This document shows, one piece after another, positions 1-64,000 of a stretch of DNA of 64,000 bases (its first letter is position 1; each line of letters opens with the position of its first letter). Made by a program: the position numbers and the translations under genes. The notes below the pieces were generated by a model. That model worked only from the letters and a program-made list of their open reading frames with translations. It made no database searches and was not told the DNA's origin. Source of the stretch: Jiangellales bacterium. Lineage in GTDB: Bacteria > Actinomycetota > Actinomycetes > Jiangellales > Jiangellaceae. The DNA lies in the NCBI GenBank assembly GCA_030447955.1, contig JAUJNY010000001.1, forward strand, positions 8,858 through 72,857. Direction: 5' to 3'.

Positions 1-2
1 TG

Positions 3-1133
3 CTGCTCGTCGACGTCGGCGTCTACGCCCCGCAGGTCGAGCCCGACATCTCCCGCGAGGAGGTGGCGGCCGCTGGTGGGGAGGACGCGGACGCGCTGGC
101 CGCTGCGGGCGACCGTGGCGCGGCGACTGCGGCCATGGGCCGCGGCGCCGCCGCGCTGCTGCGCGCGCTCTATGACGAGGGCCGGCTGCAGGGGGTGCTG
201 GGCATCGGTGGATCGGGCGGCTCGTCGATCGTGACGACGGCCATGCGTGCCCTGCCGGTCGGCGTGCCGAAGTTGATGGTCTCGACGCTGGCCTCGGGTG
301 ACACCCGGCCGTACGTGGGCGCGGTCGACGTCACGATGATGTACTCGGTCGTCGATATCGCCGGGATCAACTCGGTCTCCGCGCGGATCCTGACGAACGC
401 CGCCGGTGCGATCGCCGGCATGGTGCAGGGATCCGTGCCCGCGCTGGACCACAAGCCCGTGGTCGGCGCGTCGATGTTCGGTGTGACGACGCCGGGCGTC
501 ACCCATGCGCGCACGCGGCTGGAGGATCTCGGCTACGAGGTGCTCGTTTTCCACGCGACCGGGACAGGCGGGCAGTCGATGGAGGCCCTCGTCGCGGGCG
601 GCTTCTTGGCGGGCGTCCTCGACCTGACGACAACGGAGCTGGCCGACGAGCTGGTCGGAGGGGTGCTGTCGGCCGGACCGGACCGGCTCGAGGCGGCCGG
701 CGCGGGGGGCCTGCCACAGGTGGTCTCCCTCGGCGCCCTCGACATGGTCAACTTTGGACCACGCGAGACAGTCCCGGCGCGCTTCGCAGATCGCAACCTG
801 TACGTGCACAACCCGACGGTGACGCTGATGCGTACGACGCCGGAGGAGTGCCGCGAGCTCGGTCGCCGGATCGGGCGCAAGCTGTCCGCGGCGTTAGGCC
901 CGACGGCGCTGTTCGTGCCGCGCAAGGGCGTCTCGATGATCGCCGTCGCGGGCCAACCGTTCCACGACCCGGCCGCTGACGAGGCACTGCTCGCGGGCCT
1001 GACCGAGACGCTGGCCGACGTCGAGGTGCACGACCTCGATCTCGACGTCAACGACGAGCGGTTCGCCGTGACCATGGCGGACCGCCTGCACGAGATGATC
1101 ACAGAGTCCGCACCAGCAGGAGGAGACCGATGA
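3..1133 (+). CDS. Tm-1-like ATP-binding (UPF0261) protein, 5' partial
   Basis: The reading frame is open from the left edge, so the N-terminus lies outside the window. The visible part starts with a stretch containing EPDISREEVA, a hallmark of the UPF0261/Tm-1-like family, followed by GVLGIGGSGGSSI, KLMVSTLASGD and a C-terminal region with ALFVPRKGVSMIAVAGQPFHD. The tomato relative Tm-1 binds a viral replicase and has an ATP-binding N-terminal domain. Bacterial members have no settled biochemical role and often sit in sugar or aromatic catabolism clusters. The stop overlaps the start of the cupin gene by 4 bases (ATGA), so the two are probably co-translated. The family call is firm; the function is unknown. 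Confidence 0.85.
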   Translation: MLVDVGVYAPQVEPDISREEVAAAGGEDADALAAAGDRGAATAAMGRGAAALLRALYDEGRLQGVLGIGGSGGSSIVTTAMRALPVGVPKLMVSTLASGDTRPYVGAVDVTMMYSVVDIAGINSVSARILTNAAGAIAGMVQGSVPALDHKPVVGASMFGVTTPGVTHARTRLEDLGYEVLVFHATGTGGQSMEALVAGGFLAGVLDLTTTELADELVGGVLSAGPDRLEAAGAGGLPQVVSLGALDMVNFGPRETVPARFADRNLYVHNPTVTLMRTTPEECRELGRRIGRKLSAALGPTALFVPRKGVSMIAVAGQPFHDPAADEALLAGLTETLADVEVHDLDLDVNDERFAVTMADRLHEMITESAPAGGDR

Positions 1134-1540
1134 GCACGTTCATCCCGCTGGCCGACGTCCGCCGAGAGCAGTTCGACTGGGGGGTGATCGGCTGGCGCCT
1201 GGTCCCAGCACAGGGCGCCAAGCAGCTGGTCGTCATGGACGTCGAGCTGCAGCCCGGCGGCGGTCACGACTTCCACCGCCACCCCGGCCAGGAGGAGATC
1301 ATCATCGTCAAGGAGGGCGCGATCACGCAGTTCGTGGGTGAGGAGTCGGGCACGCTGACAGCCGGCGACTCGGTCTTCGTGCCCGAGGGCGTCGTCCACG
1401 CCTCGTTCAACGACGCCGAAGCGACCGCGTACCTCCAGGTCGTGATCTCCCCTTCGCTGGGAGGCGAGACCGGGTACGGGTTGGAGGACGTAGCCGACCA
1501 GGAGCCGTGGGCCTCGCTGCGTACGCGCGGCTCCGACTAG
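1130..1540 (+). CDS. cupin-domain protein
   Basis: A 136-residue single-domain cupin. The two cupin motifs are visible: GGGHDFHRHPGQEEIIIV (metal-binding His pair and Glu) and a second motif ending PEGVVHASFN. It has no fused enzymatic or HTH domain, so it is either a small metal-dependent isomerase or epimerase, or a sugar-binding accessory. The ATG overlaps the stop of the Tm-1-like gene. The 3' end overlaps the convergent dehydratase stop by 4 bases. Its position next to a sugar-acid pathway suggests a sugar-derived ligand, but that is inference from context. Confidence 0.85.
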   Translation: MSTFIPLADVRREQFDWGVIGWRLVPAQGAKQLVVMDVELQPGGGHDFHRHPGQEEIIIVKEGAITQFVGEESGTLTAGDSVFVPEGVVHASFNDAEATAYLQVVISPSLGGETGYGLEDVADQEPWASLRTRGSD

Positions 1541-3291
1541 TGCGACTCGCGGATGACGCCGTCGCCGCTGGAGCCCACCAGGAAGTCGAGGTCGGCGCCG
1601 CGGTCGGCCTGCATGACGTGGTCGACGTAGAGCCGCTCCCAGCCCCGCGTCGGCGCGGCCAGGGACGCCAGCATCGCTTCCGCGGGCTCGCGCCGCGCCC
1701 AGTCAGCGGCCGGCACATCGACGTCGAGGCGCCGGGCGGGCACATCGAGGACGACGGGGTCGCCGTCCCGCACCAGCGCCAGCGGACCGCCCACAGCCGC
1801 CTCCGGAGCGGCGTGCAGCACCACCGTTCCGTACGCGGTGCCGCTCATCCGACCGTCGCTCACGCGCACCATGTCGCGCACCCCCTTGGCCAGCAGCCGC
1901 TCCGGCAACGGCAGGTTGGCGACCTCGGGCATCCCGGGGTAGCCGCGCGGCCCGCAGCCGCGCAGCACGAGCACGCAGCCCTCGTCGACGTCGAGACCTG
2001 GGTCGTCCAGCCGAGCCTTCAGGTCCTCGACGCTGTCGAAGACGACGGCCCGCCCCCGGTGACGCAACAGGTGCGCCGACGCCGCCGCCGGCTTCACCAC
2101 GGCACCGTCGGGGGCAAGGTTGCCGCGTAGCACCGCGATCCCCGCGTCCGACTGCAGCGGCTCCTCCCGCGGCCTGATGACGGTGGGGTCCCAGGTCACG
2201 GCGTCCTCGAGGTGGTCGACGAGGGTCCGGCCGGTGACCGTGAGGGCCTGCGGATCGAGCAGGTCCCTGACCTGGGCCAGCACAGCGAGCATCCCGCCGG
2301 CGCGGTGGAAGTCCTCCATGAGGGAGCGGCCGGCCGGGTGCAGGTCGACGAGCAGCGGGACGCCTGAGCCGGTCCGGTCGAAATCGTCGAGCGTGAGCTC
2401 CACGCCCAGTCGACCGGCGATGGCGAGCAGGTGGACGACCGCGTTTGTGGACCCCCCGAGGGCGGCCAGCGCCACGATCGCGTTGCGGAACGACCCCCGG
2501 GTCAGCACCGTGCTGGGACGACGCTGCGCGGCCGCCAGCTCGACGGCCAGCCGGCCGCTGTGCTGCGCCATCACCAGCAGTCGGCTGTCAGGGGCCGGCG
2601 TGCCCGCCACGCCGGGCAGCGTCATGCCGAGCGCTTCGCTCAGGCACGCCATCGTGGACGCCGTGCCCATCGTGTTGCAGTGCCCGCGGCTGCGGATCAT
2701 CGCGGACTCCGAGGCCAGGAAGTCCTCCCGCGCCAGCGTTCCGGCACGTACCTCCTCCGACAGCCGCCAGACATCGGTCCCGCAGCCCAGTGGCGCGCCG
2801 CGGAAGGTGCCGGTCAGCATCGGCCCGCCGGGGACGACGACGGCAGGCAGGTCCACGGACGCGGCCGCCATGAGCAGCGCCGGGATCGTCTTGTCGCAGC
2901 CGCCCAGCAGCACCACCGCGTCGACCGGGTTGGCGCGCAGCAGCTCCTCGGCCGCCATCGCGGCCATGTTGCGCCAGAGCATCGCGGTCGGCCGCATCTG
3001 CGTCTCGCCCAGCGACACCATGGGCAGGTTCAACGGAACGCCGCCGGCCTCCCACACCCCCTGCTTCACGCTCGTCGCGATCTCGTCCAGGTGGCTGTTG
3101 CACGGCGTGAGGTCCGAGGCGGTGTTGGCGATGGCGATGTGGGGCCGTCCGTCGAAGGCGTCGTCGGGCAGCCCCCGGCGCATCCAGGCACGGTGGATGA
3201 AGGCGTTGCGGTCGTCGCCCCCGTACCAGTGCTGGCTGCGCTGCTGCGCCACAGTCCACGCCCCCCGCATTGCGACCCGACGGTCCACCAT
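1537..3291 (-). CDS. IlvD/Edd-family sugar-acid dehydratase
   Basis: About 584 residues, the usual size for the IlvD/Edd family, which dehydrates 2,3-dihydroxy acids (dihydroxyisovalerate, phosphogluconate, or free aldonates such as arabinonate and rhamnonate) with an Fe-S cluster. Cysteine motifs are LLGGCDKTIP and SRGHCNTMGTAST; the C-terminal GRMSGTAYG motif is intact. Together with the lactonase, FAH hydrolase and two dehydrogenases next door, an aldonate dehydratase is more likely than an amino-acid IlvD. The start is uncertain: ATG at 3291 is preferred, TTG at 3309 and ATG at 3273 are in frame. It is divergent from the SMP-30 gene, leaving about 84 bp for a shared promoter. Confidence 0.92.
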   Translation of the reverse strand: MVDRRVAMRGAWTVAQQRSQHWYGGDDRNAFIHRAWMRRGLPDDAFDGRPHIAIANTASDLTPCNSHLDEIATSVKQGVWEAGGVPLNLPMVSLGETQMRPTAMLWRNMAAMAAEELLRANPVDAVVLLGGCDKTIPALLMAAASVDLPAVVVPGGPMLTGTFRGAPLGCGTDVWRLSEEVRAGTLAREDFLASESAMIRSRGHCNTMGTASTMACLSEALGMTLPGVAGTPAPDSRLLVMAQHSGRLAVELAAAQRRPSTVLTRGSFRNAIVALAALGGSTNAVVHLLAIAGRLGVELTLDDFDRTGSGVPLLVDLHPAGRSLMEDFHRAGGMLAVLAQVRDLLDPQALTVTGRTLVDHLEDAVTWDPTVIRPREEPLQSDAGIAVLRGNLAPDGAVVKPAAASAHLLRHRGRAVVFDSVEDLKARLDDPGLDVDEGCVLVLRGCGPRGYPGMPEVANLPLPERLLAKGVRDMVRVSDGRMSGTAYGTVVLHAAPEAAVGGPLALVRDGDPVVLDVPARRLDVDVPAADWARREPAEAMLASLAAPTRGWERLYVDHVMQADRGADLDFLVGSSGDGVIRESH

Positions 3292-3375
3292 GCCGCCACG
3301 ATCCCCCAACCGGAACCGACCGCACCGTACCCACCGCGGGGAGCTGGTGCGTCGTCATCGCGGCGAGACGCTGCG

Positions 3376-4272
3376 ATGAGGACCGTCAGGGCCGACGTTG
3401 CCAGCGACGCGTCGTACGAGCTCGCCGAGGGACCGGTCTGGGACGCCGACCGCGAGCGGCTGCTGTGGGTCGACATCGCCGGGGGCAGGGTGCTCTGCGG
3501 CCGCTTGCAGGCGGGGCACGTCGAGGTCACTGGCGAGCTCGCCTTCCCCGGCACGGTCGCAGCCGTCGTGCCGACCGCCGACGAGGGGCTGCTGGTCACG
3601 CTCCGCGGGGGGTTCGCCACCGTCACTCCCGACGGGACCCTGCGGATGGGACGTCGCGTGCTGCCCCCCGCCGTCGACAGCCGCTTCAACGACGGGGCCT
3701 GTGACCCCTCCGGCCGCTTCCTGGTCGGCAGCATGGCGCTTGACGGCCGGGAGCGGAGTGAGCGGCTGTACCGGCTCGACGGCGCCGGTGCCGTCGAGGT
3801 GGTCGATGACGGTTTGACCCTTTCCAACGGGCTGGGCTGGTCGCCGGACGGCCACACGTTCCACCACGTCGACAGCGTTCCGGGCATCGTCTGGTCACGG
3901 ACCTACGACCCCGCATCGGGAGCCATCGGCCCGCGCCGGATCGAGCTGCGCATCCACGACGGCACACCCGACGGGCTGTGCGTCGACACGGACGGCAACT
4001 TCTGGGTCGCCGTGTGGGGGGCGGGGCAGGTCCGTTGCTTCGATGCTGCCGGCGAGCATGTCGCGACCGTGGAGGTCCCCGCCCCGCACACCTCCAGCGC
4101 CGCCTTCGTCGGTCGGGATCGCGACCGGCTGCTGATCACGACCGCGCGCACGGACCTCTCCGCCGCCCAGCTCGACGCCTATCCGCTGTCCGGCCGCCTG
4201 TTCCTCGCTGACGTCGGGGCGCGCGGCGTCCCGACCGCGGCGTGGGCCGGCCGTTGCGAACACGTCAGCTAG
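3376..4272 (+). CDS. SMP-30/gluconolactonase family lactonase
   Basis: 298 residues, a full-length six-bladed SMP-30/gluconolactonase/LRE protein that hydrolyses sugar lactones to aldonates with one divalent metal. Family signatures are ELAEGPVWD near the N-terminus (metal Glu), SRFNDGACDPSGRFLVGSM, LSNGLGWSPDGHTFHHVDS and PDGLCVDTDGNFWVAVW (metal and catalytic Asp/Asn). ATG at 3376 was chosen because it directly precedes the conserved first blade; the frame runs open further upstream but without homology. It is the first gene of a rightward run with the FAH hydrolase, MDR and SDR, and would supply the dehydratase substrate. Confidence 0.92.
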   Translation: MRTVRADVASDASYELAEGPVWDADRERLLWVDIAGGRVLCGRLQAGHVEVTGELAFPGTVAAVVPTADEGLLVTLRGGFATVTPDGTLRMGRRVLPPAVDSRFNDGACDPSGRFLVGSMALDGRERSERLYRLDGAGAVEVVDDGLTLSNGLGWSPDGHTFHHVDSVPGIVWSRTYDPASGAIGPRRIELRIHDGTPDGLCVDTDGNFWVAVWGAGQVRCFDAAGEHVATVEVPAPHTSSAAFVGRDRDRLLITTARTDLSAAQLDAYPLSGRLFLADVGARGVPTAAWAGRCEHVS

Positions 4273-4285
4273 GACAGGGAGTCCC

Positions 4286-5146
4286 ATGCACCTGCTGCGT
4301 CTCGGCCCGACGGGCGGCGAGCGGCCTGCTGCCCAGGTCGGCGCCGCTGAGTACGTCGACCTGTCCGACGTGGTCGGAGACTTCGATGAGGCTTTCTTCG
4401 CCGGTGGAGGTGCCGGCCTGCTCCACGACATCGTCGCGCAGCGGTCGGCCTCCGGCCAGACCTTCCGCCTTGGGGCGCAGCGCATCGGCGCACCGATCGC
4501 CCGGCCGCACCAGATCGTGGGCATCGGATTGAACTACCGGGACCACGCCATCGAGGCGGGCATGCCGATCCCCGCTGAGCCGATCGTGTTCACCAAGGCG
4601 CCGAACACGCTCGGCGGACCGAACGACGACGTCCACATCCCGCGTGGCTCTGCCAAGACCGACTGGGAGGTGGAGCTGGGGGTCGTGATCGGGTCGCGCA
4701 GCCGCTACCTCGAGGACGAGCAGGCAGCCCGCCGCGCCATCGCGGGGTACGTGGTCGTCAACGACGTCAGCGAGCGCAGCTTTCAGCTCGAGCGCGGCGG
4801 GCAGTGGGTGAAGGGCAAGTCCGCGGAGACGTTCAGCCCCTGTGGCCCAATGCTGGTCACGCCGGACGAGATCCCCGACGTCGCTGACCTGTCGATGTGG
4901 TTGGACGTCAACGGCGTGCGCCGACAGACCGGTTCGACCGCGACGATGCTGTTCGGCCCGGCCTTCCTCGTGCACTATCTCAGCCAGTTCATGGTTCTCG
5001 AGCCGGGCGACCTCATCAGCACCGGCACGCCGCCGGGAGTTGGCATGGGCCTCGACCCGCCGGTCTTCCTCCGGGTCGGTGACGTCGTCGAGCTGGGCAT
5101 CGACGGCTTGGGCAGCCAGCGCCAGCAGGTGGTCGCGGCGCCGTGA
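4286..5146 (+). CDS. fumarylacetoacetate hydrolase family protein (diketo-acid hydrolase)
   Basis: 286 residues. The C-terminal FAH fold is complete: GIGLNYRDHAIEAG, DWEVELGVVIGSR (metal-binding Glu pair), GYVVVNDVSER (metal Asp), KSAETFSPCGPMLV and GDLISTGTPPGVGMG. FAH proteins cleave C-C bonds in 2,4-diketo acids; in sugar clusters they act as 2,4-diketo-3-deoxy-L-rhamnonate or -fuconate hydrolases, giving pyruvate plus a hydroxy acid. With the dehydratase and dehydrogenases here, that role is the best fit. A GGGAG-like site precedes the ATG at 4286. The stop overlaps the next start by 4 bases (GTGA). Confidence 0.92.
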   Translation: MHLLRLGPTGGERPAAQVGAAEYVDLSDVVGDFDEAFFAGGGAGLLHDIVAQRSASGQTFRLGAQRIGAPIARPHQIVGIGLNYRDHAIEAGMPIPAEPIVFTKAPNTLGGPNDDVHIPRGSAKTDWEVELGVVIGSRSRYLEDEQAARRAIAGYVVVNDVSERSFQLERGGQWVKGKSAETFSPCGPMLVTPDEIPDVADLSMWLDVNGVRRQTGSTATMLFGPAFLVHYLSQFMVLEPGDLISTGTPPGVGMGLDPPVFLRVGDVVELGIDGLGSQRQQVVAAP

Positions 5147-6156
5147 GGGCCTTTGTCCTCAGCGGGCCGCGCCGGGCGGGCGTGGTGGACGTCGCCGCGC
5201 CGGTCGCGGACGTCGCGCAGGTCGTCGTTGACGTCGAGCGGGTCGGCGTCTGCGGTACCGACGTGGAGTTCTTCACCGGCGAGATGGCCTACCTGCACGA
5301 CGGCCACGCCGCCTACCCGATGCGGCTCGGTCACGAGTGGTGCGGAACGGTCTCATCCGTCGGCGCGGGGGTCGACGCGTCCTGGGTGGGCCTGCGGGTC
5401 ACCGGTGACACGATGCTCGGCTGCGGGCGGTGCGGTCGGTGCCGGTCCGGCCGTCAGCACCTCTGCGAGCACCGCAGCGAGATCGGCATCCGCGGTGGGT
5501 GGCCGGGTGCCCTGGCCGAGCAGCTCGTCGTGCCGGTGACCGCCCTGTACGTGCTGCCCGAGCAGGTCGACGTTGTCGCCGGGGCGTTGGTCGAACCCGG
5601 CGGTAACGCGCTGCGCGCGGTGCAGGCGGCCGGCCTGGCAGCCGGAGACCGGGTCCTGATCTGGGGGCCGGGGTCGATCGGGCTGCTCGCGGCTGCGTTC
5701 GCCGTCGCGCAAGGGGCTGAGGTTCACTTGGTGGGCAGCGATCCCGCGTCGTTGGCCTTCGCGAGAGCGTTGGGCTACGCGTACGTGTGGACAGTCCAGG
5801 ATGTGCCGCCCGTGCCCTTCGACGCAGTCATCGATGCGACGTACGGACCGGAGGTCCCCCAGGCGGCCCTCGAGCTGGTCGAGCCGGGCCGGCGCGTGGT
5901 GCTCGTCGGCCTTGCCGGCTCCCCGAGCCGGATCGACACGCGAACGCTGGTGCTCAAGGACGTCACGGCCGTGGGCATCCTCAGCGCTTCTCCCGGCCTG
6001 GCTGCCACCATCACGCACTACGCCTCCGGTGCGGTGGACCCGCGGTCGCTCGTCGCCGCGACCGTGGGTCTGGAGCAGGTCGGGGACGTCCTCGCCGGCA
6101 GCCGCCCGCGGGGTGCCGGGGCGGGACCGAAGTGGCACGTGGATCCGCGTCGGTGA
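5143..6156 (+). CDS. zinc-dependent medium-chain alcohol/polyol dehydrogenase
   Basis: 337-residue MDR-superfamily enzyme, starting at a GTG that overlaps the previous stop. The catalytic zinc site is C37 (GVCGTD) with H64-E65 (LGHEWCG). The structural zinc site is C94, C97, C100 and C108. A Rossmann motif is at VLIWGPGSIGLLAA. The family oxidises secondary alcohols in sugars and polyols with NAD(P)+. In this cluster a plausible step is oxidation of the C4 hydroxyl of a 2-keto-3-deoxy acid to the diketo acid consumed by the FAH protein. The exact substrate cannot be read from sequence. Confidence 0.92.
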   Translation: MRAFVLSGPRRAGVVDVAAPVADVAQVVVDVERVGVCGTDVEFFTGEMAYLHDGHAAYPMRLGHEWCGTVSSVGAGVDASWVGLRVTGDTMLGCGRCGRCRSGRQHLCEHRSEIGIRGGWPGALAEQLVVPVTALYVLPEQVDVVAGALVEPGGNALRAVQAAGLAAGDRVLIWGPGSIGLLAAAFAVAQGAEVHLVGSDPASLAFARALGYAYVWTVQDVPPVPFDAVIDATYGPEVPQAALELVEPGRRVVLVGLAGSPSRIDTRTLVLKDVTAVGILSASPGLAATITHYASGAVDPRSLVAATVGLEQVGDVLAGSRPRGAGAGPKWHVDPRR

Positions 6157-6175
6157 CCGATGACAGGGAGGCGCG

Positions 6176-6919
6176 ATGAGAGACGTCGAGGGGTTGTCCG
6201 CTCTGGTGACCGGGGGCACCAGCGGCATCGGCGCCGCGAGCGCCACCCTGCTTGCCGAGCGCGGCGCGCGCGTCGCGGTGGCGGACCTGGCTCCACCGCC
6301 CGGCGCCGACCACCTTGCGGTGCGCTGCGACGTCACCAGCCGCTCGTCGGTGGAGGCTGCCGTCGCAACCACGGTCGAAACCTTCGGTGGGTTGGACATC
6401 GTGGTCAACAACGCCGGCATCGGCGCGGTGGGGGATGTGACGGCCAACGACGACGACGAGTGGCGCCAGCTGCTCGACGTCAACGTCGTCGGCATGGCGC
6501 GGGTGGCGGCCGCGGCGGTGACGCACCTGCGCCGTTCCGAGCACGCGGCCATGGTCTTGACCTCGTCGGTCGTCGCGACGCTCGGCGTACCGGGGCGCGC
6601 TGCGTACGCGGCCAGCAAGGGCGCGGTCCAGGCGCTGACCCTGGCCATGGCCGCCGACCACGTCCGCGAAGGCATCCGGGTCAACTGTGTTGCCCCGGGG
6701 ACGACGGACACCCCCTGGGTCGGGCGGCTGCTCGCCGCCGCGGACGACCCGCGTGCGGCAGCGGCGGCGCTCCGGGCCAGGCAACCGCTCGGGCGGCTGG
6801 TTTCCGCCGATGAGGTCGCCCGCGCCATCGCCTACCTCGCGAGTCCCCTGTCCGGCTCCACCACCGGCACGGTGCTGACCGTCGACGGTGGCATGTCCGG
6901 CCTGCGGCTGCCGACCTGA
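6176..6919 (+). CDS. SDR-family NAD(P)-dependent oxidoreductase
   Basis: 247 residues, a classical short-chain dehydrogenase. The cofactor motif is TGGTSGIGAAS near residue 14; NNAGIG is the structural motif. The catalytic set is Ser in LTSSVVA and Tyr/Lys in YAASKGA. The C-terminus ends with the usual TGTVLTVDGG. It is the last gene of the rightward sugar-acid run, with a GGGAGG-type site upstream of the ATG. It probably performs the first oxidation (free sugar to lactone) or the C4 oxidation shared with the MDR next door; both are documented for SDRs in rhamnose and fucose pathways. Confidence 0.9.
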   Translation: MRDVEGLSALVTGGTSGIGAASATLLAERGARVAVADLAPPPGADHLAVRCDVTSRSSVEAAVATTVETFGGLDIVVNNAGIGAVGDVTANDDDEWRQLLDVNVVGMARVAAAAVTHLRRSEHAAMVLTSSVVATLGVPGRAAYAASKGAVQALTLAMAADHVREGIRVNCVAPGTTDTPWVGRLLAAADDPRAAAAALRARQPLGRLVSADEVARAIAYLASPLSGSTTGTVLTVDGGMSGLRLPT

Positions 6920-6927
6920 GACGGCGC

Positions 6928-7692
6928 TCAGCGCACCAGGTTGAGGCTGGACAGCACAACGAAAACCAGGACGAGCGTCTCGAACCGGCTCTGGTCGATG
7001 CGGTGCACGACCGCTCGCCCCAGGACGGCCCCGACGAGCACCGCCGGGACCAGCCAGGCGTCGAGGACCAACGACTCGACGGTGATGAGGTCGAGCCCGA
7101 GGCTGAACGGGACCTTGAACAGGTTGACGGCAAGGAAGAACCACGCACTGGTCCCGAGGAACCCGAGCATGCCGATTCCGGCCGACAGCAGGTAGATCGA
7201 CATGACCGGTCCGCCCGCGTTGGCGACCATGGTCGTGAACCCGGCGAGCACCCCGAACACCACTGCTGTCGCATGCCGGCGACGGTGCTGCTCCGCCCGC
7301 ACCGCCTCCGGGTCTCCGCCATGCCGGCGCCACCGCTGCCACAGGTGTACGGCGACCAGCACGAGCAGCACTCCACCGATCGTTCGCCGCATGCTGGTGT
7401 CGTTCACGTTCGCGACGAACGCCACCCCGACCACGACCCCGACCGCCACCGACGGGAACAGGCGCAGCAACGTCGGCCAGTCGGCGTGCTGCCGGTAGAT
7501 GCTCACCGCGACCACGTCACCGACCAGCAGGAGCGGCAGCAGCGCGCCGGTGGACTCCCGGGCGGGCAGGACCACCGCGAACAACGCGACGCTGACCGAG
7601 GCGACGCCGCCAATGGCGGTCTTGGCGAAGCCGACGCCCGCCGCGGCGGCTATGAGCGCGAGGAGTTCGACTGAGGTGAAATCGCTTATCAA
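6928..7692 (-). CDS. TauE/SafE-family permease
   Basis: About 254 residues, almost entirely hydrophobic, with roughly eight membrane segments in two repeats: GVGFAKTAIGGVASVSVALF in the first half and GFTTMVANAGGPVMSIYL in the second. These are the conserved halves of TauE/SafE (DUF81) proteins, proposed exporters of sulfite or sulfonate-like anions, or small organic acids. The start is taken as TTG at 7692, which overlaps the stop of the upstream VOC gene in TTGA; a longer frame upstream has no homology. It is convergent with the SDR, so it is probably not part of the sugar operon. Confidence 0.85.
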   Translation of the reverse strand: MISDFTSVELLALIAAAAGVGFAKTAIGGVASVSVALFAVVLPARESTGALLPLLLVGDVVAVSIYRQHADWPTLLRLFPSVAVGVVVGVAFVANVNDTSMRRTIGGVLLVLVAVHLWQRWRRHGGDPEAVRAEQHRRRHATAVVFGVLAGFTTMVANAGGPVMSIYLLSAGIGMLGFLGTSAWFFLAVNLFKVPFSLGLDLITVESLVLDAWLVPAVLVGAVLGRAVVHRIDQSRFETLVLVFVVLSSLNLVR

Positions 7693-8084
7693 GCCGGGTC
7701 GTCGGTGTCGAGGTAGAGGCAGAAGGGGTGCCCGGCAGGGTCCAGCATCACGCGCACCGTCTCCTGTGGCTGGTACGACGCCAACTCCGCACCGACGCTG
7801 AGGGCATACGCCACCGCCTCCTCCAGGTCGTCCACCTGGATCTCGAGATGCATCGACATCTGCGGTTGGCCCTCCACCGCCGGCCACACCGGGCGGGCGT
7901 AGAGCTGCTCCGTTTGGAACCCGAGGTTGTAGCCGGCGTCCTCCGACGGGGCAACAGCGGCCCCATCCTCGGTTTCGCCAAAGACCTGCCAGCCGAGGAG
8001 CCGCGCATAGAAGTGCGCCAGCGCTGGTCCGTCCGGTGCGTCGAGGTTGACACCCCACCATTGGGTCGTGGTTCGCAGCGCCAT
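7689..8084 (-). CDS. VOC (glyoxalase/bleomycin-resistance fold) protein
   Basis: 131 residues forming one pair of beta-alpha-beta-beta-beta modules: WWGVNLDAPDGPALAHFYARL at the N-terminus and MLDPAGHPFCLYL at the C-terminus. The family includes glyoxalase I, dioxygenases and drug-binding proteins, so substrate is not predictable. It is translationally coupled to the TauE-like gene through a TTGA overlap. A promoter of its own probably lies in the 32 bp to the SRPBCC gene, or it is transcribed through from the ArsR promoter. Confidence 0.85.
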   Translation of the reverse strand: MALRTTTQWWGVNLDAPDGPALAHFYARLLGWQVFGETEDGAAVAPSEDAGYNLGFQTEQLYARPVWPAVEGQPQMSMHLEIQVDDLEEAVAYALSVGAELASYQPQETVRVMLDPAGHPFCLYLDTDDPA

Positions 8085-8116
8085 CAGCCCACCCTCCCAC
8101 GCCGATGCGGCACGGG

Positions 8117-8596
8117 TCAGGTCACGGCGTTCGCCGCGAAGAGCTCGTCGAGCCGGTCAAAGTTCTCGTCCATGCCGCTGTCCATGCCGCTGAGCATGGC
8201 GTCGCGGTCCTCGACCGAGAGAAAGACCGACAGGCCGTCGATGCGGCTGCGCCCAGCGCCGATGTCGGTAAACGTGAGGACCTCGAGTGTGGGGTGCCCT
8301 GGCTCGCCCTCGAACTCGAAGGTCTGCACAATCCGGCTGGGCGATGTGACCTCGTGGAACGAGCCGTGGAAGCCCCACTCCCCCCTGCTGCCAACGATGA
8401 GGTAGCTCCAGCTACCGCCGGTCCGGGCGTCGAACTCGCGCATGGTCAGCTGGGTGCCGCGCGGCCCCGTCCACCGGGCGATGAGGGCGGCATCGGTGTG
8501 GGCCTCGAAGACGAGCGTTGCGGAGGCCTCGAACTCGCGGGAGAAGGAGATGCTCTGCTCCCCGGCGTGGGCTGTCACGGTGCGCTTATGGGTCAT
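8117..8596 (-). CDS. SRPBCC/AHSA1-domain protein
   Basis: 159 residues with the AHSA1-type pattern: FSREFEASATLVFEAHTDAA, the W in ALIARWTGPRG, GGSWSYLIVGSRGEWGFHG, and a long C-terminal helix. SRPBCC proteins bind hydrophobic ligands in a deep cavity. The ATG at 8596 overlaps the stop of the ArsR gene (ATGA). ArsR-SRPBCC pairs are very common in actinobacteria, and the regulator normally represses its own operon; the ligand is unknown. The frame runs open upstream, but that part is the ArsR gene read in another frame. Confidence 0.9.
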   Translation of the reverse strand: MTHKRTVTAHAGEQSISFSREFEASATLVFEAHTDAALIARWTGPRGTQLTMREFDARTGGSWSYLIVGSRGEWGFHGSFHEVTSPSRIVQTFEFEGEPGHPTLEVLTFTDIGAGRSRIDGLSVFLSVEDRDAMLSGMDSGMDENFDRLDELFAANAVT

Positions 8597-8925
8597 GTCG
8601 AACCCTTCCTCTGCTCGAGCAGCTCGTCGAGCCGCTCGAATCGCGATTCGAGGCGGCGTCGGTGCGCCTCGAGCCAACCGGCGGAGCGGGCAAGGGATGC
8701 GCCCTCGAGGTGCACGGGGCGGGTCTGCGCCACCTTGCGCCGAGAGACGACGCCTGCGGACTCGAGCACCTTGATGTGCTTCGACACCGCCTGGAGGGAG
8801 ATCGGGAACGCAGCGGCGAGCTCATTGACCGTCGCGTCCCCGTCGGTGAGCCGCTCGACGATCGCTCGACGTACGGGGTCGCCCAGGGCGGCGAAGGTCA
8901 CCGCGAGATCATGCTGCTCCGCCAT
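8593..8925 (-). CDS. ArsR-family transcriptional repressor
   Basis: About 110 residues: winged helix with LGDPVRRAIVERL, NELAAAFPISLQAVSKHIKV (recognition helix) and the wing VSRRKVAQTRPVHL. There are no metal-binding cysteines in helix alpha3, so it is not a classic arsenic or zinc sensor; it belongs to the SRPBCC-paired group. ATG at 8925 or GTG at 8928 is preferred. TTG at 8940 is in frame but lies inside the palindromic operator. It is the first gene of the unit with the SRPBCC protein. Confidence 0.9.
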   Translation of the reverse strand: MAEQHDLAVTFAALGDPVRRAIVERLTDGDATVNELAAAFPISLQAVSKHIKVLESAGVVSRRKVAQTRPVHLEGASLARSAGWLEAHRRRLESRFERLDELLEQRKGST

Positions 8926-8936
8926 CACCCTCGTAT

Positions 8937-8952
8937 TCAACCGTTTGGTTGA
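8937..8952. promoter_or_regulatory. probable ArsR operator palindrome
   Basis: Perfect inverted repeat TCAACC-GTTT-GGTTGA. It sits 11 bp ahead of the preferred ArsR start, the usual place for autorepression by ArsR regulators of the SRPBCC-paired group, whose targets carry CAACC-N4-GGTTG type sites. Confidence 0.75.
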
Positions 8953-8994
8953 GTACGACGGTACGCCCGCCGTTGTCGCGAGTCAAGAGGGGGA

Positions 8995-9636
8995 TCAAGA
9001 AGGGGAGTTGTCGCTGCGCATCCGCAGGAGGAGATCCACCCGGTCCCGGGCGCCCGTCTTGAGTAGGACGTTCGAGACGTGGTTGCGCACGGTCTTGGTC
9101 GAGAGCTGGAGCTCGCGTGCGATCGCCGGACTGTCGCGGCCGTCGAGCAGTAGCCGTAACACCGCCGTCTCGCGCTCGGTGAGGCCCGGGTGCCGCGCCG
9201 GCGGTGGCTCCGGATCGCCGGCGAGGGCGGCGCGCACCCGCTCGGCCACTCTCCCGCCGAAGACGGCCCCACCCGCCGCGGCGGTGCGTACGGCCGCGAG
9301 CAACTCCTCCTGTCCGGCGCCCTTCAGCAGGTAACCCCGGGCACCGGCCCGCACCGCGGCCAGCACCGAAGCGTCGTCCTCGAGCATGGTGAGGGCGAGC
9401 ACCGCCGTGCCAGGACAGGTCGCCGCGATGCGCCGGGTCGCCTCGACACCGGAGACGTCCGGCAGGTTCAAGTCCATGAGCACCACGTCGGGCCGGCTCA
9501 GCGTGGCCTCTCGTACCGCCTCGGCACCGCTGCCCGCAGTCGCAACCACCTCCATGTAGGGCACGGACGCGAGCAGCCCGACGACACCGTCCCGGAAGAG
9601 CGGGTGGTCATCGACGACGAGCACGCGCACGCTCAT
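8995..9636 (-). CDS. NarL/FixJ-type LuxR-HTH response regulator
   Basis: 213 residues. Receiver domain residues 1-120, with acidic pair D9-D10 (VVDDH), phosphoacceptor D55 (VVLMDLNLPD) and the switch Lys in GARGYLLKGA. LuxR HTH is at about 150-205 (LTERETAVLRLLLDGRDSPA, then STKTVRNHVSNVLLKT). The ATG at 9636 overlaps the histidine kinase stop (ATGA), so it is the output partner of that kinase. Targets are unknown; the membrane gene at the head of the unit is a candidate. Confidence 0.93.
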   Translation of the reverse strand: MSVRVLVVDDHPLFRDGVVGLLASVPYMEVVATAGSGAEAVREATLSRPDVVLMDLNLPDVSGVEATRRIAATCPGTAVLALTMLEDDASVLAAVRAGARGYLLKGAGQEELLAAVRTAAAGGAVFGGRVAERVRAALAGDPEPPPARHPGLTERETAVLRLLLDGRDSPAIARELQLSTKTVRNHVSNVLLKTGARDRVDLLLRMRSDNSPS

Positions 9637-11648
9637 GTCGCCGCTATGGGCAGCGCGGCAGCCACCACGGTGCCGCCTTCCCGGCAACCGCTGATCCTGA
9701 TCGTGCCGCCGACCTCTTCGGCGCGCTCACGCATGGAGTCCATGCCCGTGCCCCTGCGTCCATTCGGGGAGCCCGCTGGACTGCCTGGGATCCGCAGCCC
9801 GCAACCGTCGTCGACCACCTCGACGTGCAGCGCATCGGCCTCCGCGTGAAGCCGAACGACCGCGGTGCTGGCGCGCGAGTGCCGGACGACGTTGGTCAGC
9901 GCCTCCTGCACGATCCGGTAGGCAGCCACCTCGACTGCGGCCGGCAGCCGCCCGTCCACACCTCCCAGGCCACCGGCCTCCAACCGGACGTCCGCCGGAC
10001 CGGAGAGGTCGCTGGCGAGGCGCGCTACGGCGCCGGTCAGGCCCAGGTCGTCGAGGGCTGGTGGTCGCAGGCCTTCGACGACGCGGCGTACGTCGCTGAC
10101 CGCTCCCTGCACGACGGCTCGCGCCTCGAGCAGCAGCGGCTCCGCCCGTGGGTCGTCGCGCAGCACGTTGCGCGCCGTGTCGACCTTGAGTGATGCCGCC
10201 GCGAGCACCGGCCCGAGGCCGTCGTGCAGGTCGCGACGCAGCCGCCTGCGCTCCTCCTCCCGGGCGAGCACGAGCCGGTCGCGTGAACGGCGCAGCTCGG
10301 TGGTCAGCGCAGCGGCGTGCACCGTGGGTGCGACCTGGCGGGCGAGGTCGTGGATCAGCCGCGAGTCCCGAGCTCGTCGGAGGCCTCCCAGCCCGACCAC
10401 AAGCCGCCCGACCTCGTTGCCCTCGTGGACGAGCGGCACATCCGTCTCGGCTCCCGTCGCCTTGCCGTGCTCGACGAGCAGTCCATCGACACCACGCACG
10501 GCGACGTACGGCAGCCGCAGCGCTTCAGCCACCCCGGTGATGGCGCTGGGCAGCGCACCGCCGGGCGCCCCCGCATCCGCGAGCTGGCGGCCGAGATCGG
10601 TGACCACCGCGTACGGCTCCTCCCAGGCGCCGTAGGTGAGCCGGTTGACCCCCCGCTGGACCGCCTCGCGCAACGGCAGGATGGCGGCGGCCACGAGCCC
10701 GGTCGCGAGCAGCGGCAGCCAGCCGCCGCCGGTCGCGTTCAACGCGGCCCCGACACCGGCGACCACGAGGACGTACATGGCAATGACCAGGCCGCTCAGG
10801 GCGAGGTATACGAGCGTGCGGTTGAGGAGCCGGGGCAGGTCGTAGAGCCGGCGTTGTGCCACTCCCACGGCGATCGCCACCGGCAGCACGGCCGCGATGG
10901 CTGTGTAGACGACGGCGCTTCCGGGCGTGAGGATGAACAGGAACAACAGCGGGACGAGCGCGAGCTGGACTGCCCCGGCGATGGCGAAGAGCCCGATCCG
11001 CTGCCGGGTCAGTGCATCGCCGCGCCGCCACCGTCGGACGATGGACACGACGCCGCCGGCTGCACATCCCAGGATGAGCAGAAGTGCTGCGATCCGCAGC
11101 AGGTCGAGCAGGAGCTGGAGACCAGCCGGGACGGCCAGGGCATTGGAGTACCGCGCGACCCGGAGGTCGGGAGGCACGGACCCGAGAGCGACGGACATAC
11201 CGTGCAGGGCGGCGCCGGCGATGGCGAGGTGCAGGCCCGCTCGCCACCGCGGCGAGGGCAGCCGGCCATCCGGGAAGAGCAGCGGGAGCGCCGCGACGAG
11301 CAGCGTCCAGCCGAAGCCACGTACGGCGAAGCTCACTGCCAGCAGCGTGCCCGCCGGCGTCGATCCCGGCTCCTCCTGCACCTGGGCCACCGCAACCTCG
11401 AGCGGCAGGGAGGCAACGCCCCACAGCGTCCCGCCGGCCAGCAGCACCCGGCCCACGCCGTGACCGCTGTGCGAGCTCAGCACCAATCCGCCCACGGTCA
11501 CCACCAGGGTGAGGACGACCGCGTCGAAGAACCTCGCTCCACTCTCAGCCGTGGCTGACGCGCGCGCGACGAAGGCGGCCGACCAGGCCGCCCCCGCCGC
11601 GACGGCCGCAGCCGTCCAGATCACTCCGACGCGGACGCCGGTCCTCAT
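9633..11648 (-). CDS. membrane sensor histidine kinase (HisKA_3)
   Basis: 671 residues. The N-terminal half has about ten hydrophobic segments (residues roughly 1-330), then a GAF-like region. The dimerisation/phosphoacceptor helix carries RRLRRDLHDGLGPVLAAASL (His of DLHDGLGP), and the HATPase domain has NVVRHSRAS and DDGCG...GTGMDSMRERAEEVGG. This is NarX/DesK-type architecture. ATG at 11648 was chosen because it opens the first membrane helix (VGVIWTAAAVAAGAAW) and overlaps the stop of the upstream gene (ATGA). It phosphorylates the response regulator encoded immediately downstream. Signal unknown. Confidence 0.92.
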   Translation of the reverse strand: MRTGVRVGVIWTAAAVAAGAAWSAAFVARASATAESGARFFDAVVLTLVVTVGGLVLSSHSGHGVGRVLLAGGTLWGVASLPLEVAVAQVQEEPGSTPAGTLLAVSFAVRGFGWTLLVAALPLLFPDGRLPSPRWRAGLHLAIAGAALHGMSVALGSVPPDLRVARYSNALAVPAGLQLLLDLLRIAALLLILGCAAGGVVSIVRRWRRGDALTRQRIGLFAIAGAVQLALVPLLFLFILTPGSAVVYTAIAAVLPVAIAVGVAQRRLYDLPRLLNRTLVYLALSGLVIAMYVLVVAGVGAALNATGGGWLPLLATGLVAAAILPLREAVQRGVNRLTYGAWEEPYAVVTDLGRQLADAGAPGGALPSAITGVAEALRLPYVAVRGVDGLLVEHGKATGAETDVPLVHEGNEVGRLVVGLGGLRRARDSRLIHDLARQVAPTVHAAALTTELRRSRDRLVLAREEERRRLRRDLHDGLGPVLAAASLKVDTARNVLRDDPRAEPLLLEARAVVQGAVSDVRRVVEGLRPPALDDLGLTGAVARLASDLSGPADVRLEAGGLGGVDGRLPAAVEVAAYRIVQEALTNVVRHSRASTAVVRLHAEADALHVEVVDDGCGLRIPGSPAGSPNGRRGTGMDSMRERAEEVGGTIRISGCREGGTVVAAALPIAAT

Positions 11649-12334
11649 AGCCGTGATGGTGCCGCAAGCTCCGCCGCCCGGGTAGGCGATCCACCGACCT
11701 GTCGGCCGCGCAGCGCCCAGACCGAGGCCGCGATGATCCAGGCCAAGCCGAGAAAGGCGACGATGTCCGCCCACCCATCGACGAAGCGGGCGATACCGGC
11801 CACCAAGGTCGCGCCAATGACCAAGGCGCTGATCGACAGCCACTTGGGCAGTGACCGACCCACGAGCGCAGACACCGCCACCGCGACGAGAAAGGCGCCG
11901 AAGGCGGCGAGCGAGGCGGCGTAGCTGAAGCTGCGCAGCGAGTTCAGCGCGATGACCCCCGCTGGCACCTCGGCGTGGGTCCCGATCCACATGGCTGCTG
12001 CACCCGCCCCGAAGCCGGTGCCGATGACCGCGGCGAGGTAGACGGCTCCGAGGCCCAGCGCGGACAGGGCGGCGATGCCGTCCGGGCCCTCATGCCGCCG
12101 CAGGTGCTGAAAAAGGCAGGCAACGAACGGTACGAAGAGCAGGTAGCCGAGCAGCTCGATGTACCCGCCGGTGAAGGCTCGCATGAGCTTGTCACCGGTA
12201 TAGAACGCGAGCACATCCTCGATCGGCGCCCGCGGGGTCGTGTCGGTGGGGCCCGTCAGGGCAAATCCGGCGATGACGACCACGACGTGGGACAGCCCGA
12301 AGGCGCCGCCGACGCGGAGAGTGGTGCGAGACAT
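11645..12334 (-). CDS. integral membrane protein, DUF4386-like
   Basis: 229 residues with six likely membrane helices, starting LRVGGAFGLSHVVVVIAGFA. The layout resembles the DUF4386 family; no catalytic motif is seen. A strong site (GAGGAG) precedes the ATG at 12334, and a 7-bp hairpin (12351-12368, CCGCGCC/GGCGCGG) lies in the leader. It heads the kinase/regulator operon with a 4-base overlap, which suggests a role in sensing, but that is inference. Confidence 0.75.
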   Translation of the reverse strand: MSRTTLRVGGAFGLSHVVVVIAGFALTGPTDTTPRAPIEDVLAFYTGDKLMRAFTGGYIELLGYLLFVPFVACLFQHLRRHEGPDGIAALSALGLGAVYLAAVIGTGFGAGAAAMWIGTHAEVPAGVIALNSLRSFSYAASLAAFGAFLVAVAVSALVGRSLPKWLSISALVIGATLVAGIARFVDGWADIVAFLGLAWIIAASVWALRGRQVGGSPTRAAELAAPSRL

Positions 12335-12594
12335 GAGTCCTCCTCTCGTGCCGCGCCTGATGGCGCGGCGGTACGAGAAGAGGCTCGAACCGTGGGGTGC
12401 CCTTGTCGCCGGACCGCTTCCCGATTCGACCGGGAGGATTTCCCGATCCTGGCGTCCCGGCTCGGTGTCGCGGGCCCCGACGCTTCACCAAGGCTTGGCC
12501 TGCGTTCACCCGGCCCGCAACCCGAGTGAGGGCAGGGGCAGCATGGTTAACGTGATCGTTCTCGGCGAAGGCTGCGCGGGTGGTGGGGAGGCGC

Positions 12595-13755
12595 TCAGGC
12601 GCCCGGAGCGCGCAGCACGACCGAGTAGCCGCGGCCACCACTCGCATCGATGGAGTTGTCGATTCCCGGGATCCGGTACGGCACGAGTCGGTTGACGGTG
12701 CCCTGGTCCCCAAGCTGGCCGAAGTCGTCCCGCCCGAACGTCCACAGCTCACCGGTGCGCGTCACGACGAGGGTGTGGTCACGGCCGCAGTCCGCGAGCT
12801 TGGCCGTGCTGATCCCACTGACCGGCCCGGCGACCAGCCGGTCCGCGGTCGAGCCGGATCCGAGCTGCCCAAAAGCGCCCTCTCCCCAGGTGACGACCCG
12901 CCCGTCGCCGAGCACCGCGATGGAATGATCCGCGCCGGCCGCGACGGCGACCGCGTTCGTGATGCCCTGCACGCGTACGGGGGTGGAACGGTTGACCCTG
13001 GTGCCGTCGCCCAGCTGCCCCGAGGCATTGAGTCCCCAGGCCCAGACGGCGCCGCTGCCGGTCACTGCTAGGGCGTGGTTGCGGCCACCGGCAATTGCGG
13101 TGACCCCCGTGAGCCCGCTCACCCGCTTGGCGGCAGGCCTGCTGACCGGCGTTGTGCCGTTGCCCAGCTCGCCCTTGGCACCGCCGCCCCACGCCTTCAC
13201 GACGCCAGATGCCATCAACGCGAGGCTGAAGTCACGCCCGGCGGCGACACCCTTGGCACCGCTCACTCCGGACACCTTGACAGGAGAAACCCGGTTGACG
13301 GTCGTGCCATCGCCGAGCTGACCGAACTCGTTGAATCCCCACGTCCGCACGGTGCCGTCACCGAGAAGCGCCAGGGAGTGGTAGTGGCCGGTCTCGACCC
13401 GACGCACCCCGGACAGCCCAGGCACCTGCTTGGGGGCGAGCCCGTCCGCCATGGATCCCAGCCCGAGGGCACCGAGGTTGCCGTTGCCCCAGGTCCACAC
13501 CCGGCCCGCGCCGTCCAGCGCGATGCTGTGGTCCCGGCCGCCATCGATCTCCGCGACGTCGGTAGGTCCAACCGCCTTGCCGAACGTATTGCGATCGGTC
13601 CGCGCTCCGGAGCCGAGCTGGCCTTGATCACCTTGTCCAACCGTCCACGCCGAGCCATCGACGACCGCGGCGGACGGCGTGGGCGACGCGAGCAGCGAGG
13701 CGGTGACGAGCGTGAGGACGGCGGCGCTGGACCTGCGGTGGACAAGCAGTTTCAT
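12595..13755 (-). CDS. secreted RCC1-repeat beta-propeller protein
   Basis: 386 residues with a signal peptide (basic MKLLVHRR, then a hydrophobic stretch ending SPTPSAA). It has seven RCC1 repeats of about 50 residues, each with the W-x-W-G...GQLG-G pattern (for example VWTWGNGNLGALGLG, VRTWGFNEFGQLGDG, VWAWGLNASGQLGDG). Seven blades make one closed propeller and the rest is linker. Bacterial RCC1 proteins have no common function; a role in ligand or surface binding is typical speculation. Monocistronic. Confidence 0.9.
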   Translation of the reverse strand: MKLLVHRRSSAAVLTLVTASLLASPTPSAAVVDGSAWTVGQGDQGQLGSGARTDRNTFGKAVGPTDVAEIDGGRDHSIALDGAGRVWTWGNGNLGALGLGSMADGLAPKQVPGLSGVRRVETGHYHSLALLGDGTVRTWGFNEFGQLGDGTTVNRVSPVKVSGVSGAKGVAAGRDFSLALMASGVVKAWGGGAKGELGNGTTPVSRPAAKRVSGLTGVTAIAGGRNHALAVTGSGAVWAWGLNASGQLGDGTRVNRSTPVRVQGITNAVAVAAGADHSIAVLGDGRVVTWGEGAFGQLGSGSTADRLVAGPVSGISTAKLADCGRDHTLVVTRTGELWTFGRDDFGQLGDQGTVNRLVPYRIPGIDNSIDASGGRGYSVVLRAPGA

Positions 13756-13851
13756 GGGTCCCCCCGTTGACGACGCCGTAAGTGTGCGGCATGGACACGC
13801 CCAGTGGAATAGCGGAGCGCCGATTCATCGCTTGGTCACCAGCCCATCGCG

Positions 13852-14637
13852 TTACGTGTCCAGTTGGCGCAGCCCGCGCTCGATGATGCCCTCCGCAACT
13901 CTTGCCCGCAGCGAGGGGTCGCTCGAGAGCAGCCGACAGACTGTGGCGGCGGAGCCAGTCGGGAGCGGCACGCCGGCCGAGCGCAGCACTGCGTGCACGC
14001 GGAACTGCGGTCCCAGCGGCAGGGGTCCGGCGCCGGCAGCCCGGCGCAGCAACCCCCGACGGCTTCGGTAGACCATGACGATGTCAGGAGCGGACCGCCA
14101 GCCGGTGAGCGTCAACCGATGCCGGCGCAGATCCACGTCGAAACGCTGGTAGTTGGGCTCGGTCGCGTCCACGCAGGCCAGCTGCTCCGGGTCCAGCCAG
14201 GTAGCGACGACGGCCGCGCGTGATCCGGACCGGGGATACGGGGCTGCCGGCACGTATCCGCCCGGGCTCACGTGGGCGGAGTGGGCGACGTCCAGGTCGT
14301 CCACCGTTCCGGGCGTCATCGGGACCACCGGCGGCGCCCCGTACCACGCGAGCTTGGCGGCCAGCACCGCCGGAGCGGCGTTCGCTCCCACACCGAGCAC
14401 GACCTGCCGAGCGCCCATCCCGGTCGCGCCACCCTCGGTGAGGAGCCGATCCAGCGCGAAGATGTCCTCGACCGCCACCCACCCGCCCGCGGTCAGCAGG
14501 CCGGGGCCTGGTACCCGTAGTCCGGGGTAGTGCTCGGGGTGGCGCCTCAGGTCGGTGTGCAGCGTGGGGTCGTCCAGCGGCACGGCGATTCCGGCGGCTC
14601 CCACCCCGACATCGTCCAACACTTGCCCAGGCCCCAA
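13852..14637 (-). CDS. uncharacterised protein, possible gamma-glutamylcyclotransferase-like fold
   Basis: 261 residues. Segments such as VVLGVGANAAPAVLAAKL, AHSAHVSPGGYVPAAPYP and the spaced TEPNYQR recall the BtrG/GGCT-like group (GxN near the start, later YR/NYxR). The similarity is by eye and weak. It has no signal peptide or membrane helix. The start is poorly defined: TTG at 14637 gives the longest frame but lies only ten bases past a strong hairpin, so an internal GTG (14622 or 14604) may be real. Function unknown. Confidence 0.6.
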   Translation of the reverse strand: MGPGQVLDDVGVGAAGIAVPLDDPTLHTDLRRHPEHYPGLRVPGPGLLTAGGWVAVEDIFALDRLLTEGGATGMGARQVVLGVGANAAPAVLAAKLAWYGAPPVVPMTPGTVDDLDVAHSAHVSPGGYVPAAPYPRSGSRAAVVATWLDPEQLACVDATEPNYQRFDVDLRRHRLTLTGWRSAPDIVMVYRSRRGLLRRAAGAGPLPLGPQFRVHAVLRSAGVPLPTGSAATVCRLLSSDPSLRARVAEGIIERGLRQLDT

Positions 14638-14646
14638 GACAGCGTT

Positions 14647-14684
14647 GTGGGGGTGGACGAGGCCGTAACCTCGCCCACCCCCAC
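14647..14684 (-). terminator. stem-loop terminator of the duplicated secreted-protein gene
   Basis: 16-bp arms with one mismatch (GTGGGGGTGGACGAGG against CCTCGCCCACCCCCAC) and a 6-base loop, 21 bp after the stop at 14706. The U-tract is poor, as is usual in high-GC actinobacteria. Confidence 0.7.
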
Positions 14685-14705
14685 ACCGGTCTCATTTCCG
14701 GTGAG

Positions 14706-15956
14706 TCAGCTCTTCTTGATCCTCAGGTTGGCATTCGCCAGGTTGACGACGGTGTCGTCGCTCTTGACCTTCGGTGTGCCGTTGAAGATGCGGACGATGA
14801 CGCCGGTGACTTCGATGCCGGTCGGGGTCTTGTTGACCTTCCTGACCGTGAAGGTCCCGAGGCCGGCGACCTTGCGCGGCACGCCCGCCCGCGGCGTCTG
14901 GATCTCCTTGCCGTTGACCAGGATCCTGCCGACACCACTGCCCTTGGCGGTGCGGACCACGTCACCGTCGGCCTGCCGGGTGACGTTCGCCTTGGCCCGG
15001 ATGGCGCGGAACTTCAGGGCCCCGCCGCCGAAGCGAGCGGCGGCCACGACACTCCTGGTGTAACCCGTGGCCGAGTTGTCCCGCTGCACGCCGTACGCGA
15101 ACGAGCGGCGAGCTCCGATGAATCCGAAGTCAGGGGTGGCCTCGCCGGTGCTTGTCTCCTTGACCTGGCCACGGGTGCCGGGGCAGGGCATGGGCTGCAG
15201 GGCAGCCCTACCCAGAGCGGCACGGTCACCCACGCGGGCGTCCGAGCCCCATGCGGCCCCACCGAAAAGGCCACCCTCGATCTGGCCGTCGATGCGGGAA
15301 AAGGCACGCCCGACCTTCTCAACAGTGTTGTCGGTGCTGCTGACGAAGCGGAGGACGTTGACCGCGCCGTTGGCGCCGACGTTGCGCACGTGCTCGACCC
15401 GGCGGTTCACGATGAGTGTCCCCTGCCCGGGGACCGGCACCTCGAGCCGCTGCCCCCCGACCGGCAGCGGCACCAACTTACCCGCCACGGTCAGCGTCCC
15501 CAGGTCGGAGACCGTGTTCACGTGGTACCCGGTGGCGTTGTGGAAGCTCTTGACCCGGCCCCTCAGGTTGGTGAACCGCACTTCGCCGCCGGCGAGCCGT
15601 CCCCTGTCGATGGTGACGACCGAGTTCGCCGAGACGGTGCCGTCCTTGCGGCGGGTGAAGTTGTGGGTGTTGACCCCTCGCAAGGAGACGCCGTCTCCGT
15701 CGCCGGCCTCGGCGAGGAAGTTTCGGTCGTCCCGCGGCACCCTGCGGGTGCAGGGCAGGTGCGACAGCGCGGTCGCGTCGGAGTCGGCGGTCGGGTTGCC
15801 GGTCGTCTTCGAGCCGTAGGACGCGGCGTCGAAGCCGAAGTTGGTGATGGCGACCTCAGCGGCGGGCGCGGCGGCCGCCGGGGCGACGGCGACGAGGCCG
15901 GCGCCGGCGACCGTCGCGGTCGTCAGCGCGGCCAGGCCGCGGTGGATGGTTCGCAT
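14706..15956 (-). CDS. secreted beta-rich protein with internal duplication (choice-of-anchor P-like)
   Basis: 416 residues. A signal peptide (MRTIHRGLAALTTATVAGAG... to an AAAAPAAE cleavage region) is followed by two related halves of about 150-170 residues. Each has a PC-R or PCPGTR start, an N-x-T-x-x-S stretch and a GGG or GGE-V-F/L-F strand, then two more strand pairs. The layout resembles choice-of-anchor P proteins of actinobacteria. No sorting signal is obvious at the C-terminus, which ends with basic RIKKS. Probably extracellular or wall-associated; function unknown. Followed by the terminator at 14647-14684. Confidence 0.75.
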   Translation of the reverse strand: MRTIHRGLAALTTATVAGAGLVAVAPAAAAPAAEVAITNFGFDAASYGSKTTGNPTADSDATALSHLPCTRRVPRDDRNFLAEAGDGDGVSLRGVNTHNFTRRKDGTVSANSVVTIDRGRLAGGEVRFTNLRGRVKSFHNATGYHVNTVSDLGTLTVAGKLVPLPVGGQRLEVPVPGQGTLIVNRRVEHVRNVGANGAVNVLRFVSSTDNTVEKVGRAFSRIDGQIEGGLFGGAAWGSDARVGDRAALGRAALQPMPCPGTRGQVKETSTGEATPDFGFIGARRSFAYGVQRDNSATGYTRSVVAAARFGGGALKFRAIRAKANVTRQADGDVVRTAKGSGVGRILVNGKEIQTPRAGVPRKVAGLGTFTVRKVNKTPTGIEVTGVIVRIFNGTPKVKSDDTVVNLANANLRIKKS

Positions 15957-16088
15957 GAGTGGACCCCCGGTTTGTCGTTCGGTTGCGTCCTGCAGTGGGC
16001 CTACGGACGAACTCGGAGCCTATAGCCCCGCGTGGTCAGTTGGCTACAGAAAGTAAGAAGAAGGTGCGGTCCTAGAACGAACCGGCTG

Positions 16089-17804
16089 TTAGGCGGTGGA
16101 ACTCGCCGCCGGGGTGGGGCGTCGAGACTGCACGACGCGGAACCGGCCGGCGACGAACGCGCCGTCGGTCAGCGTGGCGTTCGAGGCGGGGTTGGCGCCG
16201 GTCCCGTGGAAGTCGCTGAAGGCCGCCGACTGGTTGACGAAGACCCCACCGGTGAGGTTGACCGAAAGGGCCACACCGGCCGTCACGGCTGCCTCCTCGG
16301 CGGCCTCGAGCACCTTGTCGTCGGTCGAGTAGACGATCGCGGTCAGTGCCCCCTGCTCGCTCGCCGTGCGCCGGAAGAGCTCGAGGGACTGCTCGGTCGA
16401 GTCCGTGGCCACGAGGAACGACACCGGACCGAACCACTCGTTGGCGTACATGGACTCCTCGGCACCGTCCAGCGACACGATCAGCGGCGTCCGTACTCGG
16501 GCGTCCGGCCACACGGGGTGCGTGATTGTCCGTGACGCGAGCACCACGTTGCCGTTGTCTGCGGCCGCCTCCAAGCGGGACAGCACACCGTCGTTGACGA
16601 TCGCACCGAGCACCTCGACCGCGCGGGCGTCGTCGCCCAATAGCTTGTCCACGGCGGCGGCCACGCCCTGCCCCACCTCCTCGACGCTCTTGTGACCCTG
16701 GTCGGTCTCGATGCCTCCGCGGGGGACGAACACGTTCTGCGGCGCGGTGCACATCTGCCCGGTGTACAGCGAGAGCGAGAACGCGAGGTTGCGGCACATT
16801 CCGGCGAAGTCGTCGGTGGAGTCGAGCACGACGCAGTTGACCCCGGCCTTCTCCGTGTACGGCACGGCCTGAGCTGCGTTTCGCTCCAGCCACTCGCCGA
16901 AGGCGCTGGATCCGGTGTAGTCGATGACGCGGACCTCCGGGCGCACCGCCAGCGTGGCGGCGAGCCGGTCGTCGGGGTCCTCGGCCGCCAGGCACACCAG
17001 GTCGGGCTCGAAGCCGGCCTCCGCAAGGACCGCACGGGCGACCTGGACGGTGATCGCCAGCGGCAGCACGGCCGAGGGGTGGGGCTTGACCAGCACCGCG
17101 TTGCCGGTGACCAGGCTGGCGAACAGGCCGGGCCAGGAGTTCCACGTCGGGAAGGTGTTGCACCCGATGACCAGCCCCACTCCGCGCGGCACCACGGTGT
17201 ACGTCTTGTCCATCCGCAGCGGCTCGCCCTTGCCGGCCGGCTTCTCCCAGTACGCCGCCGGGGCGTGGCGGGTCATCTCGGCGTAGGAGTAGGCGATCGA
17301 CTCCAGCGCACGGTCGAGCGCGTGTGCACCGCCGGCCTGGAAGGCCATCACGAAGGCCTGACCGCTGGTGTGCATCACCGCGTACCCGAGCTCGAAGATC
17401 CGGGCGTGCAGCCGGGCGAGCACCTCCAGGCACACGCCAGCGCGGACGTCCGGGCCGGCGTCACGCCAGGCCGGCATGCCCGCGCGCATCGCGGAGAAGA
17501 GCTGGTCGAGGGCCGCTTCGTCCGCCGGCAGGTGTGGATAGCGGACGGCGAGGTCGGGGCCGTACGGGCTCCGCTCGCTCGCCACGCTGCCCCGCGCACC
17601 GGGGGTGTCCAGCGGGAAGTCGTCGTGCAGCCAGCGCTCGAAGGCCGCCTGGCCCTCGCTCGCCGCGTTCTCGCCGTAGACGCGGGGGCTGGGCGACTCG
17701 GGATACGCGGAGAAGTACCGGCGGGTGGAGATGGCCTCGAGCGCGGCGTCGAGGGTCTCCCGGTGCCGGGACAGCGGGTCGCTGGTGGCGGCCTCGACGC
17801 TCAT
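16089..17804 (-). CDS. paaN: phenylacetic acid degradation protein PaaN (aldehyde dehydrogenase)
   Basis: 571 residues, the length of the stand-alone PaaN family rather than the PaaZ hydratase fusion. ALDH features: CNTFPTWNSWP, GNAVLVKPHPSA, DYTGSSAFGEWLE, and the catalytic Cys in LYTGQMCTAPQN. In the aerobic phenylacetyl-CoA pathway the ALDH oxidises the ring-opened oxepin-CoA semialdehyde to 3-oxo-5,6-dehydrosuberyl-CoA. It is divergent from paaH with a 113-bp intergenic region, so a shared control point is likely. The epoxidase (paaABCDE) and ligase are not in the window. Confidence 0.92.
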   Translation of the reverse strand: MSVEAATSDPLSRHRETLDAALEAISTRRYFSAYPESPSPRVYGENAASEGQAAFERWLHDDFPLDTPGARGSVASERSPYGPDLAVRYPHLPADEAALDQLFSAMRAGMPAWRDAGPDVRAGVCLEVLARLHARIFELGYAVMHTSGQAFVMAFQAGGAHALDRALESIAYSYAEMTRHAPAAYWEKPAGKGEPLRMDKTYTVVPRGVGLVIGCNTFPTWNSWPGLFASLVTGNAVLVKPHPSAVLPLAITVQVARAVLAEAGFEPDLVCLAAEDPDDRLAATLAVRPEVRVIDYTGSSAFGEWLERNAAQAVPYTEKAGVNCVVLDSTDDFAGMCRNLAFSLSLYTGQMCTAPQNVFVPRGGIETDQGHKSVEEVGQGVAAAVDKLLGDDARAVEVLGAIVNDGVLSRLEAAADNGNVVLASRTITHPVWPDARVRTPLIVSLDGAEESMYANEWFGPVSFLVATDSTEQSLELFRRTASEQGALTAIVYSTDDKVLEAAEEAAVTAGVALSVNLTGGVFVNQSAAFSDFHGTGANPASNATLTDGAFVAGRFRVVQSRRPTPAASSTA

Positions 17805-17917
17805 GGATCTCCCCTCCGGAGGCGACTGGCGGGCTGCTCACGGCGCGTTAGGGTGACGCGACGGAGGCCGGCGCGCCCTCATCCTGACACAGGCGAGCGA
17901 GCGTCTGAGAGGTGTCG

Positions 17918-19432
17918 ATGCTCGACCGGACGGTGCCCGTGGGAGTGACCGGCGCCGGCGCCATGGGAGCCGGCATCGCACAGGTCGCCGTCGCCGCCGG
18001 ACACCAGGTCCGCCTCTATGACGTCCGCGTCGGGGCCGCCGGAAAGGCCGTCGAGGAGGTACGCGGCCGGCTCAGCCGGCTCGCCGAGCGCGGCCGGCTG
18101 GACGCAGCGGAAGCGGCGGCGGCGGCCGGGCGGCTCACCTCCGTCGACACCCTCGACGACCTCGCGGGGTGCGGCCTGGTCGTCGAGGCGGTGGTCGAGG
18201 ACCTGGAGGTCAAGCGCGAGCTGTTAGCCGCGCTGGAGCGGGTCTGCGGTCCGAGCACGGTGCTGGCCACCAACACCTCCTCGCTGTCGGTGACGGCGCT
18301 CGCCGCGCGGCTCGAGCGCCCGCAGCGGGTCCTCGGCATGCACTTCTTCAACCCGGCACCGCTGCTGCCGCTCGTCGAGGTGGTGAGCGGTGCGGCGACG
18401 GGCGACGCGGTGGCGTCCACAGTCGCGGAGCTCGCCCGCGGCTGGGGCAAGACGCCGGTCCGGTGCGCGTCGACTCCGGGCTTCATCGTCAACCGGGTGG
18501 CCCGGCCGTTCTACGGCGAAGCCATGCGGCTGCTCGAGGACCGGGTGGCCGACGCGGCAACGGTCGACGCGGTGCTGCGGGAGGCCGGTGGCTTCGCGAT
18601 GGGGCCCTGCGAGCTCACCGACCTCATCGGCCAGGACGTCAACCACGAGGTCGGGCGCTCGGTGTGGGAGCAGACGTTCCACGACCCCCGCTACCAGCCC
18701 TCGCTCGTCCAGCAGCGGCTCGTCGACGCCGGCTGGCTGGGCCGCAAGAGCGGTCGCGGCTTCTACGACTACTCCGCCGGCGCCCCGCGGCCAGAACCGG
18801 CGACTGAGCCACCCCGGCCGGCACCCGAGCGGGTGACCTACTACGGCGGCTCCCCGACCATCGAGGGGCTGCTCGCCCGCGCCGCGTCGGCGGGGGTGAC
18901 GGTGGAACACACGTCGTTCGGCTGGTCCGCTCACGAACCCGTCGGCCTGCGCCTGCCCAGCGGGGGACGGCTGGTGGAGTGCACCGGGAGGACGGCCCAG
19001 GCCAGCGTCAGCGGGCCCGACGAGGCGGTGGCGGTGCTGGACTGGGTCAGCGATCCCAGCACTGCCACCCGGGTGGCTCTCGCAATCTCCGATAGCGGGT
19101 CGGAGGCCCTGCGGGATGAGGCGGTCGGGCTGCTGCAGGCCGCTGGAGCGGCGGTCAGCGTGGTGGCAGACGCGGCCGGGCTCATCGTCGCGCGGACGGT
19201 CTCGATGCTGGCCAACGAGGCCATCGACGTGGTGGCGCGGGCTGAGGCGAGCGCCACCGACGTCGACGTCGCGATGCGGCTCGGCACCAGCTACCCCTTC
19301 GGGCCGTACGAGTGGGGGGTGCGGCACGCTCCCGAGGTGGTCCATGTCCTCGACCGGCTGGCCGCGGCGTACCCCAGCGGGCGGTACCGGCCTTCCCCAC
19401 TCCTGCGCCGCCTCGCCGCGGACCCGCGGTGA
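17918..19432 (+). CDS. paaH: 3-hydroxyacyl-CoA dehydrogenase (PaaH/PaaC type)
   Basis: About 504 residues. The N-terminal Rossmann fold has [19 protein letters not shown], then the catalytic region with [11 protein letters not shown] and [33 protein letters not shown], and two C-terminal dimer domains (the second around residues 390-500), the long PaaC/PaaH form. ATG at 17918 follows an AGAGG site; GTG at 17912 is in frame but falls on that site. It oxidises 3-hydroxyadipyl-CoA to 3-oxoadipyl-CoA. First gene of a tight rightward operon; the stop overlaps the next start (GTGA). Confidence 0.92.
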
Positions 19433-19860
19433 CGCGCGAGCAGCTGGCCCGGGCCTGCGCTGCGGCGATGTGGGCGCAGGACCGGGCGTCGCAGCGGCTG
19501 GGTATGGAGCTGGTCGACGTGGCGCCGGGCCGGGCGCGGCTGCGCATGCAGGTGGCCGACACCATGGTCAACGGGCATGCGATCTGCCACGGCGGTTTCG
19601 TCTTTGCGCTGGCCGACTCGGCCTTCGCGTTCGCGTGCAACTCGTACAATCGCACCACCGTGGCGCAAGCGGCCGATGTCGTGTTCGTCGCGCCCGCCCG
19701 GCTCGGAGACGAGCTGGTCGCCGAGGCGACGGAGCGGGCCCGCTACGGCCGCAACGGCATCTACGACGTTACGGTGCGCCGGTCGGACGGCGCGCTGGTG
19801 GCGGAGTTCCGCGGCCGGTCCCGCGAGATCGCCGGCAGGCTAGTCGAGGAGGCACCATGA
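19429..19860 (+). CDS. paaI: PaaI-type hotdog-fold acyl-CoA thioesterase
   Basis: 143 residues, single hotdog domain: [20 protein letters not shown] (family signature with the conserved HGG and the catalytic Asp) and [24 protein letters not shown] at 19429 overlaps the paaH stop, and the gene ends in an ATGA overlap with the thiolase. PaaI hydrolyses stalled CoA esters of the phenylacetate route, releasing CoA. The order paaH-paaI-thiolase supports the assignment. Confidence 0.92.
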
Positions 19861-21059
19861 GCGAGGCGTTCATCGTTGATGGCGTGCGCACGCCGGTCGG
19901 CCGCTACGGCGGTGCGCTGGCGGCCGTGCGCCCCGACGACATGGCCGCGTTGGTCCTGCGCGAGCTGCTCGCCCGACACGAGGACGTAGACCCTGCCGCA
20001 GTCGACGAAGTGGCGCTCGGCTGCGCGAACCAAGCTGGGGAAGACAACCGCAACGTGGCCCGGATGGCCGTGCTGCTCGCCGGCTGGCCCCATACCCTGC
20101 CGGCCACCACGATCAACCGGCTCTGCGGCTCCGGACTGGACGCCTTGACGTACGCGGCTCGCATGATCCGCACTGGCGAGGCCGACCTGGTCGTCGCCGG
20201 CGGCGTCGAGTCGATGAGCCGGGCGCCGTTCGTGATGCCCAAGGCGCGGACCGCGTACGACCGCACCGCCGAGGTGTTCGACACAACGCTGGGCTGGCGC
20301 TTCGTCAACCCGGTGCTGGAGGCCCGCTACGGCACCGACTCGATGGCAGAGACCGCCGAGAACGTCGCCGCGGAGTACGAGGTCTCCCGCGAGGACCAGG
20401 ACGCCTTCGCCCTGCGCTCGCAGGAGCGCACGGCGGCGGCGACCGCGCGCGGCCGGCTGGCCCGCGAGATCGTGGCGGTGTCCGTGCCGCAGCGGCGCGG
20501 CGAGGCCGCAGTCGTTGACCGCGACGAGCACCCCCGAGAAACCTCGCTGGAGGCGCTCGCCAAGCTGCCGGCGCCCTTCCGCCCCGGCGGCAGCGTGACC
20601 GCGGGCAACGCGAGCGGCGTCAACGACGCGGCCGCAGCACTGCTCGTCGCGAGCGAGCGGGCGCTGGAGCGGTACGGGCTCAGCCCGCTCGCGCGTGTCG
20701 TCGGCACGGCGACGGCCGGAGTGGAGCCGCGCACGATGGGGATGGGCCCGGTGCCCGCGTCGACCAAGCTGTTGTCGCGGCTGGGCGTCGACGTGCGCGA
20801 CATGGACGTCATCGAGCTGAACGAGGCGTTCGCCGCGCAGTCGCTGGCCGTGCTCCGTGAGCTCGGGCTCCCCGACGACGCCGAGCACGTCAACCCCAAC
20901 GGTGGCGCCATCGCCCTCGGCCATCCGCTGGGGATGTCCGGCGCGCGCCTCGCGCTCACCGCGGCCATCGAGCTCGCCGACCGGCGTGCCCGACGCGCGC
21001 TGGTGACGCTGTGCATCGGCGTCGGCCAGGGCATGGCCACGATGTTGGAGGCGCCCTGA
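19857..21059 (+). CDS. acetyl-CoA acetyltransferase family thiolase (3-oxoadipyl-CoA thiolase)
   Basis: 400 residues. Thiolase residues: nucleophile Cys in [27 protein letters not shown], the Asn-Glu-Ala-Phe motif in [24 protein letters not shown] (His) and the second Cys in [14 protein letters not shown] at 19857 is preceded by GAGGAGG and overlaps the paaI stop. In this operon it most likely cleaves 3-oxoadipyl-CoA to succinyl-CoA and acetyl-CoA (PaaJ/PcaF role). Other beta-ketothiolase roles cannot be excluded by sequence. Confidence 0.92.
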
Positions 21060-21148
21060 GCGGTCAGCGGTGGAGACCAGCGACCCGGTCGGGTCCGTCG
21101 TATGGCCGGGGACGGGAACCTCAGCAGTACCGCAGACGTCCCAGCGCA

Positions 21149-21775
21149 GTGAGCGGAGATCCGGCTCGACGCGCCGCAGCAGTGGTGCTCGCCGCGGTCG
21201 CTTGTGCGGGCTGTGCAGCGAGCTCGCCCGCACCGGTCGTCGTCCAGAACGAGAACGCGGGCTCCACCAGGTCGCCCGCCATCGTGACCAAGAGTCCGAC
21301 GCCGCGGGCCACGTCCACGCCACCGCCATCAGGGCCGACTCCATCCACCCCTCCCGCCTCTCCACCGGCTAGCCCCCCGCCGCAGGACCCGCCGGGGGGA
21401 GACGCCGCCGCGCGTTACTGGGAGCGCCACGAACCGGTGGCGTACCGCTACACCCTCGACATCGACTGCTTCTGCCCGTGGGGTCGCTTTGACGTCGTCG
21501 TCCGCAACGGCGAGGTGGTGCAGGCCCGCCGAGTGGGGAGCGGTGGGGTCGGGGGGTCCGGCCAGCCACCTGGCGCGCTGACGATCGACGGCCTCTTCAC
21601 GGTAGTGAGCCAAGCGCGCAGCTCGTCATCGCCGGCCGCCAATGTCACGGTGAGCTATGACGAGCGGTACGGCTACCCGCAGCGCATCAGCATCGACCGG
21701 ATCGCCGACGCCGTCGACGACGAGATCAGCTACACGGTGAGCGACTTCCAGGTGCTCGAGCGCGATTCGACGTGA
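21149..21775 (+). CDS. DUF6174-domain lipoprotein-like secreted protein
   Basis: 208 residues from GTG at 21149. The N-terminal hydrophobic segment (AAAVVLAAVACAGCAAS) ends in a lipobox-like Cys, although the -3 position is unusual. A Pro/Ser/Thr-rich linker of about 55 residues follows. The C-terminal domain has YRYTLDIDCFCPWG, TIDGLFTVV and YGYPQRISIDRI, matching the DUF6174 pattern. It is probably anchored outside the membrane; function unknown. It follows the thiolase by 89 bp and need not belong to that operon. Confidence 0.8.
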   Translation: MSGDPARRAAAVVLAAVACAGCAASSPAPVVVQNENAGSTRSPAIVTKSPTPRATSTPPPSGPTPSTPPASPPASPPPQDPPGGDAAARYWERHEPVAYRYTLDIDCFCPWGRFDVVVRNGEVVQARRVGSGGVGGSGQPPGALTIDGLFTVVSQARSSSSPAANVTVSYDERYGYPQRISIDRIADAVDDEISYTVSDFQVLERDST

Positions 21776-21796
21776 GGTCGAGCGGTTCCGACTGCG

Positions 21797-23257
21797 TCAG
21801 GCCCACAGCAGCGCGGTCGCCGGGTCCTCAAGGATCGCGGCCACGTCGGCCAGGAAGCGTGAGCCCTGGGCGCCGTCGACGATGCGGTGGTCGAAGGACA
21901 CCGCCAACGTTGTCACCCAGCGCGGCACCACAGCGCCGTCGACGACCCACGGCTGCTGCCGGATGGCGCCGAAGCAGAGGATCGCGGACTCGCCTGGGTT
22001 GATGATCGGTGTGCCCGAGTCGACCCCGAACACCCCGACGTTCGTGATCGTGATCGTGCCGCCGGACATGTCGGCCGGCTGCGTCCTGCCGGCCCGGGCC
22101 GTCTCCACGAGGTCGGCGAGCGCCCGCGCCAGCTCCGGCATGGACATCGCGTCGGCGCCCTTGACGTTGGGGACGACGAGCCCACGCGGCGTCGCCGCCG
22201 CGATGCCGAGGTTGACGTAGTGCTTGAGCACGATCTCGCCGGCGGCCTCGTCCCAGGTGGCGTTGAGCTCGGGGGTACGCCGGACCGCGAGGCACAGTGC
22301 CTTCATGACCACGAGCAGCGGTGACACGCGCAGGTCGCGGAAGTCGCGGTGCGCGCGCAGCCGCTCCACCAGCTCCATGGTCGCCGACACGTCGACCGTC
22401 ACCCACTCGGTCACATGCGGCGCAGAGAAGGCGCTGGACACCATCGCCTGCGCCGTCATCTTGCGGACGCCCTTGACCGGGACGCGGGTCTCCCCCCCGA
22501 GCCGCGTCGGGGCGGGGATCACGGCGGGCACCGCCGCGGCCGCAGCGTCGGTGAGCGCGTCGGGAGGCGCGGACGTCCCCGAGACGGCCGCCTGGACGTC
22601 CTCGCGGGTGATCGTGCCGCCGACTCCGGACGCGGTGACGGTCGTGAGGTCGACGCCCAGGTCCCTGGCGAGCTTGCGCACCGGAGGCTTGGCCAGCACC
22701 GTGACACCGGCGACCGGAGCCGAGGGCGTCGCAGGTCCGGCCGCAGGTTGGGCAGCGGGCGCACCAGCTGCGGCCGACTTCCGTGGGCGGCGCTTGGCCT
22801 CCGTGCTGCGTGGTCCGTACCCGACGAGCACGGAGGTGCGTCCTCCGGGCGCGGGACCACCGATGAGACCGGGTTCCACCGCCTCGTCGGCGGGCGGCGC
22901 CGTGACCTCGGGGACCATGTCCGTGACGGCCGAGTCTGCGGGCGCGGGCACGGTCTCCCCGGCCGGCGGGTCAGCGGTATCGACCTCCGCGGCCGAGGCC
23001 ACAGCGGCTCCGCCGGAGACGTCGACGCTGATGATGGGCGTGTGCACCGCGATCGTGGTGCCCTCCTCGACCAGCAGCTCGCTGACGGTGCCGGCGTAGG
23101 GCGAGGGCAGCTCGACCAGCGATTTGGCGGTCTCGATCTCCACGACGATGTCGTTGACCTTGACGGTGTCGCCCGGCTTGACCTTCCACGACACGATCTC
23201 GGCCTCTGTCAGTCCCTCACCGACGTCGGGCAGCCGGAACTGCTTGATCTCGCTCAT
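21797..23257 (-). CDS. 2-oxoacid dehydrogenase E2 (dihydrolipoyl acyltransferase)
   Basis: 486 residues. Lipoyl domain 1-80 with lipoylated K45 ([12 protein letters not shown]). A long Ala/Pro/Val linker is followed by a peripheral subunit-binding domain around 225-265 ([15 protein letters not shown]...[10 protein letters not shown]). The catalytic domain carries the active-site [16 protein letters not shown] at the C-terminus. Last gene of a leftward operon E1 alpha-E1 beta-E2. Branched-chain 2-oxoacids are the usual substrate of this gene order in actinobacteria, but pyruvate is possible. No E3 gene is nearby. ATG at 23257 chosen at the lipoyl-domain start. Confidence 0.93.
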
Positions 23258-23291
23258 CGCCATCCTCGCCATGCTCCCGTCACGACACGCC

Positions 23292-24263
23292 TCAGAACGC
23301 CAGCGCCCGGTCGACGGAGTCGAGCACCCGGTCCAGGTCCGGCAGGTAGTCCTCCTCGACCCGGCTCGGCGGGTACGGGGTGTCAAACCCCGCGACCCGC
23401 AGCACCGGTGCCTCGAGGAAGTGGAAGCACTCCTCGGTGATACGTGCGGCGAGCTCGGCTCCGAGTCCGAGGGTCAGCGGCGCCTCGTGCACGACGACGG
23501 CGCGGCCCGTGCGGCGCACCGACTCGTACACCGCCGGCAGGTCGAGCGGGGAGAGCGAACGCAGGTCGATCACCTCCAGCTCGTGACCCTCCTCGGCGGC
23601 GGCCCCCGCCGCCTCCAGGCACGTCTTGACCATGGGGCCGTACGCGAGCACGGTCACGTCCTGCCCCGCCCGTACGACGCGGGCGGAGTGCAGCGGGTCG
23701 GGGTCTTCCGTCTCGTCGAGCTCGCCCTTCTCCCAGTAGCGCCGCTTGGGCTCCAGGAAAACGACGGGGTCGTCGGAGGCGATCGCCTGCTGGATCATCC
23801 AGTAGGAGTCGACCGGGTTGGCGCACGCGACGACCTTGAGGCCGGCGGTGTGGGCGAAGTACGCCTCCGGCGACTCGCTGTGGTGTTCGACCGCGCCGAT
23901 CCCGCCGCCGAAGGGGATGCGGATCACGATCGGCATCGGGGAGCGGCCCTTGGACCGAGCGCGCATCTTGGCGACCTGGCTGACGATCTGGTCGTACGCG
24001 GGGTAGACGAACCCGTCGAACTGGATCTCGCAGACGGGGCGGTACCCCCGCAGCGCCAGGCCCACGGCCGTCCCGAGGATCCCCGACTCGGCCAGCGGCG
24101 TGTCGATGACGCGGTCCTCGCCGAAGTCCTTCTGCAGCCCATCGGTCACGCGGAAGACGCCACCGAGCTTGCCGATGTCCTCCCCCATGAGGATGACGGT
24201 CGGGTCCGCCTCCATCGCCTTGCGCAGGCCGAGGTTGATGCCCTTGGCGACCGTGATGTTCAC
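23292..24263 (-). CDS. 2-oxoacid dehydrogenase E1 beta subunit
   Basis: 323 residues. Transketolase-type beta chain: [59 protein letters not shown] and the C-terminal domain [20 protein letters not shown]. The GTG start at 24263 overlaps the end of the E1 alpha reading frame (GTGA), so translation is coupled to the alpha gene that is now broken. It forms the alpha2-beta2 thiamine-diphosphate decarboxylase and hands the acyl group to the E2. Confidence 0.93.
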
Positions 24264-25420
24264 CGGTGACCTCCCGCGCCACTGTCCTCGAACGACTCCA
24301 GGTAGGCGGCGAAGGACTCCCGTTGCGCCGTGAGCACCGGGGAGGGCTCGGCGTACGCGTGGTCGAAGATGCCCAGCGGGGACGGGTCGGGCAGCTCCAG
24401 GCACCCGGTACGGACGCGAGCCGCCAGCTCGTCGGCCTCGGCGTCGATCGAAGCATAGAAGTCGGCGTCGGCGAGAGTCCTCACTGGTGAGATGGGCCTT
24501 GAGCCGGTCGATCGGATCCTTGCGCCGCCAGCTCTCCAGCTCGTCGGCCAGCCGGTAGCGGGTCGGGTCGTCGGAGGTGGTGTGCGCACCCATCCGGTAG
24601 GTGAACGCCTCGATCAGCGTCGGGCCGGAGCCCTCCCGGGCCCGGTCGAGGGCGGGCGGGTCACCGCGAGGCAGGCGAGGACGTCGTTGCCGTCGACCCG
24701 TACGCCGGGAAACCCGAAGCCGCGCGCCCGCTGGTAGAGCGGGATCCGGGTCTGGCGCTCCAGCGGCTCGGAGATGGCCCACTGGTTGTTCTGGCAGAAG
24801 AACACCACCGGCGCGTTGAACACGCTCGCCCAGACGAACGCCTCGTTGACGTCGCCCTGGCTGGTCGCCCCGTCACCGAAGTAGGCGACCACCGCGGTGT
24901 CGCGGTCGGGATCGCCGGTGCCGACGAGCCCGTCGCGCTGCACGCCCATGGCGTATCCGGTGGCGTGCAGCGTCTGCGCGCCGATGACGATGGTGTAGAG
25001 CCCGAAGTTGAACTCCGCGGGGTCCCAGTCGCCGTTGTCCACGCCGCGGAAGAGGCCGAGCAGGCGCAACGGGTCGACGCCCTTGCACCAGGCGACGCCG
25101 TGCTCGCGGTAGGTCGGGAAGGCGAAGTCCTGCGGCTGCATCGCCCGCCCGGAGCCGATCTGCGCCGCCTCCTGGCCGAGTGACTGGGCCCAGATGCCCA
25201 GCTCGCCCTGGCGCTGCAGCGCGGTCGCCTCGGTGTCGATGCGCCGACTAAGTACGAGGTCGCGGTAGAGGCCGCGCAGCTCCTCGGCGGACAGCTCGAC
25301 CGAGTAGTCGGGGTGCTCGACCCGCTCCCCCTCCGGGGTGAGCAGTTGGACGAGCTCGGGGCCGGCCTCGACCGTGGAGGGTGGGTCCGGCGCCCGCCCG
25401 TCGAGCGAATCGACGCTCAC
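24260..25420 (-). pseudogene. 2-oxoacid dehydrogenase E1 alpha, two frameshifts
   Basis: The gene starts at GTG 25420 with a good GAGGAG site. It reads clearly as E1 alpha (RRIDTEATALQRQGELGIWA, YREHGVAW, thiamine-binding GDGATSQGDVNEAF...NNQWAIS) as far as VDGNDVLACLAVTR. Near 24655 the homology moves to another frame (LDRAREGSGPTLIEAFTYRM...RLKAHLT). Near 24490 it moves again (LADADFYASIDAEADELAA) to the natural stop at 24260. The first shift fits one missing base in a GC run. All three pieces are otherwise well conserved, so this is either a recent decay or a pair of sequence errors. If real, the complex lacks its alpha subunit. Confidence 0.85.
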
Positions 25421-25596
25421 GTGCGCTCCTCGAGTCGTCGGCGGCAGGCTAACCGGGGCGGGCGGGTGCCTGCTCGCGCCGCGGTCCGGGGGAAACCGTA
25501 CCTGGGGAAGGCCCGCCAGGTGCGGCGGGGCGTCGCAATGGGTAGCAGCCGCAGGCATGCCCGTACCCGACCACCTCGGCGATCAGGAGCCCCCTC

Positions 25597-26478
25597 GTGA
25601 CCACTCCTCCCCCCTCTCCCGCGGCACAACGACAGATCGGCGGTGTCGAGGTGTTCGGCATCGGACTCGGCGCCATGCCGATGTCGGTGTCGAGCCACAT
25701 GCCCGCCGAGGACCAGTCGCTGCGCACGATCCATGCCGCGCTGGACGCGGGGGTGCGGCTGGTCGACACGGCTGACGCCTACACCCCCGACGGCGACGAC
25801 CCCGGGCACAACGAGCGGCTGGTGGCCAAGGCGCTGGCGTCCTGGGACGGGGACCGCGACGCGGTGCTGGTGGCCACTAAGGGCGGGCACACGCGCAGCC
25901 CGGACGGCGGGTGGGGCACCGACGGAAGGCCGGAGTACCTGCGGGCGGCCTGTGAGCGCTCGCTGCGGGCGCTCGGCGTGGAGGTCATCGGTCTCTACCA
26001 GCACCACCGACCCGACCCGGACGTGCCGTACGCGGAGAGCATCGGCGCGCTGCGTGACCTGCTCGACGAGGGCAAGATCCGCCTCGCCGGCATCTCGAAC
26101 GCTGACCCCGAGCAGATCAGTACCGCTCAGGAGGTGCTCGGCGGCCGGCTGGCCAGCGTGCAGAACCAGTTCTCCCCGCGTTTTCGGTCCAGCACCCCCG
26201 AGCTGGAGCTGTGCGCCGAGCAGGGTGTGGCCTTTCTGCCGTGGAGTCCGCTGGGCGGCATCAGCTCCGCGCCGGAGCTGTCCGCGCAGCACGCGGCCTT
26301 CGCGGCGGTGGGCCGGCAGCGCGGCGTCTCCGCCTACCAGGTGTGCCTGGCCTGGGAGCTGGCCAAGGCCCCCGTCGTGGTGCCCATCCCGGGTGCCAGC
26401 CGCCCGGAGTCGGTGCTCGACTGCGTCGGGGCGGCTGAGCTGGAGCTCAGTGCGGACGAGCTGGCCCGGCTGGGCTGA
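25597..26478 (+). CDS. aldo/keto reductase
   Basis: 293 residues with the AKR barrel: VRLVDTADAYTPDGDDPGHN (catalytic Asp and Tyr), VLVATKGGHTRS (Lys), GLYQHHRPDP (His), AFLPWSPLGG and the cofactor loop VVPIPGASRPES. NADPH-dependent reduction of aldehydes or ketones; substrate not predictable. GTG at 25597 follows CAGGAG at good spacing. Divergent from the E1 alpha gene by 176 bp. Confidence 0.92.
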   Translation: MTTPPPSPAAQRQIGGVEVFGIGLGAMPMSVSSHMPAEDQSLRTIHAALDAGVRLVDTADAYTPDGDDPGHNERLVAKALASWDGDRDAVLVATKGGHTRSPDGGWGTDGRPEYLRAACERSLRALGVEVIGLYQHHRPDPDVPYAESIGALRDLLDEGKIRLAGISNADPEQISTAQEVLGGRLASVQNQFSPRFRSSTPELELCAEQGVAFLPWSPLGGISSAPELSAQHAAFAAVGRQRGVSAYQVCLAWELAKAPVVVPIPGASRPESVLDCVGAAELELSADELARLG

Positions 26479-26531
26479 CGCTGTCTGGGAAGCTGGGAAG
26501 CCGACGACAGCGCCCGACGTTCGGGACGGTC

Positions 26532-27494
26532 ATGACCCCTGAGCCGGCCGGGCCGCGCCCTGCCCTGGTGTGGCTGGCCTTGGCGACGGTCTACGTCGTC
26601 TGGGGCTCGACGTACCTGGCGATCCGGGTGGTCGTCGATGCCGGGATGCCCCCGCTGCTGTCCATGGGCGCGCGGTTCCTGGTCGCTGCCGCGCTGCTCG
26701 CCGTGGTGATCGGCGTGCGCAGCGGGTGGGGTGCCCTGCGCGTCACGGCGCGGGAGGCGGCCGGCGCCGGGGTCATGGGGGTGCTGCTGCTCCTCGGCGG
26801 CAACGGCCTGGTTGCGATCGCCGAGCAGACGGTCCCAAGCGGGCTGGCCGCGCTGCTGGTCGCCACCACGCCGCTGTGGCTGGCGGTGTTCCGGTACGCC
26901 ACCGGCGACCGGCCGCGGCTGATCAGCGCCCTCGGCGTTCTCGTCGGTTTCGCCGGGGTGGCGCTGCTGGCGCTGCGCGGTGGCGGCATCCCCGGGGTCG
27001 AGACGTGGGGCGTGCTCGTCGTACTGGCCGCCACCCTCTCCTGGGCGGTCGGATCCTTTGTGTCAGGCCGGCTGGGGCTGCCCGGGGACCCGCTGGTGGC
27101 GACGACCTGGGAGATGGTGCTCGGCGGGATTGCGCTGGTGCTTGCGGGTGCGGCCGCCGGCGAGGGGCTCGACCTCACCACCATTTCGGCCGACGGTTGG
27201 GTGGCGTGGGCGTATCTGGTGACGGTCGGCTCGATGCTCGGCTACACCGCCTACGTGTGGCTGCTCGCCAACGCGCCGATCTCACTCGTCGCCACCTACG
27301 CGTACGTGAACCCCGTCGTCGCGGTGGCGCTCGGCGCGCTGATCCTCGCCGAGCCGGTGACCGGGATCGTGCTGCTGGGCGGCGCCGTGGTCGTCCTCGG
27401 CGTGGCCGTCGTGGTCACTATCGAGCGTCCACGCAACGGGCCCGCCACCGAGGACGAACCGGTTCCGGCTCCGGAGGCCGTCCGCGCCCGCTGA
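26532..27494 (+). CDS. EamA/DMT-family transporter
   Basis: 320 residues with ten predicted membrane helices in two EamA repeats: VYVVWGSTYLAIRVVVDAG opens the first, and the second ends with the conserved NPVVAVALGALILAEPVTG. The drug/metabolite superfamily exports amino acids, cofactors or drugs. The C-terminal tail is short, charged and Pro/Glu-rich. It follows the reductase by 53 bp in the same direction. Confidence 0.9.
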   Translation: MTPEPAGPRPALVWLALATVYVVWGSTYLAIRVVVDAGMPPLLSMGARFLVAAALLAVVIGVRSGWGALRVTAREAAGAGVMGVLLLLGGNGLVAIAEQTVPSGLAALLVATTPLWLAVFRYATGDRPRLISALGVLVGFAGVALLALRGGGIPGVETWGVLVVLAATLSWAVGSFVSGRLGLPGDPLVATTWEMVLGGIALVLAGAAAGEGLDLTTISADGWVAWAYLVTVGSMLGYTAYVWLLANAPISLVATYAYVNPVVAVALGALILAEPVTGIVLLGGAVVVLGVAVVVTIERPRNGPATEDEPVPAPEAVRAR

Positions 27495-27517
27495 TCTCGG
27501 CCCGCCGCCATGCTCGC

Positions 27518-28105
27518 TCATCCCGCGGCGTGGTCGTCGCTAGCTGTCGGCGCGAAGCCAACGTCGCGGGCATGCGGGACCAGCTGCAACCGGTCGCCCA
27601 GCGACCATTCGGCAACTCGAGCGACCGTCGCGGCTGGCACCTGGGGTCCGTACTTGTCGCTGGCCGGAATGGAGTAGGTGGCGTGTGCGTCGTGAGGCAG
27701 CAGCACCGCCATCCCGCTGGCCAACGCAGCCCTGACGGTGGCGGCGACGCACATCTCCGACTGGATGCCACACACGACGAGGTGGCGGACGCGGCGAGCC
27801 GTCAGCAGGGCGCCGAGGCTGGTGCCGGCGAAGCCGTCGTCGCCGGTCTTGCGTATGACCGGCTCTGCTGCCTGGGGCTGCAGGTGCAGCTGCCAGCCCG
27901 GGTGTCCGGGCTCGTCGATCGCTCCGGGCGGTCCGTCGTTCTGCAGGTGGATCACCGGCGCACCGCTAAGCCGAGCGGCTTCCAGCAACACCTCGGCGGC
28001 GCTGACGACGACATCGGCCGCCGGAACGGCGGTCGTTCCGGTCAAGAAGCCGCGTTGGAGGTCCACCAGGAGGAGGGCGTCGGCGGTGGCCACCGGAGCA
28101 GGCAC
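27518..28105 (-). CDS. isochorismatase-family cysteine hydrolase
   Basis: 195 residues. Catalytic triad: Asp in LLLVDLQRGF, Lys in IRKTGDDGFAGTSL and Cys in GIQSEMCVAATVRAAL. The fold covers isochorismatases, nicotinamidases and related amidohydrolases; the residues do not decide the substrate. GTG at 28105 overlaps the aminotransferase stop by one base, so the two genes form one leftward unit. Confidence 0.9.
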   Translation of the reverse strand: MPAPVATADALLLVDLQRGFLTGTTAVPAADVVVSAAEVLLEAARLSGAPVIHLQNDGPPGAIDEPGHPGWQLHLQPQAAEPVIRKTGDDGFAGTSLGALLTARRVRHLVVCGIQSEMCVAATVRAALASGMAVLLPHDAHATYSIPASDKYGPQVPAATVARVAEWSLGDRLQLVPHARDVGFAPTASDDHAAG

Positions 28106-29181
28106 TAGCGCTCGGCCCGCCAGGAGGCGGCGACCTGGAGCACGACGTCGTTGGCCTCCGTCTCGCCGATGCTCACCCGGCACCCCTCACCGGGGAAGGG
28201 GCGCACCACCACACCGGCCTGCTCACAGCGCTCGGCGAAGGCCACCGTGTCGGCGCCGAGCGCCAGCCAGACGAAGTTGGCCTGCGTCTCGGGCACGTCC
28301 CAGCCCTGGTCGAGCAGCGCGGCGCGGACCCGTTCGCGTTCGGCGACGAGCGCCTCGACCCGCTCCAGGAGCTCGGCCTCGCGGCGCAACGACTCGATCG
28401 CGGCGTGCTGCGCGACGCCGGACACCCCGAAGGGCACGGCGGTCTTGCGCAACGCGTCAGCGACCGGCGGGTGCGCGATTGCGAAGCCGACCCGGAGCCC
28501 GGCCAGGCCGTACGCCTTGGAGAACGTGCGCAGGACGCACACGTTGGGGTGGTCGCGGTACAGCTGCAGGCCGTCCGCGGCCGCCGGGTCACGGACGAAC
28601 TCGCGGTAGGCCTCGTCGACGACGACCAGGACGTCCGCGGGCACCCGCTCGCACAGCCGGGCGAGCTCCTCGGCGTAAACCACCGGCCCGGTCGGGTTGT
28701 TCGGGCTGCACACGAGCACCAGCCGGGTCCGGTCGGTCACCGCGGCCGCCATCGCGTCGATGTCGTGGCGCGCCCCCGCTCCGAGCGGGACCCGCACCGA
28801 GGTCGCGCCGGACACCTGGGCGACGATCGGGTAGGCCTCGAAGGAGCGCCACGCGTAGACGACCTCGTCGCCCTCCTGCGCGGCGACCTGGAAGGCCTGC
28901 TGCAGCACCCCGACGCTGCCCGTCCCCGTGGCCACGTGGTCGACCGGGACGCCGAAGCGCTCGGCGATCGCCGCGGTGAGCGCGGTCGCGAACATGTCGG
29001 GGTAGCGGTTCATCTCCCCGGCAGCGGCGAGTGCGGCCTCCAGCACCCCGGGCAGCGGCGGGTAGGGGTTCTCGTTGGAGGAGATCTTGTACGTCCGCAG
29101 GTCGTCGCGGGGCTGCGGCGGCCGGCCGGGCCGGTAGGTCGGGATGCCCTCGAGGGCGCGGCGCAGCCGCGGACCGGTCAT
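28105..29181 (-). CDS. pat: aromatic-amino-acid/histidinol-phosphate-type aminotransferase
   Basis: 358 residues, fold-type I PLP enzyme of the HisC group: [49 protein letters not shown], and the PLP lysine in [16 protein letters not shown]. The TYRPGR-type N-terminus and NRYPD motif match the actinobacterial Pat subgroup (phenylalanine or aromatic aminotransferase), which exists in addition to true HisC. No other his gene is nearby, which supports Pat over histidine biosynthesis. Confidence 0.85.
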
Positions 29182-29190
29182 GGCTGGCGA

Positions 29191-29228
29191 CGCTACCGCT
29201 GGCTGAAGCCACCGCTACCGCTGGCTGA
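29191..29228. repeat. two 16-bp direct repeats, 22-bp period
   Basis: CGCTACCGCTGGCTGA occurs at 29191-29206 and 29213-29228, between the divergent aminotransferase and transporter genes. It could be a paired operator or a simple local duplication. Confidence 0.8.
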
Positions 29229-29254
29229 GGTGACCCGCCACTACCGTCGCACCG

Positions 29255-30217
29255 ATGGCCGACGCCGCGATCCCCCTCCCCGGGGTCCCTCCCGCGCCGC
29301 GGCCATCCGTGCCGACCGGGTATGCCCTCGTCCTGCTCGGCGCGACGTTCTTCATCCTGAACGCCGGGGTGTCGCGACTGGTCCTGGACGCGGGCGTCCC
29401 ACCGGACCGACTGGCGTCCATCCGCGCGGGCGGCACCGCGGCGCTGCTGCTGGTCGGCTGCCTGCTGAGCGGACGTGGGCCGGCACTGCGGCTGCGCCGC
29501 GCGGAGATCGTCCCGCTGGTCGGCTACGGCGTCTTCGGAATCGGCATGCTCCAGTGGGCCTACTTCGTGGCCATCGACCGACTGCCGATCGGTGTCGCCC
29601 TTCTGCTGGAGTACCTCGCGCCGCTGCTCATCGCGTTGTGGGCCAGGCTCGTGCAGCGTCGACCGGTACGGGCGACCGTCTGGCCCGCCCTGGGGCTGTC
29701 CTTGGTCGGCCTCGCGCTCGTCGCCCGCGTCTGGGATGGCGGGGCGCTGGACGGGCTGGGAACGGCGGCCGGCCTGCTGGCGGCTGGCTGCTTCGCTGCC
29801 TACTTCCTCATCGGCGAGCACCTGGTCGCTCGTCGCGACGTGCTCACGACCACCACCTGGGGTTTCCTGGTGGCGGCGGTGTTCTGGCTGGCGGTACGCC
29901 CCCCGTGGGCATTGCCCGCAGCGACGGTGACCACGGACGCGGCACTGCGCACCGGCGGGAGCGCCCCAACGCTGCCGGTGTGGGTGCTGCTCGGGTGGAT
30001 CGTTGTGCTGGGCACGCTGCTCCCGTTCGCCGTGGAGACGGCCGCGCTGCGCCACCTGCCGGCGACGGTGGTCGGCGCGGTGGCGATGATCGAGCCGGTA
30101 GGTGCCGCGGCACTCGCCTGGCTGTGGTTCGGTGAGGTGCTCGACGCCGTCCAGGTGAGCGGCGGCCTGCTCGTCGTGGTGGGCATCCTCTTGGCGCAGA
30201 CCGCCCGCCGCAGCTGA
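29255..30217 (+). CDS. EamA/DMT-family transporter (RhtA-like)
   Basis: 320 residues, ten membrane helices in two repeats: GYALVLLGATFFILNAGVSR at the start, LLEYLAPLLIALWARLV ending the first repeat, and AMIEPVGAAALAWLWFGE in the second. The EYLAP and EPV pattern is closest to the amino-acid exporter branch (RhtA/YdcZ-like). It is divergent from the aminotransferase, and export of an amino acid or related metabolite would fit; that is inference. Only distantly similar to the EamA protein at 26.5 kb. Confidence 0.9.
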   Translation: MADAAIPLPGVPPAPRPSVPTGYALVLLGATFFILNAGVSRLVLDAGVPPDRLASIRAGGTAALLLVGCLLSGRGPALRLRRAEIVPLVGYGVFGIGMLQWAYFVAIDRLPIGVALLLEYLAPLLIALWARLVQRRPVRATVWPALGLSLVGLALVARVWDGGALDGLGTAAGLLAAGCFAAYFLIGEHLVARRDVLTTTTWGFLVAAVFWLAVRPPWALPAATVTTDAALRTGGSAPTLPVWVLLGWIVVLGTLLPFAVETAALRHLPATVVGAVAMIEPVGAAALAWLWFGEVLDAVQVSGGLLVVVGILLAQTARRS

Positions 30218-30235
30218 CGGACGCGCGGCGGCCGA

Positions 30236-31366
30236 CTACTCCTCGGGGCGACCGGCGCGTACCCAGGCGGCTAGCAACGGGTCGACCACCCGGTAGCCGG
30301 TCGCCGTCGTGGTGTCCTCGACGACCTCACCGCGGTCGAGTAGCTGGCGCACCGCGGCGCCCACGGCACCGCCGCGCGACCCCCCGAAGTGCCGCGTCGC
30401 GGAGTACAGCGGCGCGGCGTTGGCTGCGACGGCGGCCAATACCCGGCGCTGGCCCGACCCGAGGCCGATCCAGATCGCCCGGTGCTCGTCATGCAGCTCT
30501 CGCGCCACTCGATCGAGCACCGCCTGCCAGGTCTCCTCGGTGGCCGTCCCGGCGCCGCCGGTCTCCTCCCACAGCAGGTGCGCCAGCAGCATGGTGCGCT
30601 GCGGGTGACCGGCCGCGAGGTCCAGCAGGCCGTCCAGGGCGACACCGGGGTCGCGCCCAGTCTCGGCAAACCGGTCGGCGACGTAGGACGCCACCTCGTC
30701 CGCACGCAGGGCGGACAGCTCCAGCGGCGCGGCCTGCCCGTAGAGCGCTCGTCGCCGGTCGCCGAAAAGCTGACGCATCATGCCGACGTGAGAGCCGGCG
30801 AAGATGTAGCTCGCCACGTCCGCGTGGTGCTGGATCTCGCTGCGCACGACGGCGTCGGCCCGGGCGCTGGCACCCAGCACGTCGGGGAACTCGTCGAAGA
30901 CCACGAGGGTGCGCACCCCGTGGCGCTGGTGCAGGCGCACCGGCAGTGCGAGCCGGTCCAGCAGTGGCGGCTCGGCCTGGCTGTCGAGCGCCACCTCGAG
31001 CCCGGCGGGTACCGGCCCGCCCCCGAGCCGGGCGGTCGGCTTCAGCAGCCGGCGGGCGCCGCTGAACCAGGCAGCCAGCGGGCCCTGCAGCTGGCGGGCG
31101 TACGCGCGCTCGATCCGGTCGGCCACGTCTCCCAGCGTCAGAACGCCGAAGAAGTCGACGTACACCGTCGCCCAGTCCTCGTTCTCCGCGTCGCGCAGCA
31201 CCCGGCGCAGCAGCGACGTCTTGCCGAAGCGGCGCGGCGCCGAGAGCCGGCTGTTGAGCCGCTCGCGGGCGCGGTCGAGCAGGGTCTCCGCCTCCTCGTC
31301 ACGGTCGATCAGGTCGGCCGGTGCGACCGGCGCTGTGTACGGGAAGGGACTCACGCTCGCCATCAT
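30236..31366 (-). CDS. stand-alone P-loop ATPase (archaeal-type AAA/STAND-like)
   Basis: About 376 residues. The Walker A region is SAPRRFGKTSLLRRVLRD, where the first glycine is replaced, as is common in the PF01637-type ATPases. Walker B is RTLVVFDEFPDVL, followed by a sensor region SYIFAGSHVGMMRQLF. A winged-helix-like C-terminal part (about 290-376) holds GGAVGAAVRQLLDRGEV and GYRVVDPLLAAWVR, the typical ending of this family. ATG at 31366 is preferred; an adjacent ATG at 31363 is possible. No partner effector gene is fused or adjacent, so its job is unknown. Confidence 0.85.
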   Translation of the reverse strand: MMASVSPFPYTAPVAPADLIDRDEEAETLLDRARERLNSRLSAPRRFGKTSLLRRVLRDAENEDWATVYVDFFGVLTLGDVADRIERAYARQLQGPLAAWFSGARRLLKPTARLGGGPVPAGLEVALDSQAEPPLLDRLALPVRLHQRHGVRTLVVFDEFPDVLGASARADAVVRSEIQHHADVASYIFAGSHVGMMRQLFGDRRRALYGQAAPLELSALRADEVASYVADRFAETGRDPGVALDGLLDLAAGHPQRTMLLAHLLWEETGGAGTATEETWQAVLDRVARELHDEHRAIWIGLGSGQRRVLAAVAANAAPLYSATRHFGGSRGGAVGAAVRQLLDRGEVVEDTTTATGYRVVDPLLAAWVRAGRPEE

Positions 31367-31455
31367 AGAGCGCTCCCGCTCGCTGCTTGAGAGCAGACTC
31401 CACAGTCGCCAGCCGCGGTCCCGCACCGGCCGGGACGCCGGTAGCGTTCGCCTCC

Positions 31456-32385
31456 GTGATCACCGCCGCGGGCCTGCGCAAGCGTTTCGGCGCGAAGACC
31501 GCGGTGGACGGGCTGTCCTTCGAGGTCCGGCCTGGGGTGGTCACCGGGTTCCTGGGGCCGAACGGCGCGGGCAAGTCCACAACGATGCGCCTCATGCTCG
31601 ACCTCGACCGCGGGGAGGGCAGCACCCGCTTCGACGGGAGGCGTTACCGCGAGATCCGTCACCCATTGCGCGAGATCGGCACGGTGCTCGAGGCCAAGGC
31701 CTTCCACCCGACGCGACGCGCCCGCGACCACCTGCGGATGCTCGCCGCGGCCAACGCGCTCCCCCGCACCCGGGTGGATGAGGTGCTCGGCCAGGTGGGC
31801 CTCGCCGACGTGGCCCGCGGCCGGCCACGGGGGTTCTCGCTCGGGATGGGCCAGCGGCTCGGCCTCGCCGCCGCCCTGCTCGGGGAGCCACACACGCTGA
31901 TCCTCGACGAACCGGCGAACGGGCTGGACCCGCAGGGCATCCAGTGGCTGCGCGACTTCCTCAAGGGCTTCGCCGGCGGCGGCCGTACGGTCTTCGTGTC
32001 CAGCCACCTGCTCGCCGAGATGGCGTTGATGGCCGATGAGCTCGTTGTGGTGGGGAACGGCCGGCTGATCGACGCCGGCCCGGTGAGCGGATTTGTCGGC
32101 AGGTTCACCACCGCGCAGGTGCTGGTCCGCAGCCCGGCGGCCGACCGGCTGGACCCCTTGCTGCGCCAGTCAGGGGCGCAGGTCGAGCGGCTGCCGGACG
32201 GCGCGCTGATCGTCGCCGGCCGCGACGCTCCCGCCGTGGGTGAGCTGGCCTCCGCTCACGGCATCGCGCTGCACGAGCTGAGCACCCGTACGGCCTCGCT
32301 GGAGCAGGCCTTCCTCGAGGCCACGGCCGGGGCGCAGGAGTTCCGGGCAGCCGCGCCAGTGCCGACCCGGGAGGGACCGCGATGA
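31456..32385 (+). CDS. ABC transporter ATP-binding protein
   Basis: 309 residues: Walker A GPNGAGKSTTM, Q-loop region, signature FSLGMGQRLGLAAALLG (LSGGQ variant), Walker B TLILDEPANGLDP and switch His in VFVSSHLLAEM. The C-terminal 80 residues match the DrrA/CcmA-like extension of ABC-2 exporters. GTG at 31456 chosen at the domain start. It pairs with the permease by an ATGA overlap. Confidence 0.93.
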   Translation: MITAAGLRKRFGAKTAVDGLSFEVRPGVVTGFLGPNGAGKSTTMRLMLDLDRGEGSTRFDGRRYREIRHPLREIGTVLEAKAFHPTRRARDHLRMLAAANALPRTRVDEVLGQVGLADVARGRPRGFSLGMGQRLGLAAALLGEPHTLILDEPANGLDPQGIQWLRDFLKGFAGGGRTVFVSSHLLAEMALMADELVVVGNGRLIDAGPVSGFVGRFTTAQVLVRSPAADRLDPLLRQSGAQVERLPDGALIVAGRDAPAVGELASAHGIALHELSTRTASLEQAFLEATAGAQEFRAAAPVPTREGPR

Positions 32386-33161
32386 GCGACGCGCTGCGGT
32401 TCGAGTGGGTCCGGCTTCGCACGGTCCGCTCGACCTACTGGCTGCTCGGCATGGCGCTGCTGCTCAACGCCCTCATCGCCCTGGCCATCGGGCTGGCCAC
32501 CCGCTCGGAGGAGTCGCGGGCCTTCGAGTCGGACGGGCTGCTGCTGACCGGCGCCACGCAGTTCGTCCCGCTGCCCTTCGCCGCGGTGTTCGCCGGGATC
32601 ATCGGCGTCCTCTCCGTGGGCCACGAGTACCGGCACGGCACCATCCGCCCGACGCTCACCGCGTTGCCCCGCAGGTCGGTCCTCATCGCCGCCAAGCTGG
32701 CGGTGGTGGCCGCGGTCGGCGCCCTGCTCGCCGTGGCCAGCGTCGCCCTCAACTGGCTGGTCGGCCTGCTGACGCGCGGGGAACCGCCGTCCCTCACGGG
32801 AGGCGCGACGGCGGCGGCCCTCGTGGGGTACGTCGCTTTCGTGGCGCTGTGGGCCCTGCTCGGAGCCGGGGCGACCCTGCTCGTCCGCAACGTGATCGGC
32901 GTCATCGTCGCCCTGCTCGTGCTCCCGTTGATCGTCGAGCCGCTGCTCTCGGCGCTGTCCAACGTCCCCGCACTCGACTGGCTGACGCCGATCGTGCGCT
33001 ACCTGCCGTTCGGGGCCGGGTCTCGGATGGTCGCCACGGTGGACGTGAGCGACTTCGGCGGTGAGCAGCTCGGCCGCGTGGCCTCCGGTCTGGTGTTCGC
33101 CGGGCTCGTCGCGCTCGTCCTCGTCCCCGCATGGGTGCTCTTCGAGCGACGCGACGCCTGA
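32382..33161 (+). CDS. ABC-2 type transporter permease
   Basis: 259 residues with six membrane helices: an N-terminal cytoplasmic segment, VRSTYWLLGMALLLNALIAL, then the SVGHEYRHGTIRPTL loop typical of ABC-2 permeases, and a last helix near LVALVLVPAWVLFERRDA. It forms an exporter with the ATPase encoded just upstream. Substrate unknown; no substrate-specific gene is adjacent. Confidence 0.9.
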   Translation: MSDALRFEWVRLRTVRSTYWLLGMALLLNALIALAIGLATRSEESRAFESDGLLLTGATQFVPLPFAAVFAGIIGVLSVGHEYRHGTIRPTLTALPRRSVLIAAKLAVVAAVGALLAVASVALNWLVGLLTRGEPPSLTGGATAAALVGYVAFVALWALLGAGATLLVRNVIGVIVALLVLPLIVEPLLSALSNVPALDWLTPIVRYLPFGAGSRMVATVDVSDFGGEQLGRVASGLVFAGLVALVLVPAWVLFERRDA

Positions 33162-33175
33162 GCGCGCTGGCGGAG

Positions 33176-33814
33176 TCAGTCGAGGCGGACCCGCCCGTTC
33201 GGGGTGTCGAAGACGACGGCGACCAGTCCCGGCTGCTCGGCGTCCACCCAGGCGAGCTCGGGTCCATCCGGGAGGCGGTCGGGCTCCTGCCCGGTGTGCT
33301 CGGCCAGCGCGTCGGGTGAGCCGGCGAGCTCCAGGCGGGTGATGGACGCCGCGCCACGGGCAGCGGACGAGGGGTGATCCTGCGGGTCGACCAACCATTG
33401 CACGAAGTAGGGCAGGTACGGCTTGGCGGCAAGCTCGCTCACCCCGAGCTGGCGCCAGCGCAGCTCCCTGCCGTCCGGACGACGGCGGTGCCCGGCCACC
33501 GCAGGGCGGCTCAGCCGGGCCTCGATCGGCTGCAGGTCGTCAACGCCGATCACCCAGCCGACCCACCCGCCGCCCGCCTGCTGGCGAGACCGGACAGCAC
33601 GCCCGAAGGACGCCGTGTCGGCCGCCGGATGGTCGAGCACCTCGACGACCTCCAGGTAACAGCCACCGGCCAGGGGCAGCACGAAGTTACGGGTGCCGAA
33701 GCTGGGGTGCATGCCCCCGTCAGAGAACCCCGCGCCCAGTGCCGAGCCCAACCGCTGGGTGGCCGCGGCGAGGCCCGCGGGTCCGGCCGCGTAGGAGACG
33801 TGATCGAGGCGCAT
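33176..33814 (-). CDS. glyoxalase-like (VOC, PF13468-type) protein
   Basis: 212 residues: LDHVSYAAGPAGLAAATQRLG, HPSFGTRNFVLPLAGGCYLEV and WVGWVIGVDDL are characteristic of the long glyoxalase-like group, followed by PYFVQWL. These proteins carry two VOC modules and have no assigned reaction. Convergent with the ABC permease and divergent from SURF1. Confidence 0.85.
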   Translation of the reverse strand: MRLDHVSYAAGPAGLAAATQRLGSALGAGFSDGGMHPSFGTRNFVLPLAGGCYLEVVEVLDHPAADTASFGRAVRSRQQAGGGWVGWVIGVDDLQPIEARLSRPAVAGHRRRPDGRELRWRQLGVSELAAKPYLPYFVQWLVDPQDHPSSAARGAASITRLELAGSPDALAEHTGQEPDRLPDGPELAWVDAEQPGLVAVVFDTPNGRVRLD

Positions 33815-33876
33815 CGGCCCGAGTGTGCCGCAGCCTCACCGCGGGGCGGGTGGCGGCCGGCAGGACGTACCGTGCG

Positions 33877-34629
33877 GTGGTGGCTCTCCTGCTCCGGCTG
33901 CGCTGGCTCGCCGGCTCCCTGGTGGTCGCTGCAGTGGCCGTGGCCATGAGCTGGGCGGGCGCCTGGCAGTGGGGCCGCTCCTTCCCCGCCGAGGTCTCCG
34001 CGGCTGCGGTGCCCCTGCACACGGTGGCGCAGCCGGGCACCGCGCTCGCGCCCGAACGCGTCGCGGCTCTGGTGGAGGCGACCGGACGCTACGACGCCAG
34101 CGGCCAGCGGCTCGTCGCCGGGGTCGAGCTGGACGGCCGCCCCGGCTACCTCGTGGTGACGCCGCTCCTGCTCGGTCCCGACACCGCGGTGATCGTCGAC
34201 CGGGGCTGGATGCCGGCAGCGGGCGAAACTCCCGTGCCCGGTCCTCCGCCACCAGAGGGCAGGGTGAGCGTGCAGGGCTGGCTGTTTCCCTCCGAGCCCC
34301 CGCACGCGGCGCCGTTGCCGCCAGGCCAGGTCGCTTCCATCGACACCGCGCGGCTCGGCGCGGCACTGCCGGGGCGGACGTACCAAGCCTTTGTACGGCT
34401 CGCGCGCCAGTCACCGCCGGCGGACAGCGCGCTGCGACCGGCGTTCGTGGCCCCGAGCGGGCGCGGCGTCTCGCTGCAGAACCTCGCGTACGCACTGCAG
34501 TGGTGGCTCTTTGCCGGGGCCGCGGTCGTCGGTTGGATCGCTGTGCTACGCAGCGAGGCCCGCAAGGCGGCGGTGGCGGCGGCGAAAGCCGACCGGACCG
34601 AGGCTCAGCCGGTGGCCGCGCTGCGCTGA
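33877..34629 (+). CDS. SURF1-family cytochrome oxidase assembly protein
   Basis: About 250 residues. N-terminal membrane helix (LAGSLVVAAVAVAMSWAGAWQW), a beta-rich periplasmic domain with VEATGRYDASGQ, PGYLVVTPLL and VIVDRGWMPA (SURF1 signature), and a C-terminal helix after SLQNLAYALQWWLFAGAAVVGW. It helps assemble the aa3-type cytochrome c oxidase. The start is unclear among GTGs at 33850, 33877 and 33880; 33877 has the better-placed GCAGGA. Its 3' end overlaps the convergent DUF3817 gene by 25 bases. Confidence 0.88.
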   Translation: MVALLLRLRWLAGSLVVAAVAVAMSWAGAWQWGRSFPAEVSAAAVPLHTVAQPGTALAPERVAALVEATGRYDASGQRLVAGVELDGRPGYLVVTPLLLGPDTAVIVDRGWMPAAGETPVPGPPPPEGRVSVQGWLFPSEPPHAAPLPPGQVASIDTARLGAALPGRTYQAFVRLARQSPPADSALRPAFVAPSGRGVSLQNLAYALQWWLFAGAAVVGWIAVLRSEARKAAVAAAKADRTEAQPVAALR

Positions 34630-34931
34630 GCGGTCGCGTCCGCGGCGACCCGGCGCTCGACGATGAACACGGCGAACGGGATGGTGCCGGCGAGGAGCAC
34701 CAACACGGTGCGGGTCAGCGACCAACGCGCACGGTAGGCGAGGTCGATCGCGGCGGCGAGGTAGGCCGCGTACAGGAAGCCGTGCACCGGCCCGACGCTC
34801 TCGACGAGGGCTGGTCGGTCGGCGAGGTACTTCAGCGGCATCGCGACCAGGACGAGCAGCAGCAGCACGAGCCCGGTGACGTAGGCCATCACCCGGTAGC
34901 GGGTGATGGAGCCGGTCGTGACCGCTGCCAT
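34605..34931 (-). CDS. DUF3817 small membrane protein
   Basis: 108 residues from ATG at 34931 (34949 is also in frame). Three membrane helices: YRVMAYVTGLVLLLLVLV, GPVHGFLYAAYLAAAIDLA and TRTVLVLLAGTIPFAVFIVE. The GPVHG and FIVERR motifs identify DUF3817, widespread in actinobacteria beside respiratory genes. Function unknown. Confidence 0.85.
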   Translation of the reverse strand: MAAVTTGSITRYRVMAYVTGLVLLLLVLVAMPLKYLADRPALVESVGPVHGFLYAAYLAAAIDLAYRARWSLTRTVLVLLAGTIPFAVFIVERRVAADATAQRSAATG

Positions 34932-34987
34932 GACCCCATCTTGTCCCACCGCCCCCGCGGGCGAGCGCCGCAGCGAGCCGCCCCGCG

Positions 34988-35494
34988 TCAGGGGCGGCGC
35001 AGCGACAGCCGGTGCAGGGTCACCTGGTCCAGCCGGCGCCCGTTCGTCCGGGCGGTGAGGTAGCTGCAGGCTGGCTGCCGCCGGCGGTCGGTCGGCGATC
35101 CCGGGTTGAGCAACCGCAGCCCGCTGGCCGCGGTCGTGTCCCAGGGGATGTGGCTGTGCCCGAAGACGAGCACGTCGACGTCCGGGAAGGCCGCTGCCAT
35201 GCGCTCGTCGCGGCCCCGGCTCGGCCCGGTGTCGTGGACGACGCCCAGGCGCAGCCCGTCCAGGTCCACCCGCGCCACCTCGGGCAGCCGCGCGCGCAGC
35301 GCCGGCCCGTCGTTGTTGCCGACGACGCCGATCACGCGGGCGGCCCGCTCCTCCAGCCGGTCGAGGAGGTCCAGCTCGACCCAGTCACCGGCGTGGACGA
35401 CGACGTCGGCCCGGGCGACCTCGTCCCAGACCGCGCCGGGCAGGTCGCGGGCGCGCTTAGGAACGTGGGTGTCGGCGAGCAGCAGCAGGTGCAC
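34988..35494 (-). CDS. YfcE/MJ0936-type metallophosphoesterase
   Basis: 168 residues. Metal ligands: LADTHV (Asp, His), VVHAGDWVE (Asp), GNNDG (Asn) and VFGHSHIPW (His pair), then LNPGSPTDRR. The group contains small phosphodiesterases acting on model substrates or 2',3'-cyclic nucleotides. Substrate not predictable. Leftward with the cupin gene 20 bp upstream. Confidence 0.9.
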   Translation of the reverse strand: MHLLLLADTHVPKRARDLPGAVWDEVARADVVVHAGDWVELDLLDRLEERAARVIGVVGNNDGPALRARLPEVARVDLDGLRLGVVHDTGPSRGRDERMAAAFPDVDVLVFGHSHIPWDTTAASGLRLLNPGSPTDRRRQPACSYLTARTNGRRLDQVTLHRLSLRRP

Positions 35495-35514
35495 GGGTAC
35501 GTCGCGCCGCGGGG

Positions 35515-35919
35515 TCAGCCGGCCGGTGGCTCGTCGTGCTCGTCCGCGTCGGCCTCGGCCTTGGTGCGGTGGACCGTCCCCGGCGCGTGGTCGGGCGGCC
35601 CGTACACCGTCACCAGCTGCAGCGGGCCGGCGTCGGCGGCGATCACGTTGTGGCGGACACCGGCCGGTACGACGACCGCGGCGCCACGGGCGATCCGGGT
35701 CGGCTCCCCGTCGATCACGGCGCTTCCGCTGCCCTCGAGGACGACCAGCGTCTGGTCGATGCCGTCGTGGGTCTCCTCGCCGATCTCCTCCCCCGCCTGC
35801 AACGTCATCACCACCAGCTGGGTGCGCTCGGTGGTGGCCAGTACGCGACGGAACTCGGCGCCGGTGCGCATGATCTCGGGAAGGTCGGCCACGAAGCCGT
35901 GTCGGGTCAGCTCGGTCAT
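35515..35919 (-). CDS. cupin-domain protein
   Basis: 134 residues. Cupin motif 1 (GEEIGEETHDGIDQTLVVLEG) has HD and a Gln in place of an E; motif 2 is VVVPAGVRHNVIA. Similar proteins are labelled mannose-6-phosphate-isomerase-like cupins, without proven activity. ATG at 35919. Probably co-transcribed with the phosphoesterase. Confidence 0.85.
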   Translation of the reverse strand: MTELTRHGFVADLPEIMRTGAEFRRVLATTERTQLVVMTLQAGEEIGEETHDGIDQTLVVLEGSGSAVIDGEPTRIARGAAVVVPAGVRHNVIAADAGPLQLVTVYGPPDHAPGTVHRTKAEADADEHDEPPAG

Positions 35920-35940
35920 ACGTTCATCCTGGCACCGGAC

Positions 35941-37239
35941 CTAGGACCGGTCAGCGGGCGCTGGCCGCATCGCCGGCTCACGAGCCGCGCGCCGCTCCAC
36001 CAGGGCGCGGCGGAGCAGGTCGAGCCGGGTCATGACCGGGGTCGCTGTGACGCCGTGGACCACGACGGAGAGCACGATCGCGGACGTCACCACCGTCCAC
36101 AGCTGGCCCTCCGGCACACCGAACGTCGCCGCGCCCAGCGCGTACGACAGGTAGTAGACCGAGCCGATCCCGCGGATGCCGAAGAAGGAGATCACTACGC
36201 GCTCGCGCCAGCCGGTACGCCCGCCGACCAGGGAGATCACGCCGGCCAGGGGACGTACGACGAAGACGAGGCCGGCCGCGACGAGCAGCGCTGACCAGCG
36301 GAACTCACCCAGGGCGCCCGTGACCAGCGCCCCGCCGACGAGCAGCAGCAGCCAGGCGACGAGCAGCCGCTCAACCTGGTCGATGAAGCTGTGCAGGATC
36401 TGGTGGTATCCGTGGTCGCGCTCGGCGGCGCGGATGGTGCAGGCGGTGACGAAGACCGCGATGAAGCCGTAGCCGTGAGCCACCTCCGTCACTCCGTACG
36501 CCAGGAACGTCGCGGCCAGCGCCACGAACCCTTCGGCGTGCTCGGAGAGCCGCAGCGGGTCGCGCCGTACGCCGAAGAACAGCAGGCCGAGGACCCGGCC
36601 CACGACCAGCCCAGCGACCACGCCGATGGCGATCTTGGCGAGCAGCTCCTGCAGCGCCCAGTCGGCCACCCATCCGGCGCCGCCTCCGGCGACGGCCAGC
36701 GCGATGGCGGCGTAGACCAGGGGGAAGGCCAGCCCGTCGTTCAGCCCGGCCTCGGAGGTCAGCCCGAAGCGGACCTCGTCCTCGTCGGAGGCGTCGTCGG
36801 TCGGTTCGCCGACCTGGACGTCCGAGGCGAGCACCGGGTCGGTCGGCGCCAGGACCGCGCCGAGCAGCAGTGCGGCGGCCAGCGGCCAGCCCAGGGCGCC
36901 GTAGGCCAGGGCGGCGACACCGAGCACGGTGAGCGGCATCGCAATGGCGAGCAGCCGCCAGGTGGTGGCCCACCGCCGCCAGCCGATGGGCCGATTGAGC
37001 GAGAGGCCGGCGCCCATGAGCGAGACGATCACCACGCCCTCGCTGAGGTGCTCGACCCAGGGCCGGTAGGCGACCGGGTCGGGTTGCGGCAGGCCGAGCG
37101 GCAGCGCGAACAACAGCATGCCCGCACCGAGGAACACCAGCGGCATCGAGAACGCGCGGTCGGCGAGGAGGCGAGGCAGCGCGGCTGCGAGCAGCGCGCC
37201 GGCGCCGGCCGCCAGGTAGACGAGGTCGAAGAGCTCCAC
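35941..37239 (-). CDS. cation:proton antiporter (CPA1/NhaP-like)
   Basis: 432 residues from GTG at 37239, with 12-13 membrane helices. Key antiporter motifs are GAVLAPTDPVLASDVQVGEP (ion-binding Asp) and FGLTSEAGLNDGLAFPLVY (conserved EAGxND). FFGIRGIGSVYYLSYA near the C-terminus is typical of the family. It exchanges Na+ or K+ for H+ across the membrane. The frame runs 56 codons further upstream without homology. Divergent from the DinB-fold gene. Confidence 0.92.
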   Translation of the reverse strand: MELFDLVYLAAGAGALLAAALPRLLADRAFSMPLVFLGAGMLLFALPLGLPQPDPVAYRPWVEHLSEGVVIVSLMGAGLSLNRPIGWRRWATTWRLLAIAMPLTVLGVAALAYGALGWPLAAALLLGAVLAPTDPVLASDVQVGEPTDDASDEDEVRFGLTSEAGLNDGLAFPLVYAAIALAVAGGGAGWVADWALQELLAKIAIGVVAGLVVGRVLGLLFFGVRRDPLRLSEHAEGFVALAATFLAYGVTEVAHGYGFIAVFVTACTIRAAERDHGYHQILHSFIDQVERLLVAWLLLLVGGALVTGALGEFRWSALLVAAGLVFVVRPLAGVISLVGGRTGWRERVVISFFGIRGIGSVYYLSYALGAATFGVPEGQLWTVVTSAIVLSVVVHGVTATPVMTRLDLLRRALVERRAAREPAMRPAPADRS

Positions 37240-37399
37240 ACCGGTCCTGTCGTCGGGGGGTTCTGGCAAGCCGAGGATGCCGCAGGGACGGCTCCGCCGC
37301 GCGGCGCGGTGGGCGGCGGCGCCTGAGGCGCCGACGGCGCACAAGATTCCACGGCTTCCGGACGCGGAACGTCCGCGATGAGGCCTACGGTGGCGCGCC

Positions 37400-37978
37400 A
37401 TGACCAACAGCGACTACCCGTGGGAACCTCCCCTCGCCGGCACCGAGGCCGAGCACCTCGTCGGTGCGCTCGATCGCCTGCGCACGACCTTCCGCTGGAA
37501 GGCCGACGGCCTCGACGCGGCCGGGCTGCAGACCCGCGTCGGTGCGTCCTCGCTCACCCTCGGCGGCCTGCTCAAGCATCTCGCTGTCGGCGAGGACTAC
37601 ATGTTCACCACCAAGCTGAAGGGGGAGCCGCTCGGCGCGCCCTGGGACGCCAGCGGCTGGGACGGCAGCAACGACTGGGATTTCACCTCCGCCGCCAACG
37701 ACACTCCCGACCAGCTCTACGCGCTCTGGGACGGCGCCGTCGAACGGTCCCGCGCGAAGCTCGACGCAGCCTTGGCCGACGGTGGACTCGACCAGCTCGT
37801 CCACGTCTCCGGGCCGGAGGGGCGCCATGCCAGCCTGCGCCGCCTGGTCTGCGACCTGATCGAGGAGTACGGGCGGCACACCGGGCACGCCGACCTGCTC
37901 CGCGAGGCTGTGGACGGCCTGGTCGGTGAGGACCCTCCGGCTGGATGGCACGCAGCAGCGAGTGGCGTGCGCCGCTAG
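37400..37978 (+). CDS. DinB/DUF664 family protein (mycothiol transferase-like)
   Basis: 192 residues, four-helix DinB fold with metal-binding His in LLKHLAVGEDYMF and EEYGRHTGHADLLREAVDG (conserved HxxHxxxxR region of DUF664). In actinobacteria several members are mycothiol-dependent S-transferases; substrate unknown. Upstream, CGGACG-N5-CGTCCG at 37359-37375 may be an operator. The 3' end overlaps convergent dinB by 4 bases. Confidence 0.85.
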   Translation: MTNSDYPWEPPLAGTEAEHLVGALDRLRTTFRWKADGLDAAGLQTRVGASSLTLGGLLKHLAVGEDYMFTTKLKGEPLGAPWDASGWDGSNDWDFTSAANDTPDQLYALWDGAVERSRAKLDAALADGGLDQLVHVSGPEGRHASLRRLVCDLIEEYGRHTGHADLLREAVDGLVGEDPPAGWHAAASGVRR

Positions 37979-39051
37979 GGGCCGCCGCGGCGGCCGTGTG
38001 TGCGCGGCGGGTCGTAGCCGCCCTCAGGTGGCAGCATCTCCGCCCGGACGCCGAGCAGCCGAATCGGGCGGTCGTCGTGCAGCTTGAGCAGCAGCTCGAG
38101 TGCGGTCTGCGTGATGACGGCAGCGTCGTACGTCGGCTCAGGCAGCTTGCGGATCCGGGTCACGGTGAAGAACGGCGCGAACCGCACCTTGAGGTGCACC
38201 CGTACACAGCCCCGGCCCTCTCGGCGGAGGTCTTCCACGGCCTGGTCGGCCAGCGTACGCAGCGCACTGGCGACCTCCTCGGGCGTGGTGAGGTTGCGCT
38301 GGTACGTCGTCTCACGGCCGTGAGCGCGTGCGACCCACGGGGTGTCGTCGACAGCGGCGCTGCCGCCGCCGCGGCCCAGTCGCCCGATGTGCGGTCCAGT
38401 GTTGGGGCCGAACTCCCGGATGAGCGGCTCGTCGGGTGACTCGGCCAGCTCGCGCACGGTGACGATCCCAAGGCCTGTCAACCGCTCCGCGATGCGGTTG
38501 CCGACACCCCACAGCGCCGTGGTCGGGCGGTCGCCCATCACGTCCATCCAGTTGTGCCGGGTCAGCCGGTAGACCCCACGCGGCTTGCCGAACTCGGTCG
38601 CGGTCTTGGCGCGCACCTTCGTGTCGCCGATGCCGATCGAGCAGTGCAGCCCCGTGGCCCCGAGCACCGCGGCTTGCAGCGCGCGGGCGGTGGCCTCGGG
38701 GGCGTCGCTGTCGACGCCGACGAAAGCCTCGTCCCAGCCCAGCACCTCCACGACAGTGCCGGGGAATGCCCGCAGGGAGTCCATGACCTGCGCTGAGGCC
38801 GCCTCGTAAACGGGGAAGTCGACCGGTAGGAACACTGCGTCCGGACACCGGCGTGCAGCGGTCTTGAGCGGCATCCCGGACCGGATGCCAAACTTCCGTG
38901 CCTCGTACGACGCGGTTGAGACGACCGCACGCTCAGTTGGGTCACCGCGCCCGCCGACGACCACCGGCTGTCCCGCGAGCTCCGGGCGACGCAGGATCTC
39001 GACCGCCGCAAGGAATTGGTCCATGTCGACGTGCAACACCCAGCCCGTCAT
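37975..39051 (-). CDS. dinB: DNA polymerase IV (Y-family)
   Basis: About 358 residues from ATG at 39051. Catalytic motifs VLHVDMDQFLAAVE and LGWDEAFVGVD, STASYEARKFGIRSGMPL, the HhH region WGVGNRIAERLTGLGIVTV, and a little-finger domain with GRETTYQRNLTTPEE. LGWDEAF replaces the more common S-x-DE-A-(Y/F/L)-x-D loop but keeps the acidic pair. No SOS box is seen upstream. Translesion DNA polymerase; the C-terminal beta-clamp motif is not obvious. Confidence 0.92.
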   Translation of the reverse strand: MTGWVLHVDMDQFLAAVEILRRPELAGQPVVVGGRGDPTERAVVSTASYEARKFGIRSGMPLKTAARRCPDAVFLPVDFPVYEAASAQVMDSLRAFPGTVVEVLGWDEAFVGVDSDAPEATARALQAAVLGATGLHCSIGIGDTKVRAKTATEFGKPRGVYRLTRHNWMDVMGDRPTTALWGVGNRIAERLTGLGIVTVRELAESPDEPLIREFGPNTGPHIGRLGRGGGSAAVDDTPWVARAHGRETTYQRNLTTPEEVASALRTLADQAVEDLRREGRGCVRVHLKVRFAPFFTVTRIRKLPEPTYDAAVITQTALELLLKLHDDRPIRLLGVRAEMLPPEGGYDPPRTHGRRGGP

Positions 39052-39094
39052 GGGGACATCGTCGCGGTCACGCTGACTGCGAGGTCCCAGAATC

Positions 39095-39496
39095 GTGTGC
39101 ACGACCGCAGCGGATGCCGGGATCCGTGTCGTACCGGCCGACGAGGCCAGCTGGGAGGACCTGCAGACCGTCTTCGGGACCCGCGGCCAGGCGTCGAGGT
39201 GTCAATGCCAGCGGTACAAGTTGGGGCCGAGAGAGTCCTTCGTCTCGTTGCCGGCCGAGGAACGCGCCCATCGGCTGCGCCGCCCCACAGAGCGACTGCA
39301 GCCACGGGAGTCGGACACGACCAGCGGCCTTGTCGAGGTCAACACCAGGGTCGCATGCTTGCTCGAGCGATACCGGCCGTTCTGGTCCGCCCAGAACGAC
39401 CACAGCCCAACCACTGACGAGCGTCGGGACCCCTCACTAGGGTCAGGGGCACGACCGAAGAGCGCAGGGGGGAGATCACGTGCCGAGCATTTATGA
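39095..39496 (+). pseudogene. truncated GNAT acetyltransferase
   Basis: The first 80 residues from GTG 39095 match the N-terminus of a common actinobacterial GNAT protein (VVPADEASWEDLQTVFGTRG, CQCQRYKLGPRESF, EERAHRLR, TTSGLV). The expected continuation with the acetyl-CoA site is absent: after about 39333 the frame runs through unrelated residues and ends 17 bases inside the helicase gene. The gene was probably cut by arrival of the adjacent defence-like cassette, marking its left border. Confidence 0.75.
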
Positions 39497-42400
39497 CAAC
39501 TTGGCTGACTCATCACGGCTAGGCCCTGCGCTGCAGGAGGCGCTGAAGGCGTTCGACCGTGTCGACGTTGCCACCGGCTACCTCGACCTCCGAGGCTGGT
39601 CGACCATAGCCGACCTGATCACCTCGAAGGTTCCTGGCGGGGCAGCCGAAGCGCCAGTGGCGCGCGTCCTCATCGGTATGGTGATGGCCTCGGACGCCCG
39701 AGAGATGTTGACGGCACTCCAAGACGCAGTGCAGCCCCCTCCCTACGGTGCCGGAATCAACGACCGCGAGAAGGCGCTGCGGGCTCGCGACAAGCTGGTG
39801 CGGCACCTGCGGGATCAACTGATGCGTGGCCTGCCCACCAAGGACGATCAGGCCACTCTCCGGAAGCTGCGTGAACAACTGCACTCGGGTGCGGTCGAGA
39901 TAAAGGTCTTCACCGACGCGCCGCTGCACGGAAAGACTTACGTCTTCCATCAGCCCGAGGCGCCGCAACTGAAGAGGTACGCATACGTGGGATCGTCCAA
40001 TTTCACCGGTGCGGGGCTGATGCGCAATCTCGAGCTCAACCTCGACGTGATGGAGCAGGACGCCGCCGGTAAGCTCGCACAGTGGTTCACTGACCGATGG
40101 GATGCAAGGTTCTCGCTCCCGATGACCGCCGACCTCATTGATCTCATCGAGGAGTCGTGGGCCGGCGAAGAGCAGCCCACGCCGTTCGAGGTCTACCTCA
40201 AGGTCTGTCACAGCCTGTCCGAGGACGCTCGAGAAGGAATGGGATACGTTCTGCCGGCCTCGATGAAGAACCTGCTCCTGGACTACCAGGAGACCGCCGT
40301 GCGCACCCTGGCGCGGCGGATCGTGCGACGCGGCGGCACGATGCTCGGCGACGTGGTGGGCCTCGGGAAGACCCTGACCGCGATCGCTACCGCCCTCATG
40401 CTCGAAGCCGCTGAGGACTACACAGCCCTGGTGCTCTGCCCAAAGAACCTTGAACAGATGTGGCAGGAGCACCTCGATTTCTACGGCCTCACGGGCGCCC
40501 GCGTCGTTCCCTACTCGATGGCGGACAAGAAACTTCCTGAGCTGAAGCGGTTTCATCTTGTGATCTGCGACGAGTCGCACAACTTGCGGAACAACACCAC
40601 GAAAGCATCCGAGGCAATCCGGGACTATGTCCGGCGTAACGGCTCCAAGGTTCTCCTGCTGACGGCGACGCCGTACAACCTTGCGTTTACAGACGTCGCC
40701 AACCAGATCGGCCTCTATATCGAGGACGACGAAGACTTGGGGATCCAGCCGACTGACGCAATGGCCGTGGACCCCGGCCTCGCCGACAAGGTGGACGGCA
40801 AGGTCACGACCCTCGCTGCCTTTAGAAGATCGGAAGAGGCCGGGGACTGGAAGCGGCTGATGAGCGATCACCTCGTGCGACGCACCCGCTCGTTCGTCAA
40901 GCGGACCGCCAAGAAGGAGACCGTCACCTTGCCCGACGGCACCACCGAGGAGCGCGAATACCTCCAGTTCACCAACGGCGAGCGGTTCCACTTCCCCAGA
41001 CGCGTGCCCCGGCCGCTCAGTCATGACTTTGCCAACGACGACTCGGCCCTGCTGATGGAGGACAACGACACCCTGGACGCGGTACGGGATCTCACTCTGC
41101 CGCGCTACCGCCTCGCCGAGTACGATGACCCCAGGGCTCCGCACACCGACGCCGACACCAAGTACCTCGACGACATCCGTTCCGGGCGCGGGAACGTCAG
41201 CGGGTTCGTTCGAGTCGGGCTATTCAAACGACTATCGTCGTCGGGCCACTCGTTCATCCTCAGCCTCCAGCGGCAACGAGCCCGCAACGAACTCTTCATT
41301 CATGCCGTCGACAACAGGCTGCCGGTTCCACTCGGCAGTTTCAGCGACCACCAGTTCATGGTCAGCGACCGCGACCTCGAGGACGAGACCGGCCTGCACG
41401 GCACCATGGAGAGCCGCTACCACGAACTCGGGCGCAAGCTTCCCACCTCAGCCAAGTGGATCAACTCCACCGTGTTCAAGCCTCAACTGCGCGAGAACCT
41501 CCAGCACGACAACCGCATCATCACCGAACTCCTAGACCGGTTCGGGCCTTGGGACTCGACGAAGGACTCCAAGGTCAACGCACTCGTGGACATGCTGCGC
41601 GAGCAGCACCCGGACGAGAAGGTGCTGATCTTCACCGAGTACGTCGACACCGCCGACTACGTCGCCCAAGCCCTCCGAGATGCCGGAGTCGTGAACGTCG
41701 GTCTCGCCACTGGCGAGACCGAGGACCCCGCAGGCATCGCCCGGCGCTTCTCTCCCGAGAGCAACCGGCTCCCCGGCGAGGCAACACAGCGCACGGAAAA
41801 GGTTCTTGAGTCACCGATCGACGTGCTGGTGGCAACCGATGTCCTGTCCGAGGGACAGAACCTGCAGGACTCCCACATCGTTGTTAACTACGACCTGCCT
41901 TGGGCGATCATCCGGATCATCCAGCGCGCCGGTCGCGTAGACCGAGTCGGCCAGAAGTCCGACACGGTCTACGTCTATTCGATTTCGCACGACAAGGTCG
42001 ACCAGCAGATCTCCGTACGCAGAAGGATTCGCGAACGTCTCGGAGCCAATGCCGCAGCCTTTGGGTCGGACGAGCAGTTCTTCGGCACAGAGGATGAAGT
42101 AAATTTGCTTGAGGGATTCTACGAAGGCAAGATGCCTGAGGGTGACGAACTCGACGTTACGGAGGGCGAGGCAGACGCGGTCAGCGAGGCCTGGCTTGTC
42201 TGGTCAAACGTCAAGGATCACCAGCCACAGCTGGCTAACAAGGTCCTGCACATGCAGGATCTCGTGCACAGCACCCGCGACCAGTACGTGCACGAGAGAC
42301 ACGGCGGCGTCATTTGCTACGCCTCCACCGCGTCTGGGGTCGACGCGTTCGCCATCTCGTACACCGACTCCTCCCAGACGACGCGTGAACGGCTGCTGAC

Positions 42401-42800
42401 CCCCCTGGAGGCACTCCGAAGCTTTCAGGCTCAGGAGAGCACCCCCACCGCACCGCTGCGGGACGACCACTTCGACCGCGAGGCCTGCCTGATCCGGAGC
42501 AAGCTGACGACCGAGATAGTCGCGATCGGCAATCTGAAGGGGATCCGCAAGTGGGCCGTCGAACGGCTCGGCGGCACGATCTTCGGACAGGACGCAGCCG
42601 AGGCGGTCGCCGCCATGAATGAGCGGCCGCTGACGGAACACGCCAACGTTCGGCTCCGCCAGGCCCGGCGCAGCAGGTACAGCGAGCAGGACCTCGTCGA
42701 TCTGGTCAACCAGTTGCACAGTGAGGAACGTCTGGTCATCGGCTCCACCGACAAAGACCAGATCAAGATCGTGTGCTCGATTGGAGTGACAGAGCAGTGA
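39480..42800 (+). CDS. PLD-like nuclease/SNF2-family helicase fusion protein
   Basis: 1106 residues. Residues 1-240 form a phospholipase-D-like domain with H150-x-K152 (LHGKTYVFH) and GSSNFTGAGL at 171-180. Residues 260-900 form an SNF2/HepA-type superfamily 2 motor: Walker A GDVVGLGKTLTA (K297), DESH at 364-367, LTATPYN near 395, then helicase C with ATDVLSEGQNLQD and QRAGRVDRVGQ. The tail (900-1106) has no recognised domain. The GTG start follows GGGGGAG. It overlaps the methyltransferase start (GTGA), giving a two-gene unit that looks like anti-phage or restriction machinery. It resembles DrmD/DrmC pieces of DISARM, but drmA and drmB are missing. Confidence 0.88.
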   Translation: MPSIYDNLADSSRLGPALQEALKAFDRVDVATGYLDLRGWSTIADLITSKVPGGAAEAPVARVLIGMVMASDAREMLTALQDAVQPPPYGAGINDREKALRARDKLVRHLRDQLMRGLPTKDDQATLRKLREQLHSGAVEIKVFTDAPLHGKTYVFHQPEAPQLKRYAYVGSSNFTGAGLMRNLELNLDVMEQDAAGKLAQWFTDRWDARFSLPMTADLIDLIEESWAGEEQPTPFEVYLKVCHSLSEDAREGMGYVLPASMKNLLLDYQETAVRTLARRIVRRGGTMLGDVVGLGKTLTAIATALMLEAAEDYTALVLCPKNLEQMWQEHLDFYGLTGARVVPYSMADKKLPELKRFHLVICDESHNLRNNTTKASEAIRDYVRRNGSKVLLLTATPYNLAFTDVANQIGLYIEDDEDLGIQPTDAMAVDPGLADKVDGKVTTLAAFRRSEEAGDWKRLMSDHLVRRTRSFVKRTAKKETVTLPDGTTEEREYLQFTNGERFHFPRRVPRPLSHDFANDDSALLMEDNDTLDAVRDLTLPRYRLAEYDDPRAPHTDADTKYLDDIRSGRGNVSGFVRVGLFKRLSSSGHSFILSLQRQRARNELFIHAVDNRLPVPLGSFSDHQFMVSDRDLEDETGLHGTMESRYHELGRKLPTSAKWINSTVFKPQLRENLQHDNRIITELLDRFGPWDSTKDSKVNALVDMLREQHPDEKVLIFTEYVDTADYVAQALRDAGVVNVGLATGETEDPAGIARRFSPESNRLPGEATQRTEKVLESPIDVLVATDVLSEGQNLQDSHIVVNYDLPWAIIRIIQRAGRVDRVGQKSDTVYVYSISHDKVDQQISVRRRIRERLGANAAAFGSDEQFFGTEDEVNLLEGFYEGKMPEGDELDVTEGEADAVSEAWLVWSNVKDHQPQLANKVLHMQDLVHSTRDQYVHERHGGVICYASTASGVDAFAISYTDSSQTTRERLLTPLEALRSFQAQESTPTAPLRDDHFDREACLIRSKLTTEIVAIGNLKGIRKWAVERLGGTIFGQDAAEAVAAMNERPLTEHANVRLRQARRSRYSEQDLVDLVNQLHSEERLVIGSTDKDQIKIVCSIGVTEQ

Positions 42801-45634
42801 GCAGTGATCTCGTCTCCCAGTCAGAGAAGCGGGCCTACGGCGACCTTTTTAGGCTCGATCTCAACTGGGGAGCGCCCGACCACCCGCCGATCACCCTTGA
42901 GCTCGACGATGGCGAGACACTGACCGCCACGAATGTCTCGTCCTACAAGGGACTTCGCGTCTGGGAGTGCCCGAGCCTCCCCGGCTCCGTCCTGGAGGCG
43001 AAGCTCGAGCAGCTCATCGCCAAGACCACCACCAACCGTCTTGTCATCTTCCACGACGATGACAAGCAGATCTGGCGCTGGCCCTCCCGAACCAGCGACG
43101 GGGCAGGCGTCACGTCCCGACCGGCACGCCATGAACACCGGAACGGCTCACCCAACCCCACGTTCGCGACAAAGCTCGACGCCATTAGACTCCCCGACGA
43201 CATCGTTCTCGACGTCAACGCCGTCCTCACCAAGGTGCGCGATGCGTTCGACGTCGAGACCAAAAGGGAGACCAAGCGCGCCTCGAAACTCATGGCAATG
43301 ATGTACGCCGCCGTGGAGAAGGGTTATCCGGCCTCCTTCGACCCCGCCAAACGCGATCACCAGATCTCCGTCACGCTCGCCCGGGTCCTCTTCTTACTCT
43401 TCGGCGATGACACAGAGATGTGGACGGATGGCCAGGGGGAGCCACTTCCTGACCTGTTCCAAAACTTTGTCAAGGACCACACATCCCGCGACGGCTCCGA
43501 CATCGGACGGCGCATCAACGAACTTTTCGAAGCACTGGACAGGCCACCGGACGCCCGCACTCGTACGCCGACCGAGCTCAAGGCGTTCCCCTACGTTAAC
43601 GGCGGCATCTTCAAGGAGCCCATCCAGCTCCCCCAGCTCGACAAGGACTTCCGGGATACCCTACTCAAGGCCGCCGCCGTCGACTGGGCCACGATCAGCC
43701 CAGCGATCTTCGGTTCCATGTTCCAGTCCGTGCGTGACGCCAGGACCCGCCGCGAGCTCGGTGAGCACTACACCTCCGAAGAGAACATCCTCAAGACCCT
43801 CAACCCCCTGTTTCTGGACGAGCTCCGACTCGGACTGGCGGATGCCCTCGCTCGCGACTCCCTGCAGAAGCGAGTCAACGCCCTCAACAAGCTATGGAGC
43901 CACCTCGGCGACCTGCGGTACATGGATCCCGCCTGCGGATGCGGCAACTTCATCATCGTCGCCTACCGAGAACTCCGTGCGATCGAACTCGACATCATGA
44001 GCTCGCTGGCGGATCTCCAGCACGGCCAGGGGAGTGAGACGCTCGGCGCCGACTGGACCAGCCTGCTGAGGGTGACACTCGACCACTTCTACGGCATCGA
44101 GATCGACGAGTGGCCAGCGCGCCTCGCCGAGACAGCGATGTTCCTCGTTGACCGGCAGTGTGACCTGAAGCTGAAAGAAAGATTCGGCATGGCTCCCGAG
44201 CGCCTACCGATTCAACACGAGGCGCGCATCATTGTCGGGAATGCCCTAGAGCTGGACTGGGCTGACATTCTGAAGCCGAGCTCGAACGTGGTGGTTGCTG
44301 GTAACCCGCCATTCTTGGGAATCTCCCTGCGGTCAGCAAAGCAGACCGTGGAACTCAGGGCGGTCTGGGGGCAACGATACCACGGAACTCTCGACTACGT
44401 CACGGGATGGCACGCACGCGCGTTGGAGTACTTCGCCCGTCACGATGGCCGCTGGGCCCTGGTCTCGACGAACTCGATCACGCAGGGCGAGGCGGTCGCT
44501 CCGCTGTTCCGACCCATCTTTGGCCTGGGCTGGCAGATTAAGTTCGGGCACCGGACCTTCAAGTGGACCTCCGAGGCAACGGGCCAGGCTGCCGTCCACT
44601 GCGTGATCATCGGCTTCGAGCGCAGCCCCCTAGTCAAGCGCCTCTTCGACTACCCGAGAGCGGACGCCCAACCGGTCGAGGTTGCCGGTGTCAAGAACAT
44701 CAGCCCGTACCTCACTGACAGCCCGACCGTCATCGTGGAGCCAAGCAGCAGGCCCCTCAACCCCCAACTCGGCGAGGTCTCCTACGGCAACAAGCCAACG
44801 GATGGCGGCTGGCTCATTATCGGCGCCGATGAGTACGCCGATGTCGCTTCCGACGCGATCGCAGTGACGTACATCCGGCCATACGTCGGCGCGCGCGAAC
44901 TGCTGCATGGGGGCAGCCGCTACTGTCTTTGGCTCGTGGATGCGCCGGCCGGTGACCTGAGGCGTAGTGCAGTACTGCGTCAGCGCGTTGCGGGCGTGCG
45001 GGAGTTTCGCCTGCGCAGCAAGGCGTCATCGACGCGTGAGGCTACCGAGACGGCACACCTGTTCCGGCAGATCGCCCAGCCTACGACCCCCTACTTGTGC
45101 ATACCTGCACATGTCTCTGAGAACAGGCCGTACTTCCTCACGGCTCGATTTGGTCCGCATGTCGTCACGAGCAATGCGAACTTCCTAACGGTAGACGCGG
45201 ACGGCTTCGAGTTCGCCATCGTCTCGTCGAGCATGTTCATCACTTGGCAGAAGACAGTCGGCGGTCGGCTTGAGTCCAGGCTCCGGTTCAACAAGTTGCT
45301 GACCTGGAACACGTTCCCGCTGCCGACGATAGTTCCGGAGGTCAGACGCAAGATGATTAACGCCGGTAAGCAGGTCCTTGCCGCGCGGGAACGCGTGTCG
45401 GAGACCTCCCTTGCGGACATGTACCCATCCACCGGGGTTGCGAGCGACTTGCAGGAGGCGCATGACACCCTCGACAGGGCGGTAGATGGCGCCTTCGGTC
45501 TGGCTCGGAGGGACGTCACACAGCTGGAGCGACAGGCTGTGCTTTTCGAGCGCTACCTTGAGATGACCACCGGACTTCTCCACTCCAAACCCGCGCGCTC
45601 AAAACAGTCACGCCGTCGCGTCGCTGGCAAGTGA
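42797..45634 (+). CDS. MmeI-like adenine-specific DNA methyltransferase
   Basis: 945 residues. From about residue 195 the protein follows MmeI closely: FPYVNGGIF, SPAIFGSMFQSV, GEHYTSEENILK, SAM motif DPACGCGNFI (about 377-386), catalytic NPPF (503-506), ALVSTNSITQGEAV, TVGGRLESRLRF and a C-terminal target-recognition region. NPPF predicts N6-adenine methylation, as in MmeI, which protects one strand only. The first 180 residues do not resemble the MmeI nuclease and show no clear D...ExK. DNA cleavage may therefore be delegated to the PLD-helicase partner. The GTG start overlaps the helicase stop. Confidence 0.88.
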   Translation: MSSDLVSQSEKRAYGDLFRLDLNWGAPDHPPITLELDDGETLTATNVSSYKGLRVWECPSLPGSVLEAKLEQLIAKTTTNRLVIFHDDDKQIWRWPSRTSDGAGVTSRPARHEHRNGSPNPTFATKLDAIRLPDDIVLDVNAVLTKVRDAFDVETKRETKRASKLMAMMYAAVEKGYPASFDPAKRDHQISVTLARVLFLLFGDDTEMWTDGQGEPLPDLFQNFVKDHTSRDGSDIGRRINELFEALDRPPDARTRTPTELKAFPYVNGGIFKEPIQLPQLDKDFRDTLLKAAAVDWATISPAIFGSMFQSVRDARTRRELGEHYTSEENILKTLNPLFLDELRLGLADALARDSLQKRVNALNKLWSHLGDLRYMDPACGCGNFIIVAYRELRAIELDIMSSLADLQHGQGSETLGADWTSLLRVTLDHFYGIEIDEWPARLAETAMFLVDRQCDLKLKERFGMAPERLPIQHEARIIVGNALELDWADILKPSSNVVVAGNPPFLGISLRSAKQTVELRAVWGQRYHGTLDYVTGWHARALEYFARHDGRWALVSTNSITQGEAVAPLFRPIFGLGWQIKFGHRTFKWTSEATGQAAVHCVIIGFERSPLVKRLFDYPRADAQPVEVAGVKNISPYLTDSPTVIVEPSSRPLNPQLGEVSYGNKPTDGGWLIIGADEYADVASDAIAVTYIRPYVGARELLHGGSRYCLWLVDAPAGDLRRSAVLRQRVAGVREFRLRSKASSTREATETAHLFRQIAQPTTPYLCIPAHVSENRPYFLTARFGPHVVTSNANFLTVDADGFEFAIVSSSMFITWQKTVGGRLESRLRFNKLLTWNTFPLPTIVPEVRRKMINAGKQVLAARERVSETSLADMYPSTGVASDLQEAHDTLDRAVDGAFGLARRDVTQLERQAVLFERYLEMTTGLLHSKPARSKQSRRRVAGK

Positions 45635-45794
45635 GGATCCTGCCTGGCCACACTCAAGGCGCGTCCCCCGACATGGACTACCGAGCGACAAACTGGCTCT
45701 ACGCCACCATGCGTGGATGGGCGTAGTGCCAGATTGGGTGGGTAGGCGACGGGGCGGGCTGTGACTGCTTTGGGGTGAGTGGGTCGAGCCTACG

Positions 45795-46410
45795 TTGTGC
45801 TGCGCGCTGCCTGGCTACTGCGCGCGGGTGGACACGCTGTTAACCACGGGGCCGTGCATGTGGTCGACGTCGGCTAGCGCCTCGGGGCCGGGTCGATCGG
45901 CTGGTGCTGAGCGTGGAGAACCATCCCGCCGCCGGTGGGTGTCGATGCGGTGTCCTCGCGGTCGCGCTTGGCCGGCGGGTCGGCGGTTGCACGACATCCC
46001 GGCGTTCGGGCGCCGGTGGAGCTGGCGTGGCGCTCGCGTCGCTACCGCTGCGCCGAGCCGCTGTGTGGGCGGGTCGCTCACCGAGCACTCGGCGTTGGCT
46101 CACCGGGTGCGCTGCTGACGGCTCGGGCGGCGTGGTGGGCGCCGGCTGCATCCAGCGGGGACCGCCTCGGTCGCTGCGGTCGCGCGCCGGCTCGGGTGGA
46201 CTGGCACACCCTGCGGGAGGCGATCAAGGCGCTGCCGGAAGAGCTGGCCCGCCGACCCGGCCAGGCGGGGGGGTGCAAGTGCTCGAGGCGGACGATCCAT
46301 CCGGCACCACACACGCCGACCCGGCAAGGGCCCAAGCGGTTGACCGGGATGGTCGATCTCACCAAGCGGGGCCCCGACCCGGACGGAGCAGGCGCTGAGA
46401 ACTCATCTTC
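45795..46410 (+). pseudogene. decayed ISL3-family transposase
   Basis: Pieces of an actinobacterial ISL3 transposase appear in order in different frames: LVLSVENHPAAGGCRCGVLA, RLHDIPAFGRR, VELAWRSRRYRCAEPLC, ALLTARAAWWA, then DWHTLREAIKALPEELA and GPKRLTGMVDLTKRG. At least four frameshifts are needed and the C-terminal half (DDE catalytic core) is missing. It is a dead remnant at the right edge of the restriction-like cassette. The bases from 45635 to 45794 hold no gene I can identify, and those from 46411 to 46518 likewise. Confidence 0.8.
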
Positions 46411-46518
46411 AAGAGGCGTTCCTAGCACTGTTCACGCGCCCGAGGTCGAAACCAGAGCGTCGGTCGAGCCCGGTGACGCGCCGCGGTGACCTCGATCCAC
46501 CATCGGCGCCTGCACTAC

Positions 46519-47232
46519 TCAGTAGGTGTAGGACAGGGTGATCTTGGGGTCTGCCTGAAAGGCCCAGCCGAAGCTGGTCTGTGAACCGAGTTGCACGGGC
46601 GTGTTAGAGCCAGAGACCAAGTTGGCAGCCGGCTGGCCCGGCATCGGCTCGATGACGGGGGGTGCGATGGCGCCGTGGAAGTCGAGCGGGAAGACGACGG
46701 TGGCGCCCAGCCGAACGTTGCTCACCGGTGCCAGGCTGAGCTGCGGAGCATACATAGTGAAGCTGTACCGACGCGGGTCGCCGTCGACGGGAAGCAACTT
46801 TTGGCTGGCGTGGATCCGGAGTACCTGCGTGCCGGCCGGGATGACGATGTCTGCGATCTTGTAGTGCTCCGCGTGCGCCTGGAGCTGGTCCTCGACGTCG
46901 GCATTCGGGTCGAGGCTGATGCTTGCCTTGTCGAGGACCGGCTGGATAATGCCTGCTTGGGCGTGCACGATCCGCTTGAAGGTCGCGATGGCCTTGAAGT
47001 GTTCCTCGCTCGCTGAGACCACGCGTACGACGGCCGAGGTTCCAGATTCGACATCGGCAGCGAGCACGAGTCGGTAGGACTGTTCGGCCGGTGAGTTGAC
47101 CGTTGCGGTGATCGTCATGTTGGCCACGTCGTAGGAGTCGCCGCCGAACTGGTGGAGCGGCGCAATCGACTCGACATCGACGTTGATGCCCTGATTGAGT
47201 ACCTGCAGGTCGGTAGTGATCGGGGTCGACAC
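46519..47232 (-). CDS. unrecognised beta-rich protein, last gene of sigma/ImmA unit
   Basis: 237 residues from GTG 47232 with GGGAG upstream. No signal peptide or membrane helix. The sequence is rich in alternating hydrophobic strands (VANMTITATVNS, SYRLVLAADVES, SNVRLGATVVFPLDF) and looks like one or two beta-sandwich domains. It ends KITLSYTY. No family is recognised. It follows the 51-residue gene by 73 bp on the same strand and is probably in the same transcript. It could be a structural or secreted cargo protein; no evidence decides this. Confidence 0.7.
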   Translation of the reverse strand: MSTPITTDLQVLNQGINVDVESIAPLHQFGGDSYDVANMTITATVNSPAEQSYRLVLAADVESGTSAVVRVVSASEEHFKAIATFKRIVHAQAGIIQPVLDKASISLDPNADVEDQLQAHAEHYKIADIVIPAGTQVLRIHASQKLLPVDGDPRRYSFTMYAPQLSLAPVSNVRLGATVVFPLDFHGAIAPPVIEPMPGQPAANLVSGSNTPVQLGSQTSFGWAFQADPKITLSYTY

Positions 47233-47305
47233 GTTGGGACTCCCTTGCTGAGTGAGGAGGGTTAGGGGTTGCCGGCGGCATCTGGTCGAGTCGCTGGCGA
47301 AGCGG

Positions 47306-47461
47306 CTACTTCTCGTTGCGCACGCCCTTGTGCTGTTTCCGACTGCCGTTCAGGATGCGGCCGGTGGCGGTGTCGCGCTTGAACCAGGTCTTGCCGACCT
47401 TGAACTCGCTGCGGCCCTTGACGGCACCGACACGGCCGCCTCGTCCGGTGTTCTTGGCCAT
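47306..47461 (-). CDS. 51-residue basic protein
   Basis: ATG at 47461, stop at 47306. The protein begins MAKNTGRGGRVGAVKGR and includes KVGKTWFKRDTATGRI and KQHKGVRNEK. It is strongly basic, with no membrane helix. Similar short proteins (NTGRG...RDT-TGRI...KGVR-EK) are scattered in actinobacterial genomes, often in accessory DNA, without known function. A GGGAG site lies 9 bases upstream. It lies between the ImmA peptidase and the 237-residue protein in the leftward unit. Possibly nucleic-acid binding. Confidence 0.75.
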   Translation of the reverse strand: MAKNTGRGGRVGAVKGRSEFKVGKTWFKRDTATGRILNGSRKQHKGVRNEK

Positions 47462-47548
47462 CTGCATCGACTCCCATCCGAGAGCCCGCGTCCGTTGCGT
47501 CGGCTCCCGGCATGTAGTCGAGGCAGGGGCCGAGAGAGTTAGTCCGCG

Positions 47549-48568
47549 TCAGCCGCGACACTCCTCGCAGAGCCCATCAACCAGCAGATGGGACTGGAAC
47601 CGCAGGAAGCATCGGCGGCACGTCCCTTCGCTTGCCGCGCGGCGCTCACAGCGGCATCTCTGGCACTGGGGGCAGAAGGGCTCGCCGCACTCGCCGCAGG
47701 GGTAGCCGCGGACCTGACGGGTCTGACCGCAGCAGCGCACCTCCATCTGTGGCCGCCGGTCGTACTCCCGCGGGGCATCGATGTGGAGGCGCTCGGCGCC
47801 CCACAGGTCGATGTCACACAAGACGGCAATGATTCGACGCTGGTCAGCGACGGCGTCGATGTAGTAGTCCTGCCGGGCGCCCCAAGGCGTTTGCCAGAAC
47901 GTCTTGCGGGTCAGCCCAATGCCGGGCTGGAGTTGTCGCAGCGGGTGCCCGGGCGGCACCGTTTGATCCGGCCACGGGAACACGGTCGGCCAACCCTCGT
48001 CGGGGTCCGGGCGGACGCTGGCGTACTCAACCCGACCCGTGTCCCGCTCGATGATCGCGATCGCTCCAAGACGAGGTATCCGCTCGGCGAGGGCGATGGC
48101 GCACGCGGGCCGGCTGGCGTTGGTGGCGGCGACGAGGCTCATCACCTGTCTTGCGCGGATCGGGCCGCCGGCCACGGCCTCCGCGACGGCACCTTCCGGC
48201 AGTAGGAGTCGCTGAGCAATCCGGTCACACATCGTCTCCAGCATCTTCGGCGAATCCGACTGCTCCCACAGCCAGTCATAGAGACCCGGTGCCTGATCCA
48301 CCAGGTAGTGCCCGAGTTCATGAGCCAAGGTGAAATTCACGCGGCGATTGCCGGTTTCGCGGTACAGAACGACTCCGTCTCTGAGGTAGGAAACGCCGTC
48401 GCACACGCCACCATCATTGCGCCGCTCATCGAGTTGCGCTACGGGGTGAAGAACCAGACCTAATTCCTCGCGCAAGGTCTCAGCAGGCGCCCCTGCGAAG
48501 CGTTTGGCCACGCCAGGGTCGAGTTTGGCAATACATCGAATCACCAAGTCATCAAGGCGCGTCCCCAT
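47549..48568 (-). CDS. ImmA/IrrE-family zinc metallopeptidase with Cys-rich tail
   Basis: 339 residues from ATG 48568. The catalytic motif is H83-E84-x-x-H87 (LAHELGHYL), with a likely third ligand in the MCDRIAQRLLLP helix near residue 115. The middle part (about 130-265) has no clear motif. The C-terminal 65 residues hold at least fourteen cysteines in CxxC pairs (YPCGECGEPFCPQCQRC, CRRCF, LCEEC), a zinc-ribbon or treble-clef array. ImmA/IrrE proteases typically cleave an XRE repressor; the partner here would be the protein encoded upstream, with a 17-base overlap. Confidence 0.85.
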   Translation of the reverse strand: MGTRLDDLVIRCIAKLDPGVAKRFAGAPAETLREELGLVLHPVAQLDERRNDGGVCDGVSYLRDGVVLYRETGNRRVNFTLAHELGHYLVDQAPGLYDWLWEQSDSPKMLETMCDRIAQRLLLPEGAVAEAVAGGPIRARQVMSLVAATNASRPACAIALAERIPRLGAIAIIERDTGRVEYASVRPDPDEGWPTVFPWPDQTVPPGHPLRQLQPGIGLTRKTFWQTPWGARQDYYIDAVADQRRIIAVLCDIDLWGAERLHIDAPREYDRRPQMEVRCCGQTRQVRGYPCGECGEPFCPQCQRCRCERRAASEGTCRRCFLRFQSHLLVDGLCEECRG

Positions 48569-49220
48569 GTCCTTGCTCCACCTCCAAGGCCGACACCAGA
48601 GCATTGAGCGAAGCCAACATCTGATCCATATCGGGCTGGGCGCCGCGATGGACCGCCGCCGTGACCCGAGCGGCCAGAGCGGACTCTGCAAAGTCTGCGG
48701 TCGTTCGCCGCGCCTCGGCCCAACGCCGGACAAGCTGGGTGAACCTGGGATCGCTCATCACTTCCTGGATGGCGTTCGCGAAGGGGCTGGGGCCAGCATC
48801 GTCCGTCAGCTGCTCGACTGCTGTCCCGGTGACCTCAGCGATCGCCTCGATTAGGGCAGGTGGAATCTCCGCGGTTGATTTCTGCCAGTTGAAGACGTCG
48901 CGCGGCTCGATTCCCCAGCCACGAGCAGACAACCGCCGTGCCAGTTCGCTGGGCTTGAGGTCGGTGGCTCTCATGACTCTAGTCAGCGCTCGGTCATCGA
49001 GCGTGCGGGAGCTGTCTGGAACCAAACCGAGCATGGCAGCCACGGGGTCGACGTTCAGCGGCGGTGCGCCATGGGCCCGCTCCCTCAGCAGATCCGCCAC
49101 CTCGAGCAGTGATTCGATCTCGGTTCGATCTCTGCTGTCGAGCGACTCCAGCGACAAGGCTCGATCCTGAGGACGGCTGTCGAGCAGCTCCTCCAGCATC
49201 CTGTCTTGCTCCTTGCTCAT
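48552..49220 (-). CDS. XRE-like HTH protein between sigma factor and ImmA
   Basis: 222 residues. The N-terminal 65 residues are acidic and helical. A helix-turn-helix of XRE type spans about 78-140 (LTRVMRATDLKPSELARRL, then DVFNWQKS and ALIEAIAEVTG). The C-terminal helices (about 150-222) may dimerise. The ATG overlaps the sigma-factor stop (ATGA), so it is translationally coupled. By position it could be an anti-sigma factor or a repressor cut by ImmA; neither is proven. Confidence 0.75.
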   Translation of the reverse strand: MSKEQDRMLEELLDSRPQDRALSLESLDSRDRTEIESLLEVADLLRERAHGAPPLNVDPVAAMLGLVPDSSRTLDDRALTRVMRATDLKPSELARRLSARGWGIEPRDVFNWQKSTAEIPPALIEAIAEVTGTAVEQLTDDAGPSPFANAIQEVMSDPRFTQLVRRWAEARRTTADFAESALAARVTAAVHRGAQPDMDQMLASLNALVSALEVEQGHGDAP

Positions 49221-49750
49221 GACTCCACCCCCTCCTCGATGAGTGCGTCTCGCAACACTCGCAAAGCCGCGTTCCTCATCTGACTGACCCGGCCCGGCGT
49301 CACGCCCAGCTCCTCCGCGACCTCGTCGCGTGCACGTCCCAAGGCGACGAGGTCCCAGACAACCTTTCGATGCCGGCCGTCCAGGAGCGTGAGCTTGTCC
49401 CAGAGGACAGCCCCCCTGTGTTGACGGTCGACCAACTCGGCCACCTCGTCGGCCATGTCTGTCTGATCAGGAGCGTCGTGCTCTGGCTTCAGCTCCGGAC
49501 CCGCGCGCCGGTGGGCAGCCGAGCGAAGGAGGTCGACTGATCGCCGCTTCACAGCGGTGACCAGGACGGCCTCCCAGTTCTTCACTCCGCTCGGTGGCGT
49601 CTGCATCAGCGAGACGATGGCAGTGGAGACGACGTCCTCTGCTTCCACCTCCCGCCCCGTGCCACGCAGCAGTCGGTAGGCGACCCTGTACATCGTGTGG
49701 CGATGCTTCTGATACAGGGCCGCCCAATCTGGTGGCACGACCTCGGCCAT
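49217..49750 (-). CDS. ECF-like sigma-70 family factor
   Basis: 177 residues. Region 2 is WAALYQKHRHTMYRVAYRL...AEDVVSTAIVSLM; region 4 is LLDGRHRKVVWDLVALGRA...VAEELGVTPGRVSQMRNAAL. There is no extra C-terminal domain. A strong AGGAGG lies 5 bases before the ATG at 49750. It heads a leftward unit with the XRE-like protein and the ImmA peptidase. The usual ECF anti-sigma membrane protein is absent. It probably drives its own operon. Confidence 0.85.
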   Translation of the reverse strand: MAEVVPPDWAALYQKHRHTMYRVAYRLLRGTGREVEAEDVVSTAIVSLMQTPPSGVKNWEAVLVTAVKRRSVDLLRSAAHRRAGPELKPEHDAPDQTDMADEVAELVDRQHRGAVLWDKLTLLDGRHRKVVWDLVALGRARDEVAEELGVTPGRVSQMRNAALRVLRDALIEEGVES

Positions 49751-50262
49751 GTGTCCTCCTTTCGCAACCAAGTCGACGGTTCGTGCATCACATGAGGTAG
49801 TCGAGACGGGCGACATAGGAGTTAGCCGATCGAGAGCCGGAGCTTGACCGTTGCAGGCTCGGGTGTCGGGCGCGTGAGGGCTCCGCCGAACAGGAGTTCG
49901 GCGGACGCACCGGCTATTGCTGGCACAACGCGCGGCCGTCCCGCTTCCCTGACCCCTCAACGGGCCTGATCCTAGTCTCCATCATCTACCGACGTCGGGC
50001 TTGAGCGAGACGAAAACGAACACGTCTGACAACCGTCGTGATTACGTCAGTGACGGGCCTGCCCGCGAGGTGTAACGGGGTCGCCGGGTGCAACTACGGC
50101 CGGCGTGGTTCTTCGACTTCACCGCACCGGGTGATGGGCCGCGGATGCGGTGTTCCGGTGATGGAACATCGGGCGCAGCCGAGGCGCCCGGCATGTCGCC
50201 CGCCGAGTTGACCTGCAGGAGCTGCTTGTGGGCGGCGGCTAGATGATGTCCACGGACCGCCG
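49751..50262. other. 512-bp intergenic region with a perfect hairpin
   Basis: No convincing gene. The main structure is a perfect 10-bp inverted repeat TCCGCCGAAC-AGGA-GTTCGGCGGA at 49882-49905, 358 bp past the dnaB stop, which could end dnaB transcription. The segment around 50000-50045 is locally less GC-rich and may hold the promoter of the sigma-factor unit, but I cannot fix -35 and -10 boxes with confidence. Confidence 0.6.
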
Positions 50263-51630
50263 TCAAGCCGGTGCCATGTCGACGAAGCGGCTGTAGTGGC
50301 CCTGGAAGGCGACCGTCACCGTCTTGGTCGGGCCGTTGCGGTGCTTAGCCACGATGAGGTCGGCCTCACCGGCGCGCGGGGAATCGCGCTCGTACGCGTC
50401 CTCGCGGTGCAGCAGGATCACCATGTCGGAGTCCTGCTCCAGGCTGCCCGACTCACGCAGGTCGGCCAGCAGCGGCTTCTTGTCCGCGCGCTGCTCCGGG
50501 CCGCGGTTGAGTTGCGAGATCGCGACCACCGGGACGTCAAGCTCCTTGGCCAGCAGCTTGAGCGAGCGGGAGAACTCCGAGACCTCGACCTGACGGCTCT
50601 CGACCCGCTTGCCCGACGACATCAGCTGCAGGTAGTCGACGACCACCAGCCGCAGGTCGTGACGCTGCTTGAGCCGTCGGCACTTGGCGCGGATCTCCAT
50701 CATCGACATGTTGGGCGAGTCGTCCACGAACAGCGGTGCGTCGGACACCTCACCGGTACGCCGCGCGATGCGGCTCCACTCGTCGTCGCTGAGCTGGCCG
50801 GTCCGCATGTTGTGCAGCGCCACCCGCGCCTCGGCGGACAGCAGCCGCATGGTGATCTCGTTGCGGCTCATCTCCAGCGAGAAGATCACCGACGTCAGGC
50901 CGTGCTGGATGGCAGCTGAGCGCGCCAGGTCGAGGCCCAACGTGCTCTTGCCGATCGCCGGGCGCGCGGCGACGATGATCATCTGCCCGGGGTGCAGCCC
51001 GTTGGTCAGCTGGTCAAGGTCGGTGAAACCGGTCGGGACGCCGGCCAGCTGGCCGCCGCGGGAGCTGATCGCGTCGAGCTCGTCCAGCGTTCCCTCGATG
51101 ATCGCGGCGAGCGGCAGGTAGTCCTCGCTCGTGTGACGGTCGACCACGCCGAACACTTCGGCCTGCGCACGGTCGACCACCGCGTCGACATCGCCGTCGG
51201 CGCGGTAGCCCATCTGGGCGATCCGCGTACCCGCCTCGACCAGGCGGCGCAGGATGGCCCGATCCCGCACGATCTGCGCGTAGAAGCCGGCATTGGCCGC
51301 GGTGGGTACCGAGGCCACCAGCGTGTGCAGGTACGGAGCGCCGCCCACTCGGCCCAGCTCGGACCGCTTCTGCAGCTCGGCGGCCACGGTGACGGGGTCG
51401 GCGGGCTCACCGCGGCCGTACAGGTCGAGAACCGCCGCATAGATGGTCTCGTGCGCCGGGCGGTAGAAGTCGTGACCCCGCACGACCTCCACCACGTCGG
51501 CGATGGCGTCCTTGCTGAGCAGCATCCCCCCGAGCACTGACTGCTCGGCCGCGACGTCCTGCGGGGGCGTCCGGTCGTACGGCGCCGCCGCGTCCGTCCC
51601 CGCGTACGAGGGGAGCTCGGTGACGCTCAT
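50263..51630 (-). CDS. dnaB: replicative DNA helicase DnaB
   Basis: 455 residues without an intein. The N-terminal domain has PPQDVAAEQSVLGGMLLSKD. Walker A is ARPAIGKSTLGLDLAR, Walker B is VVDYLQLM, with SRQVEVSEFSRSLKLLAKEL and LADLRESGSLEQDSDMV before the R-finger region. It is the hexameric helicase of the replication fork. Position close to rplI-rpsR-ssb-rpsF is the standard actinobacterial order. Its upstream region carries a LexA-type box and DnaA-like boxes. Confidence 0.96.
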   Translation of the reverse strand: MSVTELPSYAGTDAAAPYDRTPPQDVAAEQSVLGGMLLSKDAIADVVEVVRGHDFYRPAHETIYAAVLDLYGRGEPADPVTVAAELQKRSELGRVGGAPYLHTLVASVPTAANAGFYAQIVRDRAILRRLVEAGTRIAQMGYRADGDVDAVVDRAQAEVFGVVDRHTSEDYLPLAAIIEGTLDELDAISSRGGQLAGVPTGFTDLDQLTNGLHPGQMIIVAARPAIGKSTLGLDLARSAAIQHGLTSVIFSLEMSRNEITMRLLSAEARVALHNMRTGQLSDDEWSRIARRTGEVSDAPLFVDDSPNMSMMEIRAKCRRLKQRHDLRLVVVDYLQLMSSGKRVESRQVEVSEFSRSLKLLAKELDVPVVAISQLNRGPEQRADKKPLLADLRESGSLEQDSDMVILLHREDAYERDSPRAGEADLIVAKHRNGPTKTVTVAFQGHYSRFVDMAPA

Positions 51631-51677
51631 GCCGTCCTCGCAGCATCAACCCGATCGATCATCCGACCCCTTTCATC

Positions 51678-51691
51678 CGAACGCATGTTCG
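51678..51691. promoter_or_regulatory. LexA/SOS box upstream of dnaB
   Basis: CGAACGCATGTTCG, matching the actinobacterial/Bacillus LexA consensus CGAAC-N4-GTTCG at every fixed position. It lies 48 bp before the dnaB start, in range to overlap the promoter. Not the usual SOS target. Confidence 0.65.
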
Positions 51692-51831
51692 ACGTTATCC
51701 GAATCCTCCGACATTCCGGGCCGCTGCGAGTGGCCACCCGTGAAGGGAGCCCGCCGGACGCCTGAGCCGACCAACCGACGCGCGAGGGTAGGAGCCGCGC
51801 CGCGGCCACCGACAGCGCCGCCGCAACCCGC

Positions 51832-51894
51832 TTGTCCACAGCTCTGTGGACACCGTGTGGACGAATGCCGCAGCACGCCGGGCGACTGTCCACA
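51832..51894. promoter_or_regulatory. cluster of four DnaA-box-like 9-mers
   Basis: TTGTCCACA at 51832-51840 matches the actinobacterial consensus. Inverted TGTGGACAC (51845-51853) and TGTGGACGA (51856-51864), and direct CTGTCCACA (51886-51894), each differ by one base. Four sites in 63 bp between dnaB and the MATE gene suggest DnaA binding, possibly for regulation or titration. The rest of the 374-bp gap 51631-52004 shows no gene. Confidence 0.6.
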
Positions 51895-52004
51895 GGAACC
51901 GCGGGTCCGTTTGTGGAGGGCGATCCCGCGCTCCCCGGTAACCCGGGGGCTGACGTGGACCAACGTCCGTCCACCGCCGAGCTCGGCCCTGCCAGTCGCG
52001 ACCG

Positions 52005-53396
52005 GTGGATGAGAATAAGGAGCAACCTGGGCCTACACCTCTTACGTCGCCCGGCTACAGTCTGCTGGTGCGCCGGACGAGGGAGGACCGGGAGATCCTC
52101 GCGCTCGCGCTGCCGGCGCTCGGCGCGCTGATCGCCGAGCCGGTGTTCCTGCTCGCCGACTCAGCGATCGTGGGCCATCTCGGCACTCCGGCGCTCGCTG
52201 GGCTCGGCATCGCGGCGACGGTTCTCGCGACGCTGGTCAACCTCGCCGTGTTCCTGGCCTACGGCACCACCGGGGCGGTGGCCCGGCTGCTCGGTGCCGG
52301 TGACGTGCGCGGGGCGCTGCGCCAGGGGGTCGACGGCTGCTGGCTGGCCGTGATTCTCGGTGCTGCCACCGCCGCCCTCATGGTGCCGCTGACGCCGCTG
52401 GTCGTGGGCGCTTTCGGCCCGGCCGCCACGGAGGTCGCGGGCGCGGCCGAGGCGTACCTGTGGGCGAGCCTTCCCGGGCTGCCCGCGATGCTGCTCGTCC
52501 TCGCCGGAACCGGCGTGCTGCGCGGGCTCCAGGACACCCGTACCCCACTGGTCGTCGCCGCCGTCGGCGCGGTCGCCAACGTCGGGCTCAACCTCGTCCT
52601 GGTCTACGGCGTCGGCGGCTGGTCCGGACTGGGGATCGTCGGCTCCGCGCTGGGCACCGTCCTCGCCCAGCTGGGGATGGCGGTGGCGTTCGTACGCGTG
52701 ATCGCGCGCGGCGCGGGTGAGCGGGGCGTAGCGCTCACACCGTCCTGGCCGGGGGTCCGACGGGCCTTTGGGGCGGGGATGCCGCTGCTGGTGCGCACGC
52801 TGGCGATGCGGGTCGCACTCGTCGCCGCCACGGTCGCGGCCACGGCGCTGGGCACAGCCGAGCTGGCCGCGCACCAGATCGCGTTCACCACGTGGACGTT
52901 CCTGGCTCTCGCGCTGGACGCGCTCGCAATAGCCGCCCAGGCGATGATCGGGCGGCGGCTGGGGGCTGGTGACGCGGCCGCCGCCCGGGAGGTGACCCGG
53001 CGCCTGGTCACGTGGGCGCTGCTGTTCGGGGTCGGCACCGGAGCCCTGCTGGCGCTCGCCCGACCGGTGTACGTCCCGCTGTTCAGCGCCGATCCGCAGG
53101 TGCGCGACCTGCTGGCCTCCGCGCTGCTGGTGGCGGCCGTCCTCCAGCCGCTCGCCGCGTGGGTGTTCGCCCTCGACGGAGTGCTCATCGGAGCGGGGGA
53201 CGGCAGGTTCCTCGCCGTCGCGTCAGCGTTGACGCTGGTGGCGTTCCTGCCCGCGCTCGCCCTGGTCTCCAGCGCCGACCTGGGCCTCACGGCGCTGTGG
53301 TGGTCGATCGGCGTCTGGATGCTGGCCCGCTGGCTGCTGCTCGCGTGGCGGGCACGCGGGCCGGCGTGGCTGGTGACCGGAGCGGTACGGGCCTGA
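52005..53396 (+). CDS. MATE-family efflux transporter (DinF-like)
   Basis: 463 residues with twelve membrane helices: LALPALGALIAEPVFLLADSAIVGHLG, the MATE signature (LADSAIVGHLG), GTGVLRGLQDTRTPL, and the matching second half around AHQIAFTTWTFLALALDALA. Na+ or H+ driven export of cationic compounds. ATG at 52005; GTG at 52068 is an alternative just before the first helix. Divergent from dnaB and convergent with rplI, as commonly seen in actinobacteria. Confidence 0.9.
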   Translation: MDENKEQPGPTPLTSPGYSLLVRRTREDREILALALPALGALIAEPVFLLADSAIVGHLGTPALAGLGIAATVLATLVNLAVFLAYGTTGAVARLLGAGDVRGALRQGVDGCWLAVILGAATAALMVPLTPLVVGAFGPAATEVAGAAEAYLWASLPGLPAMLLVLAGTGVLRGLQDTRTPLVVAAVGAVANVGLNLVLVYGVGGWSGLGIVGSALGTVLAQLGMAVAFVRVIARGAGERGVALTPSWPGVRRAFGAGMPLLVRTLAMRVALVAATVAATALGTAELAAHQIAFTTWTFLALALDALAIAAQAMIGRRLGAGDAAAAREVTRRLVTWALLFGVGTGALLALARPVYVPLFSADPQVRDLLASALLVAAVLQPLAAWVFALDGVLIGAGDGRFLAVASALTLVAFLPALALVSSADLGLTALWWSIGVWMLARWLLLAWRARGPAWLVTGAVRA

Positions 53397-53428
53397 GTGG
53401 TCGCCGGAGCCTCGGGTCCTTCGCCGGG

Positions 53429-53875
53429 TCAGCCGGGTACCACCTCGAGCGTCACCGTGGCGGCGACCTCGGGATGCAGCCGGACGACGACCCGGTGCTC
53501 GCCGAGGGTCTTGATCGGCTGGCGCACCTCGATGCGGCGCCGGTCGACCTCCGGTCCACCGGAGGCGACCACGGCCGCGACGACGTCGGCGGGCGTGATC
53601 GCGCCGAAGAGCCGCCCACCATGCCCGGCACGAGCCGAGAGCTGCACCGGCTGCGCCTCCAGCCTGGCCCTGACGTCGTTGGCGGAGTCGAGGTCACGGA
53701 ACTCGCGTGAGTCGCGGGCCTGTCGGATGGACAGCGTCTGCTTCTCCCCACCCTTGGTCCACGCGATCGCGTATCCCTGGGGGACAAGGAAGTTGCGGCC
53801 GTAACCGTCCTTGACCTCGACGACATCGCCCGGCGCGCCGAGCCCGGGTACCTCCTGGACGAGGATGAGCTTCAT
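53429..53875 (-). CDS. rplI: 50S ribosomal protein L9
   Basis: 148 residues. N-terminal domain [20 protein letters not shown] with the L9 signature [13 protein letters not shown], a connecting helix, and a C-terminal domain with [14 protein letters not shown] and [12 protein letters not shown]. It is the last gene of the rpsF-ssb-rpsR-rplI operon, 9 bp after rpsR. Confidence 0.97.
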
Positions 53876-53884
53876 GCCGCCTCC

Positions 53885-54121
53885 TCAGCGCGCGGTGGAC
53901 GTGTACGGCAGCAGCGCCATCTCGCGCGCGTTCTTCACGGCGGTCGCCACGTCCCGCTGGTGCTGGTTGCAGTTGCCGCTCACCCGGCGGGCTCTGATCT
54001 TGCCGCGGTCGGAGATGAACTTGCGCAGCAAGGCGGTGTCCTTGTAGTCGACGTAGTCGACCTTCTCCTTGCAGAAGACGCAGACCTTCTTCTTCGGCTT
54101 GCGGAGGGGGGGTTTAGCCAT
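53885..54121 (-). CDS. rpsR: 30S ribosomal protein S18
   Basis: 78 residues: [20 protein letters not shown], then [19 protein letters not shown]. The CxxC pair with a later Cys and His makes this the zinc-binding (C+) form rather than the cysteine-free paralogue used under zinc shortage. Confidence 0.97.
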
Positions 54122-54184
54122 CGTGGTGCTCCAGTTCGGATGTCGGTGGAGCCCGGCGGGACGCCGGGATGGGGAGGGGGAGGG

Positions 54185-54739
54185 CTAGAACGGCGGCTCG
54201 TCCGCCGCGCCCTGCGGCTGTGCGGCCCACGGGTCCGACCCGGCGGTCTTAGTGGCCCAGGGGTCGTCGCCCGAACTCCCCGAGCCGGAGCCCGAGCCGC
54301 CGGAGCCACCAAACCCGCTGGCCGCCCCTGAGCCGCCGGAACTCGCGGAGCCGGAGAAGCCGTCACCGCCGGAGCGGCTGGTCTTGGTCACCTTGGCGGT
54401 GGCGTAGCGCAGGCTGGGACCCACCTCGTCGACGTCGAGCTCGATGACGGTGCGCTTCTCGCCCTCACGCGTCTCGTACGAGCGTTGCTTGAGCCGCCCG
54501 GAGACGACGACACGCATGCCCCGCTGCAGCGACTCGGCGACGTTCTCAGCCGCTTGGCGCCATACCGAGCAGCCGAGGAACAGCGCCTCCCCGTCCTCCC
54601 ACTGGTTGCTCTGCTTGTTGAACGAGCGGGGGGTCGAGGCGATCCTGAAGTTGGCGACCGCGGCGCCGCTGGGGGTGAAGCGCAGCTCCGGGTCGTCGAC
54701 GAGATTGCCGACGACGGTGATGACGGTGTCACCTGCCAT
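54185..54739 (-). CDS. ssb: single-stranded DNA-binding protein
   Basis: 184 residues. OB fold at 1-115 ([40 protein letters not shown]), a Gly/Ser-rich linker at about 120-165, and the acidic tip ending DEPPF that binds partner proteins. It is encoded in the rpsF operon, as is usual, and would support DnaB at the fork. Confidence 0.97.
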
Positions 54740-54781
54740 GCCTGCTCCTTGGGTGTAACGGGGTGTGGCGGGGTGCGTGGC

Positions 54782-55072
54782 TCAGTGGGCTTCCGGGCGG
54801 ACGACCTTGGTGCGCAGCACCGTCTCGGCCAGACCGAGCTGGCGGTCCAGCTCGCTCACGGTCTCGGGCTCGCAACTGAGGTCGAGGACTGCGTAGATGC
54901 CCTCGTTCTTCTTGTCGATCTCGTAGGCGAGCTTGCGTCTCCCCCAGACGTCGACCCGCTCCACCGCGCCGCCCGCGGATCGGACGACCCCCAGAAAGGA
55001 GTCGAGGGTCGGGGCGACACTGCGTTCCTCGACCTCTGGGTCGAGGATCACCATGACCTCGTAACGACGCAT
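54782..55072 (-). CDS. rpsF: 30S ribosomal protein S6
   Basis: 96 residues from ATG 55072, preceded by [44 protein letters not shown] and [17 protein letters not shown] are S6 hallmarks. First gene of the operon; the longer frame upstream has no homology. Confidence 0.97.
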
Positions 55073-55328
55073 GCCGGATCCACCTCCTCTGGACTCGCGG
55101 CCGCGGGCGATCCGCGGCAGGAGGGCGATACGTCCGGCGCGGGACGGGCGTTCGCAACCGCCGTACGACCTCGCGCCGGGGGTCACGCTACCAGCGCCAG
55201 CAGCCGCCCTCGCCCCTCGTCCACAGCCGCCAACGGTCCCGACAGGCCAGCATCGTCCGGATCAACCGGCTCAGCGACCGTTGCTTGCCGGCTTGCCGCG
55301 GGTACGGCGGCGCCGCGATCATCGGCGG

Positions 55329-55598
55329 GTGGCCCGTACCTCTCTCGTCGACCGCACGGACCTGCGGCAGGAGGCGTTCGCGGCGATGACCGCGTTCTTC
55401 GGCGCCGTCTCCCTGGTCTGCGCCGCCGCTGCGAGCTGGCACGTCCCCGGGGCCTGGGCAGGCGCCACCGCCCTGCTGCTGGGGGCCGTCGCCCAGATGG
55501 TGTCGACGACGACGGCGCAGCGGTGGGTCACCGTATTCGGCTGGGGAGCCGCGATGGTGGGGACGATGCTCAACGTCGCCCACGGCGGCTTCGGCTGA
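55329..55598 (+). CDS. small membrane protein, unknown
   Basis: 89 residues from GTG 55329. After a short charged N-terminus there are three hydrophobic segments (AAMTAFFGAVSLVCAAAASW, GATALLLGAVAQMVS, VTVFGWGAAMVGTMLN). No family recognised. The region between it and rpsF (55073-55328) shows nothing definite. Confidence 0.5.
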   Translation: MARTSLVDRTDLRQEAFAAMTAFFGAVSLVCAAAASWHVPGAWAGATALLLGAVAQMVSTTTAQRWVTVFGWGAAMVGTMLNVAHGGFG

Positions 55599-55626
55599 CC
55601 GCGACCCAGCGACGAGGGCGCTGCCG

Positions 55627-55769
55627 AGGTGCCCTGCGCGCGGTTGACGTTGCGCTCAAGGGGCCCCTGGAAGCGTTGAACGCAACCAAGGGGCCCTTGA
55701 GCGGCATGAGGTCGCAACCAAGGTGCCCTTGCGCGCGATGAGGCCGCAGCCAAAGGTGTCTTGCGCTGG
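55627..55769. repeat. degenerate tandem repeat, about 32 bp, five copies
   Basis: Copies start at 55627, 55658, 55688, 55720 and 55752, each opening with AAGGGGCCC or AAGGTGCCC and ending near GTCGCAACC. Units of 30-32 bp diverge by several bases, and the last is partial. The two central copies contain self-complementary AAGGGGCCCTT-like cores. Intergenic, between the small membrane protein and the MarR gene. Confidence 0.85.
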
Positions 55770-55819
55770 GGCGGTGGGGCGCTGAGGCGGTGGCGGCGCG
55801 GCGGCCAGGGCGGGTGAAG

Positions 55820-56284
55820 TCAGCGGACACCGGCGACGGCTCCGGGGCGAACGGCGTCCCGGACCACCCGAAGGGCAGCAAGCAGGGCGTCCAGCCCGTC
55901 GGGGCCGAGCAGGCCGGTGAACCAGCGGTCGACCAGCTCGAGGTGACCGTCCAGGGCCCCCTCCAGCTTGTCTCCTCCAGCAGCGGTGAGGACCGCCAGC
56001 AGGCCGCGCCGGTCGGTCGGACAGGCCTGGCGGTGGACCAGGTCGTGGCTCTCCAGCCGGTCCACCACCCGGGTGATGCCGCTGGTCGACAGCGACGTCT
56101 GCGCCGACAGGTCACTCATCCGCAGTTGCCGACCGGGGCTGCGCGCGAGGCGCAGCAGCACCTCGAACTCGGTCAGCGACAGGCCATGCTCGGCCAGCTG
56201 GGGGGCGAGGGCCGCCGAGAGGCCCAGACAGGCCTCGCTGAGCAGGCCCATCGCGGTGAGCCGGGGATCGTCGACGCTGGCCAT
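55820..56284 (-). CDS. MarR-family transcriptional regulator
   Basis: 154 residues with a winged helix: LSLTEFEVLLRLARSPGRQL, MSDLSAQTSLSTSGITRVVDRLE (recognition helix) and the wing LVHRQACPTDRRG. Divergent from the YceI gene, with 91 bp between them. It probably controls that gene. Ligand unknown. Confidence 0.92.
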   Translation of the reverse strand: MASVDDPRLTAMGLLSEACLGLSAALAPQLAEHGLSLTEFEVLLRLARSPGRQLRMSDLSAQTSLSTSGITRVVDRLESHDLVHRQACPTDRRGLLAVLTAAGGDKLEGALDGHLELVDRWFTGLLGPDGLDALLAALRVVRDAVRPGAVAGVR

Positions 56285-56298
56285 GGCCGCACCTTAGC

Positions 56299-56318
56299 AT
56301 TCCTTTGACGCGGGGAAT
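56299..56318. promoter_or_regulatory. possible MarR operator
   Basis: ATTCC-N10-GGAAT inverted repeat in the divergent MarR/YceI intergenic region; TTGACG at 56305-56310 inside it could be a -35 element. MarR proteins usually bind such sites between divergent genes. Confidence 0.45.
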
Positions 56319-56375
56319 ACTTACGCGGCAACTTCGGCTGAGCCGGGGGACCACGACAGCCCAAGGAGGCGCGCC

Positions 56376-57056
56376 ATGAGCGACAGCAGTGTCCGTACTG
56401 AGTCCGTCCTTGACACCACGGGGGAGTCCCCCACCGAGGTCGCCGTCGAGTCCCATGACCCGGCCGGCATCCCGACCGAGCCGCCCGCCCCCGCCCCGCC
56501 GCGGACCGTCGAAGGCATCGAGCTGCCCGCGCCGGGCACCTTCGTCCTCGACACCGCCCACACCCGGGTCGGCTTCGTCGCCCGGCACCTCATGGTGAGC
56601 AAGGTGCGGGGCCACTTCGCCGACTTCTCTGGGTCGGTGACGATCGCGGAGGATCCGTACGCCTCCTCGGCCGAGGCCACGATCCAGACCGCGAGCCTCA
56701 CCACCGGCAGCGACGACCGCGACAAGCACATGCACTCCTCCGACTTCCTCGCCGCCCAGGAGTTCCCGACGATGACGTTCCGCTCCACCCGGGTGACGCG
56801 GATCGAGCGCGGGACGATCACCGTGGTGGGCGACCTGACCATCAAGGACGTGACCCGCGAGGTCGAGCTCGCTGTCGAGGTCGACGGCGTGGCCACCGAC
56901 CCGTGGGGCGGCGAGCGGCTCGCGCTCACCGCTCGCACGTCCATCGACCGTGAGGACTTCGGCATGACGTGGAACGTCGCCCTGGAGACCGGGGGCGTGC
57001 TCGTCTCCAAGCGGGTCGACATCGAAATCGAGGCGCAGGCGGTACGCCAGGCCTGA
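56376..57056 (+). CDS. YceI-family lipid-binding protein
   Basis: 226 residues. A Pro/Thr-rich N-terminal 45 residues without signal peptide, then the YceI lipocalin-like barrel: GTFVLDTAHTRVGFVARHLM, KVRGHFADFSGSV, HMHSSDFLAAQEFPTMTF and DREDFGMTWN. YceI proteins bind isoprenoids or other lipids; bacterial roles include acid stress and polyisoprenoid handling. A GGAGG site precedes the ATG. Confidence 0.92.
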   Translation: MSDSSVRTESVLDTTGESPTEVAVESHDPAGIPTEPPAPAPPRTVEGIELPAPGTFVLDTAHTRVGFVARHLMVSKVRGHFADFSGSVTIAEDPYASSAEATIQTASLTTGSDDRDKHMHSSDFLAAQEFPTMTFRSTRVTRIERGTITVVGDLTIKDVTREVELAVEVDGVATDPWGGERLALTARTSIDREDFGMTWNVALETGGVLVSKRVDIEIEAQAVRQA

Positions 57057-57131
57057 CCCGCGTCCGGCGCACGCGCAGGGGCTCGGCGCACCACCCGGGC
57101 CACCTCCCGGCCTCGACTAGCCTCGAGCGCC

Positions 57132-58259
57132 ATGTCCCTGCGCGTGCGCCCGATCACCCGCGCGGAGCACCTCGGGTTCATCACACGGCGACACTCGTGC
57201 AGCTTTCTCCAGACCCCGGCGTGGGGCGAGGTCAAGCAGGACTGGCGCGCGGAGTCGATCGGGTGGTCGCGCCCGGACGACCCCGAGGGCGAGTTGCTCG
57301 GCGCCGGGCTGGTCCTCTACCGCCAGCTCCCCCGGCTGCGTCGCTACCTCGCGTACCTGCCGGAAGGCCCGGACATCGACTGGTCGGACCCCGACCTGGA
57401 CCGGTGGCTGACGCCCCTTGTCGAGCACCTGCGGCGCCGGCGCGCCTTCGCCGTGCGCATGGGTCCACCGGTGGTGACCCGGCGCTGGTCAGCGACCACG
57501 GTCAAGGATGCGGTCGCCGCTGGCGGCGTACGGCGGCTCGCCGACCTCGCACCGGACGACGCTCCGGCGGATGGCGCACGGGTCACGGCGGCGCTGCCCC
57601 GGCTCGGCTGGCGGCCGCCGCGCGGGGACGAGGGGAGTTTCGGCACCGGTCAGCCCCGCTACGTCTTCCAGCTGCCGCTCGACGGGCGTCGCGAGGAGGA
57701 CCTGCTCGCCGGGTTCAACCAGCAATGGCGGCGCAACGTCAAGAAGGCGGCCAAGTCCGGTGTGGTCGTGCAGCGCGGCGGCGCGGCCGAGCTGGCCGCC
57801 TTCCACGGGCTGTACGTCGAGACCGCCCGCCGCGACGGGTTCGCACCGCGCCCGCTGCCGTACTTCGCGACCATGTGGCAGGCGATGAGCGCGGAGGACC
57901 CCGACCGCATCCGGCTCTACCTCGCCCGGCACGAGGGCGACCTGATCGCCGCGGCGACCATGGTCCGCGTCGGCACCCACGCCTGGTACTCCTACGGCGC
58001 CTCCTCCGCGGCCAAGCGGGACGTGCGCGGCTCCAACGCCGTGCAGTGGCAGATGATGCGCGACGCCCTCGCCGCCGGGGCCAGCGTGTACGACCTGCGC
58101 GGCATCACCGACACCCTCGACGAGGCCGACCCGCACTTCGGACTCATCCGCTTCAAGCTCGGTACCGGCGGCGAGGTCGTCGAGTACGCCGGCGAGTGGG
58201 ATCTGCCGCTCTCCCGGGCACTGTGGGCCGCCTTCGACCTCTACCTGCGCCGACGTTGA
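57132..58259 (+). CDS. FemAB-family peptidoglycan bridge aminoacyltransferase
   Basis: 375 residues with two GNAT-like subdomains: CSFLQTPAWGEVK near the N-terminus, WRRNVKKAAKSGVVV, HAWYSYGASSAAKR and the C-terminal YDLRGITDTLDEADPHFGLIRFK. FemX-type ligases add amino acids from aminoacyl-tRNA to the stem peptide of lipid II. It is followed by alanine racemase, which is also needed for wall precursors. ATG at 57132. Confidence 0.92.
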   Translation: MSLRVRPITRAEHLGFITRRHSCSFLQTPAWGEVKQDWRAESIGWSRPDDPEGELLGAGLVLYRQLPRLRRYLAYLPEGPDIDWSDPDLDRWLTPLVEHLRRRRAFAVRMGPPVVTRRWSATTVKDAVAAGGVRRLADLAPDDAPADGARVTAALPRLGWRPPRGDEGSFGTGQPRYVFQLPLDGRREEDLLAGFNQQWRRNVKKAAKSGVVVQRGGAAELAAFHGLYVETARRDGFAPRPLPYFATMWQAMSAEDPDRIRLYLARHEGDLIAAATMVRVGTHAWYSYGASSAAKRDVRGSNAVQWQMMRDALAAGASVYDLRGITDTLDEADPHFGLIRFKLGTGGEVVEYAGEWDLPLSRALWAAFDLYLRRR

Positions 58260-58275
58260 GGGAGGTGACGCCCTC

Positions 58276-59328
58276 ATGCCGCTGATCCTGCGTGTCGACG
58301 CCACGCGCTGGCGGGAGCATCTGCGCCGTTACGTCGCCGCGCACCCGCAGGTCGTACCCGTCGTCAAGGGCAACGGCTACGGTCTGGGGCGGCGCCGGCT
58401 GGCCGCGGAGGTCGCCACGCTGGGCCTTCCCACCCTCGCCGTCGGCAGCTACGAGGAGCTGGGTGACGTCGGCGACGCGTTCGCCGGGGATCTGCTCGTG
58501 CTGACCCCGTGGCGCCCCAGCGCCGGCGGATCCGCTCCGGTAGTGGACGACCCCCGCGTCATTCACACCGTCTCCCGGCTCGAGGACATGCGCGACCTCG
58601 CCGGCAGCGGGGCTCGTGTCGTCCTCGAGGTGCTCACCTCGGTCCACCGGCACGGGATCGCACCGGACCGGCTGGGCGAGGCCGTCGGGCACCTCGACGG
58701 TGTGTCCTTCGAGGGCTGGGCGCTGCACCTGCCACTGGCGGGTGACCGGCACGGGGAGGCTCAGCGGCTGGTGCGGGCACTGCCCGACGCCGGCCGTACG
58801 GCGACGCCCGTCTGGGCGTCCCACCTCGATGCGGCCGGCGCGGCGCGCCTGGCCGAGACCACGGCCACTCCCGTACGCCTGCGCGTCGGGACCGCGCTGT
58901 GGCTGGGGGACCGCGGCGCGCTGCAGGTCAAGGCCAGCGTGCTGGACGTGCACCGGCTCCGCCGCGGCGAGCCGTACGGCTACCGCCAGCGCCGCTCGCG
59001 CACTGCCAGCACCCTGCTCGTGGTCTCCGGGGGAACCGCTCACGGCGTCGGGCTGGAGGCGCCGAGCGCGGCGGGCACCGCCCGGCAGCGAGCGCTCGCG
59101 CTGTCCAGGGGTGGCCTGGCGGCAAGCGGGCGGACGCTGTCGCCGTTCACCGTGGGGGGACGCCGGGCCTGGTTCGCCGAGCCGCCGCACATGCAGTGCT
59201 CCCTGCTCCGGCTGCCTGCCTCGGTCGAGCCGCCCGCGGTGGGGGACGAGGTGGACGTCGAGGTCCGCTTCACGACGACCTTGTTCGACCGCATCGACCT
59301 CACCGGTCCCGACGGGGAGCGGTCCTGA
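58276..59328 (+). CDS. alanine racemase-like PLP enzyme
   Basis: 350 residues of fold-type III: VVPVVKGNGYGLGRR (PLP Lys K31), VRLRVGTALWLGD and the PYGYRQ motif with the second catalytic Tyr. KGNGYG replaces the classic KANAYG, and the C-terminal beta domain is short, so this is the divergent FemX-linked group rather than the main Alr. It makes D-alanine or another D-amino acid for the wall. GAGG lies upstream of the ATG. Confidence 0.85.
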   Translation: MPLILRVDATRWREHLRRYVAAHPQVVPVVKGNGYGLGRRRLAAEVATLGLPTLAVGSYEELGDVGDAFAGDLLVLTPWRPSAGGSAPVVDDPRVIHTVSRLEDMRDLAGSGARVVLEVLTSVHRHGIAPDRLGEAVGHLDGVSFEGWALHLPLAGDRHGEAQRLVRALPDAGRTATPVWASHLDAAGAARLAETTATPVRLRVGTALWLGDRGALQVKASVLDVHRLRRGEPYGYRQRRSRTASTLLVVSGGTAHGVGLEAPSAAGTARQRALALSRGGLAASGRTLSPFTVGGRRAWFAEPPHMQCSLLRLPASVEPPAVGDEVDVEVRFTTTLFDRIDLTGPDGERS

Positions 59329-59927
59329 CCGGCAGCAGGCGACTGCCGCGCCGGCTCGTCCAGCTTGCGGCAGGACTGGTGCTGTTCGGCGCCAGCATCG
59401 CGCTGATGCTGGCCGGCGGGCTGGGGCTCGCGCCTTGGGACGTGCTCCACCAGGGGCTGGCGCAGCGCAGCGGCCTGCGGGTCGGCTTGGTCGTCATCGC
59501 GGTCGGCGCGGCCGTGCTGCTGCTCTGGATCCCCCTCCGCCAGCGCCCGGGCGTGGGCACGGTGAGCAACGTGGTCGTGGTGGGACTTGCCGTGGACGCC
59601 ACCCTGGCGCTGCTGCCGGCGACGGACACGATGGCCGGGCGGGTCGCGTACCTGCTCGCCGGCGTCGTCGCCAACGGCGCCGCTACCGGGCTGTACATCG
59701 GTGCCCGGCTCGGGCCGGGACCCCGGGACGGGCTGATGACCGGTCTGGCCGAGCGCGGCTGGTCCCTGCGGCTGGCGCGGACCGTGATCGAGCTGTCGGT
59801 GCTGGCTACCGGTTGGCTGCTCGGGGGGAGCGTCGGCGTGGGGACGCTGCTCTACGCGGTGAGCATCGGCCCGCTGGCCCACTTCTTTATCCCGCGGCTG
59901 ACCGTGCCGCTCGATGCGCCGGGGTGA
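59325..59927 (+). CDS. YczE/YitT-like membrane protein
   Basis: About 200 residues with five to six membrane helices: LAAGLVLFGASIALMLAGGLG, then GLAPWDVLHQGLA, a family signature (APWDV.H.G), and IGARLGPGPRDGLMTGL (the second-half counterpart). No ATG, GTG or TTG lies near the required start; CTG at 59325 overlaps the racemase stop (CTGA) and is the best candidate. Likely a small transporter. Confidence 0.8.
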   Translation: MTGSRRLPRRLVQLAAGLVLFGASIALMLAGGLGLAPWDVLHQGLAQRSGLRVGLVVIAVGAAVLLLWIPLRQRPGVGTVSNVVVVGLAVDATLALLPATDTMAGRVAYLLAGVVANGAATGLYIGARLGPGPRDGLMTGLAERGWSLRLARTVIELSVLATGWLLGGSVGVGTLLYAVSIGPLAHFFIPRLTVPLDAPG

Positions 59928-60659
59928 GCGCCCTCACCCCGCCCAGCAAGCACCTAGCTGGGGCACCGCAGCGTCACACGTCGCGAGGCAGCCGTTGCCG
60001 ACAGGCTCGACGTGGAGTTCCATGCGGCAGCCTTCGAGATGGCGGTGAGGCGGATGAGGGGTGCTGGCCCAACCGCCACCCTTGGCGGTCTCGTCTTCCA
60101 CCTGGGCCCGGCAGGACCCCTCCTGTGGCACAGTACGGCGACCACGACGACCGGACCGCGGTGCTCGTCAAGGTCGGGGCCTGCCTCACGAATCTCGGCA
60201 TCAACTGGGCGCGAATGGAGTTTGCGGCGTTATCGCCGACCGCACGGCAAGAAGTCCTCGGTGGCGACGCTCCGCGCACTCGGCCTCCCACATCGGCAAG
60301 AAGGTCGACGTGGTGGCCGACATCCCGTAGGAGTTTCAGGGGCGTCTGTGCTGTGGGCGAGGTGATGCGCCTGCGCCCGCCCGATCCCGGCGAAATCCCG
60401 CCGGGGTACCTGGCTGCGTCCCTACGCTCCCCCCGGCGGCGAGCAGCTCCGGAGGTGCGTGCGCGGTATCACCAGCCACCTCTACCCGGTCGACGTCACA
60501 CGGCATATCTGACATGCCCCTGCCCGCTCCCGCGGTCAGGCGCACAGTTCGTCGTCATGCCAGGCGGCGCATGCGGCTCGGCGGGAGTACCGCCGCCTCG
60601 TCACAGACGCAGCGCGGCTCCTAGACCACCACTTCGCGGCGCGGCTGCGGCCGTGACAG
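59928..60659. other. 732-bp region without a supported gene
   Basis: Several long frames exist but none has a plausible start, codon pattern and conserved motif together. One stretch near 60130-60260 (YGDHDDRTAVLVKVGACLTN, LGINWARMEF) looks protein-like for about 45 residues and then stops, possibly a remnant of a lost gene. No tRNA, repeat or integrase is seen. It separates core genes from the accessory segment at the right end. Confidence 0.5.
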
Positions 60660-62558
60660 TTACAGGTCTTCCGGCAACTCTTGGTCCTCTCCGAAGTAGC
60701 CCTCGGCGATCGCGGTGCTCCAGCTTCGCTGCAGGAGGTCCGCGAACGTCCCCTCGCCGCCCAGGGCTGCTGCCGAAGACGCGTCCGAGGCCAGCCGCTC
60801 CCGTTGCTCGCGGAGCAGGCGCTTGTTCTCACCTATGCGCTCGGCGGCGAGCCACGGCAACGACAGCACCGGGGTTCCGTCCCAGCGCCGCAGGTCCAGG
60901 TCCATCTGGTCGCGTAGGTAGGAGAGGGCGGCTTCTAGGCGCCGCGTAGTGCGGCGGCGCTGTAGCCCGTCCCCTTCCGGGTGACGTAGCAGCGGATGAG
61001 CGTAGACAGCCACCGACCACAGCCGTTTGTGTTGCTCCAAGACGGCACCACTCCCGCTTTCCCCGACCGCCGCAAGCGGAGCGACGTTGCCTTGATCGTC
61101 GGTGAGCACGTCGGCGACCTTCATCCGCATGCGCGGCTCCGGCACCCACAGGACGAGGTGCCAGTTGTCCGGTAACCCCGCATAGCGCAGCGCCTTGCGC
61201 TCAAGATCGCGGCGCTTGTGCGAGCGGCCGAAGATCTTGTGGACGCGGTCGGCGAGGGCACGATCACCAGCTCCGCCGGCGACGGCCACGGGCTTGAACA
61301 GGTCCCGGTCTAGGACGCTGCGTGCGAGCGTCGCGATGGCCTGCAGCCGCTTAACGCCGGGCAGGTCGGGGTCGGGCTCGACCGCCAGGTGCTCCAGCAG
61401 GCCGTCGTCGCTGCGGGTGGTGAAGTGCCGTTCCAGGTCTGCGCGGACCTTCGCGTCTACTGCTCGCACCGAGGCGGTGGTTAGGACACCGTCGAAGCCG
61501 ACCACCTCCGCGGGTTCGTGACCCGCCACCACCGCCCGCACCTTGTCGATGTCCTCGAAGATCCCGTCGGGGATCAGTCCAGCACCGAGGGCTGCCTGGG
61601 CGTGGTGGGCGAACAGGGCGTCAGCCCACATCTCCAGCATCTTGCTGATCATCGCGTCCGCCGCGACCTTGGAATGATGGTTCAATACCCGCTCGCTCAG
61701 CTCGTACCGGTAGCGAAGGTACTTAACTAGCTCCGACATCACGTCCGCCCGTCGCTGCCCATCCCGGCTGATCTGGACGACCATGCGTCGCTTGAAGTGG
61801 ACGTGGGAGTCGTCCATGACGTAAAAGCCCGTGGTGAAGCGGTGGCCGAGCCCGATGGGTAGGCCGCAGTGGTAGTGGTCCCGCTGGAGGTAGTCGATCA
61901 GATCGGCGCAGATGGTGTTGCCCACGATGTCCGCCACGAACGGATAGCGGAAGGCGTGATCCTCGCGGTGCGCCCCAATGTTGCCGCAGGTCGGGCAGAC
62001 GTCATAGGCGCCTGCCTTCCGGAGAATCAACCCCTCCAACTCGTGCATGAGCGCGCCGTCGGCCGCCAGCTCCACCGGCTCACGGGCGGCGGCAGGCACC
62101 TGCCGCCATAGCGCGTCGAACCGCTCCTTGTTGGCGTCATGAGGCGTTAGGACCTTCAAGTCGTCCTCGATGGTGTGCCCGAAGGGCACATGGCATATGT
62201 CATGCAGTAGGGCGCCGAGGCGGGCCGCGACGGTGGCTTCGGCGACGACGTGGCTGCGCTCCGGGTCCCCCAGGCTGCCGAAGTAGTCGCGTGCGGGCGG
62301 ACGGGGGCCATTGCGAGCGTCGACGACGGCGTCGAGCAGATCCTGCGTGGCGCGCAGCGTGCCGAGCGCGTGGGCGAAGCGGGTGTGCACTGCACCCGGG
62401 TAGACGAGGTGCGCGGTGCCCAGCTGCCGGACTCGGCTCAGCCTGCGCATTGGAGGACTACTGGCCAGCATCACCTCCAGCCGAGTGAGGTAGATGTCGC
62501 CGTGCACCGGGTCGGTGATGGTCTTCGCGGGCGCGAGGAGGTCCGGCGCCAGGCCCAA
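60660..62558 (-). CDS. HD-domain phosphohydrolase (SAMHD1/dGTPase-like)
   Basis: 632 residues. HD motifs: RFAHALGT (H63), LLHDICHVPFGHT (H119-D120 and H128) and the later Asp in ICADLIDYLQRDHYH (D219). The early DPVHGDIYL is typical of SAMHD1-like proteins. A CPTC pair at 189-192 may bind zinc. The C-terminal 300 residues are unknown. Such enzymes hydrolyse dNTPs and can deplete nucleotides in infected cells. GTG or ATG start near 62558; leftward, with a peptidase gene upstream. Confidence 0.85.
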   Translation of the reverse strand: MGLAPDLLAPAKTITDPVHGDIYLTRLEVMLASSPPMRRLSRVRQLGTAHLVYPGAVHTRFAHALGTLRATQDLLDAVVDARNGPRPPARDYFGSLGDPERSHVVAEATVAARLGALLHDICHVPFGHTIEDDLKVLTPHDANKERFDALWRQVPAAAREPVELAADGALMHELEGLILRKAGAYDVCPTCGNIGAHREDHAFRYPFVADIVGNTICADLIDYLQRDHYHCGLPIGLGHRFTTGFYVMDDSHVHFKRRMVVQISRDGQRRADVMSELVKYLRYRYELSERVLNHHSKVAADAMISKMLEMWADALFAHHAQAALGAGLIPDGIFEDIDKVRAVVAGHEPAEVVGFDGVLTTASVRAVDAKVRADLERHFTTRSDDGLLEHLAVEPDPDLPGVKRLQAIATLARSVLDRDLFKPVAVAGGAGDRALADRVHKIFGRSHKRRDLERKALRYAGLPDNWHLVLWVPEPRMRMKVADVLTDDQGNVAPLAAVGESGSGAVLEQHKRLWSVAVYAHPLLRHPEGDGLQRRRTTRRLEAALSYLRDQMDLDLRRWDGTPVLSLPWLAAERIGENKRLLREQRERLASDASSAAALGGEGTFADLLQRSWSTAIAEGYFGEDQELPEDL

Positions 62559-62698
62559 GGCTGGCGATCCGGGCTGCCGGTATCGCGCTGCTCGCTAGTC
62601 AAACCCCACTTGGGCACGATGCTCTCCTAGCGGCCGGCCGCGCCGCGCCAACACGACGTTGTGCGTCTGCCACACCACGCGGCGATCATGCCGGGAGC

Positions 62699-63241
62699 CT
62701 AGCTACTTGGGACGGCCCAGATAGGGTTGAGCAGCGCTCTCGTCTCTGCGGCCGGTAGCCGCGGCCCGTCTAGCAACGCTGCTGCGAACGCGTCGCAGAA
62801 GTCTTCTTCGGCGGGGTTGGCGGGGAGGGACCGTCGGGGCGGACATCCCCGCCGGTAGAAGAAGACATGCCCGACCTCGTGCGCGGCCCGTATCGACCAG
62901 AGGACGCGGGGGGAGGCTCGCTGCCCGGGCGCGGGACGCGGGTCGACGACCAGGCAAAAGTCGCCGCGCGTGGAGGGGATGAGCAGGGCCTGCGTACCAC
63001 CCTCCGCCGCCCGCAGCCGGGCCCGCTCGGTCCTCCAGCCGAGCACGTCGATCAGAGCTGTGACGTCGACTGGCATATCGGTCTCGCCGGTGAGGGCTCG
63101 ACGGGTCAGGTGAGCGAGGCGCCGTGCGGTACCCGGCCCCGGCGCGGGGCCGAAGCGGGTACGCGGCAGGGGGGCGCGGGCAGCGCAGTCGGATGCGGCC
63201 AGCGCGGGAGACTCGTAGTCGAGAAGTGCAGCGTCCGCCAT
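62699..63241 (-). CDS. ImmA/IrrE-like zinc metallopeptidase
   Basis: 180 residues. The zinc motif is AAHEVGHVFFY (HEVGH), with a following acidic helix EEDFCDAFAAALL (third ligand). The N-terminal 60 residues are helical without motif. Similar to the 47.5-kb peptidase only in the catalytic core. ATG at 63241; a longer frame to 63298 is possible. It is divergent from the HTH protein at 63324, the standard arrangement for ImmA and a repressor. Confidence 0.8.
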   Translation of the reverse strand: MADAALLDYESPALAASDCAARAPLPRTRFGPAPGPGTARRLAHLTRRALTGETDMPVDVTALIDVLGWRTERARLRAAEGGTQALLIPSTRGDFCLVVDPRPAPGQRASPRVLWSIRAAHEVGHVFFYRRGCPPRRSLPANPAEEDFCDAFAAALLDGPRLPAAETRALLNPIWAVPSS

Positions 63242-63323
63242 TTGCCTATTCTTGCCAACACTTGACAAGAGCCGTTGGTTGACACACCGTGGCCCCAAAT
63301 GACTGGGCTAAGGGAGTCAAGAA

Positions 63324-63965
63324 TTGCCAAGCCACGTCCCGCCGCCGACGTTCGAGCCGGGCCGGGACTACCGCGACTACGCCGTCCAGGAGCGGCGCGA
63401 TGGTCGGCTGCTCACAACCGGCCAGGCCGGCGTGCGCCTCCGACTGAGCCCGGAGACGATCCGCACCCGCATCAAGCAAGGCGTCCTCCCCGCCGCGCGG
63501 GGTAGCCAGCCAGAGCGCCGACGGCACCTTGTCCCCTCGTGGGCTGTCGAGGGCTATCGGGCCCACCTGGGCCTCCCACCGGAGGGCGACATGTCCAGGT
63601 CGGTCATATCTGCATCGACAGCGACCCGCCAGAGCCCCACGGGCAAAACTGAGTCCAGCGGGCATGATCCCAACCCCGAAGACACTTGGTCACCCGAGGC
63701 TGAGGCGGAGGCGCAGGCTCTCCGAGAACGGGTCAGCCAACTCGAGGACCTAGCTGCGGGGATCGGCCCTAGCCGCGAGCGGCTGCAAAGGGCGGACGAG
63801 CTCCTCATCGAGGCCTACTTTGAGGCCCGCAGGGCGTACTACGAGTTGGACGAGTTCGTCCACAGCCTGTCGCTGTCGCAGAACGCCCGCTGGTTCCAGG
63901 ACCGTCCAGGAGAATCGCCCGCCGTAGATGCTGACGGTCGCCGCGCCGATCGAGCGGATCGCTGA
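63324..63965 (+). CDS. excisionase/MerR-like HTH protein with coiled coil
   Basis: 213 residues from TTG 63324, with AGGGAG 7 bases upstream. Residues 30-80 form a winged HTH of excisionase/MerR type (LLTTGQAGVRLRLSPETIRT, RIKQGVLPAARG, HLVPSWAVEGY). Residues 125-190 form a helical coiled coil (EAEAEAQALRERVSQLEDLA). Probably a DNA-binding regulator or segregation-type protein controlling the peptidase/HD unit across 82 bp. Confidence 0.75.
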   Translation: MPSHVPPPTFEPGRDYRDYAVQERRDGRLLTTGQAGVRLRLSPETIRTRIKQGVLPAARGSQPERRRHLVPSWAVEGYRAHLGLPPEGDMSRSVISASTATRQSPTGKTESSGHDPNPEDTWSPEAEAEAQALRERVSQLEDLAAGIGPSRERLQRADELLIEAYFEARRAYYELDEFVHSLSLSQNARWFQDRPGESPAVDADGRRADRADR

Positions 63966-64000
63966 ACCGAGCGATGTCGTTCACGCCGCAGGCCCTGCCA

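Follow-up and report, generated by a model that had tools for sequence, protein, structure and literature searches.

A two-gene cassette of a PLD-Swi2/Snf2 helicase-nuclease and an MmeI-type methyltransferase as a candidate ATP-dependent restriction-modification system

Two overlapping forward-strand genes, one for a helicase-nuclease and one for a DNA methyltransferase, lie in a low-G+C island of the window (the whole stretch of 64,000 nucleotides from a Jiangellales bacterium that was analysed). The features are as follows:

39103..50262, no strand: low-G+C island holding the cassette (64.2% G+C), between a dinB-like gene and dnaB
39480..42800, +: PLD-Swi2/Snf2 helicase-nuclease, 1106 aa, GTG start
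39849..40100, +: PLD-like nuclease domain, aa 124-207, one HKD motif per chain
39927-39935, +: HxK of the PLD domain (HGK, H150 and K152), intact
39990-40001, +: GSSN of the PLD domain, residues 171-174, intact
40284..40679, +: Swi2/Snf2 ATPase lobe 1, from Pfam and motifs
40347-40373, +: Walker A of lobe 1 (GDVVGLGKT, 290-298), intact
40569-40580, +: DESH of lobe 1, residues 364-367, intact
41571..41951, +: helicase C lobe, aa 698-824, with motif VI (QRAGRVDR, 815-822) intact
42797..42800, +: GTGA stop/start overlap of the helicase and methyltransferase genes, 4 nt
42797..45634, +: MmeI-family N6-adenine methyltransferase with target recognition domain (TRD), 945 aa
42797..43246, +: N-domain, methyltransferase aa 1-150, in place of the MmeI PD-(D/E)XK nuclease; proposed helicase-docking domain
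43382..43636, +: MmeI helical spacer, aa 196-280, from Pfam
43889..44671, +: gamma-class N6-MTase domain, aa 365-625
43925-43951, +: DPACGCGNF motif of the MTase domain, intact
44303-44314, +: NPPF motif (GNPPF) of the MTase domain, intact
44744..45355, +: MmeI-type TRD, aa 650-853, specificity residues intact
45368..45601, +: MmeI C-terminal helical domain, aa 858-935, from Pfam

The helicase gene has a purine-rich Shine-Dalgarno-like stretch 5' of its GTG start, and its product matched the Pfam models PLDc_2 (E 1.7e-9), RE_NgoFVII PLD domain (E 5.1e-7), SNF2-rel_dom (E 3.9e-13) and Helicase_C (E 5.7e-17). The original prediction had placed a phospholipase-D-like domain (HGK, GSSN) and SNF2 motifs in this protein, and both were confirmed by the Pfam matches and the intact catalytic residues. 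There is strong sequence evidence that the first protein combines an intact PLD nuclease and a Swi2/Snf2 motor in a single polypeptide, and the one HKD motif per chain implies dimerisation. No SRA or other reader domain was matched by Pfam in the C-terminus, a region that is itself uncharacterised. The predicted structure of the helicase is of low confidence (pLDDT 63, pTM 0.43), and the helicase tree, in which the row of locus L029 was mistranslated, was used solely for a coarse split between the cassette clade and methyltransferase-first PLD-Snf2 loci.

The reading frame of the methyltransferase spans 42773-45634 (+), and the GTG at 42797 was the preferred start, giving 945 aa and the predicted overlap of 4 bases, which was seen in the window and is kept in 12/13 actinobacterial homologous pairs. 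Methyltransferase and endonuclease functions are encoded together, as in restriction-modification systems in general. The product matched MmeI_Mtase (E 1e-79), MmeI_TRD (E 1.6e-58), MmeI_hel (E 4.6e-16) and MmeI_C (E 3e-14), and it aligns to residues 183-912 of MmeI (5hr4; E 2.5e-168) with nothing over MmeI 1-182. The sequence evidence is likewise strong that the second gene encodes an intact MmeI-type N6-adenine methyltransferase that has a TRD of its own and lacks a recognisable nuclease. The residue pairs of MmeI specificity are conserved and yet vary across partners (E806/R808 or K806/D808; E751/N773 or R751/D773; A774/R810 or K774/S810). The published MmeI residue code predicts 5'-ACNRm6AC-3' as the site of the window's enzyme, with N at position 3 and position 1 the least certain.

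The nuclease of MmeI comprises residues 1-155 (PMC4833311). At this place the cassette enzyme carries an N-domain of ~150 aa that matched nothing in Pfam and lacks a PD-(D/E)XK motif. None of the cassette enzymes has D...(E/Q)xK where the nuclease would be, and their N-domains share no invariant D, E or K; the D...(E/Q)xK motif was kept in 7/7 stand-alone MmeI-like enzymes examined. Neither the N-domain nor a full-length PLD-Snf2 helicase was found at any of 8 stand-alone MmeI-like loci within flanks of 4 kb (plasmid loci) or ~8 kb (genome loci). At one such locus (L035) a cut-off SNF2 gene gave a weak partial match to the helicase HMM (17 bits). The N-domain is common to all cassette methyltransferases, those of the MmeI type and those of the Eco57I type (hhalign probability 99.7, E 6e-27), the latter core having been seen with it in cyanobacteria. 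A sequence relationship between the N-domain and the MmeI nuclease was rejected (hhalign probability 0.4%). AlphaFold2 predicted the order alpha-beta-beta-beta-alpha-beta (pLDDT 85), which would be compatible with a degenerate PD-(D/E)XK fold, but a Foldseek search with this model gave nothing significant (best biologically relevant matches DrdV, E 0.05, TM 0.3). The domain also occurs outside methyltransferases, since locus L063 has a second copy that is joined to a sigma factor. In Calothrix NIES-4101 one N-domain methyltransferase has no adjoining PLD-Snf2 partner.

The helicase is present in 22/23 plasmid records that carry the N-domain, the pair was found in all four full-length IMG/VR homologues, and among 397 actinobacterial genomes it occurred in 3/3 homologue cases, one with a helicase remnant only. 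As had been anticipated, the gene pair recurs alone across phyla, without drmA/drmB or DUF499. This recurrence, together with the fact that precisely the nuclease domain of MmeI has been lost, strongly supports the suggestion that nuclease, motor and modification are redistributed over two genes. The cassette is carried by plasmids of all mobility classes and is kept in 4/4 sequenced records of the pSYSX type. Defence genes were seen among its neighbours, in several cyanobacteria the two genes of the pair are separated by VapC-type toxin-antitoxin genes, and one locus (L017) has decayed jointly, with HxK lost and the MTase truncated.

The divergence of the helicase was strongly correlated with that of the N-domain (12 actinobacterial pairs, r=0.97, Mantel p=0.0002), a distance correlation that may partly reflect the shared ancestry of adjacent genes. 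For the same 12 pairs the Mantel r against the helicase was 0.95 for the spacer, 0.78 for the MTase and 0.13 for the TRD, and linkage alone would not readily account for this free exchange of the TRD within one and the same gene. These results provide strong sequence evidence that the two genes are inherited as a unit, in which the N-domain and the spacer diverge together with the motor and the TRD is freely exchanged. From the co-evolution we infer that N-domain and helicase may be in physical contact.

The G+C content is 62.7% for the helicase gene and 62.5% for the methyltransferase gene, compared with 72.0% for the flanking window. In two relatives of the same family the genes on either side of the island, MST and dnaB, are 1.6-3.2 kb apart, and no helicase or methyltransferase match was found in that region. 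Horizontal transfer had been argued from base composition and flanking debris; the difference in composition was confirmed, whereas the debris was not identified. A transposase remnant 3' of the methyltransferase was rejected (no Pfam match), and 45.8-46.4 kb contains no recognisable gene and no Pfam match. Horizontal gain of the cassette is better supported by the synteny than by flanking debris.

The pair is probably a two-gene ATP-dependent restriction-modification system with a putative restriction activity. The methyltransferase would bind an asymmetric hexamer and methylate one strand of the host DNA. At an unmethylated site the N-domain would hold or recruit the PLD-Snf2 protein, which would hydrolyse ATP and translocate along the DNA, and cleavage would occur once it encounters a second motor or dimerises through its PLD domain. 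By analogy with Type ISP and Type III enzymes, cleavage may require convergence from two head-to-head sites, and under such a requirement newly replicated host DNA, in which only one parental strand is methylated, would escape cleavage.

An exclusion mechanism as in BREX, DISARM or ARMADA is an unlikely explanation, although it survives best among the alternatives. Under it the methyltransferase would mark self and the motor would block or process incoming DNA with no cleavage at specific sites, or other host factors would take part. DISARM class I, ARMADA and BREX-related systems all have a Swi2/Snf2 helicase with an N6-MTase as their core (PMC12458937, PMC12839542), and PADLOC and NCBIfam gave matches to DrmD, BrxH and DpdE. 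However, every NCBIfam score was far under the family cut-off (125.6 bits against 610 for the DrmD equivalog; 159 bits against 1100 for NF042964, a phospholipase D-like anti-phage protein), the pair stands alone without adjoining YprA, DrmA/B, DUF499 or PglZ, and the motor carries a fused PLD nuclease in which HxK...GSSN is conserved. Membership in DISARM or BREX was rejected, given these scores and the absence of the partner genes.

It is improbable that the pair is instead an epigenetic or plasmid-maintenance module, whose functional product would be the methyltransferase (in regulation or post-segregational killing) and whose PLD motor would enforce retention of the mark rather than defend against phage. 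The plasmids of all mobility classes, the VapC-type genes within some cyanobacterial cassettes and the four pSYSX-type records that keep the cassette would agree with it, but the TRD diversifies fast compared with the rest, as expected for the targeting of changing foreign DNA, defence genes are among the neighbours, and the same genotype would also give restriction. We consider it very improbable that the methyltransferase is an ordinary Type IIG/IIL enzyme cutting alone beside an unrelated helicase. PADLOC does label it Type IIG (REase_MTase_IIG, PDLC03598, 865 bits) and it resembles MmeI, but the matches to the model (154-909) and to MmeI (183-912) begin only past the nuclease domain, the N-domain is without a PD-(D/E)XK motif, and the helicase adjoins in nearly all cases with a conserved 4-nt overlap. 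A modification-dependent, Type IV-like nuclease reading modified DNA, with the methyltransferase incidental, shares its PLD-helicase fusion with SauUSI (PMC7913695) and is scarcely credible: the helicase is almost always paired with an intact methyltransferase, the N-domain of which diverges in parallel with the motor, and no reader domain was matched in the uncharacterised helicase C-terminus.

The MmeI family marks one strand only, and how self-cleavage is avoided after replication is a standing question (PMC3874165). Given that the cassette pairs an MmeI-type reader with a translocating motor, the head-to-head-site test becomes biochemically accessible for a restriction-modification system of the proposed kind. 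The modularity of the cassette points to a chassis for programmable restriction, with motor-nuclease and docking domain constant and the recognition unit swapped, and MmeI recognition is largely readable from sequence.

MmeI (Type IIL; PDB 5hr4; PMC4833311) and the cassette methyltransferase align end to end over spacer, gamma-class N6A-MTase, TRD and C-terminal bundle, with MTase and TRD in one chain. MmeI has its own N-terminal PD-(D/E)XK nuclease, whereas the cassette enzyme has the N-domain there and cleavage is assigned to its ATP-driven partner. The Type ISP enzymes LlaGI and LlaBIII (PMC3874165) similarly combine a nuclease, an SF2 motor, a gamma-MTase and a TRD and have asymmetric sites, and their translocation-collision working mode is the one proposed by analogy for the cassette. 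They are single polypeptides with an Mrr-type PD-QxK nuclease, whereas the cassette consists of two polypeptides with a PLD nuclease and a Swi2/Snf2-class motor, no Mrr-type PD-(E/Q)xK nuclease being found in it. In CglI and NgoAVII the PLD endonuclease carries the DNA-recognition domain, whereas recognition in the cassette lies with the methyltransferase. These systems share ATP dependence, a PLD nuclease, an SF2 helicase-like motor, a methyltransferase and an asymmetric site with the cassette, but they encode endonuclease, DEAD-family motor and methyltransferase as three separate proteins, and in the cassette the PLD domain is fused to the motor (PMC5737866, PMC4267653). The cassette therefore belongs neither to Type ISP nor to CglI, although its proposed mode of action resembles theirs, and it also falls outside Type IIL in its present definition. 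SauUSI (PMC7913695) likewise joins a PLD nuclease to a helicase-like motor within a single protein, but its target is methylated DNA and it works without a methyltransferase partner.

In Type-2 BREX-related systems (PMC12839542), as in the cassette, the Swi2/Snf2 helicase has an HKD nuclease at its N-terminus and accompanies an N6-MTase. These systems have a DUF499 ATPase, encode DUF3780 in 98% of taxa, and their MTases carry a DUF1156 domain, whereas the cassette N6-MTase is of the MmeI type; DUF499 (PF04465) had no match in the genome (82% complete) and DUF3780 had none among the neighbouring ORFs scanned. DISARM class I (drmD, drmMI) and ARMADA (PMC12458937) also place a Swi2/Snf2 helicase beside an N6-MTase, but with DrmA/DrmB or YprA-like helicases that are absent from the cassette. 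The original prediction that drmA and drmB are missing held for the window neighbours and for the homologues at the plasmid loci examined, and the one MZB/YprA-type gene that the genome carries lies ~215 kb from the pair, so the YprA-like helicase of an ARMADA operon is missing here. Of the relatives first named, MmeI stood (E 2.5e-168) and DISARM did not as the nearest one, given the DrmD score.

A homologous cassette is present on pSYSX of Synechocystis, a widely used model cyanobacterium in which knock-outs are routine. Its helicase SGL_RS01585 belongs to the same family (36% identity over the full length) and its methyltransferase has the same N-domain, but the methyltransferase core is of the Eco57I type and VapC-type TA genes separate the two genes. 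The methyltransferase SGL_RS01600 is probably M.Ssp6803IV, an identity that we assume by elimination. M.Ssp6803IV methylates GAm6AGGC, an asymmetric N6A motif (PMC7296061, PMC6604393). Some methyltransferases labelled Type IIG or 'orphan' may be half-pairs, probably including M.Ssp6803IV. No formal name for the pair and no named system of this composition were found in the open-access literature. Whether PLD-Swi2/Snf2 motor-nuclease, N-terminal docking domain and MmeI- or Eco57I-type methyltransferase-TRD readers form a distinct unnamed class, with a conserved chassis and an exchangeable reader cartridge, is a proposal to which we give an even chance.

The cassette comprises two genes of the window, whose source genome is 82% complete:

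39480-42800, + strand, PLD-Swi2/Snf2 helicase gene (1106 aa)
42797-45634, + strand, MmeI-family methyltransferase gene (GTG start at 42797)

The mechanical ORF of the methyltransferase begins at 42773 and GTG at 42797 is the start matching the homologue alignment. Together with the helicase stop it gives GTGA, i.e. the 4-base overlap of the original prediction, and 12 of 13 actinobacterial pairs keep a 4-nt overlap. The deviant base composition noted there was also found, the G+C content of the pair being about 9.5 points below that of the flanking window. The island containing the pair has a dinB-like gene on one side and dnaB on the other. In two relatives from the same family, 1.6-3.2 kb separate the bracketing genes MST and dnaB, and no trace of the pair was seen there. 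On the - strand of this low-G+C island, at 47549-49960, three genes overlap in series; they encode a sigma-70-like protein, an unknown 222-aa protein and an ImmA/IrrE-like protease matching PADLOC capP (8e-14).

The first protein has the PLD-like domain and SNF2 motifs expected of it, arranged as PLD-like domain, Swi2/Snf2 ATPase lobe and helicase C lobe with one HKD motif per chain. In a 20-relative alignment His150, Gly171, Asn174, GDVVGLGKT and DESH were invariant and Lys152, Ser172 and Ser173 near-invariant, the sole exception being the decayed homologue L017. In this Dolichospermum plasmid locus (L017:8001-12209) the helicase HxK is absent and the methyltransferase is reduced to the N-domain region (286 aa), which suggests that both cassette genes decay together.

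The second protein proved to be the proposed MmeI-like adenine methyltransferase; its SAM and NPPF motifs are intact. A search against PDB aligned it with residues 183-912 of MmeI (5hr4), and the MmeI endonuclease occupies residues 1-155 (PMC4833311). By sequence, the METHYLTRANSFERASE of the cassette has lost its nuclease. The first ~150 residues of the window protein (N-domain, a proposed helicase-docking domain) had no match in Pfam, and no invariant acidic residue or lysine was found in this domain across cassette methyltransferases. For comparison, MmeI-like proteins that stand alone were taken from plasmids and genomes of actinobacteria (N-termini read for seven, eight loci checked). The D...(E/Q)xK nuclease motif was kept in 7/7 (e.g. 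DMFMPGKVIGEAK in L035), and neither the N-domain nor a full-length PLD-Snf2 helicase was found at any of the eight loci within the flank examined, one weak partial helicase match (17 bits) lying in L035, in an SNF2 gene that is cut off. The cassette methyltransferases are the reverse, with the N-domain and without a nuclease motif there.

The pair recurs on its own and as a unit. The N-domain was present in 23 of 72,556 plasmid records, 22 of which also had the close helicase family (the exception being Calothrix NIES-4101); helicase was followed by N-domain methyltransferase in 4/4 full-length IMG/VR homologues, and in the 3 of 397 actinobacterial genomes with the N-domain it adjoined the helicase or a helicase remnant each time. 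This exclusivity is strong but not absolute, given the partnerless Calothrix methyltransferase and an N-domain on a sigma factor in L063. Broader PLD-Snf2 helicases (Actinomycetota, Thermus, archaea) also occur beside or near N6-methyltransferases, with the methyltransferase gene first and the N-domain absent, and the window cassette is therefore one clade of a wider theme. At L056, L058, L059, L060, L025 and L026, haloarchaea included, a large Eco57I-type N6-methyltransferase gene precedes the broader helicase; these are probably sister two-gene systems.

Several variants were observed. Just downstream of the L063 cassette (IMGVR_UViG_3300014822_000151), a 396-aa protein (13145-14335) joins the N-domain (aa 2-157) to sigma-70 regions 2 and 4, and may be a regulator sensing free motor protein via the same docking domain. 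A DprA-like (PF02481) third gene overlaps the methyltransferase by 4 nt in L061 (9784-10425) and L062 (14683-15339) and follows the N-domain-sigma gene in L063 (14332-14979). Genes for an ATP-binding protein and a DUF4276 protein come after the methyltransferase gene in L013 (Anabaena cylindrica) and L085 (Calothrix NIES-4101); L085 has a D5-type helicase upstream and no PLD-Snf2 helicase. Mokosh-like (MkoA), Lamassu LmuB and PDC-S37/Hhe-like proteins are encoded in the neighbourhoods of the L003, L005 and L006 cassettes.

The N-domain is common to MmeI-type partners (Actinomycetota) and Eco57I-type partners (Synechocystis, Picosynechococcus, Anabaena and Pelobacter; type from Pfam), with an hhalign probability of 99.7 (E 6e-27). 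In a small test of 12 actinobacterial pairs, helicase divergence correlated with that of the N-domain (r = 0.97), spacer (0.95; Mantel p = 0.0002 for both) and, less closely, methyltransferase domain (0.78), and was not followed by the target recognition domain (TRD; 0.13, p = 0.20) or C-terminal domain (0.14, p = 0.17). This is the pattern expected if the N-domain contacts the helicase, as we infer, while recombination exchanges the recognition unit; helicase and N-domain would form a chassis and the recognition unit an exchangeable cartridge. Read from the MmeI contact residues in PMC4833311, the window TRD gives A at position 1 (Ala723/Gln738, with Arg737 conflicting), C at position 2 (Tyr/Lys at 642/645), no base call at position 3 (Ala751/Asn773), R at position 4 (Ala/Arg at 774/810) and C at position 6 (Glu/Arg at 806/808). 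The predicted site is ACNRAC with m6A at position 5. Homologous cassettes have other residue combinations, and their sites should differ.

A CHARACTERISED relative is the homologous pair on the Synechocystis PCC 6803 plasmid pSYSX (WP_011153866, WP_011153869). Two methyltransferases, M.Ssp6803IV and M.Ssp6803V, are assigned to pSYSX (PMC6604393), the latter being the type I system slr6095-97 (PMC7296061). Given that the cassette and slr6095-97 were the only annotated DNA methyltransferase loci found there, the cassette enzyme is by elimination most probably M.Ssp6803IV, whose mark is the asymmetric motif GAm6AGGC. The PADLOC Type IIG model PDLC03628 matched it over its full length with 2661.8 bits and was evidently derived from this or a near-identical sequence; the label leaves out the helicase partner. 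A VapC-family toxin gene and a small ORF separate the two cassette genes in three Synechocystis/Picosynechococcus plasmid loci (L009, L019 and L023). In a fourth, L024, whose helicase is disrupted and rearranged, they adjoin the methyltransferase.

At the level of sequence, the data show an intact PLD-motor, an intact modification-recognition enzyme without nuclease, and co-inheritance and co-evolution of the two. The motor would translocate along DNA driven by ATP, and the PLD domain would cut unmodified DNA in a reaction dependent on two sites. No named system of this composition was found in the open-access literature, of which coverage was incomplete. The closest working models are Type ISP (PMC3874165), CglI (PMC5737866) and SauUSI (PMC7913695); the cassette is a member of none of these.
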